Virus record (IMG/VR): IMGVR_UViG_3300043468_000664 | Coordinates: 1-44,392 of that record | DNA length: 44,392 nt | Strand: one strand, 5' to 3' | Source: a virus | In this document: piece after piece, positions 1 through 44,392 of the stretch | Position numbering within the stretch: the first letter of the stretch is position 1 | Layout: each line of letters opens with the position of its first letter | The notes under the pieces: model-generated | Seen by the model: the letters and a program-made list of their open reading frames with translations, nothing else | Told to the model about the DNA's origin: nothing | Database searches by the model: none | Made by a program: the position numbers and the translations under genes

Positions 1-1774
1 TCTGCTCGACGCCCGTCATCATGCGAATGCGCTTGGCAAGCTCACCCTTACGGGCAAGGTGGCTGTACTCAATGATGGCGTCATCAGGGATGGCGACACC
101 AGCCAGACGCAAGTTGAGGGCTTCGGCGAACTGCATCTCGTCGAACGAGTCGCGGGCCGGGGCAGTACCAATAACGACATCGTACTCACCAAGAGTGAGG
201 TCGTTGATCACGCGGCCTTCCGGAGTCATCTCGTTCAACACGAGCGGCTCGCGGGGCTTGAGCGGATCATCTTCGTTGGTAATCTGAATCACTCGCTGTT
301 CAGTATAGAACTTCTGAACGAGGTTCAGCACCTTCTCTGCGAGATAATGCCGAGTCTTACGCAAGTTATCGAGCGGCACCTGAATCATGATGACGCCGCG
401 ATTCTGCTTGGCCTGGATCGCGATACCCGAAACCTCAGCGCCGTCAGACCCAAGCATGGAGTCGTTCACGCCGCTAATAGTCTTAATGTTGATCGCCGCC
501 TTCTGGCTAATACGATCAAGTCCAGTCGGGATCTGGTTCGGCTGAATTTTGACCGGCGGCTGCGAGCCACGGTTGTACTCCAGAACCAAGCCGGTCTCTG
601 CACCGTGCTCTTCAAGGTCGTCAGCAGTCATACCGACAAGCGATCCGCTCTCCACCATCCAGCCGCTGTTGGCAGTGGTGTTGACGATATGCAACTCCTG
701 GCTGGCAATCTTGTTGAGCTGCTCCTGCGGCGAGAGCAGGTTACGCACCATCCCAAAGGGACGACCGCGTCGGAAGTACGCAAAGTACGGCACGATGGTG
801 AAGTCATCGTACGGTGACCAGTCGTCATGCAACACGATCTTGTCGCAGGTGACGGTCCAACGCACACGTCGAACCACCTTAGAGATAATGCTCAAGCCGT
901 ACTGCTTGGCAAACTTCTTAGTCTTTTGATCGTTCCAGTTCTCAGGCACTTCACGCTGGTCGCCGGTATTCGGGTCAACGAAGAAATCCGCGCGGCCCAT
1001 CTTACGATACTGACGCGAGATCACGCGCAGTGCGCGGACATTGCGATAATCTTCGTTTCCTGGGATAGCGGCACCCAAGTAATCCTGCGACGTATCCGTC
1101 TTACCATAGCGGGTCTCTTCGTATTCGATGGAGTCCCGACCAAAACTGTTGCCATTCTCGGCTACGAAGCGAAGCGCCTCAGCCTTGTCCTTACCGTAGA
1201 GTTCCTCGATCTCATCGAGCGTCATCCACTTGGTCTCGAACACCTCGTTCCAGGTCTTCGGGTCGTACTCCTTCGCATCCGGGTCAATCAGGATGTCAAT
1301 AGGATCTTTGGCCGTGATGCGGATCTCACCTTCGACGTGATCACTGAAGTCCATACGAACGTCAAAGTAACCACGGCCATCCATGATGAGACCGTCGCTG
1401 AACACCGTCTGCTCAACCCAGTCGAGCTTGTTATTGTCAGCGATCTGCATGTACAACTTAGTCAGCACGCTCGCTACGTCCTGATCACCACCACGGCGCG
1501 GTTTGAACTGCACGTCGGCACGGCGCGTGGACTGTTCTCCGAGGACAGTGTTCACTGTCGGGAGTACGGTGTTAATGGTCAGTGCCGGGCGGCCTTCTGC
1601 CTCCAGCTTAGCCAGATCAGTCTCGTCCCACTGATCGCCGCGATAGAACGCGTCGCATTTCTTAGCCATTTCGACGTACTGCAGGTGCCCGTTGTCTCTG
1701 GCCCGGACGTACCGGTTCCACTGCTGCTGGGCAAGCTGCTGTTCTTCGATCGAAGGGGTTTTGATCTTAGCCAT
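1..1774 (-). CDS. portal protein, P22-like (3' end cut by window edge)
   Basis: An open minus-strand frame runs from an ATG at 1774 to the window edge with no stop (591 codons seen). The N-terminus reads MAKIKTPSIEEQQLAQQQW, followed by a stretch with FYRGDQWDE, then GRPALTINTVLPTVNTVLGEQ. This 'RGDQW ... RPALTIN' pattern is typical of P22-type portal proteins, which form the dodecameric DNA channel at the capsid vertex and dock the terminase. Later segments (DPIDILIDPDAKEYDP, AIQAKQNRGVIMIQVPLDNL) also fit the family. It starts 3 nt after the terminase stop, the usual late-operon order. The long plus-strand frames in this interval are shadows. The remaining C-terminus lies outside the window. 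Confidence 0.85.
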   Translation of the reverse strand, partial: MAKIKTPSIEEQQLAQQQWNRYVRARDNGHLQYVEMAKKCDAFYRGDQWDETDLAKLEAEGRPALTINTVLPTVNTVLGEQSTRRADVQFKPRRGGDQDVASVLTKLYMQIADNNKLDWVEQTVFSDGLIMDGRGYFDVRMDFSDHVEGEIRITAKDPIDILIDPDAKEYDPKTWNEVFETKWMTLDEIEELYGKDKAEALRFVAENGNSFGRDSIEYEETRYGKTDTSQDYLGAAIPGNEDYRNVRALRVISRQYRKMGRADFFVDPNTGDQREVPENWNDQKTKKFAKQYGLSIISKVVRRVRWTVTCDKIVLHDDWSPYDDFTIVPYFAYFRRGRPFGMVRNLLSPQEQLNKIASQELHIVNTTANSGWMVESGSLVGMTADDLEEHGAETGLVLEYNRGSQPPVKIQPNQIPTGLDRISQKAAINIKTISGVNDSMLGSDGAEVSGIAIQAKQNRGVIMIQVPLDNLRKTRHYLAEKVLNLVQKFYTEQRVIQITNEDDPLKPREPLVLNEMTPEGRVINDLTLGEYDVVIGTAPARDSFDEMQFAEALNLRLAGVAIPDDAIIEYSHLARKGELAKRIRMMTGVEQ

Positions 1775-1777
1775 GGT

Positions 1778-3448
1778 TTACGCACTCATCGCGGATTTTT
1801 GGCGGGGTCCGCGAGTAAGAGATAGAAGTTTGTCCCGCCAAGACTGTGTATGGACTACTGGAGCTTGATATGTAGAGAACTCAGACATCATGAGACCAAT
1901 CCACGCCAAGGCGTCTACCTGGTCATCATGCATACCGTTCGGGAACCTAAGAAGTTCCGCAATCAACGGACCAGTGAACGATGCGTCGCGAGGGAAATAC
2001 ACTTTCCCCTGCTGCATGCGTCCTTGGATGGCTCGAGCACGCGCTTCTTTATCGCGCCGCCCAGTCTTAAGATCTTTGAAGTACGCCTCAAACAAGCCGC
2101 GCTCACGCACGCGCTTTTCTAGGAACGGGCCTAGCGCCATTTCGATGTGGCTCTTTTCGATACCTACAATCGACGGCTTCCACTGGATGTACAGATCAAG
2201 TATTCGTTCGACAAGTTCGAAGCCGTCGAACCGACCGCGCACGCAGTCCATGACGAACATGTCGTCATACTCGTTGATGCCAACTACTATCCCGACGCTG
2301 TAGTCGTTACGATCGTTCTTACCGATCGCCAAGTCCCACGCGCAGTAATACCGCATGGAGTCCTGGTCAATCTCGTCGAAGTCGTAGTAGTTAATCATGC
2401 TGCGAGTGAAGTACTGGCCGTCGTCAGCAACAGGGTTTTGCTGAAAGAGCGCCGACCAGTCGCGCGGGCCTACGGCTTTTTCGATGCGCCTGAGCGCTTG
2501 GACGTCGTACCTTTCGGGGTGGAGAGCTTCTCCCGCCTTGCGGAATTCTTCGTCTTCTTCGGCGATGGCGGGATATCTGACAACTTCCCACTCGTCTCCA
2601 CCTTGAGAACCCGCTTTAAGAAGTCGACCAGCCAAGTCATCATCATGCCACCTCGTTAGAATGACCAACACGCCACCACCGGGAGCAAGACGGGTGTACG
2701 CCGTTGACGTATACCAGTCCCAGTTAGCATCCCGATTGTTCTGGCTCTCGGCATCTTCCCGGTTCTTCACCGGGTCGTCGATAACGAGAACGTGAGCACC
2801 TTTTCCCGTAATACCGCCACCGACACCAGCGGCTACGTAGCCACCGCCATCTGTCGTTAGCCATGCTTCAGCGCTTTGACTATCCGGGTCCAACCGCGTT
2901 TGAAAAATTGCTTTATAGGACGGTTCACGAAGCACCTGACGTACCTTACGGCTAAAACCCATCGCAAGCGAACCCGAATACGAGCAGCTAATAAACTCAT
3001 GCGAAGGGTTACGACCCAGATGCCAAGCCGGAAACGAAATAGAAGCAAGCGTTGACTTCCCGTGACGCGGCGGCATAAAGAGCATAAGCCGTGGAGACTT
3101 TTGGTCCACCACGTCGCGAGAAAACTGTTCAAGTCGTTTGCAGACATCTTTGTGCACCCAACCCGCGTTGTAGTCCGGATTGAACTTCTCGACGAACGGT
3201 AGCAGCCGCTTACGCGACAGTATTCGTTCGGCTAGTTCTTTCCGCGCCTGTTCCTTTACATCGAACTCTTTCTTAGCTGCCTCTGACAGTGGTTCGTTGT
3301 CGGGTTTCACCTGCACTGGGTTAAGCAGCGCGTCCTCCGCGTCAGCAAGACAATAGACGCACACCCCTTTATGCTTACCAGAGTACAAGGTCTCCGGATG
3401 GAGCTTCTTGCACTTCAAGCACTCAATAGTTGGGATCTCGTCTGTCAA
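1778..3448 (-). CDS. terL: terminase large subunit
   Basis: This 556-aa packaging motor has both catalytic halves. The ATPase has Walker A MPPRHGKS (about 125-132), Walker B VLVIDD (about 220-225) and the coupling motif ILTRWHDDD (about 263-271). The RNase H-like nuclease has acidic residues at D372 (AWDLAIGK), E431 (VGIEKS) and D508/D509/D512 (HDDQVDA). It translocates DNA into the procapsid and cuts the concatemer. The start overlaps the small-subunit stop by 4 nt (ATGA), so translation is probably coupled. Unusually, it carries an N-terminal CxxC-x16-CxxC zinc-ribbon-like segment (C10, C13, C30, C33) before the ATPase domain. Confidence 0.95.
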   Translation of the reverse strand: MTDEIPTIECLKCKKLHPETLYSGKHKGVCVYCLADAEDALLNPVQVKPDNEPLSEAAKKEFDVKEQARKELAERILSRKRLLPFVEKFNPDYNAGWVHKDVCKRLEQFSRDVVDQKSPRLMLFMPPRHGKSTLASISFPAWHLGRNPSHEFISCSYSGSLAMGFSRKVRQVLREPSYKAIFQTRLDPDSQSAEAWLTTDGGGYVAAGVGGGITGKGAHVLVIDDPVKNREDAESQNNRDANWDWYTSTAYTRLAPGGGVLVILTRWHDDDLAGRLLKAGSQGGDEWEVVRYPAIAEEDEEFRKAGEALHPERYDVQALRRIEKAVGPRDWSALFQQNPVADDGQYFTRSMINYYDFDEIDQDSMRYYCAWDLAIGKNDRNDYSVGIVVGINEYDDMFVMDCVRGRFDGFELVERILDLYIQWKPSIVGIEKSHIEMALGPFLEKRVRERGLFEAYFKDLKTGRRDKEARARAIQGRMQQGKVYFPRDASFTGPLIAELLRFPNGMHDDQVDALAWIGLMMSEFSTYQAPVVHTQSWRDKLLSLTRGPRQKSAMSA

Positions 3449-3912
3449 GGCGCGTCAGGCTCCAAGTAACCGACATCCTTACCAGCCAGCTTCAACAACT
3501 CTTCGTCAGTCATCCGCTCTATCTGAGCGGGGTTCAAATTTATGTTGACCTGCATGGCGGTGTCTGGGGCCGTTAGCCCGTGCAGCTTCACCAACGAGTC
3601 AACCGTGTTCTTCATCTCGGTCGCGTTCACTGCGGCGTTGTACGCTTCCAGGTACATCTGGTGCGCGTGCGTCCTGGTGAACTTGACCTCTTCCCGCATC
3701 TGCTCCCGAAAGAAGTTCAGAGCCTGAACTACTGCCGGGCGCTTAGCCGCATCCAACGCCGTCTGATAACTTGCGTACCCAGCTGCACGGCCAGCAGCGG
3801 CAATCGTCATGCCGCGCGCCATGTATAGAACCAGCCGCTCCTGCTGCACGGTCAGAGCTCCAAGCGTCAGCCCCATGTATGGAGTGAGCGCCTGGAACTC
3901 AGTATGGGACAT
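3445..3912 (-). CDS. terminase small subunit (probable)
   Basis: It lies directly upstream of the large terminase and is coupled to it by an ATGA overlap. About 155 aa from the chosen ATG at 3912 (MSHTEFQALTPYMG). Residues about 21-60 look like a helix-turn-helix (MTIAAAGRAAGYASYQTA...RPAVVQAL), the DNA-recognition part of small terminases. The C-terminal half has the MKNTVDSLVKLHGL segment seen in such proteins, followed by an acidic tail. An in-frame ATG at 3996 would add 28 aa but overlap the upstream gene by about 60 nt. Neither start has a strong Shine-Dalgarno. Role: recognise packaging DNA and stimulate TerL. Confidence 0.75.
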   Translation of the reverse strand: MSHTEFQALTPYMGLTLGALTVQQERLVLYMARGMTIAAAGRAAGYASYQTALDAAKRPAVVQALNFFREQMREEVKFTRTHAHQMYLEAYNAAVNATEMKNTVDSLVKLHGLTAPDTAMQVNINLNPAQIERMTDEELLKLAGKDVGYLEPDAP

Positions 3913-3934
3913 CAACTCATCAGTCTGAGCTATG

Positions 3935-4213
3935 TCAGTGGACAGGGGTGCCTGGTTCTCTGATTGAATCGGCAAGCTCTCCAACAACTTCTTCATCCAG
4001 ATAAACAAAAACCGGTGCCCGATCCCCTAGCTCATGCAAGCGGATCCTGGTCAGGTATTCGTGAAGAGATGTGGGATTAGGGTCGATAGAGGCGACGATT
4101 GCCTCAAATATCCACCCGTCGTACACCAACACTTCGTGGCCACCTCGGTATGCCGTACCGATAATGGCATCTTCGAAGCCCTCTATTGCGAACACCTGGA
4201 CTTTCGGCAGCAT
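3935..4213 (-). CDS. small conserved phage protein, unknown function
   Basis: A 92-aa acidic protein beginning MLPKVQVFAIEGFEDAIIGT. The 'GFEDAIIG ... LVYD' wording resembles small proteins of unknown function seen in many podo- and myoviruses. No membrane segment or catalytic motif is visible. It sits between the HNH endonuclease and the terminase genes on the same strand, so it probably belongs to the packaging operon. A weak AGGG lies about 9 nt before the ATG. No function is assigned. Confidence 0.6.
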   Translation of the reverse strand: MLPKVQVFAIEGFEDAIIGTAYRGGHEVLVYDGWIFEAIVASIDPNPTSLHEYLTRIRLHELGDRAPVFVYLDEEVVGELADSIREPGTPVH

Positions 4214-4234
4214 TTATATTAGCCCTGCTCCTGT

Positions 4235-4705
4235 CTAATCACAAGAGTACTGGTAAATTGTCTTCACCCACCAGTACAGCATGTCGTTGCTTAAGCTCTG
4301 TTTTAAGAGATTAACCCGTAGAGCAACGAGCTGCACGTTTCCCGGTATATACCCTTGCTGGCTGTCTATTCGGTCGATGCTTGCGTTAAAGTCCTTGGCT
4401 CCCGACCCGTCGTTATGGTGAGTGAGCACTACTCCTGATATCGCACAACGGCCTTCTTGCCGTTGCCAGAGATCAATGAGGTACTCGGCGGTTACCTCGT
4501 AGTCCGTGAACCCACGACTACGGCTCTTACTTTTGCTCGTAGATACGAGATTCGTTAAGTACGGTTCGTAGCCCGTGGACCGTTGTTGACGGCGCGTGGC
4601 TTGATTACAGGGGCGGCATATTGTCCTGAAGCCGCCTTTCATAGCCTCGAAACTCGCTATGGGCAGGTCCGTCTGGCAGCGAGCGCATGTCTTAGTGTCT
4701 GACAC
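4235..4705 (-). CDS. HNH endonuclease with N-terminal zinc ribbon
   Basis: A 156-aa protein with a GTG start preceded by GGGTAGG. The N-terminal CxxC-x19-CxxC (C7, C10, C30, C33) is a zinc ribbon. The C-terminal half has the HNH-type core: GRCAISGVVLTHH, then ASIDRIDS, then GYIPGNVQLV and a final N-x3-K. These pieces occur in phage HNH nucleases related to homing enzymes. Beside terminase genes, HNH proteins can be packaging cofactors that nick at cos or pac sites; a selfish homing endonuclease is the alternative. It is the first gene of the left minus-strand operon. Confidence 0.75.
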   Translation of the reverse strand: MSDTKTCARCQTDLPIASFEAMKGGFRTICRPCNQATRRQQRSTGYEPYLTNLVSTSKSKSRSRGFTDYEVTAEYLIDLWQRQEGRCAISGVVLTHHNDGSGAKDFNASIDRIDSQQGYIPGNVQLVALRVNLLKQSLSNDMLYWWVKTIYQYSCD

Positions 4706-4780
4706 TAGTACAACCTACCCGGAAAATCGACCGTCGATCTCCTGCGCCGGGTGAAGTTGCCGGAGTATACCCTTGATTCC

Positions 4781-4825
4781 GCAAAAAATTTCTATAGAAA
4801 AATTTTGCAGAAAAAATTTCTATAG
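4781..4825. repeat. AT-rich 28-bp-period direct repeat with inverted symmetry
   Basis: The 15-mer AAAAAATTTCTATAG occurs at 4783-4797 and again at 4811-4825, exactly 28 bp apart. The first copy also forms an imperfect palindrome with the following GAAAAATTTTGC (10 of 12 positions pair with GCAAAAAATTTC). It lies in the divergent promoter region and could be a regulator-binding or DNA-bending site. Confidence 0.7.
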
Positions 4826-4914
4826 GAGGGGGTATGCGTTTTTCTATCTATTTTGCTCACTCATAGTCTCCCCCCTCGCCTCCAGCACCAACCCCTTTCC
4901 CGGAATTTAGCCAT

Positions 4915-4951
4915 TGGAACCTTGTTTTTAACCAGAATCGTGGAACCTTGT
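4915..4951. repeat. 11-bp direct repeat, 26-bp period
   Basis: TGGAACCTTGT is present at 4915-4925 and 4941-4951. It lies just upstream of hairpin element A in the divergent region and may be a binding site for a phage regulator; no family is recognised. Confidence 0.55.
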
Positions 4952-4973
4952 CGCCCAGTAACCCCCCAGCGTC

Positions 4974-5003
4974 AACGCTCGACACTTCGTGTCTCGCGGT
5001 CAG
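4974..5003 (+). promoter_or_regulatory. conserved 30-nt hairpin element, copy A
   Basis: AACGCTC, then stem GACAC, loop TTC, stem GTGTC, then TCGCGGTCAG. The flanks and loop are the same in copies B (5951) and C (6562), while the 5-bp stem differs completely and stays paired. It ends 41 nt before the ATG of the 5045 gene. It could be a hairpin promoter or an RNA element in the leader. Confidence 0.7.
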
Positions 5004-5022
5004 TGACTATTGTGTATCTGTC

Positions 5023-5040
5023 AATTAACTAGGAGTAATT
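5023..5040 (+). promoter_or_regulatory. Shine-Dalgarno presented in a hairpin loop
   Basis: AATTA pairs with TAATT (perfect 5 bp) around the loop ACTAGGAG, which holds the ribosome-binding site of the 5045 gene. An overlapping palindrome GAGTAATTACTC (5033-5044) abuts the ATG and would compete. GGA in a hairpin loop over the SD is the shape bound by CsrA-family repressors. Confidence 0.45.
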
Positions 5041-5044
5041 ACTC

Positions 5045-5218
5045 ATGGACAACCAAGCCAATACAACCAACAACATCAACGACAACGAACAACCGGACCA
5101 GATGTATCTCGCTGCTGAGAAAGCAAAAGAAGCATCCAAGTCTGTCATCACCTACGCTAAAGAGAAGCCTGACATGGCAGCTCTATTCGTCCTAGGCGTA
5201 CTCAACCTCTTCAGCTAA
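5045..5218 (+). CDS. small early protein, unknown function
   Basis: A 57-aa protein: an Asn/Asp/Gln-rich hydrophilic N-terminus, a helical AEKAKEASKS segment, and a hydrophobic C-terminus (MAALFVLGVLNLFS) that may associate with membrane. AGGAG lies 10 nt before the ATG. It is the first plus-strand gene after hairpin element A, a position typical of early host-takeover proteins. A longer frame overlapping it (5010-5195) lacks this ribosome site and is taken as a shadow. Confidence 0.65.
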   Translation: MDNQANTTNNINDNEQPDQMYLAAEKAKEASKSVITYAKEKPDMAALFVLGVLNLFS

Positions 5219-5225
5219 TCCAATC

Positions 5226-5246
5226 GGGAGGGACCTCCAACCTCCC
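5226..5246 (+). other. intergenic hairpin
   Basis: GGGAGG pairs with CCTCCC around a 9-nt loop, between the two small genes. No T-run follows, so it is not a clear terminator; it may affect mRNA stability or coupling. Confidence 0.4.
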
Positions 5247-5271
5247 ATCACTAACCACAAGGAACTATCCA

Positions 5272-5433
5272 ATGACCCTCACCAGCGGCAAGACATCACT
5301 GGCCTTCAGCATCCTCGCAAACATCACCTTCCTCGGCTCGTTCTTCACTGAGCCCCCGGTTAGCCACTCACTCATCATCGCTACCGGATTAGCCGTTATC
5401 GGCACCCTCGTATCACTGCTCTCCAACGACTAA
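5272..5433 (+). CDS. small two-helix membrane protein, unknown
   Basis: A 53-aa protein beginning MTLTSGKTSLAFSILANITF. It has two hydrophobic stretches, roughly residues 9-22 and 31-49 (LIIATGLAVIGTLVSLL), split by TEPPVSH, as in a small membrane hairpin. AAGGA lies about 10 nt before the ATG. It follows the 5045 gene and is followed by a strong hairpin terminator, so the two genes look like a short early operon. Function unknown. Confidence 0.65.
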   Translation: MTLTSGKTSLAFSILANITFLGSFFTEPPVSHSLIIATGLAVIGTLVSLLSND

Positions 5434-5442
5434 CAACTATCC

Positions 5443-5480
5443 ACTGACCACGGTCAACATACCGTGGTCAGTTGTTGTTT
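5443..5480 (+). terminator. probable transcription terminator, 12-bp perfect stem
   Basis: ACTGACCACGGT pairs perfectly with ACCGTGGTCAGT across a 6-nt loop (CAACAT) and is followed by T-rich TTGTTGTTT. It closes the two-gene early unit and stops reading into the origin region. The arm begins with ACTGACCAC, which recurs on the far side of the origin at 5917-5925, so it may also be a protein site. Confidence 0.65.
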
Positions 5481-5559
5481 GCACGCAACACATGTCATGT
5501 GCCAGTGGACAACGGTCGTGTGCTCATGGCCAGTTGCCCGTGATCCGCTCACACAGGCA

Positions 5560-5886
5560 TGTGTGCAGTGTGTGCAGCGATTACGGTTTGTGTGCAGGCA
5601 TGTGTGCAGGCAAGTTTGTTGCAGACAAACGCATGCAAGTGCCTGATTTACAAACACTTTAACCCTGCGATAACGAAATGTGTGCAGTGTGTGCAGGGTT
5701 TTTACCATTTTTAAAACGGGGTGCAATTTGAAAAATACAACATGTTGTTTTTCTTGCGAACTGAAAAAATGCCTGCACACAGTGAACACACATTGATTTA
5801 TAAGGAAAAATGCCTGCACACACACCCTCGTTTGCTGCACACATTGCCCTGTTTGCTGCACACATTTAGACCCTTAGCTGCACACA
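5560..5886. repeat. iterons: 11 copies of TGTGTGCAG in inverted clusters
   Basis: Forward copies are at 5560, 5569, 5589, 5601, 5679 and 5688. Reverse copies (CTGCACACA) are at 5773, 5814, 5835, 5856 and 5878. The last four reverse copies are 21, 21 and 22 bp apart, and the first is 41 bp before them, so they sit on one face of the helix about every two turns. The forward copies are irregular, with tandem pairs 9 bp apart. Confidence 0.85.
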
Positions 5887-5889
5887 GTC

Positions 5890-5898
5890 TGTGGATAA
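5890..5898 (-). promoter_or_regulatory. DnaA-box-like site
   Basis: TGTGGATAA is the exact complement of the consensus DnaA box TTATCCACA. It lies 3 nt from the last iteron, suggesting host DnaA may help open the phage origin. Confidence 0.55.
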
Positions 5899-5905
5899 CT
5901 CAAAC

Positions 5906-5932
5906 TAGTGGTTAAAACTGACCACTAACCAC
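5906..5932. promoter_or_regulatory. operator-like inverted repeat
   Basis: TAGTGGT (5906-5912) faces ACCACTA (5921-5927), and ACCACT repeats immediately after. The ACTGACCAC core at 5917-5925 also occurs in both arms of the hairpin at 5443-5472, on the other side of the origin. Confidence 0.45.
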
Positions 5933-5950
5933 TGTTCACTTATACAGGAC

Positions 5951-5980
5951 AACGCTCATCGGTTCCCGATTCGCGGTCAG
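5951..5980 (+). promoter_or_regulatory. conserved 30-nt hairpin element, copy B
   Basis: AACGCTC, stem ATCGG, loop TTC, stem CCGAT, then TCGCGGTCAG. Flanks match copies A and C, and the stem is different but fully paired. It ends 43 nt before the ATG of the 6024 gene, just after the origin. Confidence 0.7.
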
Positions 5981-6023
5981 ATGTCCTATTGATTCACTTA
6001 TGTAACAACCAGAGGTATCAACC

Positions 6024-6353
6024 ATGTCCGAGCCACAGCAAATTGATCTATTCGACCCAATGGTCATTTACTGCGACGACGCTCCAGTCGTTAACCTCGA
6101 TCAGTTCTTCATGTTAGTAACTAAGGATTTTGCTAACACGTTCCCCCACGGCACGCTTGCCGTCAGCCCACCTATCCCACTGCGTTCAGGCGCAGGCTGG
6201 TATGTCGGACGTGCCGGGTTCAACTTCGACGAAGTAACTAACCGTTGGTGGTACGAGCCGTACGACCGTATTTCGGACTACTACCAAACAGAATCTGAGG
6301 CTGCTGACGTAGCCTCTTGGCACCGTTGGGGAGCAGGACACCCATCCATATGA
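6024..6353 (+). CDS. hypothetical early protein
   Basis: A 109-aa acidic, aromatic-rich protein (MSEPQQIDLFDPMVIYCDD ...). AGAGGT precedes the ATG. It is the first gene after the origin and hairpin element B, and overlaps the next start by ATGA. The C-terminal half is rich in W and Y (RWWYEPYDRISDYYQTESEA). Family not recognised; a host-takeover role is only a guess from position. Confidence 0.65.
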   Translation: MSEPQQIDLFDPMVIYCDDAPVVNLDQFFMLVTKDFANTFPHGTLAVSPPIPLRSGAGWYVGRAGFNFDEVTNRWWYEPYDRISDYYQTESEAADVASWHRWGAGHPSI

Positions 6354-6562
6354 ACGACACACAGTGCTACGTACTGGCGGTTGACTCACTGCAACGGGCC
6401 TTGAGCTCGTTGCAGTCCTCCCCAGACCAAGACTCCAAGGCCATGTATGAAACCCTTCGCCTCACCAACGAAGCAGCCCATGCCATCTACTCCATGGCGC
6501 ACATGCGCATGATGGCGGAGGAAAAGCTGCGCGAACTTGAGACTCCAACCGAGGAGTTCTGA
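6350..6562 (+). CDS. hypothetical helical protein
   Basis: A 70-aa protein from the ATG at 6350, which overlaps the previous stop (ATGA, translational coupling). Mostly alpha-helical with heptad-like leucines (VDSLQRALSSLQ, MRMMAEEKLRELE). The stop at 6560-6562 touches hairpin element C. Family not recognised. Confidence 0.6.
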   Translation: MNDTQCYVLAVDSLQRALSSLQSSPDQDSKAMYETLRLTNEAAHAIYSMAHMRMMAEEKLRELETPTEEF

Positions 6563-6591
6563 ACGCTCGCGCGTTCCGCGCTCGCGGTCGG
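6562..6591 (+). promoter_or_regulatory. conserved 30-nt hairpin element, copy C
   Basis: AACGCTC, stem GCGCG, loop TTC, stem CGCGC, then TCGCGGTCGG. Same flanks as A and B except one A-to-G change near the 3' end; a third, unrelated but fully paired stem. It begins on the last base of a stop codon and ends 32 nt before the ATG of the 6624 gene. Confidence 0.7.
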
Positions 6592-6623
6592 TGCAACCAG
6601 TGATCCAACTAACAGGTACCAGT

Positions 6624-6791
6624 ATGAAACAGTTGCAATTACCACTAACAACTAACCACGCACAACGGATCACTCACAAACTACAACAAGCAATCCAATA
6701 TGCTAAGGAGCACCCAGATGAAGTAATGCTCGCACTAATGACTATCCTGTTATTAGACATTGAAGATGACTTAGACGATGTCTCCAAGTAA
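6624..6791 (+). CDS. hypothetical small acidic-tailed protein
   Basis: A 55-aa protein from the ATG at 6624 (MKQLQLPLTTNHAQRITHKL). It has a central hydrophobic stretch (VMLALMTILLLDI) and an acidic C-terminus (EDDLDDVSK). The longer upstream frame would read through hairpin element C, so this start is preferred. Function unknown; possibly a membrane-associated early protein. Confidence 0.55.
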   Translation: MKQLQLPLTTNHAQRITHKLQQAIQYAKEHPDEVMLALMTILLLDIEDDLDDVSK

Positions 6792-6804
6792 CCAAAGGAT
6801 ACTT
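6786..6804 (+). promoter_or_regulatory. Shine-Dalgarno in hairpin loop
   Basis: AAGTA pairs with TACTT (perfect 5 bp) around the loop ACCAAAGGA, which carries the ribosome site of the 6809 gene. It is a candidate binding site for the phage or host CsrA. Confidence 0.4.
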
Positions 6805-6808
6805 AACC

Positions 6809-7012
6809 ATGGCTTCAAATCCGTATACGGTTCTAAATCTAAACACTGTCCACTGGGATTGGCTCGTTGATCACGAGAACCAGTTGGCTAACCACGAATC
6901 ATCAGACGTTGATATCGATACAGCGTTTGACGATGCAGACAATGCCAGCCAGTTGGCAAAGCTGCTTTCCGACTACAACTTAACAACCATAGGTAACTAC
7001 AATGACCGTTAA
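6809..7012 (+). CDS. hypothetical acidic protein
   Basis: A 67-aa strongly acidic protein (MASNPYTVLNLNTVHWDWL, then a DVDIDTAFDDADNA stretch). AAAGGA lies 9 nt before the ATG, inside a short hairpin. The end overlaps the start of the 7002 gene by 11 nt. Acidic small phage proteins can be DNA mimics, but nothing here proves that. Confidence 0.6.
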   Translation: MASNPYTVLNLNTVHWDWLVDHENQLANHESSDVDIDTAFDDADNASQLAKLLSDYNLTTIGNYNDR

Positions 7013-7646
7013 AGATCAGACTTTCATCCCCAACGTCATCGGCTACATGTCCGAGAAAAACACCACTATTGGCTCCATAGCCAAGTACGTGGAGTCTCAA
7101 CAAGCGGACGATCCGCTCGAGCGTATTGCTCTTGCATTCTTCCGTTTGCAGCGCGCTCGTCAGGCTGCAGTGACCGCCGAGCTTGAGCAGGGAGTCCCGG
7201 TTGAGGGACCGCCGTTCAAGCCGGAGCGTTTGCTCAGCTTCATTCAGTCCATCATGAACGGTGTCTGCTGGGCCGCTCGCCGCTTGTATGTGGCGAACGA
7301 CAAGCAGGAATTCGGCAACGGCATCGACTTCTCACAAGACGTCGGTGACTATGTCGGAGTCTACGCTACGAACGAGCGTATCCCCGAGCTGGTGGATAGC
7401 GACTTCATGGCGCTCACCCGCCTGCACACTTTGCTCGCCGCCAAGATGGCGTACCTCACCGACATCGCTCCGCTCTACCACTTCGAGCAGCGCGCCAAGG
7501 ACGAGGACGGCAACTGGTACGTCGAGACGGTGTGTAACTCGTTCTCGCAGGCCATGCCGGTTATGGACGACATTGTCGCCCGTCTCCAGCAGGAATCCGA
7601 GGCTAACGAAGTTGCTGATTTTATGAAGCAGCTGCGCGCCGCGTAA
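7002..7646 (+). CDS. hypothetical protein, 214 aa
   Basis: A soluble, mostly helical protein beginning MTVKDQTFIPNVIGYMSEKN. It has repeated helical acidic/basic segments (LERIALAFFRLQRARQAAVTA; DDIVARLQQESEANEVADFMKQLR). No catalytic motif or membrane segment is evident. It is the largest gene of the first early cluster and is followed by two strong hairpins (7665-7730). Family not recognised. Confidence 0.7.
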   Translation: MTVKDQTFIPNVIGYMSEKNTTIGSIAKYVESQQADDPLERIALAFFRLQRARQAAVTAELEQGVPVEGPPFKPERLLSFIQSIMNGVCWAARRLYVANDKQEFGNGIDFSQDVGDYVGVYATNERIPELVDSDFMALTRLHTLLAAKMAYLTDIAPLYHFEQRAKDEDGNWYVETVCNSFSQAMPVMDDIVARLQQESEANEVADFMKQLRAA

Positions 7647-7664
7647 CCAAACCCTAGAGAAGGT

Positions 7665-7730
7665 TGGTCGTCACCCTTGACCAAAACGACCACGGTCCCT
7701 CCCCGTCGCTGATACCTCGGCGGGGAGGGA
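7665..7730 (+). promoter_or_regulatory. structured intergenic leader with two stem-loops
   Basis: Hairpin 1: TGGTCGT (7665-7671) pairs with ACGACCA (7686-7692). Hairpin 2: TCCCTCCCCGTCG (7696-7708) pairs with CGGCGGGGAGGGA (7718-7730), 13 bp with one G-T, loop CTGATACCT. No T-run follows, so these are more likely a leader or stability element for the 7763 gene than a terminator. Confidence 0.6.
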
Positions 7731-7762
7731 TCAACTTCTGGCCGCCAGGGAGACAGTGTGCC

Positions 7763-7948
7763 ATGACTAATGGCCTAAAAAACCTACTGACACAGTTATC
7801 GACTGAACAAAAGTTAGCTTTAGAGATACACGAAATCATGCACGCTGTGCTTACCCATTCTAACACCAAGTTAAAGAATCAGAAGTTTTACAACTACTCA
7901 GTACAAGAGCTTTACGACTTTTTGCAACGTGCCGATACCAACGGCTAG
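7763..7948 (+). CDS. hypothetical small protein
   Basis: A 61-aa protein from the ATG at 7763, preceded by AGGGAG. Sequence MTNGLKNLLTQLSTEQKLAL with further helical content. HEIMHAVLTH looks superficially like a metallopeptidase helix but is HxxxH, not HExxH. Flanked by structured RNA on both sides. Family unknown. Confidence 0.55.
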   Translation: MTNGLKNLLTQLSTEQKLALEIHEIMHAVLTHSNTKLKNQKFYNYSVQELYDFLQRADTNG

Positions 7949-8126
7949 TGTGACGCGCACGATGAGAAACGGGATGGTTTCCCGTAGCGTTCTCCCCGGT
8001 GAATTCCGGCGTTAGCAGCACGACAGTCCCCTGTGGTCGGGATGCGGATACCACATTGCGTTAAGTGTTTGTGGTGCGATGACAAAGACCGCCGCATAGG
8101 GGAAGCACTTCATATATAATTACCGA
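7949..8126 (+). ncRNA. non-coding stretch with GGA-loop hairpins (possible CsrA decoy)
   Basis: No supported gene. Hairpin at 7966-7981: GAAAC / GTTTC with hexaloop GGGATG. Hairpin at 8032-8055: TGTGGT / ACCACA with a 12-nt loop holding GGGATG and CGGAT. These resemble the GGA-in-loop sites of CsrB/RsmY/RsmZ RNAs, which titrate CsrA. Alternative pairings exist (ACGGGA with TCCCGT at 7970-7985; ACCACA with TGTGGT near 8070), so the fold needs computation. Confidence 0.45.
8115..8120 (+). promoter_or_regulatory. sigma70-like -10 box
   Basis: A perfect TATAAT preceded by CATA. No good -35 lies at 16-18 bp. It could start a short RNA at about 8127 that ends at the terminator at 8227-8261. Confidence 0.4.
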
Positions 8127-8263
8127 ACCGGAAGTTTAGGGCCTGGCCAGCAGTAATGTATGGCCTCCACCGGATGCTTGGAGAAGGCTAACCCTCTATC
8201 CAGCCCTGACTTCCACCTACCACCACAGCCCGTTTGGCCACCAGGTCAAGCGGGCTTTTTTAT
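8127..8263 (+). ncRNA. candidate small RNA with branched fold
   Basis: About 135 nt between a -10 box and a strong terminator, with no gene. GGAAGT (8130-8135) plus AGGGC (8138-8142) pair with GCCCT (8203-8207) plus ACTTCC (8209-8214), enclosing arms GCCA/TGGC (8146-8164) and CTCCA/TGGAG (8165-8183). The second arm's loop is CCGGATGCT, another CsrA-like GGAUG. The outline is cloverleaf-like, but there is no tRNA T-arm signature. It may be a CsrA decoy or an antisense regulator. Confidence 0.5.
8227..8261 (+). terminator. rho-independent terminator
   Basis: AGCCCGTTTGGCC pairs with GGTCAAGCGGGCT (13 bp, two G-T pairs) around the loop ACCA, followed by five further T. It ends the candidate small RNA before the 8290 gene. 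Confidence 0.85.
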
Positions 8264-8289
8264 TCCCAACACAAAAGGACAACCAGACA

Positions 8290-8547
8290 ATGGCATCTCT
8301 CAACACAAAACAAATCATGAAGACTGCACTCGATGACCTCGTTGCGCAAGGCATCGACAGCGACAACTTGTTTGACTTCATCAGCACCGTAGCCGGAACA
8401 CTCGGCTTTGTATTCGGTGCACTCCACGTATCTACCGAAAAGAAGATCCCGCTAGAAGAAATCGACCTACAGATCGACAGCATGTCTGAGTTCATTAAGT
8501 CATGTGCCCGACGTACGACTGAACTCACCCCGCCCAAAGCCAACTAA
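8290..8547 (+). CDS. hypothetical protein, 85 aa
   Basis: AAAGGAC precedes the ATG (MASLNTKQIMKTALDDLVAQ). An amphipathic, acidic helical protein with a small hydrophobic centre (FISTVAGTLGFVFGALHV). It is the first gene after the terminator at 8227-8261, so a promoter should lie nearby, but none is clear. Family not recognised. Confidence 0.6.
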   Translation: MASLNTKQIMKTALDDLVAQGIDSDNLFDFISTVAGTLGFVFGALHVSTEKKIPLEEIDLQIDSMSEFIKSCARRTTELTPPKAN

Positions 8548-8549
8548 TC

Positions 8550-8810
8550 ATGGATACCTGCAGCACCTGCAAACACTGGCGTCGATGGAAACATAAAGTC
8601 ACCGACCAAGCCACGTTCACATCTCGCATGGGCAACTGCAACATGGTGATGATGTGGTGGGACGCTAGTGAATGGCTCGAAGAAGAGCCGTTCACTCGAG
8701 AAATCAACCCGAAGTTTGCGCACAAACGAGCGTTCGTCCAGGACGCAAGCGACTACAGCGCATGTCTTTACACCCGTGAAGACTTTGGATGTATAGATCA
8801 CAAAAGGTAA
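8550..8810 (+). CDS. small cysteine-rich (zinc-binding-like) phage protein
   Basis: An 86-aa protein with C4, C7 (CSTCKHW), C30, C72 and C81 and a closing DFGCIDHKR. The 'CxxCKHW ... GxC ... DFGC' layout recurs in small phage and prophage proteins of unknown role and suggests metal binding. It starts 2 nt after the previous stop, so it is probably translated by coupling. Confidence 0.65.
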   Translation: MDTCSTCKHWRRWKHKVTDQATFTSRMGNCNMVMMWWDASEWLEEEPFTREINPKFAHKRAFVQDASDYSACLYTREDFGCIDHKR

Positions 8811-8816
8811 AACCAT

Positions 8817-9044
8817 ATGCATTGGAACCACAGAATAGTAGTACAACACAACGAATACCTCGGAGGAGTAGAAACAACCTACCACTTTAAAGAGGTGTTC
8901 TACGAAGACGACGGTACTCCCACAAGCTACAGCGACCCGTTTATGTGCGGTGACAACCTGGAAGAACTCCAGTCTTTAGTTAACCGACTACAAACAGCAC
9001 TAAGCCACCCAGTATTAGACGACTCTATTTTCAAAGAGGACTAA
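8817..9044 (+). CDS. small phage protein, paralogue of next gene
   Basis: A 75-aa protein (MHWNHRIVVQHNEYLGG ...) with a beta-rich N-terminal half, FKEVFYEDDG, then a helix (DNLEELQSLVNRLQTALSHPVLDDSIF). The arrangement 'RIVV - EVFYDDG - DNLEEL - PVLD' resembles a common small phage family of unknown function. It shares this layout with the 9049 gene, pointing to tandem duplication. Confidence 0.6.
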   Translation: MHWNHRIVVQHNEYLGGVETTYHFKEVFYEDDGTPTSYSDPFMCGDNLEELQSLVNRLQTALSHPVLDDSIFKED

Positions 9045-9048
9045 CCAT

Positions 9049-9306
9049 ATGAAACAAGAATACCGATTCATCGTATTTGAGTCCCAGTCCCCACTATATG
9101 AAGAAGACCCCTTCATAGCATTGTGCGTAGTCACTTACGACGAACAGGGCAAACTGTTCAAGTTCAACTACCCAATGCACACGTTCGACAACATCGAACA
9201 AGTAAACACATTTGTACTAGATATCATGCGTGCCGCCCAGCTTCCCATGCTGCATGTTAGTGACTTTCCAGTGTCAGCGTTCGACGACGAAGACATTGAG
9301 TTCTAA
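9049..9306 (+). CDS. small phage protein, paralogue of previous gene
   Basis: An 85-aa protein beginning MKQEYRFIVFESQSPLYEED. AGAGGAC precedes the ATG. Key shared points with the 8817 protein: a beta strand RFIV/RIVV, VTYDEQG versus VFYEDDG, then DNIEQVNTFVLDIMRAA versus DNLEELQSLVNRLQTA, and LPMLHVSDF versus HPVLDDSIF. Function unknown. Confidence 0.6.
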   Translation: MKQEYRFIVFESQSPLYEEDPFIALCVVTYDEQGKLFKFNYPMHTFDNIEQVNTFVLDIMRAAQLPMLHVSDFPVSAFDDEDIEF

Positions 9307-9308
9307 CT

Positions 9309-9425
9309 ATGCTGAAAGCACTCCGCGCTTTTATTAAAAGGATCAACTCTATTAAAGACTATGACTGGCGTCATGTGCCGCCGCCCAACTGGGCATGCAA
9401 ACGCAGCGGCCGTGACTACTGGTAA
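9309..9425 (+). CDS. tiny basic protein, 38 aa
   Basis: It starts 2 nt after the previous stop and fills the gap before the 9431 gene. MLKALRAFIKRINSIKDYDW, then a proline/tryptophan-rich tail ending RSGRDYW. Strongly basic. No good ribosome site, so it would depend on coupling. Listed because it fits the otherwise gap-free operon. Confidence 0.4.
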   Translation: MLKALRAFIKRINSIKDYDWRHVPPPNWACKRSGRDYW

Positions 9426-9430
9426 CTATC

Positions 9431-9778
9431 ATGAAAAAACCAAACGTAATACCACCAGGAAAAATACTAATCGACTACGACATGTACAACAGTGTGCTAC
9501 TCCTAGCAGAGTTCAACGGAGTGGAATACGTAAACTACGAAGTCATACAAGACTTTCCACTTTTACCTGCAAACAAACCACGAGTTACTAACAAACTACG
9601 TAACTTTTTCCACAGTGACACTATTCTTTTCTCTAGAAAAAACTCCAACGTAGTGCATCAAGCACATGAGTACGTAAAAGCTAATAAACACAGATTCCCC
9701 GAATACACATCCGAAGAACACAAACAACACTGGGTAGGACTATGGCAAGTAAATATGCATGCCAATCGTGTGGCATAA
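9431..9778 (+). CDS. hypothetical protein, 115 aa
   Basis: Begins MKKPNVIPPGKILIDYDMYN. Mixed alpha/beta and basic, with no recognised motif. No clear ribosome site. The 3' end overlaps the 9742 gene by 37 nt in another frame. Family not recognised. Confidence 0.6.
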   Translation: MKKPNVIPPGKILIDYDMYNSVLLLAEFNGVEYVNYEVIQDFPLLPANKPRVTNKLRNFFHSDTILFSRKNSNVVHQAHEYVKANKHRFPEYTSEEHKQHWVGLWQVNMHANRVA

Positions 9779-9927
9779 CTTTCGAAGAAGACGAAATAGT
9801 CCCTGTTCACGAAGGCAACAACGTGCACTACGTAGGCGACGGCAGATATCTTGAAGACGTCGAATACGACGGTTGCCCATACTGCCTAAGCATTAGCATT
9901 GATCCAATAGAAACTGACGACGAATAA
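9742..9927 (+). CDS. small zinc-ribbon protein
   Basis: A 61-aa acidic protein with two CxxC knuckles (C7/C10 and C45/C48, CQSC and CPYC), the pattern of a zinc ribbon. Similar short ribbons occur in phage proteins that touch nucleic acids or host RNA polymerase. TAGGAC sits very close to the ATG. The overlap with the 9431 gene suggests coupling. Confidence 0.6.
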   Translation: MASKYACQSCGITFEEDEIVPVHEGNNVHYVGDGRYLEDVEYDGCPYCLSISIDPIETDDE

Positions 9928-9940
9928 CGGAGCACTAACA

Positions 9941-10246
9941 ATGTTCTTTCTATCCGGCTTACTTGCAGCTCTAGCAATGATCTTTTTGCTACTTAAACTT
10001 AACCTACGACGTATCGCAAAGTACGACATCTTCCTGGACGTAGTACTTACGTTCTTCTTTATCTGGATCTTTGCCGGTACTTTCGCCGGTATGATGGCTG
10101 GCCTTTGGGCCGGTGCACTCATATCCATATTCTTGTGGTGGGCTAAACGTAGCCTGCCGCAAGAAGAACTCAAGTGGATCAAGACCAAGCGTTTTCCGTA
10201 TCGGAAGCTAGCTTGGGTAACGATCATTAAAACCAAAAACCGTTAA
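9941..10246 (+). CDS. small membrane protein
   Basis: A 101-aa protein with hydrophobic stretches at about residues 2-19 (FFLSGLLAALAMIFLLL), 31-46 (FLDVVLTFFFIWIFAG) and 48-66 (FAGMMAGLWAGALISIFLWW), then a basic cytoplasmic tail. CGGAG precedes the ATG. It is in the early block, so a holin role is unlikely; superinfection exclusion or membrane remodelling are guesses. It is the last gene before the structured MoxR leader. Confidence 0.65.
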   Translation: MFFLSGLLAALAMIFLLLKLNLRRIAKYDIFLDVVLTFFFIWIFAGTFAGMMAGLWAGALISIFLWWAKRSLPQEELKWIKTKRFPYRKLAWVTIIKTKNR

Positions 10247-10379
10247 CTAACATCTGGCCTCTGGCCGGTTGCAGACTTCAGCCCCCCTGAACCCAGCTCT
10301 TGGTGACCAGTGCAAGCCAAGAGTCGTTGTCTGTAACTGGTCAGAGGTTAGACCTATCGCATTACTTAAGGAGTAAACA
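10247..10379 (+). promoter_or_regulatory. structured 5' leader of the MoxR module
   Basis: 133 nt without a gene. CTAACATCTGGCC (10247-10259) can pair with GGTCAGAGGTTAG (10339-10351; 11 of 13 are matches). Inside is CTCTTGG (10297-10303) with CCAAGAG (10317-10323). A competing helix joins GACCAGT (10305-10311) to ACTGGTC (10336-10342), which would break both. At 10362-10376 TTACT/AGTAA encloses the ribosome site. The mutually exclusive helices suggest a switch or regulator-binding leader. Confidence 0.5.
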
Positions 10380-11378
10380 ATGCGCACTATTCGTCCATCA
10401 CAACTCAAGTCCGAACTAAAAGCCAACGCCTTAGCCCGCGTGCCAAGCATGATCTGGGGCCCGCCAGGCCTCGGTAAATCTCAGATTGTTTATCAATTTT
10501 CCAACGACCTATACGCCAAGGTCTTCGAGCTTCGTGCCAACTTGTTTGACCCCGTCGACGTTCGCGGCGGTCTCAAAGTAGTTGAGCAAGCCGACGGCTC
10601 GTACCGAACTCGTTACGGCGTGCCTGAGGATTACCCCGACACTAACTACCAGGGCACCGTCGTGCTGCTCATCGACGAGTTGCCTAACGCACCTAAAGCT
10701 ACGCAAAACGCGTTGCTGCAGTTGACGCTCGATCGCAAGATCGGCACTTACGTTCTTCCAGAAAACACCATCATTGTTGGTGCAGGTAACCGTTCGCAAG
10801 ATCGTGCCGCTGTGCACGAGATGCCAACGCCTGTTAAGAACCGCTTCGCGCATTACACGCTCGAGGCAAACATCGACGACTGGGTAGCCTGGGCGCTTCG
10901 TAACAAAATCGACGACAGCATCATCTCGTTCCTTCGTTACCGTCCGAGTCTGCTTCACAGCTTAGACGCCAACGACTACGCGTTCCCGTCGCCCCGTACC
11001 TGGGAGATGGTCAGCCGCAAGTTGCCGCATATGAACGACATGTTCTACGGCGTTGCATCGCTTGTTGGCGACGGCCCGGCTGGCGAGTACTTGGCTCACA
11101 AGGCAATCCACAAGGATCTGCCTGACATCGAAGAGCTCATCAAGAACCCGTCAACCAGCCACGTTCCGAGCGACCCATCAGCTCTGTACGCAATTGCCGG
11201 TGCGCTGGCATCACGCGTAGACCAGCTGAACTTCGACGCGATCATGCGTTACAACAGACGTTTGCCACGCGAGTTTCAAGTAGTTCTTGTCCGCGACTGC
11301 TTGGCTAAAGAACGTACTTTGATTAACGAAAAGTCATTCAAGGACTGGACCACTGCTAACGTAGAAGTAGTCATCTAA
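10380..11378 (+). CDS. MoxR-type AAA+ ATPase
   Basis: A 332-aa protein with Walker A GPPGLGKS (27-34), Walker B VVLLIDE (94-100) and the sensor-1 motif IIVGAGNR (131-138), as in MoxR-family AAA+ proteins. These remodel partner proteins and usually work with a von Willebrand A protein. Here the vWA protein is encoded two genes downstream. AAGGAG lies 5 nt before the ATG inside a small hairpin. It follows a long structured leader, so the module is probably regulated as a unit. The substrate is unknown. Confidence 0.85.
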   Translation: MRTIRPSQLKSELKANALARVPSMIWGPPGLGKSQIVYQFSNDLYAKVFELRANLFDPVDVRGGLKVVEQADGSYRTRYGVPEDYPDTNYQGTVVLLIDELPNAPKATQNALLQLTLDRKIGTYVLPENTIIVGAGNRSQDRAAVHEMPTPVKNRFAHYTLEANIDDWVAWALRNKIDDSIISFLRYRPSLLHSLDANDYAFPSPRTWEMVSRKLPHMNDMFYGVASLVGDGPAGEYLAHKAIHKDLPDIEELIKNPSTSHVPSDPSALYAIAGALASRVDQLNFDAIMRYNRRLPREFQVVLVRDCLAKERTLINEKSFKDWTTANVEVVI

Positions 11379-11388
11379 GGAGAATCAC

Positions 11389-12081
11389 ATGGCTTCTGTA
11401 CGATTAACTAACGAAATCCGTAGCGATATTCATCGTAACGCTATGGAAGCTTTCAAGGTTGCCAAACCTATGCCCAAGCCTACTACTTGGCTTTGCGACC
11501 GAATCCGCGACGGCATCATGGGATCCGAAGCGTATAAGGTTCTTAAAGATATGTACGAGACACGCAACCGCTATACGTTCACTTCGCTTGGCGGAGTACC
11601 TAACAACGTAGCTCAGACTGCTGACGCTGTTGTTAACCTATCTTCTAAAACTAACTTTGGCACCACGTCTTTTCCTGACGGTACCAACAAAACTATTCCG
11701 ATTGAGATGGTACCTCAGATCAAGCTTTTCCGAGGCTCGTCCTGGGGCACAGCAGATTTCTGCTTTGAGGACTTTAGTGCGCAGACGCGTGCAGATCTTG
11801 CTGGCCCTTTGCAACAACTTTCTAAAGACATTGTTGATCACTATGCTGAACAGCATGACTATTCCAAAAAGATCAAAGATCTTTTGGACGCTTGCACAAC
11901 AGTTAAGCAATTGCTTACTACCTGGCCAGCAGGCGAATCGTTTGTTCCGCACGAGCACAAGACGCGCATGTACACCAAGGTTACTCGTGTCGAGCGTGCC
12001 AAACAGATCCGAGAAGAAGTTCAATTCGACGACTCATTTGTAAATGAAGTAGTACTTACCGCAAAACTAGTAGGAGGCTAA
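11389..12081 (+). CDS. middle protein of the MoxR-vWA module, unknown
   Basis: A 230-aa soluble protein (MASVRLTNEIRSDIHRNAME ...). AAGGAGA precedes the ATG and the gene ends 1 nt before the vWA gene. The N-terminal 'RLTNEIRxxIxxxAM' and C-terminal 'CTTVKQLLTTWPAGESFVP' remind me of phage proteins annotated as putative nucleotide-modification-associated (Nmad5-like), but this is weak. No catalytic motif is obvious. Its place between MoxR and vWA genes suggests an adaptor or substrate of the complex. Confidence 0.6.
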   Translation: MASVRLTNEIRSDIHRNAMEAFKVAKPMPKPTTWLCDRIRDGIMGSEAYKVLKDMYETRNRYTFTSLGGVPNNVAQTADAVVNLSSKTNFGTTSFPDGTNKTIPIEMVPQIKLFRGSSWGTADFCFEDFSAQTRADLAGPLQQLSKDIVDHYAEQHDYSKKIKDLLDACTTVKQLLTTWPAGESFVPHEHKTRMYTKVTRVERAKQIREEVQFDDSFVNEVVLTAKLVGG

Positions 12082-12082
12082 C

Positions 12083-13201
12083 ATGTCTGCTGAAAGCGCA
12101 CTTATCAAGGCGCGATCGCAACTGCTCATGGAACAGCCGTTCTTCGGAACGCTGGCCTTGAGACTACGCCCCGTTGAAAAAGAGGACGTAAAGACGGCAG
12201 CCACTGACGGCACAAGTTTTTTCTACAACTCTGATTTCATACGGAAACTAGATCCAATGCAGCTTCGTGGGTTAATCGCCCACGAAGTTATGCATTGTGT
12301 CTTCAACCATCAAACTCGCAGACAAGCCCGCGACCACAGCTTGTGGAACGTTGCTTGCGACTACGCTATCAACAACCATCTTGTGGACGCGGGTTTTATT
12401 CTGCCCAAAGGCGGCTTAGTAGATCCGGCTTATAAAGACATGTCTGCAGAAGCCATCTACAGCAAACTCCAACAAGAACCCAAGAAGCACAAGCCGTGCG
12501 CCTGGGGTATTGTGCTTGATGCAAACAGCGGCAGCATAGAGTCTGGTTCTGCTGCCGAGATGGAATCCCAATGGCAGATCGCTGTTGGGGAAGCACTCTC
12601 GGTAGCTAAATCACGCGGCAAGATGCCAGGTCACCTGGAGCTTGCACTAACCGATATTCTTGACCCGAAGGTCGACTGGCGTACTATTCTCTGGCCGTTC
12701 TTTACCGATCTTACTAACGACGACTTTACCTGGCGTAAACCAAATCGTGCTTACATTTCGGAAGACGAATATCTTCCGTCAATGTACGAAGAAGCCTGCG
12801 GTAAAGTTGCAATCGTCGCTGACTCCAGCGGATCTATCTCTGACGAGCAGGGTGTTCAGTTCTTCAGCGAACTAGACGCAGTGCTCGCTCAAGTCCGACC
12901 CGAGTCCGTCGTATTTATACAGTGCGACGCCAACGTCCAGGACGTGCATGTGTTTGACCGTGGACAACGGATCACGGACAACAAACGTACGTTCAAGGGT
13001 CGTGGCGGTACAGCATTTGCCCCGGCATTTGCTTACATTAAAGAGCACCACCCGGATGTCCAGGCAATTGTGTATCTCACAGACCTGGAGTCTAGCGACT
13101 TCGACGAAGCCGAACGCAACTGCATCGCACCGACGCTTTGGGTAGCTACAACGCGACACTCACAAGCGCCATTTGGTACCACTGTATATTTACCCTCTTG
13201 A
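12083..13201 (+). CDS. HExxH metallopeptidase-vWA domain protein
   Basis: A 372-aa protein with two recognisable parts, as in DUF2201-type proteins. The N-terminal part holds LIAHEVMHCVFNHQ, an HExxH zinc-peptidase motif (H67, E68, H71). The C-terminal part is a von Willebrand A-like domain with the MIDAS DSSGS (D247, S249, S251), GRGGTAF (T310) and YLTDLES (D334). Together with the MoxR ATPase it forms a MoxR-vWA module, where the ATPase and the metal-dependent vWA fold act on a partner protein. AGGAGG precedes the ATG. All key residues are present. Confidence 0.85.
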   Translation: MSAESALIKARSQLLMEQPFFGTLALRLRPVEKEDVKTAATDGTSFFYNSDFIRKLDPMQLRGLIAHEVMHCVFNHQTRRQARDHSLWNVACDYAINNHLVDAGFILPKGGLVDPAYKDMSAEAIYSKLQQEPKKHKPCAWGIVLDANSGSIESGSAAEMESQWQIAVGEALSVAKSRGKMPGHLELALTDILDPKVDWRTILWPFFTDLTNDDFTWRKPNRAYISEDEYLPSMYEEACGKVAIVADSSGSISDEQGVQFFSELDAVLAQVRPESVVFIQCDANVQDVHVFDRGQRITDNKRTFKGRGGTAFAPAFAYIKEHHPDVQAIVYLTDLESSDFDEAERNCIAPTLWVATTRHSQAPFGTTVYLPS

Positions 13202-13232
13202 TACAAACTCAGCTACTAACTATCCTCAACGC

Positions 13233-13249
13233 AAAGGTAGGAGACCTTT
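13233..13249 (+). promoter_or_regulatory. perfect hairpin displaying the Shine-Dalgarno
   Basis: AAAGGT pairs perfectly with ACCTTT (6 bp) around the 5-nt loop AGGAG, and the ATG of the 13250 gene follows directly. It is the clearest CsrA-site-like structure in the window: GGA in a hairpin loop overlapping the ribosome site. Confidence 0.6.
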
Positions 13250-13468
13250 ATGCCTCGAGTCACGAAAGAACTCATTTTCCCACGAGCCGTATCCACGGCT
13301 AATAAAATCAACCTCACTAGCCTGGCCATTGCACTTGGCACTTTGTCCGAAGACAAAGGGCTTAAAGAAATTGCTACCTTAATGACCGACTCCCTGTATG
13401 CGAAATCTCGCATACGAGCACAAAAGCGCGCAAATGCGGTACTCGCCGTCCTTGAAGCCTATCGTTAA
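13250..13468 (+). CDS. hypothetical basic helical protein
   Basis: A 72-aa protein (MPRVTKELIFPRAVSTANKI). Mostly helical, basic C-terminus (YAKSRIRAQKRANAVLAVLEAYR). Its ribosome site is in a perfect hairpin loop, so translation is probably controlled, possibly by the phage CsrA. It starts the replication gene series. Family not recognised. Confidence 0.6.
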   Translation: MPRVTKELIFPRAVSTANKINLTSLAIALGTLSEDKGLKEIATLMTDSLYAKSRIRAQKRANAVLAVLEAYR

Positions 13469-13472
13469 TACG

Positions 13473-13634
13473 ATGGGTCATTTCACCGAAAGTGTAGAAG
13501 TTATGCAGGTCTGCGACTTGTTGCTTAATGGCTACACTACTACTGAAATAGAAACAAAACTCAAGATCCCTAAACAACGGGTCGATGAGATTTACCGAAT
13601 ACTGCAGGACGCTACAGCGTACGAAGAAGGATAA
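13473..13634 (+). CDS. small helix-turn-helix protein
   Basis: A 53-aa protein from the ATG at 13473, 4 nt after the previous stop. Residues about 8-44 (VEVMQVCDLLLNGYTTTEIE, then KLKIPKQRVDEIYRIL) look like a sigma70-region-4 or LuxR-type helix-turn-helix with little else. It may be a minimal DNA-binding regulator, or an accessory to the polymerase encoded 4 nt downstream. Confidence 0.6.
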   Translation: MGHFTESVEVMQVCDLLLNGYTTTEIETKLKIPKQRVDEIYRILQDATAYEEG

Positions 13635-13638
13635 CGCC

Positions 13639-15462
13639 GTGTCAGAGACTCTTGTGACTTTGGACTTTGAGACTTACTACGACGTAAAGCTCAGTCTCAC
13701 CAAAATGACCACTATGGAATATGTTAAACATGACATGTTCAAGGTCTGGGGTGTTGGCATTAAAGTCAACGATGAACCAGCAGAATGGTTTGGAGCAGAC
13801 GAAGCTGAAGACTGTCTGCGCCAATTTGACTGGAGCAACGTCAAGTTGCTTTGTCACAACACTTTGTTTGACGGCTACATACTAGCCAGGCACTACGGCA
13901 TAACGCCTGCGTACTATCTCGATACCGCAGCAATGGCACGCGGCGCGTTTCCTGGCTTATCTGCATCTCTTAAAGAGACAAGTATTCGCTTGTTCCCAGA
14001 CGACGAATCTATGCGTAAAGGCGAAGACCTTGTTAAAGCCAAGGGACTTTACGACCTTCCACCAGACATTGAAGAGGCTATCTCCAAGTACTGCGTACAA
14101 GACGTAGATCTGACCTACGCTGTTTACAACAAACTTGTGGCTAATTACCCACAGTCTGAGTTGGACCTTATTCATCTCACAACCAAGATGTTCTGTCAGC
14201 CGATTCTTAAGATTGACCGTGAACGACTGACCACGTACCACGATCAGGAATTCACTCGCGCTGAAGATCTGATCAAGAACTCCGGCGTTTCTAAAGATGT
14301 ACTCTCAAGCAACGTCAAGTTCGTTGCGCTCCTTGAAAGACTTGGCATCACACCGCCAGTAAAACGCAGCCCAAGCACCGGTAACATGATCCCGGCGTTT
14401 GGTAAAAACGACGCAGGTTGGAAGCAGCTAATGGCTAAGTACCCAGAGCACAAAGCTCTCTGGGATGCTAGAACAGCAGTCAAGTCGCGCATTAGTGAGA
14501 CTCGGTCTAAACGATTTTTAGACGTAGCCCACAGCGACGACACTATTAGTGTCCCGCTTAAGTATTACGCAGCCCACACTGGCCGCTTTGGCGGCACAGA
14601 AAAGATCAATCTTCAGAACTTACCTCGAGGCAGTGAGCTACGTAAATGCTTAGTAGCCCCAGAAGGCATGCTTGTTTACGTAGCAGACTTGTCTAATATC
14701 GAAGCCCGCATGCTTGCGTGGCTCGCAGGGCAATACGACCTTCTGGACCAGTTCCGCAAAGGTGAGGATATATACAGTAACTTTGCCTCGAAAATTTACA
14801 ACAAACCAGTAAATAAACAAGAACATCCTACTGAACGATTTGTAGGTAAAACCGCAATCCTAGGTCTTGGCTACGGCATGGGACACAAGAAGTTCAAACT
14901 CACTCTGGAATCCGGAGCCGCAGGACCGGCCATGCAAATTTCAGAATCAGACGCCTTAAACGTTGTACATACATACAGGTCTAGCTACAGCTGCATTCCG
15001 CTCTTATGGGGGCGAATGGAAAACCTCTTGAAGCAATCACTAGACCGAAACAACTACGGCGTTACTTACCGCAACGGAGTCTTAACAATACAAGATCGTT
15101 CTCTTGTTTTGCCTAATGGAATGGCTTTGAGATACGAGAACTTACAAATGACTCCTCAAGGCATGACTTACGAAACGCGCGGGTTTAGCCATGAGTCAAC
15201 TTATGGTGGTCGAATAACTGAAAACGTTATTCAGGCTTTATCAAGAATAGTAATTACTGACAGTTTATTGAGGCTAGACAAGAACTTACGCAACGGATGC
15301 GTTGCCCTTACCGTACATGACGAAGTAGTAATTGTTGCATCAGATGAAAATCCCGATGCTACAATGGCTCAAATCATTGACGATCTTTGCACCCCGCCCA
15401 GCTGGGCTCCGGATCTACCGTTGTCCGCTGAAGGTGGTTATGACAGGATGTATAGTAAGTAA
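13639..15462 (+). CDS. DNA polymerase, family A, with 3'-5' exonuclease
   Basis: A 607-aa protein from a GTG at 13639, with AAGGA 9 nt upstream. The exonuclease domain has LDFETYYD (D9, E11), CHNTLFDG (D78) and YCVQDVD (Y151, D155). The polymerase domain has motif A VADLSNIEAR (D350), motif B ERFVGKTAILGLGYG (R400, K404, Y412) and motif C TVHDE (H560-E562). No 5' nuclease domain, as usual in phage Pol A. This is the replicative polymerase. The stop overlaps the csrA start by one base (TAATG). Confidence 0.92.
   Translation: MSETLVTLDFETYYDVKLSLTKMTTMEYVKHDMFKVWGVGIKVNDEPAEWFGADEAEDCLRQFDWSNVKLLCHNTLFDGYILARHYGITPAYYLDTAAMARGAFPGLSASLKETSIRLFPDDESMRKGEDLVKAKGLYDLPPDIEEAISKYCVQDVDLTYAVYNKLVANYPQSELDLIHLTTKMFCQPILKIDRERLTTYHDQEFTRAEDLIKNSGVSKDVLSSNVKFVALLERLGITPPVKRSPSTGNMIPAFGKNDAGWKQLMAKYPEHKALWDARTAVKSRISETRSKRFLDVAHSDDTISVPLKYYAAHTGRFGGTEKINLQNLPRGSELRKCLVAPEGMLVYVADLSNIEARMLAWLAGQYDLLDQFRKGEDIYSNFASKIYNKPVNKQEHPTERFVGKTAILGLGYGMGHKKFKLTLESGAAGPAMQISESDALNVVHTYRSSYSCIPLLWGRMENLLKQSLDRNNYGVTYRNGVLTIQDRSLVLPNGMALRYENLQMTPQGMTYETRGFSHESTYGGRITENVIQALSRIVITDSLLRLDKNLRNGCVALTVHDEVVIVASDENPDATMAQIIDDLCTPPSWAPDLPLSAEGGYDRMYSK
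15445..15451 (+). promoter_or_regulatory. CsrA-like binding motif in the csrA leader
   Basis: AGGATGT, inside ACAGGATGT, matches the core RGGAUGU of the known CsrA consensus and lies 10 nt before the csrA ATG. ACA and TGT can pair around GGA. It is also the only AGGA-type ribosome site for csrA, so autorepression is plausible. Confidence 0.45.
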
Positions 15463-15662
15463 TGTCCAGGCTTGTTTTAACAAGGCGTTTAAACGAAACC
15501 GTTGTTGTTCAACACAACGGTAAAGTCCTTGTTGAAGTAAAAGTCTGTCGCATAGATCGTAATCAAGTTCGCATTGCTTTCGTCGCTGACCCGTCAGTAA
15601 TTATTGACCGGAAAGAAACTTTAGACGAAAGCCCCGGCTCTTCGGAGCAAGACAAGAGCTAG
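15462..15662 (+). CDS. csrA: CsrA/RsmA-family translational regulator
   Basis: A 66-aa protein that aligns along its length with bacterial CsrA. LVLTRRLNET matches LILTRRVGET, RNQVRIAF matches GNQVRIGV, and VIIDRKET matches VAVHREEI, keeping the arginine equivalent to R44 that contacts RNA. CsrA dimers bind GGA in hairpin loops and block or stabilise mRNAs. It lies between the DNA polymerase and primase-helicase genes, coupled to the polymerase stop (TAATG). The tail (LDESPGSSEQDKS) is hydrophilic. It may redirect host metabolism or time phage translation. Confidence 0.88.
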   Translation: MSRLVLTRRLNETVVVQHNGKVLVEVKVCRIDRNQVRIAFVADPSVIIDRKETLDESPGSSEQDKS

Positions 15663-15680
15663 TGTTTCTGGGGAGTTGTT

Positions 15681-18224
15681 ATGAAGGTTACGTTTCTGGA
15701 GAGCTCAAACGGCACTCCACTTAGCAAGCATTACTTCACAAGTGGCGAATCACGACCGTATCCGTATGTAAAAGACGTAACTTCGTACGAGCACACAATA
15801 CCTAATGATCAAGCTGGTTTAGTGCAGCTTGAAAATTTGATTCGCCAGCATGCTGCAAAAGGTAACTGCATGCTGAAAGGCCCATTGCGTCGCCAACTTG
15901 TAAACGAAAGCCGCGCACAAAAAAGCGACAGGCTTGCCGTTAGCAATTTACTTGTACTCGACTTTGATGCAATCACATTACCGCGGCGAATTGTACGTTC
16001 GAAAAAGCTGAGCGCTAATGACGTACAACTGATCTCTGAACAGATTATTGCTGAGCTGCCACCTGAACTTCATAACGTTAGTTATATCGCGCAGGCATCA
16101 GCTAGCCTTGGTCTTAAAGGCGATCGTATTTCGTTGCACATCTTTATGATGCTTACAGTGGCTATGCCACCTAAGTCCATAAAGCTTTGGCTACAAAACA
16201 TCAATTACGTTTCAGATCTTCTCAAGCCACAACTTGAGTTAAGCGCCAACGGCCAGTCAATCAAACACCCATTAGACGTGTCGGTTGCTGATAACAGCAA
16301 ACTAATCTTTATATCGCCACCGACGTTTGAAGACTCGACTAAAAACCCATTCGTGTCTGACGACAACCGCGTCATCCGCGTCGACAGAGACAACGCAACG
16401 TTTGACATGGCAGCAGCCATGGCAAGTCTCAACCCAGAGACTGTCTTCCAAATAGGACAACAGATTAAAGATGACCTTCGCGAAGGCAAAGGCATCCGCA
16501 AGAAGTCTGGTAAGTACCAGACAATGACCATTGAGCACCAAGCTCACGAAGTACTATTAAACCCAGACAAAATGTCCATCTCGATTGCTGACAGTTCAGC
16601 AATGCCTTGGGTCCGCTGCAATATCAATGGCGGCGATAGTGGCGGCTACTACTTCAACATCGAACGTCCGACGTACATGTACAACTTTAAGGACGAACCA
16701 ATATTCGAGATTGAAAAAGCCGACAAGGAATTTTACAAAAGCATCTTCGAGATCTTTCAACAGCATCTCGAGAAAGTCGGTAAGTCTACTTACCCGGTTG
16801 TTCTTCGTGACTATTACACCGACGTCTACTACAACGGAGTATTTGACCCGAACTTAAACCAGTTCACAGAAGAATACCCGTTAATCCCGACTAGCAAGAC
16901 CAGCATTGAAAGTTTCATGCTAAGCCACGGACGTCCGGAACCAGACTTTATCCGTGACGCACGCGTTGTGTTTGACCCTACATCTAACAGTCCAGCCATT
17001 GATTTCGACAATGTCCCATACTTCGTAAACATGTACCGTAAAACTAAGTACATGTTAGGAGCTGAAGACCTTGGCTTTAAACTAGAGTTTGGCCAAGCAA
17101 AACTGATATCGAACCACTGCCCACTAATCTATACCTTGATACATCACGTTCTTGGCAACGGTGACCAGGAGTTCGAACGTTTTATCAACTGGCTGGCTTA
17201 CATATTCCAGACACGCAAGAAAGCCAAGACAGCCTGGGTACTTGGCGGCGTACCAGGAACCGGTAAAGGTTTGTTTTACAGCAAAGTACTTCGTCCCTTG
17301 TTTGGTTCTGAACACGTACCAATGCGAGCACTGCAGAGCATTGAAGAACACTTCAATCTCTACATGCGTAACTCAATCTTCTTGATTGTCGACGAATTTC
17401 ACATGGCCTCGTCTTCGCTTGGCGCTATGAAGATTGCTGACAAGCTTAAGAATCAGATCACAGAAGATACAATCACAATCCGCGCAATGCGCACTAACCA
17501 AGTTGAAGTTCCCAACTTTACGAACTTCATCTTTCTTACTAACCGCAATGACGCAGTAAAGATAGAAAACGGCGATCGTCGGTACAACATTCCGCCACGC
17601 CAGGAATTCAGGTTAGAAGAAGCGCACCCTGAGCTACTCAAGAACCTAGACAAGTTAGAAGACGAACTGTTTACCTTCGGATCTATCTTGCATAGCTTCG
17701 TAGTTAATGAGCGTATGGTTCACACCTGTATTGATAACCAGGCTAAGAACCATATGCGACACGTTTCTATGTCGCTTATGGAAGAGTTCTCGGAAGCTAT
17801 TAAACGCGGCAATCTGTTGTTTTTTAGCGACATCTTGGACATTAACACCGCCAACGTTCAGAACATGAACGAAGTTGCTACGGCGCAACGGTTTGTTAAA
17901 ACCTGGATTGCTAACGCTAAAGAGAAGTACGACATCATCCCGATGGAGCATCTCCGTACTGTGTATCACGTACAAACCGAGTCAAGTAACCGTTTGTCCC
18001 AACGTGAGTTCACAAAGCAGATGAGCCGCAATGGCATAGAAACGTCTCGTAAACGAGCGCCTAATGCCAGCCGCGACAGCAACCTTATTAGCGGCGTAAC
18101 AGTTACTTGGAACATTGACGACCTCGAGCGTCAACGTCTCATCAACATCTATTTTGATGGGACCGACCAACGACTGTTGCAAAATACAAACATTAGCTAT
18201 ACTGACAAGGTCAATTCCAACTGA
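15681..18224 (+). CDS. primase-helicase fusion (SF3-type helicase)
   Basis: An 847-aa protein; GGGGAG lies before the ATG. The N-terminal part has a primase-like pair of motifs, LVLDFD (D94, D96) and RISLHIF (H153), resembling archaeo-eukaryotic primases. The C-terminal part is a D5/SF3-like helicase: Walker A GVPGTGKG (523-530), Walker B FLIVDEF (about 567-573) and FIFLTNRNDA, followed by GDRR. It would unwind and prime at the fork with the family A polymerase. Primase assignment is less certain than helicase. Confidence 0.85.
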   Translation: MKVTFLESSNGTPLSKHYFTSGESRPYPYVKDVTSYEHTIPNDQAGLVQLENLIRQHAAKGNCMLKGPLRRQLVNESRAQKSDRLAVSNLLVLDFDAITLPRRIVRSKKLSANDVQLISEQIIAELPPELHNVSYIAQASASLGLKGDRISLHIFMMLTVAMPPKSIKLWLQNINYVSDLLKPQLELSANGQSIKHPLDVSVADNSKLIFISPPTFEDSTKNPFVSDDNRVIRVDRDNATFDMAAAMASLNPETVFQIGQQIKDDLREGKGIRKKSGKYQTMTIEHQAHEVLLNPDKMSISIADSSAMPWVRCNINGGDSGGYYFNIERPTYMYNFKDEPIFEIEKADKEFYKSIFEIFQQHLEKVGKSTYPVVLRDYYTDVYYNGVFDPNLNQFTEEYPLIPTSKTSIESFMLSHGRPEPDFIRDARVVFDPTSNSPAIDFDNVPYFVNMYRKTKYMLGAEDLGFKLEFGQAKLISNHCPLIYTLIHHVLGNGDQEFERFINWLAYIFQTRKKAKTAWVLGGVPGTGKGLFYSKVLRPLFGSEHVPMRALQSIEEHFNLYMRNSIFLIVDEFHMASSSLGAMKIADKLKNQITEDTITIRAMRTNQVEVPNFTNFIFLTNRNDAVKIENGDRRYNIPPRQEFRLEEAHPELLKNLDKLEDELFTFGSILHSFVVNERMVHTCIDNQAKNHMRHVSMSLMEEFSEAIKRGNLLFFSDILDINTANVQNMNEVATAQRFVKTWIANAKEKYDIIPMEHLRTVYHVQTESSNRLSQREFTKQMSRNGIETSRKRAPNASRDSNLISGVTVTWNIDDLERQRLINIYFDGTDQRLLQNTNISYTDKVNSN

Positions 18225-18234
18225 GTCAGTAATA

Positions 18235-18984
18235 GTGATTAAACTTACGCAGAGTACCAGGCCGGACTCTGAAGACGGTTTACTTAAACCTGAGAAGTTC
18301 GGTCCTGTCCCCACCTGGTCCTATTCGGCGCTCAAGACCTTTGAAGAGTGTCCTTACCGAACCTACATTCAACGTGTTAAGAAGATCCCTGAACCGCCTA
18401 GTCCTGCGGCAGATCGAGGCACAGCAATCCACAAGCTGGCCGAAGAGTTTGTCAAAGGCGAAATAGGCGAACTCCCAGCTGAGCTTGAAAAGTTCGAAGA
18501 CGAGTTCCACGAGTTACGTACGCTTTTTGCGGACGCCAAAGTAGAACTCGAAGGCGAATGGGGCTTCAGCATCGAATGGGAACCTGTAGGCTGGATGGTC
18601 CCGCAGACTTGGGCACGGATTAAACTAGATGCCTTAGTCCACCAGGACGACACCAGCGCAAGAGTCATCGACTTTAAAACCGGTAAAAAGTTCGGCAACG
18701 AAATCCCGCATGCCCAACAGTGTTTGCTATACGCAATTGCAACGTTCTTCCGGTACCCGCAGCTTCAGTACGTTCGGACCGAGCTCTGGTACCTAGACAA
18801 AGGCGAGTCAACAATGCGCGGCTTTACACGTCAAGAAGCCATGCAATTTGCGCCAGGCTTCCACAGCCGAGCAATAGGCATGACGACCTGTGAAGACTTC
18901 ACCCCGACGCCCAGCAAAGACGCCTGTCGATGGTGTCCATACGGCAAAGGTGAACACCCTGAATGTACTTGGGGGGTAAAGTAA
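18235..18984 (+). CDS. Cas4/RecB-like PD-(D/E)XK nuclease with Fe-S-type cysteines
   Basis: A 249-aa protein from a GTG at 18235. Motifs of the RecB/Cas4 nuclease family: TWSYSALKTFEECPYRTYIQ, RGTAIHKLAEEF, KLDALVHQ and VIDFKTGK (catalytic D-x-K region). Four cysteines (C39, C231, C234, C244) are placed like the 4Fe-4S cluster ligands of Cas4/AddB proteins. Likely a single-strand-processing exonuclease for phage recombination. The start is uncertain (an ATG at 18157 would overlap the helicase). Confidence 0.8.
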   Translation: MIKLTQSTRPDSEDGLLKPEKFGPVPTWSYSALKTFEECPYRTYIQRVKKIPEPPSPAADRGTAIHKLAEEFVKGEIGELPAELEKFEDEFHELRTLFADAKVELEGEWGFSIEWEPVGWMVPQTWARIKLDALVHQDDTSARVIDFKTGKKFGNEIPHAQQCLLYAIATFFRYPQLQYVRTELWYLDKGESTMRGFTRQEAMQFAPGFHSRAIGMTTCEDFTPTPSKDACRWCPYGKGEHPECTWGVK

Positions 18985-19007
18985 CAGCACTAAAAACCGG
19001 AGCACAA

Positions 19008-19697
19008 ATGCTATTCTTTTTCAAAAAACCTAAAGTTACTGTTGATTGTTTTATCGACAGTAAAATTATGGCAGACGCTTATTCAATCCGAAGAGCAATC
19101 AAACTTACCCCCAGCTGGTGGCAAGACTTAACTCCAACTTGTCCAGTATCTATTTCTGGCATAACTGAACAAGTTCCAACGTCAAAGCAGTGCTCCGGTT
19201 TTTTATCTTTGTATAAAGAGTCATGGGTAGTTCCTTTGTGGTCTGACCTAATTGTCCATACCGCAAGTAACGGACAGTACAAGTACAAGTTTGCAAGTAA
19301 CGAAACTTGGGCAACTATGCACACACATCCTTCTTACCAATACCAAGGTGGATTTACAGACAAGATACATTTTAAAATTAACTGCCCATGGCACTTAGCT
19401 GAAAACAGAAAAACAAAGTTTTTGTTTTTACCAGCTACTTGGTCGTTAGCAGACAGCCATGCCCAATTGCATTTTTTACCAGGCATATTGGACTTTACTA
19501 GCAACCACGCCATACACGCTAACGCACTAGCTCCAAAAGCTGAACAGCAATATAGGTTTTTTGCGGGGTCCCCGCTCATACACCTTGTTCCTTTAACGGA
19601 ACATGAAGTTAGATTTAAAACACATGCGGTCACCGAACAAGAGTTCAAACAACTGCAAAAAGACACCCACCCGCGCAACTTAAACAAATTTTCATAG
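19008..19697 (+). CDS. conserved phage protein of unknown function
   Basis: A 229-aa protein from the ATG at 19008 with CGGAG upstream. Notable segments: KLTPSWWQDLTPTCPVS, THPSYQ, FKINCPWHL, FLPATW, FLPGILDFTSNHAIHANA. The 'KxxCPW ... PGxxD ... HxN' order resembles an uncharacterised family common in myo- and podoviruses, possibly a double-stranded beta-helix (cupin-like) fold. Neighbouring enzymes act on DNA, but no role is shown. A strong terminator follows. Confidence 0.6.
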   Translation: MLFFFKKPKVTVDCFIDSKIMADAYSIRRAIKLTPSWWQDLTPTCPVSISGITEQVPTSKQCSGFLSLYKESWVVPLWSDLIVHTASNGQYKYKFASNETWATMHTHPSYQYQGGFTDKIHFKINCPWHLAENRKTKFLFLPATWSLADSHAQLHFLPGILDFTSNHAIHANALAPKAEQQYRFFAGSPLIHLVPLTEHEVRFKTHAVTEQEFKQLQKDTHPRNLNKFS

Positions 19698-19722
19698 CCT
19701 ACTACCTTAGGGCTACGACTTA

Positions 19723-19748
19723 AACCCCTCCTAGTGAGGGGTTTTTTT
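19723..19748 (+). terminator. rho-independent terminator
   Basis: AACCCCTC pairs with GAGGGGTT around CTAGT, and the second arm runs into TTTTT. It ends the polymerase-to-unknown operon; the next gene restarts with a very strong ribosome site. Confidence 0.88.
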
Positions 19749-19786
19749 GTGAGCATTAAAAGCTCGTCGTAACCTAAGGAGGACTC

Positions 19787-19963
19787 ATGTCCCTTTTCTT
19801 GAAGCTGGTAACAGCTCTAGAAATAATCTTACTTCTTAAAAAGTTACGAGAACAAAATGAAACCTCTACTTCAAACTCAAATAGCTATACCGTTATCAAG
19901 AACCCGGTTCAGAAAAAGCGTCAAGGAACCGACGCTAACAATGCTGAAATCCGGCAAAGCTAA
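19787..19963 (+). CDS. small membrane-anchored protein overlapping the next gene
   Basis: A 58-aa protein from the ATG at 19787, preceded by TAAGGAGG, the best ribosome site in the area. The N-terminus is a hydrophobic helix (MSLFLKLVTALEIILLLKKL), followed by a polar Asn/Ser/Gln-rich tail. It overlaps the 19857 gene by over 100 nt in another frame. That strong start after a terminator makes it likely to be real. Function unknown. Confidence 0.6.
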   Translation: MSLFLKLVTALEIILLLKKLREQNETSTSNSNSYTVIKNPVQKKRQGTDANNAEIRQS

Positions 19964-20534
19964 CAAAAAGCTAGGGGGCTCCGTCCGCAAAGGAATGTGG
20001 AAGGGGCTCCCGATTTTTTCCCTGACGCTTGAAGAACGAGCTTCTTGCCCATCTACCTGTGAGCAATGGACCAACTGTTACGGCAACAACATGCCGTTTG
20101 CTCACAGATATGACCACACCCACCCTCATTTCGAAGAAGCACTGACCACGGACCTCTTGCAACTGTCAAAGCGCCACGAACAAGGATTCGTTGTCCGTTT
20201 GCACGTACTTGGCGATTTCTACTCTGTAGATTACGTCCGCTTCTGGATGACTATGCTGCTAGTCCTACCTGGACTACGAGTGTTTGGGTATACACATCAT
20301 CGGCACAACACCCCAGTTGGACAACTAATAGGTAACTTAAACGTTACCTTCCCAGACCGTTGGCGTGTACGGTTTTCAGATGACCCAAACATCGAGTTCC
20401 GGTCACAAGTTGTTGCTTCTTTGCAACAAGCTACCGGAGTCGTATGCCCTGAACAATTGGGCAAAGCCGCCTCATGTGGCGACTGTGCGTACTGTTGGCA
20501 CAGTGAAAAACCTGTATTCTTTGTTGAACATTGA
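19857..20534 (+). CDS. conserved Cys-rich phage protein of unknown function
   Basis: A 225-aa protein with a recognisable but uncharacterised family signature: KLGG, KGMWKGLPIFSLTLEERA, SCPSTCEQWTNCYGNNMPFA, VVRLHVLGDFYS, FGYTHHR, and a C-terminal CGDCAYCW. The clustered cysteines suggest a metal or Fe-S site. Similar proteins occur in many phages next to replication genes. No ribosome site is obvious, so it may depend on translation of the overlapping 19787 gene. No enzymatic role is assigned. Confidence 0.7.
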   Translation: MKPLLQTQIAIPLSRTRFRKSVKEPTLTMLKSGKANKKLGGSVRKGMWKGLPIFSLTLEERASCPSTCEQWTNCYGNNMPFAHRYDHTHPHFEEALTTDLLQLSKRHEQGFVVRLHVLGDFYSVDYVRFWMTMLLVLPGLRVFGYTHHRHNTPVGQLIGNLNVTFPDRWRVRFSDDPNIEFRSQVVASLQQATGVVCPEQLGKAASCGDCAYCWHSEKPVFFVEH

Positions 20535-20537
20535 CAA

Positions 20538-20547
20538 AACTCGAGTT
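20538..20547. promoter_or_regulatory. 10-bp palindrome before the helicase gene
   Basis: AACTCGAGTT is a perfect palindrome in the 42-nt gap between genes. TTGACA (20531-20536) precedes it but no matching -10 is clear. It could be an operator. Confidence 0.3.
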
Positions 20548-20576
20548 AGTATCTGATCTTTACTGAGAACTAATCA

Positions 20577-21926
20577 ATGCTTAAACCTTTTGATCACCAA
20601 GTTAAAACTACTAATTTCCTTCTAAAAACTCCCCGAGCACTTATCACTTCCGACCCAGGAACTGGTAAAACCCGCAGCGTCATCGACGCTTATGCTCAGC
20701 GGAAAGAAGGACGCATGCTCGTACTTGCGCCTTTGTCGATTCTCTCTGCCTCATGGGGAGACGACATTAAGAAGTTCCAACCCAAGCTGACCTACATCGT
20801 TGCTTACGCTAAAAACCGCGAAGCCGCGTTCAAGTCCAAAGCTGACATCGTTATTACCAACCACGATGCAGTAAAGTGGATAGCTAAGAACGAAAAGCTA
20901 CTCCAAGGATTCGACACCATTTGCATCGACGAATTCACGGCATTCAAAAACAAAGACAGTCAGCGTAGCAAAGCAGTGCTTAAGCTAGCTGCCAAGTTTA
21001 AGTACCGCATCGCCATGTCTGGTACTCCAAACAGCAACACAATCCTGGACATCTGGCATCCAACACTAATCGTGGACGACGGTGAACGGCTCGGTAAACG
21101 TTTCTACGGCTTCCGATCAGCTGTCTGTACTTCACGGTTCAACGGCTTTGCCAACGAGTGGGTAGACAAGCCCAACGCCCAGGAAATCGTTGCAGCGTCT
21201 ATTAAAGACATCAACATCCGTTACCAGCTAGAAGATTGCATCGACATGCCAGAACAGTCTGTACACACAATGTGTGTACAACTGACACCTGACATCATGA
21301 AACAGTACGAGCTCTTGGCTGCCGACTCCGTTCTTTACACCGGTAAAGAAACCATCAACGCCATCAACGCAGGCGCACGCGTCAAGAAGCTTCTGCAGTT
21401 ATGCACCGGCGCTGTCTATACCGAAGACGGTGTAGCCTGTGGGATACACTCCGAACGTTACGAACTTGTAATGCAGCTGGTATCCGAGCGCAAACACTCG
21501 TTAGTAGCGTTCAACTGGCGACACGAACGTGAACATCTTGTTCGTCTTGCTCAAGAAATGGGCCTTGAATACGGTGTTATCGACGGCGACACGCCTGCCA
21601 ATAAGCGTAAGGACATCGTCGATCGGATGCAGGCTGGTCAGCTCAAAGTCGTATTTGCCCACCCGCAGTCAGCAGGCCACGGTTTGACGCTAACCACTGC
21701 AACAACAGTCATCTGGGCGTCGCCAACGTACAACGCTGAACACTATCAGCAGTTCAACCGCCGGATCTACCGTGCTGGCCAAACCCAAAAAACAGAAATC
21801 ATCCACATTGCAGCAGACAATACGTGGGAACCTGATGTATATACCAAACTACAAACCAAACTTGAACGTATGGACGACCTATTACAGATTCTTAATCAAC
21901 TCACTCCAGCAAGGAAAATAGCATGA
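20577..21926 (+). CDS. SNF2/SF2-type DNA helicase
   Basis: A 449-aa protein with the superfamily 2 motif set: Q-motif region FDHQVKTTNFLL, Walker A SDPGTGKT (25-32), DEAD-like IDEF (117-120), SGTP (148-151), and the C-terminal QSAGHGLTLT and QFNRRIYRAGQ, the latter close to the SNF2 'QxxxRxxRxGQ' motif. Such phage enzymes remodel or unwind DNA during replication or recombination. It overlaps the following gene by ATGA. Confidence 0.88.
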   Translation: MLKPFDHQVKTTNFLLKTPRALITSDPGTGKTRSVIDAYAQRKEGRMLVLAPLSILSASWGDDIKKFQPKLTYIVAYAKNREAAFKSKADIVITNHDAVKWIAKNEKLLQGFDTICIDEFTAFKNKDSQRSKAVLKLAAKFKYRIAMSGTPNSNTILDIWHPTLIVDDGERLGKRFYGFRSAVCTSRFNGFANEWVDKPNAQEIVAASIKDINIRYQLEDCIDMPEQSVHTMCVQLTPDIMKQYELLAADSVLYTGKETINAINAGARVKKLLQLCTGAVYTEDGVACGIHSERYELVMQLVSERKHSLVAFNWRHEREHLVRLAQEMGLEYGVIDGDTPANKRKDIVDRMQAGQLKVVFAHPQSAGHGLTLTTATTVIWASPTYNAEHYQQFNRRIYRAGQTQKTEIIHIAADNTWEPDVYTKLQTKLERMDDLLQILNQLTPARKIA

Positions 21927-22294
21927 CCGTAAGCATCAACGACCTTATAGAACGTCGCGCCGAAATCAAGCGCGAAACCGAACAGCTGAACAACCGGCTG
22001 AAAGATTTGAAAACCGCTCAGGACGAAATCGACCTGGCGCTTTTAAAGAAAATGGACGCTGAGGGATTGTCTCGCACTGCGAATGGCGATTACTCGGTAT
22101 CCATCAATGAAGACACGGTACCGGAAGTAGAAGATTGGGACGCTTTGTACAATCACGTTATTTCTACCCGTGACTTTAGCTTGATCCAAAGACGGGTAAG
22201 CTCAACGGCTTATAAAGAGCTGTTGAAACTCGGGGAAGGAGTCCCCGGCCTTTCACCAAGGACAATCCGTAAGATCAATTTTCGTTCACTCTAA
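21923..22294 (+). CDS. hypothetical coiled-coil protein
   Basis: A 123-aa protein starting in the helicase stop (ATGA). Residues about 6-45 form a heptad coiled coil (IERRAEIKRETEQLNNRLKD ...). The C-terminal part (WDALYNHVISTRDFSLIQRR) is seen in small phage proteins found beside helicases. It could be a helicase partner. No enzymatic motif. Confidence 0.65.
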   Translation: MTVSINDLIERRAEIKRETEQLNNRLKDLKTAQDEIDLALLKKMDAEGLSRTANGDYSVSINEDTVPEVEDWDALYNHVISTRDFSLIQRRVSSTAYKELLKLGEGVPGLSPRTIRKINFRSL

Positions 22295-22314
22295 ACATAG
22301 GAATATACCTAAAC

Positions 22315-22989
22315 ATGTCTAATGCAATCGCTCTTGTATCGTCCAACGTTCCTGCCCACGTTATGCAAGGCACTGGCCTTGGTAACGAGAATGTCGGCCA
22401 AAACGTAACTATCCCTCGCGTCAAGCTTCTTCAAAAGATGTCTGACGAGGTGGACAAGTACAACTCCAAATACATTCAAGGTGCTGAGCCTGGTCACTTC
22501 TTAAACTCCTTGACTGGCCAGAACTATGGCGAAGAGCTGTACGTAATCAACTTGTTGTTCCGCAACGAGTTCGTTGTATGGCGTAACCGCGATTCAGGCG
22601 GCGGCATCCTTGGATCATTCAACTCGTTGGCCGAAGCTCAAGAAGCCATCAAGTCCCAAGACAAGCCGCAGGACTACACCATCACTGATACCCATTCACA
22701 TGTGCTTTTGATCAAGAACCCGGAAACAGGTGAACTTGACCGTACGCCAGTGATCATGGACTTCTCGAGTTCGAAGATGCGCATCTCGCGTAACTGGAAT
22801 TCGGTCATTGGTTTGAAAGGCGGTAACCGTTTCTCGGGTCTTTGGAAACTTAAGTCCGTCTCCGTCACTAACAAAGCCGGTGCCCAGTTCATGAATCTGG
22901 AAGCTGACTTTGTAGGTTGGGCCACCGAAGAAGACTACGAGTATGCCAAGTCCGTTTATGGACAACATACCGGTCGGATCGTTGACTAA
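22315..22989 (+). CDS. hypothetical protein, possible DNA-binding
   Basis: A 224-aa protein (MSNAIALVSSNVPAHVMQGT). Beta-rich, with IPRVKLLQKMSDEVDKY, a PGHFLNSLTG segment, FRNEFVVWR and FSGLWKLKSVSV. In similar phage replication blocks a protein of this kind and position may act like a single-strand-binding or recombination protein, but no OB-fold motif is certain. The ribosome site is in a small TAGG/CCTA stem. Function not assigned. Confidence 0.6.
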   Translation: MSNAIALVSSNVPAHVMQGTGLGNENVGQNVTIPRVKLLQKMSDEVDKYNSKYIQGAEPGHFLNSLTGQNYGEELYVINLLFRNEFVVWRNRDSGGGILGSFNSLAEAQEAIKSQDKPQDYTITDTHSHVLLIKNPETGELDRTPVIMDFSSSKMRISRNWNSVIGLKGGNRFSGLWKLKSVSVTNKAGAQFMNLEADFVGWATEEDYEYAKSVYGQHTGRIVD

Positions 22990-22992
22990 TCA

Positions 22993-23394
22993 GTGAACGA
23001 ACACGGCTTCATACGAGCTGTACATGTGGATCTTCCATCGGAGGTTTTCCGGTGGAAGATCCATGATACGTTTGCGGGCGGAGTACCTGACGCTTTTTAC
23101 GCCGGACCTGTAAGTACTCTATTCGTAGAATACAAGTACGTAAAAGCATTTCCCAAACGAGACACCAGCCCAATACGTACCAGTCTCAGCCCACAACAGA
23201 TCCATTGGCTAAATAGACTACACGACCTCAACCAGCCCGTAGCTGTTGTCATTGGCTGTGAAAAGTTAGCCGTTGTTCTTACTGATAAAACCTGGTCAGA
23301 GTACATACCAAAACAAGACTTCTTAAACAAAGCCGTACAGTTTGCAGATGTATCCAAATGGATACACAACAAGACATGCATAGAGGCTATATGA
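22993..23394 (+). CDS. PD-(D/E)XK (VRR-NUC-like) nuclease
   Basis: A 133-aa protein from a GTG 3 nt after the previous stop. KIHDTFAGGVPDAFYAG, then LFVEYKYV, gives the GxPD...ExK catalytic pattern, followed by LSPQQIHWLNRLHDLNQPVAVVIG, as in VRR-NUC and phage Holliday-junction-type nucleases. Likely processes recombination or replication intermediates. The gene contains a long perfect inverted repeat at 23027-23063. The end overlaps the next ATG (ATGA). Confidence 0.75.
   Translation: MNEHGFIRAVHVDLPSEVFRWKIHDTFAGGVPDAFYAGPVSTLFVEYKYVKAFPKRDTSPIRTSLSPQQIHWLNRLHDLNQPVAVVIGCEKLAVVLTDKTWSEYIPKQDFLNKAVQFADVSKWIHNKTCIEAI
23027..23063. repeat. 11-bp perfect inverted repeat inside the nuclease gene
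   Basis: TGGATCTTCCA (23027-23037) and TGGAAGATCCA (23053-23063) are perfect complements. An inner CGGA/TCCG adds 4 bp around the loop GGTTT. It starts 34 nt into the gene and encodes residues from about VDLPSEVFRWKIHD. It may slow translation or bind protein. Confidence 0.75.
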
Positions 23395-23660
23395 CTATCG
23401 ATAACGAAAGTCCGCCCGACTCCTGGAGAGAAGAGATTCTCAAAGGACCAGCATCTGTAAGCCAGCTAAGAGAAGTAATAGCTGACTTAAAGCATTCATT
23501 AAAGGTATCCAAAGCAGAGTCTGAACGTCTTAAAGACCAGAACTCTAAGCTAATGAACCAGTTGACCGAAACAATAGCCAGGGAAATGGAAACACTGGCT
23601 ACTAACGCTCGCCTTAAAAAAGAGATAAGCGAAGTATGGAAAGCAATAAAAACCGTCTAG
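23391..23660 (+). CDS. hypothetical coiled-coil protein
   Basis: An 89-aa protein from the ATG at 23391 (MTIDNESPPDSWREEILKGP), coupled by ATGA to the nuclease. Residues about 22-85 are a long coiled coil (SQLREVIADLKHSLKVSKAE ... LTETIAREMETLATNARLKK). It is the first of three consecutive small helical genes. Family not recognised. Confidence 0.6.
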   Translation: MTIDNESPPDSWREEILKGPASVSQLREVIADLKHSLKVSKAESERLKDQNSKLMNQLTETIAREMETLATNARLKKEISEVWKAIKTV

Positions 23661-23803
23661 AACGGGAAATATCCAGATTAGAAAAAGAAATAGCTGCATA
23701 CCGTAGTTACCACTCAGAAAAAACAGCTACAGAAATAGCCCTCATACTATTTGGGGTTTGCGTTGGGCTTTGGTTTGGTTACTTAATTGGAGCAAGCCAA
23801 TGA
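23636..23803 (+). CDS. small coiled-coil plus membrane-helix protein
   Basis: A 55-aa protein from the ATG at 23636. The N-terminus is charged and helical (MESNKNRLEREISRLEKEIA); the C-terminal 22 residues form a membrane helix (ATEIALILFGVCVGLWFGYL). It overlaps the gene before by 25 nt and the gene after by ATGA, so it fits the operon tightly. It might anchor its coiled-coil neighbours to the membrane. Confidence 0.55.
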   Translation: MESNKNRLEREISRLEKEIAAYRSYHSEKTATEIALILFGVCVGLWFGYLIGASQ

Positions 23804-24048
23804 CTGACGAATCGCACTTTGGCGCCATCCACGAAAAAACAAAGCTTGCTGTGCTACGAGAAGCGGTAGACAGAGCTGATAATCTGGCCTCTGTCCAAGC
23901 ACAACTAGCAACTAGCCAAGCTCAGACTATTGCTAGCCAAGAAACACTAATCCAAGACTTAAAGAATCAAACCCTAGAACTTAAATCTAGAATTAGATCT
24001 TTAGAAAGTGAAATCTCAGAACTAAGGATTGCTTTAAGTTATGACTAG
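23800..24048 (+). CDS. hypothetical coiled-coil protein
   Basis: An 82-aa protein from the ATG at 23800 (ATGA coupling). Residues about 20-78 are a continuous coiled coil with repeated SQAQ/SQ segments (QLATSQAQTIASQETLIQDL) and LESEISELRIAL. It overlaps the next gene by 8 nt. Function unknown; possible partner of the previous two helical proteins. Confidence 0.6.
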   Translation: MTDESHFGAIHEKTKLAVLREAVDRADNLASVQAQLATSQAQTIASQETLIQDLKNQTLELKSRIRSLESEISELRIALSYD

Positions 24049-24280
24049 ACGCATAGAACAGCCTTACACCAGGCTCTCTCGATTCAACCCTAAACTTACG
24101 TTCGAGCAATACAAAGTGCTTGTCGAACGAAAGAAACATGCCCGTGCCAACCTGGAACGTGTCAAATACAAAGACTTAGTAGAAAAATGGGGCGTTAGAC
24201 AGTACTACATGGCTACTGCTGTTAACCGTGGAATAAAACAATACGACTATTTGCTATGGAAAGCGGGTGAACTGCAATGA
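24041..24280 (+). CDS. small helix-turn-helix-like protein
   Basis: A 79-aa basic protein (MTRRIEQPYTRLSRFNPKLT). YKDLVEKWGVRQYYMATAVNRGIKQYD looks like a helix-turn-helix followed by the RGIKxYD wording seen in small phage proteins. It may bind DNA. Start overlaps the preceding gene by 8 nt, and the end overlaps the next start (ATGA). Confidence 0.55.
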   Translation: MTRRIEQPYTRLSRFNPKLTFEQYKVLVERKKHARANLERVKYKDLVEKWGVRQYYMATAVNRGIKQYDYLLWKAGELQ

Positions 24281-24522
24281 CCCGCGACGACATCATCCGA
24301 ATGGCGCAAGAAGCGAGATTCGATGTAGAGGTGCAGGACACATTTAACTACAAACCTCAGCACTCTTTTATTGGTAGTGACGAAAACATCGAACGATTCG
24401 CCGCCCTCGTTGCCGCAGCCGAGCGGGAGGCGTGTGCTCAAGTATGTGACCGTATAACATGGAGCAACGAAGCCAAGTTCTTTGCTACTGCTATCCGACA
24501 AAAGGAAAATACAAATGACTAA
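24277..24522 (+). CDS. small conserved phage protein
   Basis: An 81-aa protein with the frequent phage pattern MTRDDIIRMAQEA ... IERFAALVAAAEREACAQVC, common in beta- and gammaproteobacterial phages. Function unknown. This is one of the few hints at the host group. Coupled at both ends by overlaps. Confidence 0.7.
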   Translation: MTRDDIIRMAQEARFDVEVQDTFNYKPQHSFIGSDENIERFAALVAAAEREACAQVCDRITWSNEAKFFATAIRQKENTND

Positions 24523-24745
24523 AGATGCAGTCAACCCGTCCCACTATAAACGTGGCGACATCGAATGCATTGACGCAATGCGAGCTAGCTTAACGCCGGA
24601 AGAATTTCGTGGTTACTGCAAAGGCAACGTCATGAAATACTTATGGCGCCATGGGGAAAAAGACGACACTGTGCAAGAAGCAAACAAAGCTAGCTGGTAT
24701 CTGTCATGGTTGCAGGGTAAAGACCCTCGCAACTTTACTCCATAG
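24515..24745 (+). CDS. DUF3310-like protein (nucleotide kinase-associated type)
   Basis: A 76-aa protein from the ATG at 24515 with AAAGGA upstream. VNPSHYKRGDIECIDAM, then LTPEEFRGYCKGNVMKYLWRHG and ANKASWYLSWL, match the small DUF3310 family that is widespread in phages and sometimes fused to nucleotide-related enzymes. Its exact role is unknown. It is the last plus-strand gene; its end overlaps the facing metallopeptidase gene by 11 nt, with no clear terminator between. Confidence 0.85.
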   Translation: MTKDAVNPSHYKRGDIECIDAMRASLTPEEFRGYCKGNVMKYLWRHGEKDDTVQEANKASWYLSWLQGKDPRNFTP

Positions 24746-25046
24746 TAGTCAGCATCTGCTGCAAAAGATGAGACACCCTATCCACCAGGGCCTCGTCTTC
24801 CGATAGTTCGTAGTATCCAGCCACGTCAAGAATAGCGTGCACAGCTTCGTGCAAAAATACCTGCTGCCTATTGGTACCTTTTAACGTACCTATAATTTCT
24901 ATCCGGTACTGGTCGGGCATCCACATGCCCACACAGTCTTTGCCGTGCTTCCATTTTTTAGCAGGTATATTAGCTATACAGATAGTGTGCCCGGCAAGCT
25001 TAAACTGCTTCGGGATACCATCTTCAATACGCTTGGAAACTGGCAT
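24735..25046 (-). CDS. HExxH zinc metallopeptidase-like protein
   Basis: A 103-aa protein from the ATG at 25046, which has a perfect GGAGGGG upstream (a TTG 15 nt earlier is less likely). QVFLHEAVHAILDVAGYYELSEDEALVD has HExxH and a downstream glutamate that could be the third zinc ligand, as in small ImmA/SprT-like phage peptidases. A possible role is cleavage of a host regulator or a structural protein. It is the last gene of the right minus-strand block. Confidence 0.75.
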   Translation of the reverse strand: MPVSKRIEDGIPKQFKLAGHTICIANIPAKKWKHGKDCVGMWMPDQYRIEIIGTLKGTNRQQVFLHEAVHAILDVAGYYELSEDEALVDRVSHLLQQMLTTME

Positions 25047-25078
25047 GCTGAACCCCTCCAAGTAGCTGGGAAGGGATT

Positions 25079-25183
25079 TTAACTTTTCTTCTTAGGGGCA
25101 GAATACCCCTTAGACGGTTTTTTCTTTTCCATCTTAATAGGCTTAGTTGGGGCGTTTAAGCGGCACTGTTTACCCTGGTGCAT
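25079..25183 (-). CDS. tiny lysine-rich protein
   Basis: A 34-aa protein (MHQGKQCRLNAPTKPIKMEK, then KKPSKGYSAPKKKS), preceded by GGGAG. Strongly basic; may bind nucleic acid. It overlaps the end of the 25170 gene by 14 nt and fits the operon spacing. Confidence 0.45.
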   Translation of the reverse strand: MHQGKQCRLNAPTKPIKMEKKKPSKGYSAPKKKS

Positions 25184-25352
25184 TTCCGTCTCCCGTAACC
25201 GGCTTCGGATACTTTTCTTTAACTTCCAACACCTTACGACGCATCTCTTCAAGGGCCTCTCCGCCCTTCCACAGTGCGTCAAGCTGATCCCTTACGTCAG
25301 GATAACTATCACGCCTTAAAGCAGCGTAGCTCTGTTTAACCTTGTACTTCAC
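25170..25352 (-). CDS. small phage protein downstream of the tail genes
   Basis: A 60-aa protein from a GTG with AGAGGT before it. SYPDVRDQLDALWKGGEALE, then VKEKYPKP, is a pattern seen in many phages right after tail-fibre genes; the function is unknown. Overlaps the 25336 gene by 17 nt. Confidence 0.65.
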   Translation of the reverse strand: MKYKVKQSYAALRRDSYPDVRDQLDALWKGGEALEEMRRKVLEVKEKYPKPVTGDGNAPG

Positions 25353-25704
25353 AAGGCACCTCTACAACCGTATCCAAATGCTTAAGATTAAAAACAACTA
25401 CCTTCAACAGTTGTGGGTAGTCCACTTCAAACTCAATAGACTCACCTTCTACGTCTAGTAGTTCACCATCAACAGCTACTTTGCTACCGGCTGGCAAACC
25501 ACTAACACGGTTAGTACTAACAGTTACTTGCAACGGTTTCTTGAATCCTACCCGCCCGTTTTCAACGTCGTACCAAACCGAATTAACATCAGTGTTAACT
25601 GGCATCTGAACAACGTAAGCAGCATCTGAAAAGAAACTAGCTTCCACTGCTTTATTAACCGAGCAAATACACTTACCGGTTACGTCGAATGCAAAAGTAA
25701 TCAT
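25336..25704 (-). CDS. tail-associated protein, unknown
   Basis: A 122-aa beta-rich protein (MITFAFDVTGKCICSVNKAV). It is coupled by ATGA to the end of the large J-like tail gene and followed by the QLDALWKGG gene, the usual place of fibre-assembly proteins. No motif found. Confidence 0.6.
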   Translation of the reverse strand: MITFAFDVTGKCICSVNKAVEASFFSDAAYVVQMPVNTDVNSVWYDVENGRVGFKKPLQVTVSTNRVSGLPAGSKVAVDGELLDVEGESIEFEVDYPQLLKVVVFNLKHLDTVVEVPCEVQG

Positions 25705-28436
25705 CGTTTTGCACCAAGAATAGAAAGCGTAATGTTACGAAGGTAAGTTGGCTGGCTATTAGTACCAAGTGGCAAGTGAACCGCTTGAGATCCAACAATC
25801 ACACGCACTCTAACGTTTTGCAAATTCACAGCGGTGTGCGCCATAGCAATAGAAAACACGCTCTGTGTGTCACCGCCAGTAGTTCTTGCACCAACTCTAC
25901 TGGTAGCTACAGTCTGATACCCAGACCACGAGCCGTTAGCGTACTTATTCACCTGCATGTAAAGCAGCTGGCCACCGTCATTCACTGCGCTTCCATCGCA
26001 GAACGCGTAAAACACAATCTGCACACCAGCCGTTGAGTCAACGCCGACGTCAATCTGAGGCGTTTCAATGGCCAAATGACCACCAGTTAACGTACCGCCA
26101 CCACTAATTATGTAGTCTCCATTACCGGCCCCGACATAAAAATAGTCGTAGAACGGATCGTCTACATACACATAGTCGCCATTACCTGGGCCAACGTACG
26201 TATAACTACCGCCAGACTCATACACACCAGTAGTCACATACACGTCTGCTGAAGCGTATGTCTCAGGAAGAGTAATTGCGTTTCCGGCAATTTTTAGCGT
26301 GCCGACTTCAGCGTTACCAATCTTGGCGCTAGTAATAGCTGCAGTACCGATCTTAGCGGTAGTAACTCCAAGATCTCTAATCTGCAACCGATTACGACCA
26401 ATACTTCCATCGTAGTACGTATCAAGCGTAACGTTATCAATAGTCAGTCTAGCCGCATCAATCGAACCAGCCGTAATCTTATCGGCGCTAAGGCTCGCAA
26501 TCTTCGCGTCATCAATTGCCGCGTTACCAATCTTAGCGTTAGTAATCGTGCCGTTACGAATGTAAGCGTCGTTCATGTAGACGCCAGCAGGCACCGACAC
26601 ACCGTTAATCGTTGTCGGAGTAGCCTGAACAATGAACGGAATAATTGTCGTCTGCCCAGGTGATGCAATAGCAAACCGGTCAACGTTAACGATGAACGAA
26701 GATACTACAGAGCCGTTGTTAGGCTCAGAGATAAGACCAAAGCCTGACACATGACCGTTGTTGTCAATCTTGACGGTATACTTAGCTTGAATTCCGTTGA
26801 TAGTCGAAGCGTTTGTTTGTATCGCCGATGTGTTATTACCGACAGTAGTCGATAGGGTGTTAATCGTGCTGGCTTGGGAACTAATGGTCCCTTCAGCCGT
26901 AGTCACACGAGTAGTCAGATTAGATATATTTGTCGCACTAGCATTAACACCCGTTGTAGGGTTGTTAACGGTGCTCTCCAACGCACTAATTGCAGATGCC
27001 TGAGCCGAGTTTGTGTTCTCAGTAGATGTAACCCGACTATCAAGCGCGTTAAGTGCTGAAGAAGACGCCTTAGTCGCGAGCCCAGTCGTGGGGCTATTGA
27101 CCGTGTTCTCAAGTAAAGTAATTGCCCCGCTCTGAGAATCGTTAGTGTTTTCCGTAGCCGTAACTCGATTCGCAAGCGCAGTAAGCGCTGACGCCGTAGC
27201 CTTGGTAGCAAGCCCGGTTGTCGGATCATTAATCGTATTCTGCAGCGTAGTTATGGAGGAGCTTTGGGTCGAGTTAACTCCTTCAGCGTTTGAAACACGC
27301 GTTTCAAGATTAGTTACTGCGTTTGCAGTAGCAACTACGCCAGTCGAAGGATTGTTAACCGTAGACTCTAAAGCATCAGTACGGCTAGACAGCGCCCCAT
27401 CAGCCGATACACGAGCCTGCCTTTCGCTAAAGACCAGCCCAGCTGAAAGCTGCGTTACATCTGTGCCGGTATAGTTACCGCGCAATTGAGCAGCAAGAGT
27501 CTCTCTAGCTGACGCCTGTGCACTATCCCCATCGGCTCTAGCAGTCTGCTCAGCTTGTAGCGCAGCAATCGTTGCATACGTTCCGGCGGCTGTAGCAGAC
27601 AATGTAGTTATCTGCTGAGCTAATGCATCGTCCGCCTGGGTGCGTAAAGTAGCCTCATTGGTAATCGCAGTTCCACGAGCCTCAGCTTCAGCAATCAACG
27701 CCGCAGCTCGCGTAGACGCTTCGTTTGAAATAGCAGCCGCACGAGCTGCAGCCTCTTGCGCAACACGCCAAGCAACAGAATTAGTAACCGCAGCACTCGC
27801 GTCAATCAGATCAATTCGAGTCCTAAGATCTGCGTACAGCTGCGACTCAGTAATTGCACCAGTCAATACGTCTAGCAACTCTTCAACATCAAGCGCGGTC
27901 TCGGCCAACGTACCGTTGATAGAGTTATACGGACCGGCGACACCGAACTCGTTTACGTGTCGCGCCCAATAATAAAAGCTCGCGCCTTCACCAACCGGGT
28001 CAACAAACGAAATGCCTGAGCTGACGCCAACTAACTGAGCGTCGCCTATGATGTCCTGGTCGTGTCGCCAGATTTCGGTCAGGCCGTGATAAGCGTAATT
28101 TGGGTAATCCCAAAAACACGTAATTAACGAGTAGCCGCCAGTCGCGGTAAAGTTCGTCGGTGCGGTAGGCGTAGCACTCGGCGGAGGTGGCGGAGGCGGT
28201 GGTGGAGGAGGGGGCCCAATCACATATGGATTCTTACCTAGCTCAACGGCCAGACCGGAATCCAACAGTTCTCGAAGTGTAATCGCTCGATCACGCTCGT
28301 CACCGCGACGGCCAAGACGAATCTCAACCGCTTCAGCTAAGCTTTCTAAATAACGACGGAGCTCCGGCGTAATGCTCGACGGTATGCTCGAAATACCAGG
28401 TACCGTCGTTGCTTTGACTGTACGAGCTTTCGTCAT
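25701..28436 (-). CDS. tail fibre / tip protein, J-like C-terminal region
   Basis: A 911-aa protein. Order: an N-terminal helical segment, twelve consecutive prolines (75-86), a fibronectin-like domain (about 88-180), a long coiled coil (about 185-545) with repeated units such as SxxxALESTVNNPTTGV, then YTVKIDNNGHVSGFGLISEP and FIVNVDRFAIASPG, the DUF1983-type motif of lambda J-like host-specificity proteins. The C-terminus has KIGNAAI-type repeats and DYVYVDDPFYDYF tyrosine-rich repeats. Probably a trimeric fibre at the tail tip that sets host range. Confidence 0.82.
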   Translation of the reverse strand: MTKARTVKATTVPGISSIPSSITPELRRYLESLAEAVEIRLGRRGDERDRAITLRELLDSGLAVELGKNPYVIGPPPPPPPPPPPPSATPTAPTNFTATGGYSLITCFWDYPNYAYHGLTEIWRHDQDIIGDAQLVGVSSGISFVDPVGEGASFYYWARHVNEFGVAGPYNSINGTLAETALDVEELLDVLTGAITESQLYADLRTRIDLIDASAAVTNSVAWRVAQEAAARAAAISNEASTRAAALIAEAEARGTAITNEATLRTQADDALAQQITTLSATAAGTYATIAALQAEQTARADGDSAQASARETLAAQLRGNYTGTDVTQLSAGLVFSERQARVSADGALSSRTDALESTVNNPSTGVVATANAVTNLETRVSNAEGVNSTQSSSITTLQNTINDPTTGLATKATASALTALANRVTATENTNDSQSGAITLLENTVNSPTTGLATKASSSALNALDSRVTSTENTNSAQASAISALESTVNNPTTGVNASATNISNLTTRVTTAEGTISSQASTINTLSTTVGNNTSAIQTNASTINGIQAKYTVKIDNNGHVSGFGLISEPNNGSVVSSFIVNVDRFAIASPGQTTIIPFIVQATPTTINGVSVPAGVYMNDAYIRNGTITNAKIGNAAIDDAKIASLSADKITAGSIDAARLTIDNVTLDTYYDGSIGRNRLQIRDLGVTTAKIGTAAITSAKIGNAEVGTLKIAGNAITLPETYASADVYVTTGVYESGGSYTYVGPGNGDYVYVDDPFYDYFYVGAGNGDYIISGGGTLTGGHLAIETPQIDVGVDSTAGVQIVFYAFCDGSAVNDGGQLLYMQVNKYANGSWSGYQTVATSRVGARTTGGDTQSVFSIAMAHTAVNLQNVRVRVIVGSQAVHLPLGTNSQPTYLRNITLSILGAKR

Positions 28437-30151
28437 GTGCTGGCGATCTCATCCATGCTCTGAGCAAGGCAGACCTCGTCGATCTCAACCGCGCCAGAAA
28501 CCTGTACTTCCCACACCTGGGCCACCTTCGGTGGAAGACGCATCACAGGCTCACGTAATGATCCTGTCGTTGCGCCGTTTGGCACAGTAACGGTCTGGGT
28601 GTATACGCCACTGGCGTACGACAGACCGTACTCGGCAAACAATACCCCGTCGCCCCAAACCTTAACAGTCACCGGATACGCCTGTGCGTGGACCGAGACC
28701 CAGCTCATGCTGAGCGGCTTCGGCATAACCACCTGTTTTGACTTCCAGGTTAGCGTGCGCTTGGTCGTACCGCCCCGGTACTTACGAATCTTGTTGGCGA
28801 CGATCAGATACAGCTCGCCATCCTTCGGATTCATGTAACCACCGCGCACCTCTGCCTCAGTGGTAAGCGTCGACAACGCGGCCTCTTCGGCCCGAGGGTC
28901 AAAGCAAAAACCCTTGTGCACGCCGCCCTCAGTCCAGAACGCCACGTAAGTGTTCTCGTGGCGGAAGGCTCGGTAGCCCGTAGGATTGAAGCTGGCGTTC
29001 CACTGGCTGGCGCTAACCAACCCCTGCGTCACTACCCGTCCCTCGCCGCCAGAGACCGCTACCAAGCCGTCCGGCCCGGCGTACAGAAGATAGCTGCCCA
29101 TATCGACCACGCTGTTTACGTTGACACAGGCCTGTGGCAGGTCAACACGGACAGCGGTCATGGCGCTCGGATCGGTGCCAGTGACAAAGTACGGGGTGCC
29201 ATTGGTCAGGGCTACGATGCCGTTGGCCACGGCTCCAATGGCTACGATGTTTTCTTCGAGGGTAATTCTGTAGTCGATTGGCCAAGCGTGCGGTAAAAAC
29301 GGTTCACTGAGACATAACCGTTTACCGGTGAACCCTGCAAACACACCGTTGGCCACGGCTATCAGGCCCTTCATAGGGCCATCTGGATACAGGCTGGTGT
29401 TGTCGTCCGGTGGGCCAATCCAGGTCTCGCTCGGAATAACTTCACCCAAACCTGCCGACGGGGTCGTGTCTGCATAGGTAGTGGTCGTAAGTCCTACTTC
29501 TGCCAAGAACTGGAAAGCCGTGTTGGTAGAACCGGTGTTAGAACGGTAGATACGCTTAACCGACCCTGCACCAAAGTTGTAGTTGCCGCTAGGGATCTGA
29601 TTGACCGGCATCGTGATAGTCACGGTTTCGGTATCAGTACGCTCGATCGGAGCCGTAGCAGGGCTAGGCGGACCTTCCTCGCCAAAAGCGGTTACAAAGG
29701 TATAGACGTACGAGACATCGTCTGGCGTCTGGTCTTCGTCAGGGGTGCCCGTCTTTGTAATCGACGGAGCAGTTGCCGGGGCAGGAACGCCTAACCGATA
29801 ACTGTTGGCCGGGTATCCAGACGACCCAGCAATCATCGTATTAACGGTACCGATACGCGGGTAGTCGTCACCGGTAAAATACAGGCGAGCCAGCGTGTCA
29901 CCAGGGATTGGACCGGGTACGGCCTTAACGCCATCCTGGTTCCACTCAAGCCAGTTAGTATCGCGGTAGAAATAGATGGACCGTCGCAGACCGCTCTGAA
30001 GCGTGAATACGTCTACGTCGTTAGTTGTCGGGGTCAGTCGCCCGGACTCAAAATCAATGTTCTCGGCCGTCTGGCCAAACTGGTCTGCTAGAAGTCTAGG
30101 TGAGACTCCCGGTGCGATGCCGCTAAACCGGTCGAGCTTAAAATAGGCCAT
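28433..30151 (-). CDS. tail structural protein (probable)
   Basis: A 572-aa, mostly beta protein (MAYFKLDRFSGIAPGVSPRL), with GFEEGPPSP-like and repeated GVFAG/GIVALTNG segments that suggest a beta propeller or repeated beta blades. 'FSGIAP ... SPRLLAD ... A(x)NIDFESGRL' is seen in virion structural proteins of podoviruses. It is coupled by ATGA to the J-like fibre gene, so it may form the tail hub or stopper to which that fibre attaches. Confidence 0.7.
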   Translation of the reverse strand: MAYFKLDRFSGIAPGVSPRLLADQFGQTAENIDFESGRLTPTTNDVDVFTLQSGLRRSIYFYRDTNWLEWNQDGVKAVPGPIPGDTLARLYFTGDDYPRIGTVNTMIAGSSGYPANSYRLGVPAPATAPSITKTGTPDEDQTPDDVSYVYTFVTAFGEEGPPSPATAPIERTDTETVTITMPVNQIPSGNYNFGAGSVKRIYRSNTGSTNTAFQFLAEVGLTTTTYADTTPSAGLGEVIPSETWIGPPDDNTSLYPDGPMKGLIAVANGVFAGFTGKRLCLSEPFLPHAWPIDYRITLEENIVAIGAVANGIVALTNGTPYFVTGTDPSAMTAVRVDLPQACVNVNSVVDMGSYLLYAGPDGLVAVSGGEGRVVTQGLVSASQWNASFNPTGYRAFRHENTYVAFWTEGGVHKGFCFDPRAEEAALSTLTTEAEVRGGYMNPKDGELYLIVANKIRKYRGGTTKRTLTWKSKQVVMPKPLSMSWVSVHAQAYPVTVKVWGDGVLFAEYGLSYASGVYTQTVTVPNGATTGSLREPVMRLPPKVAQVWEVQVSGAVEIDEVCLAQSMDEIAST

Positions 30152-30158
30152 ACGTACC

Positions 30159-30413
30159 TCACTTGAGTAGCAAGGTAACGAGGATTCCCGCCATGCTACA
30201 GATCAGTGTGAACCCAATCAGGATTCCCCATTGGTTAATCTTCTCAATACCGGACTCGATCTTAACGAGACGATCGTCGATGTTCTTCGATCGTTCCTCG
30301 CACATAGCTTCGTGGACGGCTAACCGGGAGGCCACCTCCCAATAGCGGTCGTCGAAATCGTGCCCGTTATTCGACGACATGGCCTGAAAGTGGCTCAGCT
30401 GGCTTACTGCCAT
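30159..30413 (-). CDS. small XhlA-like membrane protein
   Basis: An 84-aa protein from the ATG at 30413 with GGAGG 9 nt upstream. A cytoplasmic helix (EERSKNIDDRLVKIESGIEK) is followed by one C-terminal membrane helix (WGILIGFTLICSMAGILVTLLL). This layout resembles haemolysin XhlA / holin-accessory proteins. It overlaps the 30367 gene by 47 nt. It could help lysis or be an unrelated tail-region membrane protein. Confidence 0.6.
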   Translation of the reverse strand: MAVSQLSHFQAMSSNNGHDFDDRYWEVASRLAVHEAMCEERSKNIDDRLVKIESGIEKINQWGILIGFTLICSMAGILVTLLLK

Positions 30414-30609
30414 CGGATTCAGCCTCCACCCGAACTTTAATTAGATTAGCCAAATTAACTACCGAAACTTCATGGATAACCGCTTGGCGGCGAGCAGCAA
30501 CCATCATCTCCTGAGCCTGAGCGTGCAGGGACATTAGCTCTTTGACCTCGTTTGAGATCTTGTCCAGCTCATACTGCTTACCATCAATTGTTACCGTAGC
30601 GTCGGCCAT
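30367..30609 (-). CDS. small coiled-coil phage protein
   Basis: An 80-aa protein (MADATVTIDGKQYELDKISN). Its DGKxYxLDxIS...VKELMSLHAQAQEMM layout is common in small phage proteins located next to tail and lysis genes. Helical; function unknown. It follows a 9-bp perfect hairpin at 30646-30668. Confidence 0.6.
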   Translation of the reverse strand: MADATVTIDGKQYELDKISNEVKELMSLHAQAQEMMVAARRQAVIHEVSVVNLANLIKVRVEAESDGSKPAEPLSGHVVE

Positions 30610-30645
30610 AGGTTCTTCCTAAGTGATCTTTCCTGCCCTAAATAT

Positions 30646-30668
30646 TACCACGGCAGGTAGCCGTGGTA
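30646..30668 (-). terminator. strong hairpin, possible attenuator or terminator
   Basis: TACCACGGC and GCCGTGGTA pair perfectly (9 bp) around a 5-nt loop. On the minus strand it is followed by ATATTTAGG, which is only weakly T-rich. It separates the fibre cassettes from the downstream small genes. Confidence 0.5.
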
Positions 30669-30672
30669 GAAA

Positions 30673-30960
30673 TTAGGGGCGTTCTTCCGGCTGGATGGGG
30701 GCCTCAATAATCTCCTTGACTCGCTCCTCTTCCAACAGTCCTAGCGCAACCAAAGCGTCAAGTCCGTCAGCAGTTCGCTTGTCGGCGAGGTTAATCTGCG
30801 AAACCATGTTGAACGTCTCAAACCATGCTCGCACCGGCACGCTGGTCTGCGCCGCATCGATGATCCCGACAAACTCCTCGTCGGTCAGTCGATAGCGGAA
30901 CGCCAGCTTAGTGACGATTTTTGGCTCGACCTGAGGAATAAAGATAAACTCTTCTGACAT
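30673..30960 (-). CDS. tail-fibre-associated protein, paralogue of the 33542-33961 gene
   Basis: A 95-aa protein strongly similar to the C-terminal two-thirds of the 33542-33961 product: both have (V/I)TK(L/V)xFR(Y/F)R(L/M)TDxE(F/Y)VG, then WxETFNMVSQ(I/V)NL, and end ERP. It follows the propeller-like fibre gene just as its paralogue follows the Gly-rich gene, so it may be a fibre chaperone or assembly factor. Confidence 0.7.
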   Translation of the reverse strand: MSEEFIFIPQVEPKIVTKLAFRYRLTDEEFVGIIDAAQTSVPVRAWFETFNMVSQINLADKRTADGLDALVALGLLEEERVKEIIEAPIQPEERP

Positions 30961-30970
30961 TGTCTAATCC

Positions 30971-32437
30971 TCACTTAATCCGAACATAGGGCGACAAACT
31001 GCTGCCGGTTGCAAACGAAAGGCCCTGAGTTACGCCAATATGGGTTGGCGTGCCTGAGAAATAACCACCACGGTTTGTTAATTCATAGGCTTTTGTACCA
31101 ACAGTGCCGTATTGGTTGCGAGCCATGAAAATTCCGTACCACTTAGAATCAAACTTCTCTAACCCCATAAAGTTTAAGTAAATACCACCGGCAGTCTGCA
31201 ACGTATTGCTTGGCGGGTTGTTGTTGAAAATTAATGGGTGAAGCGTCCAGGTCTGACCAAAGTCCGTAGAGGTGGCAATGGTAGAACCTGCAGTGTCACC
31301 GTTAGTAGTTGATACGTTGTACATAATCAACGTATCGCCATCCCGCATAAGGCGCGGCTGATAGCCAGATGCACCCCAAAAATAATTACGCAGGTGGGGG
31401 TTTGCACTCGCTGCGTTTAAGAGGGTGTAGTTGATACCGTCTGTAGTCTTAAGGAAGTACAGACTAGTTGTATCGTTACTATCGAGACAAATAATGGTGC
31501 CTTGGGTCGGATGATCTACGCAGAAGCGATACCCCGAAGAGCCAAACAACATAGAATGGCCTATAGAGGTCGGCATACCAACCGGAACAGTCCGTTGAGT
31601 CCACGTCTGTCCGTCAGCAGACGTCATGATACGGCCGTCCCATGTCACCATAATCCAACAGTTACCCACAGTAGACCAAGTAAACCGACCCGGATAACGT
31701 AGATCTGAAGTGATATTTAGCGACGTAAAGTTAACGCCGTCTGTGGTCTTAAAGGCGTTAGCGCTCCACCCGCTTCTGGCGTACTCATAAATAGTCCACA
31801 AAAGCGCAGTAGTCTGATTTTCCGCTGGGATCGGCGTGTAGCCCCAGTTCCATGTAGTCTGATAGTTACGAGTAGCATTTTGTGTAGGGCTATTAGCGCC
31901 CGTCGACCAAAACATACTGAAGCCGTTGGCGTCAGTATCCATTGAGGAGCGGTAGCCACTAAACACGAGCCGGTTATTGAACAAATGAACTGAATGAACT
32001 CCGCCACCGTCGTCGTCCTGCTGGGCGGTCACGGTGTTTGCAAAGTTGACGCCGTACTTATGCTTGAACCAAGTAGAACCTGCGCCTGCGTAGTTGCTGC
32101 CAATTAGGCATATATGCTTGTACGGAAGTCCGCTTGCTTGATCTGTTCCTAGCTGAAAAAATTTGGCGCCAGCATGACTAGAAGTTTGGTTCCAGTAGTT
32201 TGAGTACGACAAGAACGACCAATCCTTATGGAGGGGATCAGTAGGCACGCTGATTCCACACAGCGTATTTGATGCAACAAGAGGCGCGTACGCAGAGGAG
32301 TACTCTTTGATAACGCCGGTCTGCATGTATTCGCGAGTACCGTCAGTAAAGCTAAACCCTTTGGTTCGCGCGTTAAACTCGACGACTTCCCCGAGTATCG
32401 AATCGCCGCCGCCAGTAAATTGAGTGAGCGTACTCAT
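30971..32437 (-). CDS. BNR/Asp-box propeller tail protein
   Basis: About 488 aa from the ATG at 32437, which overlaps the previous stop by ATGA (an ATG at 32449 would add MGFH). Several Asp-box-like repeats (TTDGVNFTSLN, TSADGQTWTQRTV, TTDGINYTLLN, TSTDFGQTWTLHPL) indicate a sialidase-type beta propeller. On a virion this is probably receptor-binding or glycan-degrading. Catalytic residues are not identifiable by eye. It replaces the Gly-rich adhesin of the sister cassette. Confidence 0.75.
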   Translation of the reverse strand: MSTLTQFTGGGDSILGEVVEFNARTKGFSFTDGTREYMQTGVIKEYSSAYAPLVASNTLCGISVPTDPLHKDWSFLSYSNYWNQTSSHAGAKFFQLGTDQASGLPYKHICLIGSNYAGAGSTWFKHKYGVNFANTVTAQQDDDGGGVHSVHLFNNRLVFSGYRSSMDTDANGFSMFWSTGANSPTQNATRNYQTTWNWGYTPIPAENQTTALLWTIYEYARSGWSANAFKTTDGVNFTSLNITSDLRYPGRFTWSTVGNCWIMVTWDGRIMTSADGQTWTQRTVPVGMPTSIGHSMLFGSSGYRFCVDHPTQGTIICLDSNDTTSLYFLKTTDGINYTLLNAASANPHLRNYFWGASGYQPRLMRDGDTLIMYNVSTTNGDTAGSTIATSTDFGQTWTLHPLIFNNNPPSNTLQTAGGIYLNFMGLEKFDSKWYGIFMARNQYGTVGTKAYELTNRGGYFSGTPTHIGVTQGLSFATGSSLSPYVRIK

Positions 32438-33306
32438 GTGAAAACCCATCCTCTCGTTGCGTCTGCATACCGAAGTTGAACAGCGGCGTAGGCCGCGTTA
32501 ATCGTAAGATTCTCTGCAAGGGACTGGATATTTGATCCGTTCCTTGCGATGACGTTGTCTGTTCTGCCGTTAGCCACCGTCACCCACACCACATCGCCAA
32601 GCGACGGGGTCGCTGGCAGCGTGACCGTGGTCGCTGCTGCGTTGACCAGAATGTAGTGGTTGAGTGCTACGGCCTGCTGAGTCGTGCCGCTTACAATATT
32701 CGCGGTGGGCAACCCCTGAACAGGCGTGCTTACCCATGCGGTGCCGTCAGAGGTAAGGACGTTCCCAGCCACGCCAGGAGATGTAATGCCAGTGCCACCG
32801 TTGGCAGCGGCAACAACACCGGTAACGTTGGACGCGGTGCCGGTGACTGAGATGTCCCAGGAGCCGGTCGCTCCAGTACCTGTCAGGCTGGGTACACCAA
32901 GCGCCGTTCGGGCACCAGACTCGGTTGTTGCGCCGGTACCACCGTTAGCTACCGTAAGAGTACCGGTAAGCGTGATCGTCCCACTCGCAGTGATCGGGCC
33001 ACCAGTAGTCGTAAGACCGGTCGTACCACCGGACACCGAGATGCTGGAAACCGTGCCGCTGATTGAGTTCCAAGACGTGCCGTTGCTGTAGTACGGCAGG
33101 TTGGTTGCGGTGACAAAAATGATTCGCCCAGCATTTCCAGCTGCGGCAGGAAGATCGTTAACAGCAGCAACGGTAGCGGTAAAACCTGTGTTAAGCTCGT
33201 TGAGCGACTTGGACAGGAGTAAGAACTCAGTACCACTGCTTGAGCCAGTAGTACCGTTCAGTTTTGACTGAAGGCTGGACTCAAAAACCGATATATTGAC
33301 TGGCAT
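32434..33306 (-). CDS. tail fibre protein (cassette 1)
   Basis: A 290-aa protein with fibre-like GTLTVANGGTGATTESGART and AANGGTGITSPG repeats and a C-terminal beta domain (SGTTQQAV ... DVVWVTVANGRTDNVIARNG ... RGWVFT) shared with the 34467 fibre. That domain probably docks or caps the fibre. The stop is inside ATGA of the next gene. Low-complexity Gly/Thr composition is typical of fibres. Confidence 0.75.
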   Translation of the reverse strand: MPVNISVFESSLQSKLNGTTGSSSGTEFLLLSKSLNELNTGFTATVAAVNDLPAAAGNAGRIIFVTATNLPYYSNGTSWNSISGTVSSISVSGGTTGLTTTGGPITASGTITLTGTLTVANGGTGATTESGARTALGVPSLTGTGATGSWDISVTGTASNVTGVVAAANGGTGITSPGVAGNVLTSDGTAWVSTPVQGLPTANIVSGTTQQAVALNHYILVNAAATTVTLPATPSLGDVVWVTVANGRTDNVIARNGSNIQSLAENLTINAAYAAVQLRYADATRGWVFT

Positions 33307-33320
33307 TTGGCCGTACCTCT

Positions 33321-33542
33321 CTAAATGCCCGCCAACGCGAGCGCTTCTACTTCTCCAATGGAATCAGCGACGTACTGTTGCGTGGCCGCGTCTGTTATAC
33401 CATATCCGGCCAGGGTTGTGGGTTTACTCATAAGGTCCGAAAAAAGACCCGTAGACGCGACCGTATGCAGCCCCGCGACGTCGCCTACGTTAAGCGCACC
33501 GTCGGAACCGATGGCGCTGGCTAGTGTTCTGGCTCTGGACAT
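33321..33542 (-). CDS. short tail-fibre-like protein
   Basis: A 73-aa protein (MSRARTLASAIGSDGALNVG). LHTVASTGLFSDLMSKPTTL, then AGYGITDA, is wording typical of phage tail-fibre N-terminal or repeat segments. The start and the previous stop share one base (TAATG). It may be a fibre connector or a remnant of a longer fibre. Confidence 0.6.
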   Translation of the reverse strand: MSRARTLASAIGSDGALNVGDVAGLHTVASTGLFSDLMSKPTTLAGYGITDAATQQYVADSIGEVEALALAGI

Positions 33543-33961
33543 TACGGCCTTTCCCCCTCTAGTACGGTAGTAGACAGTATTTCTGTAGCCCGCTCTTGGG
33601 TGAGCAGACCTTTGCTGACCAAGACGTTAAGTCCGGCCACGGTTCGTTCGTCCGACAAGTTGACCTGTGACACCATGTTGAAGGTCTCGACCCAAGCCTG
33701 GACCTCAACGTCGGTCTTGGCAGCGGTCAGAACGCCGACATACTCAGTGTCGGTCATGCGGAAACGAAACGACACCTTTGTGATAATGTTAGGAATAGTG
33801 ATCGGCGGACGTGGGTCAACGAATTCGCCATCTATATAACTCCAACCGGGGCTAACATAGTGCGTCGGCGTTTCAACCCATGAACCAAACAATACCGGCT
33901 GCGTGGCCTGCTCGACGACATTTGTTACTTTTCCGTCTTCAATCAATGCCCAACGCTTCAT
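33542..33961 (-). CDS. tail-fibre-associated protein, paralogue of the 30673-30960 gene
   Basis: A 139-aa protein. The N-terminal 60 aa (MKRWALIEDGKVTNVVEQAT, VSPGWSYIDGEFVDPRPP) resemble the 'YDGxxFxxP' domain of phage tail proteins. The rest is a paralogue of the 30673 protein. Coupled by ATGA to the Gly-rich adhesin gene; probably a fibre-assembly protein. Confidence 0.7.
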   Translation of the reverse strand: MKRWALIEDGKVTNVVEQATQPVLFGSWVETPTHYVSPGWSYIDGEFVDPRPPITIPNIITKVSFRFRMTDTEYVGVLTAAKTDVEVQAWVETFNMVSQVNLSDERTVAGLNVLVSKGLLTQERATEILSTTVLEGERP

Positions 33962-34470
33962 GGTCCAAAATCCTCAATGATAATTAAACCGCCAGACCCG
34001 CTGCCAGCATCCCGCCCGCCGTAGTAGTACCCGGCGCCGCCCCCACCGGCTCCGTAGCCAGTTGCGTTACCACCGTTTACACCCCCGTAGCCAGATCCAG
34101 AACCTCCTGCGCCATATTGCGACGACTGTCCATTAAAACCACCAGCTCCTCCGCCAGCGTCACTACCCTGAGAGAAGTTGCCGCCGCCGGATCTACCTCC
34201 AACTGCGGTTAACGAGCCAAACGTAGTGTTGCCGCCGCCGCCAGCTCCAACAGCATAAGAAGTAGCCCCTGACAACTTTATCCACTGTGTCCATACAGCT
34301 GCAGCAGACCCGCCGTCACCGGAGCCGCCGCCACCATTTCCGCCTCCGCCGACGAGAGTGACGTAGCACCACGCATTAGCGGCGGTAGGCGTATATGTTC
34401 CAGTTCCACTTGTATACGTAGTTACTTGTTTTGGCTTTCCGCCAGACCTTAGGCTGCTAAGAGCGGTCAT
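33958..34470 (-). CDS. glycine-rich adhesin-like tail protein
   Basis: About 170 aa from the ATG at 34470 (ATGA coupling; an ATG at 34482 is possible). After TYTPTAANAWCYVTLVGGGG it is dominated by GGGG, GYGG and GGxG motifs, ending GSGSGGLIIIEDFGP. This composition is like the polyglycine adhesins at the tips of some T-even phage fibres. It is probably a receptor-recognition tip. The short (16 nt) overlap pattern with the fibre gene is the same as in cassette 1. Confidence 0.7.
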   Translation of the reverse strand: MTALSSLRSGGKPKQVTTYTSGTGTYTPTAANAWCYVTLVGGGGNGGGGSGDGGSAAAVWTQWIKLSGATSYAVGAGGGGNTTFGSLTAVGGRSGGGNFSQGSDAGGGAGGFNGQSSQYGAGGSGSGYGGVNGGNATGYGAGGGGAGYYYGGRDAGSGSGGLIIIEDFGP

Positions 34471-35834
34471 ATCAAAACCCATCCAATAGTTGCGTTGACG
34501 TAGCGGAGCTGCAGCGACGCTTGCGTGTCGTCGAGCAGTAAGTCATCCGCGATGCTTTCAATGTTCTGGCCGTTGCGGGCAATCACGTTGTCGATGCGGC
34601 CGTTCTCTACAGTGACCCACACTACGTCGCCAGCCGCCGGAGAAGCCGGAAGTGTGACGGTCGTGGTAGCAGCGTTAGTCAAAACGTAGTGCTTGTTAGC
34701 GACGGCTGCTTGCGTAGTGCCAGAGACGACTACTAAATCTGGCAGACCGCCAGCCGGGGCTTGATTTTTCCATAAGTTAGTGGAGCCGTCGTATACCAGT
34801 ATCTGCCCATTGGCAGGAGACGTAATCAGTACGTCGTGAATCTCATCCAGCTCGTACCCATTCTGTGGGCGAACGTAAATCTGACCGCCGCCAGCATTGG
34901 TTTTTTCGACAACGCCGATATAAACCAAGTGGTTTGGCGCTACTGGCTTAGTCGTTGTTAGCGACCCAGCAGTGCTTCCAAGGTAAAGAGTTGCTCCGCC
35001 AGTGTAAGCGGATGTATCTATATTACTTAGTACGCCTTGGCAAATAACGTAGCCTGTCTGATTCGCGCCTATGTTTTCAGCGGCAAGACCAAAAGTCTTT
35101 GCCGATGTTGCATCAGAAGTATTAAACGCCAGCTTTACCGTCGCTCGATCGCCTTGAGCAGAGTGTAGATATACAGGCTGCCCTTTATTGATTGTAAACG
35201 ACTCGGCGTTAGTTACATACGCATGCATTGTTTGACCGAGAGACGCAACGGCATTACCGCCGAGCATCGGCATGCGCAAAGAGCCGGTCGCAGAATCCCA
35301 TGTCAAGCGGCCAACAGCGTCGGTGACGACTGCCGTCTGGTCAAACGTTATGTAGTCAGGATTTAGCGAAGTAATGTCAGTGTTCGCACCTAACAGCGCG
35401 TACTTCGCATCAGACTCAGCTTTTGTATACGCGCTGTCTAAAGGCTCGTAACGAGCGTCAGATTCTGCTTTCGTGTAGGCGCTATCGATTGGTTCGTAAC
35501 GGGCATCAGCTTCAGCTTTTGTATACGCGCTATCAATTGGTTCGTAGCGAGCGTCGGCTTCAACCTTGGTGTAACCGTCAGTTAAGCCTCTCGGTACATA
35601 CGAGACAACTTCAACCATGTCACCAGCAGAAGCAGGAATGGTTAATACAACCGCGCTCATGTCGGTAGCAGTGAAATCGTCACCCGCTACCAACTTAACG
35701 CCGTTGTAGTACACATCGACGTAATTAAGTATGTACCCGCCGGTGGGCGAGAACGAGGTCTGACCAGCAGTCGCCGTGAACGTAGTCACGATGCGCTGCG
35801 TTGAGAACCCTGGTGCGTTGCCGATGTATGCCAT
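34467..35834 (-). CDS. tail fibre protein (cassette 2)
   Basis: A 455-aa protein. N-terminus MAYIGNAPGFSTQRIVTTFT, then a beta domain, then three near-identical repeats of a 17-residue unit (SAYTKAE(A/S)DARYEP(I/L)D), a central LGQTMHAYVTNAESFTINKG domain like those in other phage fibres, and a C-terminal domain shared with the 32434 fibre. The MAYIGNAP / MGYIGNAP start also links it to the 36465 fibre. Confidence 0.78.
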   Translation of the reverse strand: MAYIGNAPGFSTQRIVTTFTATAGQTSFSPTGGYILNYVDVYYNGVKLVAGDDFTATDMSAVVLTIPASAGDMVEVVSYVPRGLTDGYTKVEADARYEPIDSAYTKAEADARYEPIDSAYTKAESDARYEPLDSAYTKAESDAKYALLGANTDITSLNPDYITFDQTAVVTDAVGRLTWDSATGSLRMPMLGGNAVASLGQTMHAYVTNAESFTINKGQPVYLHSAQGDRATVKLAFNTSDATSAKTFGLAAENIGANQTGYVICQGVLSNIDTSAYTGGATLYLGSTAGSLTTTKPVAPNHLVYIGVVEKTNAGGGQIYVRPQNGYELDEIHDVLITSPANGQILVYDGSTNLWKNQAPAGGLPDLVVVSGTTQAAVANKHYVLTNAATTTVTLPASPAAGDVVWVTVENGRIDNVIARNGQNIESIADDLLLDDTQASLQLRYVNATIGWVLI

Positions 35835-35845
35835 GCGTTACCTCA

Positions 35846-35865
35846 AGAGCAGCTTTTGCTGCTCT
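35846..35865 (-). other. perfect 8-bp hairpin between fibre genes
   Basis: AGAGCAGC and GCTGCTCT pair perfectly around a 4-nt loop. It lies after the 35870 gene's stop and before the cassette-2 fibre start. Followed on the minus strand by TGAGG, not T, so more likely a processing or stability signal than a terminator. Confidence 0.5.
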
Positions 35866-35869
35866 GATT

Positions 35870-36067
35870 TTATTTGGCTGGGCTAGGAAGTTCGGTGGAA
35901 GCCGCTCCTGCCGCTACCTCCATCATTTCCTTAGCGTTTCTTTGCTTCTCAGCTTGCGTTTGAAGTTTCTGTATCAGGTTCACAACCACCTCAAACGGTT
36001 GTTTTGCCAACGCGCCAATAATAATGTTGGCGTCCTGCTCAGTAAGAACAAAAGAATACGTTTCCAT
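35870..36067 (-). CDS. hypothetical small tail-region protein
   Basis: A 65-aa protein (METYSFVLTEQDANIIIGAL). The 'FVLTEQDANIIIGALAKQPF ... LIxKLQxQ' pattern is common in small phage proteins next to fibres, of unknown function. Its stop is 4 nt before the hairpin at 35846-35865. Confidence 0.6.
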   Translation of the reverse strand: METYSFVLTEQDANIIIGALAKQPFEVVVNLIQKLQTQAEKQRNAKEMMEVAAGAASTELPSPAK

Positions 36068-36077
36068 TTAGCACCTA

Positions 36078-36452
36078 TTAACCGTTTGAACCAGCAATGG
36101 CTTCCCAAGAGCCTGATGCTTCGTCCCAATCGTAGCGTCCACCGTCAGACGGAAATGGCACCGGTGGTGCCCAGTTCAGTTTGACTTCATCAAAAACCCA
36201 AGAAGCAAATGGCTTCGGTGGGATAAACGCGTCGTAGTCAGCGTCATAGGTATAACCTACGCCAGCATATCGTTTACGAAACGTTCCGTTATACGAGGTC
36301 TGCACCCAATTGCCCTCGCCAAATAAACTTTGGCAAAAGGCGACGCCAATACTTTCAACCTCGTTTCCGTCTTCGTCGCATATATCTTCGTTGCCAATCA
36401 CTACGACTTTGATTACCACGTTGTCTTCATCAAGCTGTGCAAAATGTGCCAC
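36078..36452 (-). CDS. conserved virion-associated protein
   Basis: A 124-aa protein with a recognisable phage-wide pattern: MAHFAQLDEDNVVIKVVVIG, FCQSLFGEGNWVQTSYNG, RKRYAGVGYTYD, DAFIPPKPF and W-rich end. Found in many cyanophages and podoviruses beside tail fibres; its role is unknown, perhaps fibre assembly. It belongs to cassette 3. Confidence 0.75.
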   Translation of the reverse strand: MAHFAQLDEDNVVIKVVVIGNEDICDEDGNEVESIGVAFCQSLFGEGNWVQTSYNGTFRKRYAGVGYTYDADYDAFIPPKPFASWVFDEVKLNWAPPVPFPSDGGRYDWDEASGSWEAIAGSNG

Positions 36453-36464
36453 GTCTTATACTCC

Positions 36465-38543
36465 TTATGCTAACCACTCGACGATAACCATTCCCGATCC
36501 ACCGTTACCGCCGCCGCCATAACCACCAGCACCGCCACCGCCGCCGGAGTTTCCAACCGCGCTCTCACCGTAAGCGTCGCTAGCGTTACCGCCGTTACCA
36601 TACAGGCCGCCTGCACCGCCGCCCCAATTGACGCCACCCGTTACGTTTCTACCCACTAGCCCGCCAAGGCTACCCGCTGCGAAAGTGTATTGCCTTGCGC
36701 CACCAACCGCTCCACCAGCGCCTGCCTGTGAATTTTGCTGTTGGCCAATACCACCGCCACCAAGCGCGCCAGAGCAGCTAATTGAGCCAAACGAAGTAGC
36801 ACCGCCAGGAGACCCGTTACCTTGAGAGTCAGGAGGGTGACCAGCACCCCCTCCACCGATAGTGACAGCAACTCCTGATCCCGGCGTAACATTAACGGCC
36901 CTTTTGATCATATATGCGCCAGCACCGCCGCCGCCAGCACCGTTGCCGTATGCGCTTGCGCCTCCGCCTGAGCCGCCACCAACCATGGTGACCCAAACGG
37001 ATGTAACGCCTGTCGGGACAGTAAAGGTGCCCGAACCTGTAAATGTCTGTGACTGCAATTTGCTACCCGTTACATAAGAAGTGTAATTAGCGCTATTAAG
37101 GTACGTGACCCACGCACCGTAATTGCCGCCTTGTACGTTGCGAGTGCGAAGAACGTTAGCATTGTCTTCCCACCCCCACGCGACCTGAACGCCCCAGACG
37201 TTTGATGCGTTGGTATGACGCATGTTTTGCTGGAACCACCACACTCCACCGGGGCCACCTGTTGAGCTACCAGTAGGTGTGTCGCCAGAAAGCCTTGTGC
37301 TCCCAGCAGGCGTGTTGGCGAAGTCGGTGTTCCAGTTACTAGCAAAACCCTGCGTAGTGTTGGTTGCGTACGCGGCCGTGCCGGAGATATTGATGCCCCA
37401 CGTACCACCGTTATTTGTGACGGCCTGAGAACCGTTAACAAAAAGATTGGCACCGGGCATGGCGTAGTTAGTCCCATCCCAGAAAAGGTATCGCGTTCCA
37501 GTATTACCAAAGAAAATAACGCCGGTGCCGTTACTACGAGTGGCGGTAATGTCTTGAGCAACAAAAGCACCATTAGCATCACGCGCGACAATAGCGTTTG
37601 CTGTATTTGCACTTGTTGCGTTCGACGTTATTGTGAACGTTGCGTTGCTCGACTGGTTAGCCGTAAAAGTCTGAGAACCAGACAACCCCGTACCCGACAC
37701 GTTCATTGTCAACGTGCCGTTGTTTACGTTGGAAGCCGTGGTTGCCGTAGCAGCGTTGCCGCTGATCGAGATGCCCCACGTTCCGCTTGCACCAGTACCG
37801 GTTGGCTGCGGAGGCGTGTACCCGAGCGCGGTCGTCACCTGGCTTGAGGTGATCGTGCCGGTGTAGGTAGGCAGGTCGCCCGAGGCTAGCGATGCTCCGG
37901 TAGTAACGCGGCCTTTCGCATCAACAGTGACTTTTGTGTACGTACCGGCAGACACGCCGCTGTTGGCTAACGTCAATGCCGTGCTGGATCCAGTCGATCC
38001 GGTTCCAGTTACATCACCGGTAAACGTCAAAGACCCGGACGGGATGCTAACAGCAACGTTACTAACAGAAGTAAGTCTACCTTTAGCGTCAACCGCGATC
38101 TGAGGAATGTTTGTTGCGTTACCGTAGGTGCCAGCACTAACGCCGCTGTTAGCCAGCGTAAGAGAGATTGCAGTAGTACCGCTACCGCTGGCGTCACCGG
38201 AGACGGTAATCGTCTGGTTGCCGGATATATACCCGCTAGGGTTTGTGCTGTTATACGGAGTAAATCCGAGAGCTGTAGTAACGTCAGAGTAGGTAAGGAT
38301 AGTCTGATACGTACTAGCTGCGCTAGCAATCGTTAAGTACGGAGAGAGCGCAGAACTAGTTATGTACCCACTAGGGTTAGCGGAATTGTACGGCGTGAAT
38401 CCAAGCTTATCAGTAATAGCAGTAGAACTAAGTTTGGCAGCCGTAACTGCTCCATTGGTTATATCAGCTGTGCCAACTGACCCGTCAAGGACGTTGTCAC
38501 CAGTGATTTGTCCGCCAAACGGAGCGTTACCAATATAGCCCAT
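36465..38543 (-). CDS. tail fibre with glycine-rich tip (cassette 3)
   Basis: A 692-aa protein. N-terminus MGYIGNAPFGGQITGDNVLD. The middle is beta-repeat fibre shaft (LTLANSGVSAGTYGNATNIP; KGRLTSVS; a TTALGFTPYNS(A/T)NPSGYI repeat). The C-terminal 200 aa are Gly-rich, from FTGSGTFTVPTGVTSVWVTM to GGGNGGSGMVIVEWLA, the polyglycine adhesin type. Here shaft and tip are one protein, whereas in cassettes 1 and 2 they are separate genes. Confidence 0.8.
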   Translation of the reverse strand: MGYIGNAPFGGQITGDNVLDGSVGTADITNGAVTAAKLSSTAITDKLGFTPYNSANPSGYITSSALSPYLTIASAASTYQTILTYSDVTTALGFTPYNSTNPSGYISGNQTITVSGDASGSGTTAISLTLANSGVSAGTYGNATNIPQIAVDAKGRLTSVSNVAVSIPSGSLTFTGDVTGTGSTGSSTALTLANSGVSAGTYTKVTVDAKGRVTTGASLASGDLPTYTGTITSSQVTTALGYTPPQPTGTGASGTWGISISGNAATATTASNVNNGTLTMNVSGTGLSGSQTFTANQSSNATFTITSNATSANTANAIVARDANGAFVAQDITATRSNGTGVIFFGNTGTRYLFWDGTNYAMPGANLFVNGSQAVTNNGGTWGINISGTAAYATNTTQGFASNWNTDFANTPAGSTRLSGDTPTGSSTGGPGGVWWFQQNMRHTNASNVWGVQVAWGWEDNANVLRTRNVQGGNYGAWVTYLNSANYTSYVTGSKLQSQTFTGSGTFTVPTGVTSVWVTMVGGGSGGGASAYGNGAGGGGAGAYMIKRAVNVTPGSGVAVTIGGGGAGHPPDSQGNGSPGGATSFGSISCSGALGGGGIGQQQNSQAGAGGAVGGARQYTFAAGSLGGLVGRNVTGGVNWGGGAGGLYGNGGNASDAYGESAVGNSGGGGGAGGYGGGGNGGSGMVIVEWLA

Positions 38544-38553
38544 TGCTCAATCC

Positions 38554-38880
38554 TCAGACGAGGTAAGACAGAGTAGCGTCGACTGAATTACTAGCACTTG
38601 CGTACGCAGTAATTGTGTCGCCCGTTTCGAGCACCACTTTTTGATCGCCGCCTACCACCGCCAACGCTCCGCCTGGAAGAACCAGTGCGTCCTTAATTAA
38701 GAACGCAGAAGCGCCGCCACTCTTGTTCAGTTTCGCCGAAATAGTCACGTTTGTACCGCTTGCGTTGGCAAAAGCTAACCCAATAAGGGTCTGGGTTTCC
38801 CCAGCCTGTACGGTAGTAGTAACAGTCGAAGGCGATCCTGATGTGCCGATGTTCGGCAATGCGATCGATTTAAAAGCCAT
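38554..38880 (-). CDS. small tail protein
   Basis: A 108-aa beta-rich protein (MAFKSIALPNIGTSGSPSTV), with ETQTLIGLAFANASGTNVTI and ITAYASASNSVDATLSYL. The pattern matches small virion tail proteins near fibres in podo- and myoviruses. Located between fibre genes; probably structural. Confidence 0.65.
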   Translation of the reverse strand: MAFKSIALPNIGTSGSPSTVTTTVQAGETQTLIGLAFANASGTNVTISAKLNKSGGASAFLIKDALVLPGGALAVVGGDQKVVLETGDTITAYASASNSVDATLSYLV

Positions 38881-38883
38881 GTG

Positions 38884-39096
38884 TTACCCCAGAGCGATAG
38901 CCATAGCAATCGCTTTGCTGTCTACCTCAGCGCTTGAGTACACGCCCAGATTGCTCCGGGCGGTACTCGCGCTAGTGAGGTCGCTGAGGTTGGCTGCTTT
39001 TTCCGACTTGTCGCTATTCAAGTTCGAAAAGTTAGCATCAACCTCCGCATTAGTCAGCGGCGATCCCTTTACGTTTCTAAGAGTTACCGTTGACAT
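38884..39096 (-). CDS. short fibre-like protein
   Basis: A 70-aa protein (MSTVTLRNVKGSPLTNAEVD). The 'RNVKGSPLTNAEVDANFSNLN' wording is a common N-terminus of phage tail-fibre proteins; here it is almost the whole protein, so it may be a short connector or a cut-down fibre. Confidence 0.65.
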   Translation of the reverse strand: MSTVTLRNVKGSPLTNAEVDANFSNLNSDKSEKAANLSDLTSASTARSNLGVYSSAEVDSKAIAMAIALG

Positions 39097-39108
39097 TTAC
39101 GGTCTCTG

Positions 39109-39570
39109 TTAGACCGCTGACAACGTGATCGTCCAAGTAACGGACAATGCGTCATCTGCGCCCTTGTTCACAACCGGAAACACGGTGCGGCAGAGCATGT
39201 CACCAGCCGTCGAGGCATTGAAAATGCCCGCTTCGGTCACAGCACCAGTCGCGTCACCCGGCTCAAACGAGGCAACGTAAACAACCTTTTCGTTGTCCGT
39301 GCCAGCGATCGTGCTGGAATCAAGAGCCTCACGTGAGCCAAGCACGCTCACGAGATCGGTCTGACCAGCGGCAGCAGCCGTGGTACCAGAGCCGAGACCC
39401 ATATGAGACATGACAGCCTTCGACGTGCCGACCATACGGCTAATGATGTAAGCCAAGCCCGAGCTGACGACGAGATTATCGACCTCGCGCTCGTCCTTGA
39501 CGTTACCGTCTTTGTCGCGCAGAACAATGTTCAGGCGACCCTTCACCTTCAAACTTTCGAGCGTATTCAT
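39109..39570 (-). CDS. virion structural protein
   Basis: A 153-aa protein. LKVKGRLNIVLRDKDGNVKD, NLVVSSGLAYIISRMVG, MSHMGLGSGTTAAAAGQTDL and ITEAGIFN-like TEAGIFNASTAGD are the pattern of a phage structural/fibre-associated protein of unknown detail, common in tailed phages. It precedes the fibre cassettes in the transcript. Confidence 0.7.
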   Translation of the reverse strand: MNTLESLKVKGRLNIVLRDKDGNVKDEREVDNLVVSSGLAYIISRMVGTSKAVMSHMGLGSGTTAAAAGQTDLVSVLGSREALDSSTIAGTDNEKVVYVASFEPGDATGAVTEAGIFNASTAGDMLCRTVFPVVNKGADDALSVTWTITLSAV

Positions 39571-39584
39571 CTAAAAAGACCTCA

Positions 39585-41090
39585 CTAAGTAAATGACCGA
39601 GAACTACCGACAAAGTCTTCTGCGAAATACGTAATATCGCAGTACCCTTGCATCAGTAGCGTTCCCGAACTTCCTACTGACACAGAATCCGACTTACCTA
39701 AGTTCGGTTGCTTGAACGGCGAATCCGAGACAGTGGTTGAGTCAGACAGGACTTTTGATAGCAAGCGTACCAACTGGTCAACTGCTACAGAGGAATCATC
39801 AATGCTACGTAGGTATGTAGCAATCAAGACAAACTGATCAGAGATCTGAGTTTCGTCTGCTAGCCCCTTAAACAAAGCCAAGACAGAATCGTCTGATACC
39901 AACGAACTGTCTGCGCGAGGCTTAGACAGTTCTTGTGATACCAGGTCAAACAGATCAACGCTGTCAAATAAAGGCTTCGACAACGATACTACAGCTGTGT
40001 CAGCAACTGACAATGCTTCGTTAAGCGCCTTAGATATCTCCAAGACATCTACGTCAGACAAAATACCGGAGTCAGCAGCGTTACGTATCGACGTCAGCGC
40101 AAGTAGGATAGTATCCGTGACTGTTGCAACGTGGGCTACAATCTTGTTGATCTGCAGTTCGTGCTGATCCTCAGCAGTAGCACGGATGAGATCATCGACG
40201 GCCTTCTGTACCGAGCTTACGAACGCATCAGCAACGGACGGGAACTCAAAGAGGCCTTTGTCAAACACGCGTGCTGCTGCGTCAGTCAGTTCCGCATCAT
40301 TGGCGAGGGCTTTATTGCTGGCCAGAACACTCTGGTCAGCGACAAACCCGGCGTCGTCAAACTGGCGTACGTAGTCAACCTGACGAACAAAGTTGTCAGT
40401 AGCTGCAGCAACGTTGCTAGTAAACTTAAAGAAGTTGACCTCTTGGTCGTCTTCAATAGTCAAAGCACCGTCGATGTCATCGGTTACTCCGACGACATCG
40501 GAGAGGCTCTTTTGGGCAGAGAACTGATGCAAGTCCGACAGAACTGCTGTGTCAGTCAGCGATTTGGAGACCGAGGCAAACGCTTCATCGGCAATGGCTA
40601 GCGCGTCTCCGACCACCTTGCCGGTAGCGAGCGACTTATTGTCTATAACAGCGGCAAGATCAACGAGAGCCTTGTAGACCGCATTGACCAATTTGTCTTG
40701 CGTCAAGGCGCCGTCTGCCAGCGCCTTTGCCACTGCTACGGCTCGGATGTCTACAAGTTGAAGTAGGTCTGAGTTGTTCTTAAAGATAGCCAGCGTTTCG
40801 GCATCTGTTAAGGCGACTGCATCTTGGGCCGATTTCTGGAAACCTAAAGCATGGGCATCGACTGCCCTAAATGCGTCAGTTAAACGCTTCGAAAAAGAAC
40901 GCTGCAGGTTTTCGTCTACGGAAACTCCGTCTTCCCGATCGACAAGGAGTAAAAACAGCCCCAGCTCATAGACTAGCGTAATGACCGCTGCCTGAGTAGC
41001 TGCGGCTAACTGCACGGCGGAAACCGATGCAGAGAGCGCCTGGGAAGATATGGCGCTCTTTATGACTGTCCAAGCGGCAGTCAGTTTCAC
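39585..41090 (-). CDS. highly repetitive virion protein
   Basis: A 501-aa protein made of about twenty irregular repeats of roughly 20 residues in which SK(S/A/P)L is followed by D and a (V/L)xD pair (KSLTDTAVLSDLH, KSLSDVVGVTDD, KALNEALSVADTA, KPLFDSVDLFD). The C-terminus (GYCDITYFAEDFVGSSRSF) is like the conserved end of some podovirus virion proteins. The regular Asp spacing suggests a metal-stabilised repeat rod. ATGA-coupled to the 41087 gene. Confidence 0.7.
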   Translation of the reverse strand: MKLTAAWTVIKSAISSQALSASVSAVQLAAATQAAVITLVYELGLFLLLVDREDGVSVDENLQRSFSKRLTDAFRAVDAHALGFQKSAQDAVALTDAETLAIFKNNSDLLQLVDIRAVAVAKALADGALTQDKLVNAVYKALVDLAAVIDNKSLATGKVVGDALAIADEAFASVSKSLTDTAVLSDLHQFSAQKSLSDVVGVTDDIDGALTIEDDQEVNFFKFTSNVAAATDNFVRQVDYVRQFDDAGFVADQSVLASNKALANDAELTDAAARVFDKGLFEFPSVADAFVSSVQKAVDDLIRATAEDQHELQINKIVAHVATVTDTILLALTSIRNAADSGILSDVDVLEISKALNEALSVADTAVVSLSKPLFDSVDLFDLVSQELSKPRADSSLVSDDSVLALFKGLADETQISDQFVLIATYLRSIDDSSVAVDQLVRLLSKVLSDSTTVSDSPFKQPNLGKSDSVSVGSSGTLLMQGYCDITYFAEDFVGSSRSFT

Positions 41091-41419
41091 GCGATGTCCT
41101 CACGGACTTTAAACTTCAACAAGTCGTAAACTGTCTGGCGCGCGTTGGTCGCGGACCAGTAGACCTCGATCTCCCCCTCGTACTCACCAGCCGGGACGTT
41201 AAGGTCACCGGCTTGCCAGGAAACGACAGCGATGCCGTTTGGGGCGTCAATAACTACGCCTTGCCGTGAAAACAACGAAGTAGTAGCGCCGACAGAGCGA
41301 AAGTGTAGGGTAACGGTAGCACCCGTTAGGTCTATGACCTGACCCGTATTTTCGTCGGTAAGCGTGAGGCGCACCTGAGGGCGGGTGTCCCCTTGAACGA
41401 GTTTAATTTTCTCTGCCAT
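41087..41419 (-). CDS. BppU-like N-terminal domain tail protein
   Basis: A 110-aa protein from the ATG at 41419. KLVQGDTRPQVRLTLTDENT, IDLTGATVTLHFR and GEYEGEIEVYW match the beta-sandwich N-terminal domain found in baseplate upper proteins and fibre attachment proteins. It may attach fibres to the tail. Placed between lysozyme and the repetitive protein. Confidence 0.7.
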   Translation of the reverse strand: MAEKIKLVQGDTRPQVRLTLTDENTGQVIDLTGATVTLHFRSVGATTSLFSRQGVVIDAPNGIAVVSWQAGDLNVPAGEYEGEIEVYWSATNARQTVYDLLKFKVREDIA

Positions 41420-41450
41420 CTTAAACCCTTCGTGTGGAGGTAGAGATCCC

Positions 41451-41966
41451 CTACCGGATATTAGCAGGATCGTTTGTACAATGCACGCCGGACAAGTACA
41501 AGGAACGCTCGTCCATACGCCGTTTGACCAGGCCAGGAAGTACCCGGCCACCGGCCTTAGTCCACTTCAGGAACTCATCAGCCGCTTCCTCAAACTCGCC
41601 CCGGTTGGTCTTCATCCGAAGGGAAGAACGCTGGAGATTGCCGAGGCCCACGTTGAAGGCAAAACTGACGAGAGAATCGAAAACTCCCTGACGGCCAGCA
41701 GCAGCAGGACACAGTCTAAGTACACCACGCTCAAAACGGCCAAGGTCTTCAGCAAGAAGAGCGTCAACTTCTCCCACGGAGAGGACTCTGTCCCAGCCAG
41801 GGGGTACCGATATATTACGCCGCTCCTCATACTTTATCCTCGTGTGGGTTGGGTCAATTACGTGGCCCACGCCGACCGTCCACAAAAGGGCAGGACAGCG
41901 GTAAGGCTTAGTCCGCACCCCTTCGTGGTGCTTGATCATCTGGATGGCGGCGGGGGAGACTTTCAC
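41451..41966 (-). CDS. phage lysozyme (T4/P22-type endolysin)
   Basis: A 171-aa protein with the E-C-T triad of glycoside hydrolase family 24: E15 (HHEGVRTKPYRCPALLWTVG), C24, T30, followed by GVGH and later VSFAFNVGLG and KRRMDERSLYL. It cleaves the peptidoglycan glycan chain. The start overlaps the holin stop by ATGA, forming a lysis operon. No signal peptide is evident, so it needs the holin for export. Confidence 0.9.
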   Translation of the reverse strand: MKVSPAAIQMIKHHEGVRTKPYRCPALLWTVGVGHVIDPTHTRIKYEERRNISVPPGWDRVLSVGEVDALLAEDLGRFERGVLRLCPAAAGRQGVFDSLVSFAFNVGLGNLQRSSLRMKTNRGEFEEAADEFLKWTKAGGRVLPGLVKRRMDERSLYLSGVHCTNDPANIR

Positions 41967-42448
41967 TTCTTGTTGAACGCCTGAGTGCCAAACCAGAAGG
42001 CGATTATGCTGCTGAGGATCAACATCTCGTCATCACCAAACACGTTCTCCATAGCCACGGCGAACGGTACGCCTTGGTTCCAGGCGTACCAGATGCCCGT
42101 AATGTTAAGGGCGACAAGCTCCAACACGAAGATGTAGGTGACGACCGGGCGAACGGAGGCCCGGAGGTTAATCATCCACTGGGATGCACCTTTGCCGATC
42201 TCGATGTCGTGCTGATACAGGGATTGGCGCTCTTCGCCTGCCGTTTGAGTTTGGATTTGCTCCAGTTTGATCTCTTCAACCCGAGCCTGAGCAAGAAAGC
42301 CCTTCTCGGCCAAAGCCAACTCACGCTCCTTCTGCGCGGCAACCAAGGCCAACTCGTGTTTCTTGTCCTGTCGATCTTGAAAAATCTGCAAAATCTTAGG
42401 AAGACCGCCTGCCAAAAATGACAGGAAGGTACTAATCATAGTCATCAT
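41963..42448 (-). CDS. holin-like membrane protein (GTA-holin type)
   Basis: A 161-aa protein: an N-terminal hydrophobic segment, a long charged helix (DRQDKKHELALVAAQKEREL), then two C-terminal membrane helices. SQWMINLRASVRPVVTYIFV is typical of three-TM holins like those of gene transfer agents. It starts inside the stop of the 42445 gene and is coupled by ATGA to lysozyme, as expected for a lysis cassette. Confidence 0.82.
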   Translation of the reverse strand: MMTMISTFLSFLAGGLPKILQIFQDRQDKKHELALVAAQKERELALAEKGFLAQARVEEIKLEQIQTQTAGEERQSLYQHDIEIGKGASQWMINLRASVRPVVTYIFVLELVALNITGIWYAWNQGVPFAVAMENVFGDDEMLILSSIIAFWFGTQAFNKK

Positions 42449-42600
42449 TTTTCGTTCCTCTTGTTAAGCAGATCAAACAAGGTCTTGATCTTATCCTCTA
42501 ATACCGCGACCCGCAGATCCAGCTTAGACAGCACGATGATAAGGGTGATCATCGCCAGAATAACTGGCCATGCGCGAGTAAAGATTTCAAAGAGTTCCAT
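42445..42600 (-). CDS. small membrane / coiled-coil protein of lysis cassette
   Basis: A 51-aa protein (MELFEIFTRAWPVILAMITL). One N-terminal membrane helix (about 10-25) and a C-terminal coiled coil (VAVLEDKIKTLFDLLNKR). AAGGGG precedes the ATG. ATGA overlap with the holin gene. This fits a holin-accessory or short inner-membrane spanin-like protein. Confidence 0.6.
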   Translation of the reverse strand: MELFEIFTRAWPVILAMITLIIVLSKLDLRVAVLEDKIKTLFDLLNKRNEK

Positions 42601-42609
42601 AGGTACCCC

Positions 42610-44392
42610 TTACAGCTGGTTATAAATTGGCAGCAGCCGGTCTTTCAACGTCCGGTCTATCCGCCAGCCATTAGTCATAGCGGTATCGATAGTCTCTGTC
42701 GTGGGTCCAAGAAGCGTAAACAGTGGGCTGTCGCCAAAGTTAGCAGCATTTGAAGCCCCTGTAGCTAGCCCAAATGGCCCGCTAAAGTTTGACCGCTCAA
42801 AGGCCGTTCCGAGATACTCAGACCAGTCCATACGGTCGGTCCGGAAGTACTTCTGGTCGGCCTCAACGAACGGTAAGAACGCTGCCAGGCCAAACTTTGC
42901 GTACTCGCGAAGTTCCATACCAAGCATTGCCAGCGGCATAGTCGCTACCGCAGTAAGCGCGAGCAGCCCGGCTGCGGACCCAACACGCTGCCACGGGGTT
43001 CCAATATTCTGCTCACGAAGTCTGGTTTCAGCCTCCGAGAACATACCGCCTAGGATGACCTTACCGTAGGAGTAAAAGTAACCTTTCAGCTGCCATATCA
43101 AAGCGAAGTGCGGATCAGACGCCCACACCGGTCGCTCTGCAGCATTAGGACGCAGCGTCGAAGATTCAACGAATCGCTGCAGCGCCTGAGTAACCTTCTT
43201 ACCTTCTGGCGTCGAAAGCTTGCGCCCACTGTTGAGCCAGCTCGTTACATCGGCTCGGGTCAGACCAAGCTCTTCGAGGTACCGATCCGATCGCGGGTTA
43301 TTGAACTCATTACGTGCGTGTTTCGTAATGAACTGCACGCCCATGCCGGTAGCAAACTCACGAGTGAACCGAGTGAACCAGTTCAAACCAGTCAACGAGA
43401 ACCAGTGGTCAGACCACTTACGAGCGGTCGGATCCATATAGTCGGCGTCCGCATCAGTGATCCACGCGTTAGCCACGGCTTCTGGCGTAACGACACCGAT
43501 GTCGCGAGCCAACTGTTTGGCCTCTTCGCGGTTTTTGATAGTCGCTACTACCTCTTTCATGCCAGTCGTCAGGTCGCCAAACTCTTTTGACGCGATAACC
43601 GGACCAGCCAGGTCTGTCACAGACGAGATTGCAGCAAACGGCAGGATAGTCACGAACTGAATGAACTGCCCCCAGCTGTTCAGCTTTCGCCAGAACGGAC
43701 TGAGCGGAGCGCGATAACCCATGTAGGTGTTGATAACCTGCAGCGCCTGCTCGCGATCCTCTGGTGCAAGAGCATCCAGCAGCGGCTTGAGGCGATCGTT
43801 ACCCTGGTCATCTTTGGTAGCGCGGTCGAACTCGACGCGCTTGATTACCTTGCGGACGTACTCAGAAAACGCCTGCTTTGGCGGGAGCAAAAAGCCGTTA
43901 TCTCGAAGCTGCTGGCGAGTTAAGTTCTTCGTTAACTCAAGCGCCTCGTTAACGCTAGCGGCCGGGTCCAACGGGTTGCCTTCTACGTCGGCGCCGTTAG
44001 TTACCGCCTGCTGAAGGTCTACGAGCTTCTGAACTCTGCTAGTTATTTTTGCGCGGTTTGCACTTGGGTCGGCCTGCAGAATCAAATCGACAAATGCTTG
44101 CGGGTCATTTGAGATAGCCACAAGATCAAGCAGACGCGGAAAGTAGTCGCGCTGGAAGCCGATCTTAGTCTTCGATGGGCTGACGTATTCTGAGTAGAAG
44201 TCCTCAAGGAACTGGCGGATGGCCAGCGCCTTACCGGTCAACTGTGCGGTCGGCGTGTCTGACGCTGCCTTATCGAACTCTGCGTCCAGAGCCGGATCAT
44301 CAAATGACCCTAACTCCGTATCAAGTCGGTTCTTATACAAGTCAAACGTACGCGCCGACTGCGGTACAAAACCAAGACGGCCTTTGCCGGTC
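42610..44392 (-). CDS. C-terminus of very large virion 'polyvalent' protein (cut by window edge)
   Basis: At least 594 codons run to the right edge with no stop; the frame continues upstream of the TTG at 44340. Segments include YFPRLLDLVAISNDP, FRRKLNSWGQ-like FWRKLNSWGQFIQFVTILPF, ASLLA hydrophobic stretches and WFTRFTREFATGMG. Together they resemble the C-terminal domains of giant injected phage polyvalent proteins (LPD38-type), which carry DNA-linked functions into the host. Enzymatic domains, if any, lie outside the window. Confidence 0.65.
   Translation of the reverse strand, partial: TGKGRLGFVPQSARTFDLYKNRLDTELGSFDDPALDAEFDKAASDTPTAQLTGKALAIRQFLEDFYSEYVSPSKTKIGFQRDYFPRLLDLVAISNDPQAFVDLILQADPSANRAKITSRVQKLVDLQQAVTNGADVEGNPLDPAASVNEALELTKNLTRQQLRDNGFLLPPKQAFSEYVRKVIKRVEFDRATKDDQGNDRLKPLLDALAPEDREQALQVINTYMGYRAPLSPFWRKLNSWGQFIQFVTILPFAAISSVTDLAGPVIASKEFGDLTTGMKEVVATIKNREEAKQLARDIGVVTPEAVANAWITDADADYMDPTARKWSDHWFSLTGLNWFTRFTREFATGMGVQFITKHARNEFNNPRSDRYLEELGLTRADVTSWLNSGRKLSTPEGKKVTQALQRFVESSTLRPNAAERPVWASDPHFALIWQLKGYFYSYGKVILGGMFSEAETRLREQNIGTPWQRVGSAAGLLALTAVATMPLAMLGMELREYAKFGLAAFLPFVEADQKYFRTDRMDWSEYLGTAFERSNFSGPFGLATGASNAANFGDSPLFTLLGPTTETIDTAMTNGWRIDRTLKDRLLPIYNQL

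Follow-up and report, generated by a model that had tools for sequence, protein, structure and literature searches.

DNA hairpin promoters are described from N4 and the Schitoviridae, in which the early promoters are hairpins read by a virion RNA polymerase (vRNAP), and they are presented there as belonging to N4-type phages together with their giant virion polymerase (PMC4496689, PMC3715699). N4 is described as needing a C:G pair that closes the loop and a G at position -8 of the template strand (PMC4496689), and mini-hairpins of the GNA type are described as extraordinarily stable DNA (PMC4686876). For N4, probing is described to give a resistant loop on the template strand next to a sensitive loop on the opposite strand (PMC4496689). 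A different kind of repeat, the ESAS of Cluster K mycobacteriophages, is reported to precede a subset of non-structural genes (PMC3203893).

The DNA analysed here (the window) is a viral stretch of 44,392 nucleotides (IMG/VR record IMGVR_UViG_3300043468_000664). According to the initial annotation it contains three copies of a hairpin element at 4974, 5951 and 6562, each perfectly paired in its stem, each 32-43 nt before a start codon, absent elsewhere in the window and with GAA as the loop of the complementary strand. All of this is borne out by a pattern scan: AACGCTC-N5-TTC-N5-TCGCGGTC matches exactly at the three positions, always on the plus strand, and no further copy with up to 3 mismatches is found on either strand of the window, for which dinucleotide shuffles give an expectation of 0.05. 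The inner stems (GACAC/GTGTC, ATCGG/CCGAT and GCGCG/CGCGC) are each perfectly paired, the complementary loop is GAA in 3/3 elements, and the gaps to the start codon are 41, 43 and 32 nt for elements 1, 2 and 3, respectively (58, 60 and 49 nt from the loop centre to the ATG). The annotation had missed a 3-bp outer stem, CGC/GCG, that flanks the inner stem, as well as a near-constant TC/TC step that separates the two stems and a GGTCAG tail that is retained with the element in most copies. The unpaired parts of the template (complementary) strand are a GNA triloop and a tandem GA/GA. The features of the window are as follows:

4235-4705: endonuclease VII-like enzyme, a homologue match
4974..5003, plus strand: element 1; loop TTC 4986-4988; inner stem 4981-4985/4989-4993; outer stem 4976-4978/4996-4998; TC/TC 4979-4980 and 4994-4995; tail 4999-5003; the proposed functional hairpin is on the minus (template) strand, with predicted start G 4998
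5045..5218, plus strand: putative early gene of 57 aa downstream of element 1, C-terminal half hydrophobic by eye
5951..5980, plus strand: element 2; loop TTC 5963-5965; inner stem 5958-5962/5966-5970; outer stem 5953-5955/5973-5975; TC/TC 5956-5957 and 5971-5972; predicted start G 5975
6024..6353, plus strand: putative early gene of 109 aa downstream of element 2, without PHROG match
6562..6591, plus strand: element 3; loop TTC 6574-6576; inner stem 6569-6573/6577-6581; outer stem 6564-6566/6584-6586; TC/TC 6567-6568 and 6582-6583; predicted start G 6586
6624..6791, plus strand: putative early gene of 55 aa downstream of element 3
10380..11378, plus strand: AAA (MoxR-type) ATPase, homologue of N4 gp24, used as the anchor for fetching relatives
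12083..13201, plus strand: homologue of N4 gp25, annotated in other phages as HNH, metallopeptidase or VWA-like
42610..44391, minus strand: C-terminal third of a giant protein, cut off, with virion-protein family matches and an HExGH motif upstream

Judged from their position and neighbours, the genes that follow the elements are probably early. A gene similar to the 55-aa gene is also preceded by an element in other lineages (e.g. L157, L163, L171). A primase is encoded in the window as well. The portal gene and the giant gene each run off one end of the window, and a circular genome was rejected as there is no overlap between the ends, and joining them does not produce a single sensible gene.

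The view that the pairing itself is selected, also put forward in the annotation, gains support from the relatives. A search with the exact flank pattern, which makes no demand on pairing, led to 25 viral contigs; every copy is perfectly paired in 24 of them (L001 is the sole unpaired one), and two stem types, GACGC and GCCCC, are added. The outer stem covaries in the relatives too (CGT/ACG, CAC/GTG, AGC/GCT). In an alignment of 21 distinct copies, the rows of which were picked partly for pairing, two-sided changes are found at 8/8 pairs and 98.2% of the cells are paired. We infer from this covariation that the element needs to be paired. The pairs bordering the TC/TC step keep their purine/pyrimidine sense (21/21, and 20/20 plus one mismatch), and inner pairs 2-5 do flip theirs. 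Outer pair 2 likewise never flips, so the TC/TC borders are not alone in obeying this rule, and L171a breaks it. Pairs that border tandem sheared G.A are expected to hold their purine/pyrimidine sense, and the non-flipping borders would fit, as expected, tandem sheared G.A on the template strand. Template loops of the relatives are GAA, GGA and also GTA, in lists built by requiring a TNC loop; the exceptions are L211a (GGC on the template), L178 (a 2-nt loop) and L273 (a 4-nt loop).

The scan of relatives that the annotation proposed as a check is favourable as to strand, all 59 matches of at least 33 bits being on the plus (sense) strand in the window or in ATPase-anchored loci, but less so as to spread, since such matches occur in only 25 of the 70 searched sources. 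Some of the other sources have looser hairpins and many have none, and no element match above 15.1 bits is found in 0.70 Mb of giant-gene loci. The elements are mostly 31-49 nt before a start codon (counted from the GTC of the tail), usually with an SD, and in several lineages they have kept their place in front of similar genes. Among triloop hairpins that precede an SD and a start codon, the loop is TNC in 17/68 distinct cases on the plus strand, as compared to 1/21 on the minus strand and 62/919 elsewhere, whereby the same hairpin counts as TNC on one strand and as GNA on the other. The mismatches of the TNC class are T.C (G.A on the template) in 26/30 cases against a background of 292/1741, 20 of these 26 coming from the TC/TC step itself. 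Above one and the same threshold, 60 distinct TNC-loop hairpins are on the plus and 39 on the minus strand. At least 119 cellular stretches in genome_contigs match the element flanks; among the cellular matches listed, 7 have at least 4/5 pairs (G-T allowed) and 1 of these has 5. Cellular homes for the element were rejected, the spread of pair counts resembling that of chance.

The likeness to N4 promoters suggested by the annotation stands with respect to the general geometry, the position of the GG and the placement before putative early genes, but it does not extend to the loop-closing C:G and the -8 G. As in N4, the template loop is a 3-nt G(A/G)A, the stem falls in the range of 5-7 bp with bases partly free, and +1 of the template is C, which corresponds to a sense G 11 nt beyond the loop centre. 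The GG is present in 3/3 window elements and the +1 G in 23/25 curated elements; the predicted +1 G sits within the outer stem, and it is T in L176a and L211b. In contrast, the loop is closed by C-G in 15/21 copies, by G-C in 4 and by T-A in 2 (element 1 is the only one with C-G among the three of the window), and the sense C at loop centre +3, which corresponds to the -8 G, is found in 9/25. A descriptor of this geometry (a TNC loop on a stem with a minimum of 5 bp, followed by GG at 11-12 nt from the loop centre) was drawn from N4-type phages and the present elements after both sets had been seen. It matches three times in the early 25.5 kb of N4 and once in the rest, 5 times in SP-058 and once in JWAlpha. 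In the window it finds the three elements on the plus strand and one site on the minus strand, vs 0.24 expected on both strands, the extra site lying within a late gene. KpCHEMY26, in which the early genes are on the minus strand, has 3 matches on the plus and 5 on the minus strand; the ATPase-anchored loci have 14 distinct ones on plus and 9 on minus, the giant-gene loci 1 and 4, respectively. Bacterial loci were left out as a control because they had been fetched with the same flanks.

The phage itself falls outside the Schitoviridae, its portal being of P22 type. When N4 proteins were tried against the window ORFs (n=37), matches at E<=0.001 were found only for gp24, gp25, terminase and DNAP, the latter two being weaker; the N4-type portal, coat, vRNAP, RNAPII and SSB are not among them. 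The gp24- and gp25-like genes are common to N4 and this phage, which we counted in favour of the promoter reading.

The annotation pointed to the giant protein as a place to look for a polymerase. The protein is indeed cut off by the window end (it has 1816 aa in the near-identical L219), but profile, hhalign and structure searches gave no polymerase. Its candidacy as a vRNAP is not supported by the HMM search (noise only, best E 1.3, vs 1417 bits for the N4 control) or by hhalign (probability 0.2%, vs 99.5% for a distant true vRNAP), and by sequence it has no match to solved structures. An AlphaFold model made for the C-terminal 1200 residues is of poor quality (mean pLDDT 56); Foldseek found nothing for it at E<=0.001, and its rows without significance include, with E above 2, chains of RNA polymerase holoenzyme and of Pol III. 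The best VIA-align rows are phage ejectosome/core proteins (Z 9.8, 8.6, 8.2) followed by metallopeptidases, where Z below ~13 may reflect just a common helical arrangement, and no polymerase is among the best 50. The similarity of the giant protein to ejectosome core proteins and to zinc metallopeptidases is weak, and it suggests an ejection protein that contains a metallopeptidase domain. Its 761-aa neighbour has a mostly helical model (pLDDT 70).

The broader search for a vRNAP-like domain, likewise proposed in the annotation, found none in the 47 related records, which include many fragments (0/47, N4 control positive). N4 RNAPII was not found either (control positive), and the window, an incomplete genome, has no match to vRNAP and N4 RNAPII above noise. 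T7-type RNA polymerase (PF00940) is found in 0/24 and 0/25 virus records, the T7 positive control ringing in the search of 25 and none ringing in that of 24. There may be a very diverged vRNAP-like enzyme in these phages; as no N4-type enzyme was recognised, something unknown may read the hairpins. Against the promoter reading we counted that no suitable polymerase was found and that the N4 loop-closing and -8 rules are not kept.

On balance we think it probable, arguing from the sequence, that the elements are template-strand DNA-hairpin promoters of the putative early genes that work in an N4-like manner. Negative supercoiling would extrude the element, and the minus strand would fold into a hairpin with a GAA (generally GNA) triloop, a free 5-bp stem, the tandem GA/GA and the 3-bp outer stem, a structure predicted to be extra-stable. 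A phage-specific initiation enzyme or factor would read the loop, the GA step and the shape of the hairpin, not the stem sequence. It would start transcription at the GG that follows the loop centre by 11-12 nt, or beside it (4998, 5975, 6586), leaving leaders of ~38-49 nt ahead of each gene. The proposal builds on the observed elements, their covariation, orientation and position, the N4-type geometry and the bias of the non-Watson-Crick parts towards one strand; early timing, extrusion, start site and promoter activity would be its consequences. With DNA folding parameters the two strands come out at equal energies, and element 3 as DNA folds no better than its own shuffles.

The strongest competitor, to which we give a distinctly smaller though real chance, is an RNA hairpin in the 5' leader of early mRNAs or between their genes, which would bind a phage or host protein or block an RNase and thereby control how well the following gene is translated or how stable its message is. 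The sense-strand location and the spacing to the start codon, usually with an SD, would suit such a role, and so would element 3, which lies inside an apparent operon and starts at the very stop codon of the preceding ORF (6317-6562). As RNA, the elements have folding energies between -9.1 and -12.2 kcal/mol, with element 3 no more stable than its shuffles, yet the constant UC/UC and UUC are on the less stable side: RNA of the complementary strand is more stable by 1.5 kcal/mol in 3/3 elements. A single sense G.U pair (L193b) fits RNA better, whereas the sense-strand bias towards TNC rather than GNA loops and towards T.C mismatches does not, and the N4 promoter geometry, GG included, would have to be a coincidence. 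By eye, CTGACC-17-TATACA ends 4 nt before element 2, which would have a transcript begin with this hairpin, but this motif fails the promoter-search criteria, with which no sigma-70-like site was found in the 200 nt preceding each element. Rfam 15 covariance models have no match at E<=1 in 4800-6800. The motif CGCTC resembles boxA of lambda boxA/boxB antitermination; antitermination of this or the HK022 put-like type was dropped because CGCTC and its partner change jointly (CGTTC/TCACG in L156).

The strand evidence for a template-strand hairpin promoter applies equally to a template-strand hairpin that is not a promoter alone. Such a hairpin could be bound by a single-strand DNA binding activator that acts on host RNA polymerase, mark the start of a primase or of replication, or be a substrate of the phage endonuclease VII-like enzyme (4235-4705). 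No phage RNA polymerase was recognised, an endonuclease VII homologue and a primase are present, and element 2 adjoins a repeat-rich, origin-like stretch. We nevertheless consider such a site improbable: the gene-start spacing in several lineages suits expression better than replication, as do the giant-gene loci, which are without a strong copy, and the N4-type GG spacing would be left unexplained. Chance repeats, mobile repeats or terminators are very improbable. The elements are short, and element 1 plus its flank is locally duplicated in L021 (= L150), but the low chance expectation, the covariation across lineages and the conserved place before similar genes speak against them, and none of the 5 terminator-like sites listed in the window is any of the three elements; this group of readings is already contradicted.

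We also put forward, at somewhat less than even odds, that a group of uncultured phages outside the Schitoviridae fires early genes from template hairpins with stabilising tandem G.A pairs whose reader is unrelated to the N4 vRNAP or unrecognisable as such. The reader would either be an RNA polymerase itself or act as a hairpin-reading factor that serves the host enzyme. If confirmed, hairpin-shaped DNA promoters would exist without a recognisable vRNAP, which would speak for a hitherto unknown polymerase or for a new route that brings the host polymerase to DNA. The suggested design rule, a GNA loop plus a Py-GA-Pu step, could serve to find such promoters by sequence alone.

In terms of the phage backbone, the closest named relatives are Aeromonas phage phiA008 and Pseudomonas phages KPP25 and phiR18 (terminase, primase). 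Portal, polymerase A, exonuclease, helicase and giant protein are also common to phiA008, KPP25 and the present phage, but the former two are without gp24-like or gp25-like match at E<=1e-4. There is no hairpin before the plus-strand early genes of KPP25, and at best one in phiA008. The minus strand of KPP25 carries two TCC hairpins of 9 perfect bp (24031, 24332), which are close to the divergent region and oriented in late direction. The ESAS of Cluster K mycobacteriophages are similar in being inverted repeats upstream of start codons, but they are described with 17-bp arms that share a consensus and with a 13-bp SAS (PMC3203893), whereas the arms are 5 bp and free in sequence here; the window has no SAS at up to 2 mismatches, and the elements do not belong to the ESAS/SAS family. 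N4 promoters differ from the present elements in that an added GA/GA step and a covarying outer stem reaching the start site are found here, the loop-closing pair and the -8 base are variable, the phage backbone is another one and no vRNAP was recognised. On the other hand, both have a template GNA triloop, a stem of at least 5 bp whose bases are partly free, GG at loop centre +11/+12 and few copies in the early region.

The window (G000, 44392 bases) is that of a tailed phage with a P22-type portal, a large terminase, a family A DNA polymerase, a primase and a helicase; the minus strand carries the genes for head, packaging and tail, the plus strand those for replication. The features discussed here are as follows.

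4235-4705, minus strand: endonuclease VII-like gene adjoining the early region
4780-4830: near-palindromic AT-rich repeats (AAAAAATTTCTATAG) in the divergent region separating minus- from plus-strand genes
4974, plus strand: hairpin element 1
5045-5218: small protein after element 1
5443-5472: terminator-like 12-bp hairpin, with GGTCAGT, the letters of the element tail, in its right arm
5460-5930: repeat-rich region lying after gene 1 and before element 2, with numerous repeats resembling TGTGTGCAG on both strands
5951, plus strand: hairpin element 2
6562, plus strand: hairpin element 3
6624-6791: small protein after element 3
42610-44391, minus strand: cut-off giant protein

The three elements follow the pattern AA-CGC-TC-N5-TTC-N5-TC-GCG-GTC(A/G)G exactly and on one strand, 0.05 copies being expected by chance within 3 mismatches, and the ATG lies 41, 43 and 32 nt away, respectively, so that the initial annotation was right about three copies with constant flanks and loop shortly before start codons. 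Because they precede those for replication, the genes behind the elements are called putatively early here. The proteins encoded after elements 1 and 3 are small and look alike by eye (AKE-[KH]-PD, then hydrophobic residues); they are possibly paralogous membrane proteins. The AT-rich repeats are a possible conventional promoter, and the repeat-rich region looks like an origin with iterons; in the related loci L171, L178 and L211, GGTACACA repeats are found immediately upstream of an element. The endonuclease VII-like gene belongs to a family of Holliday junction/cruciform resolvases and stands next to the early region; the phage itself may use extruded hairpins.

A search with the exact flanks, in which pairing was not required, matched 25 viral contigs; all copies were perfectly paired in 24 of them, with five different inner stems, and a single contig (L001) has an unpaired element. 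This supports the earlier claim that the pairing itself is selected. Using the gp24-like ATPase as an anchor we collected 69 relative loci (the set was widened later, one extension keeping 80 of 287), and a 21-row alignment showed both-side changes in 8 of 8 pairs and 98.2% of cells paired; its covariation score was reached by 0 of 500 shuffles, its count of pair types by 65. Because these rows were selected partly by requiring pairing, the unselected flank search outweighs them. Allowing 3 mismatches in the 24 records gave further copies with flanks changing together, and the outer stem CGC/GCG changes to CGT/ACG, CAC/GTG and AGC/GCT. Some relatives carry unusual arrangements: in L176 (5993-6055) a single gene is preceded by a direct tandem of two elements 28 nt apart, L178 (1335, 2953, 3510) has a 2-nt TC loop (or a 4-nt CTCG loop) with TC/TC and outer stem kept, and in L021 (1433 and 1545) element 1 and its flank are duplicated locally, a duplication that is either genuine or a product of assembly.

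The initial annotation proposed a covariance scan of relatives. We scanned 70 sources (1.05 Mb, including repeated contigs and near-identical phages) with a model of the 21 rows and obtained 59 hits that scored 33 bits or more, the training copies included. All are on the plus strand, and they come from 25 of the sources; among the remaining 45 loci, some end short of the upstream region, and others extend there without a strong copy. In L178 and L176 there are weaker hits, at 18.8 bits, likewise situated before start codons; in 43 giant-gene loci (0.70 Mb) nothing exceeded 15.1 bits. For 25 curated elements, all selected for a TNC loop, the distance from loop centre to ATG is 49-76 nt in 21 and 93 nt in L180; two lack an ATG that opens a frame of 30 codons, and in an L176 copy the script settled on an upstream ATG at 33 nt, a separate analysis giving 66.

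Three facts, all drawn from sequence comparison, point to a functional hairpin on the minus (template) strand. When distinct triloop hairpins with at least 8 of 10 layers paired were counted before an SD and start codon, TNC and GNA loops made up 17 and 5 of 68 on the plus strand, 1 and 3 of 21 on the minus strand, and 62 and 71 of 919 elsewhere. A TNC loop on the sense strand is GNA on the template, and GNA loops are described as a class of extraordinarily stable DNA mini-hairpins (PMC4686876). Mismatches are likewise biased, as T.C (G.A on the template) accounts for 26 of 30 in the TNC class, compared with a background of 292 of 1741; the TC/TC step itself supplies 20 of the 26, and other lineages the remaining 6. 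On the template, TC/TC becomes a tandem GA/GA step, and tandem G.A pairs of the sheared form occur in the context 5'-Py-GA-Pu. Finally, the pairs flanking TC/TC hold one purine/pyrimidine sense (21/21, and 20/20 plus one mismatch), as does the middle outer pair (20, one G.U); inner pairs 2-5 flip (3/17, 4/17, 10/11, 4/17), and the outermost pair flips in 2. The step is retained in L171a but displaced by one pair, so that the stems are 4+4 rather than 3+5; L168/L170 and L180 are 4+4 as well. Contrary to the minus-strand reading are the wrong flank in L171a, a sense G.U in L193b, two Watson-Crick pairs in place of TC/TC in L171c, and DNA folding, which gives equal energy for both strands; with RNA parameters the minus strand comes out 1.5 kcal/mol more stable in 3/3 elements. 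All counts in this paragraph are descriptive, related copies not being independent of one another.

We consider a template-strand hairpin promoter the probable explanation, having weighed against it the equal DNA folding energies, the restriction of strong copies to 25 of 70 sources, the middle outer pair that, like those bordering TC/TC, does not flip, two minus-strand hairpins of KPP25 and a -10-like site. It is possible, if rather unlikely, that the hairpin acts in an RNA leader: location, orientation and a fair RNA fold agree, and by eye a -10-like TATACA stands directly before element 2, but the strand-specific mismatch and loop bias would be unexplained, as would the agreement with N4 promoter geometry. 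A DNA hairpin that is not a promoter accords with the strand evidence and disagrees with the gene-start spacing, and we regard it as improbable.

A hairpin promoter of the N4 type raises the matter of the N4 virion RNA polymerase (vRNAP), for which the initial annotation pointed to the giant protein and the missing genes; no such enzyme was recognised in the giant protein. vRNAP profiles gave only noise in 12,146 ORFs and, when the set was widened, in its 8,990 longer ORFs. They recognised a vRNAP in 0 of 47 records, many of them fragments (45 IMG/VR relatives, phiA008 and KPP25), the N4 control being detected. Searches for T7-type and RNAPII enzymes found none, their controls being positive. 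The giant protein (1816 aa in a near-identical relative) contains an invariant HExGH motif, its C-terminal part is assigned to virion proteins by PHROGs, and its poor structural model suggests a weak likeness to ejectosome/core proteins and zinc metallopeptidases. In a relative's stretch covering the missing part, from terminase to beyond a coat-sized ORF, plus-strand ORFs >400 aa were, by size, portal-sized only (716 aa). If the phage has such a polymerase, it may be split or very diverged.

Homologues of N4 gp24 and gp25 are present in the phage (E 6e-34 and 1e-48). We treat this tie to N4 as no more than a lead, since the gp24 ATPase family is not confined to Schitoviridae, Bacillus phage G having it too. 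phiA008 and KPP25, the named phages closest in backbone among those examined, gave neither a gp24 nor a gp25 match at E<=1e-4; such a hairpin is absent before the plus-strand early genes of KPP25, and phiA008 has one at best, a 6-bp hairpin with a TGC loop lying 62 nt ahead of gene 1. KPP25 (L317) has two perfect 9-bp TCC-loop hairpins near its divergent region (minus, late-gene strand, 24031 and 24332). Other lineages with the same ATPase family have N4-like TNC hairpins with template G.A-type mismatches before start codons, most without the strict TC/TC element (L285 2369, 3389, 4724; L278 1662, 2788; L281 1059; L282 3990; L166 5540).

It is instructive to compare the elements with N4 promoters. 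According to PMC4496689, the template of these forms a hairpin whose 3-nt loop (5' G, 3' A) is closed by C:G; contacts fall at -11 (A/G), -10 (G), -8 (G) and +1 (C), with GTP at +1 and +2. The open-licence PMC literature searched reports hairpin promoters in N4-type phages, and we found none reported for phages without vRNAP. In the early regions (first 8-9 kb) of N4, SP-058, KpCHEMY26 and JWAlpha there are 19 hairpins that combine a stem of 5-7 bp with a TNC loop, nearly always TTC or TCC, and in 14 of them GG is exactly at centre +11/+12. A descriptor drawn from such phages and from the window's elements (TNC loop, stem of at least 5 bp, GG 11-12 nt past the loop centre) has three early hits in N4, which we infer to be its three known promoters. 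In the window it finds the three elements on the plus strand and one minus-strand site (27446) within a tail gene, the mean in 100 Markov sequences being 0.24 and the maximum 2. The proposed analogy fails at the loop-closing pair, which is C-G in 15 of 21 copies and, within the window, in element 1 alone, and at -8, where the template has G in 9 of 25; no vRNAP was recognised in the records searched, and the analogy stands in the geometry of loop, stem and GG.
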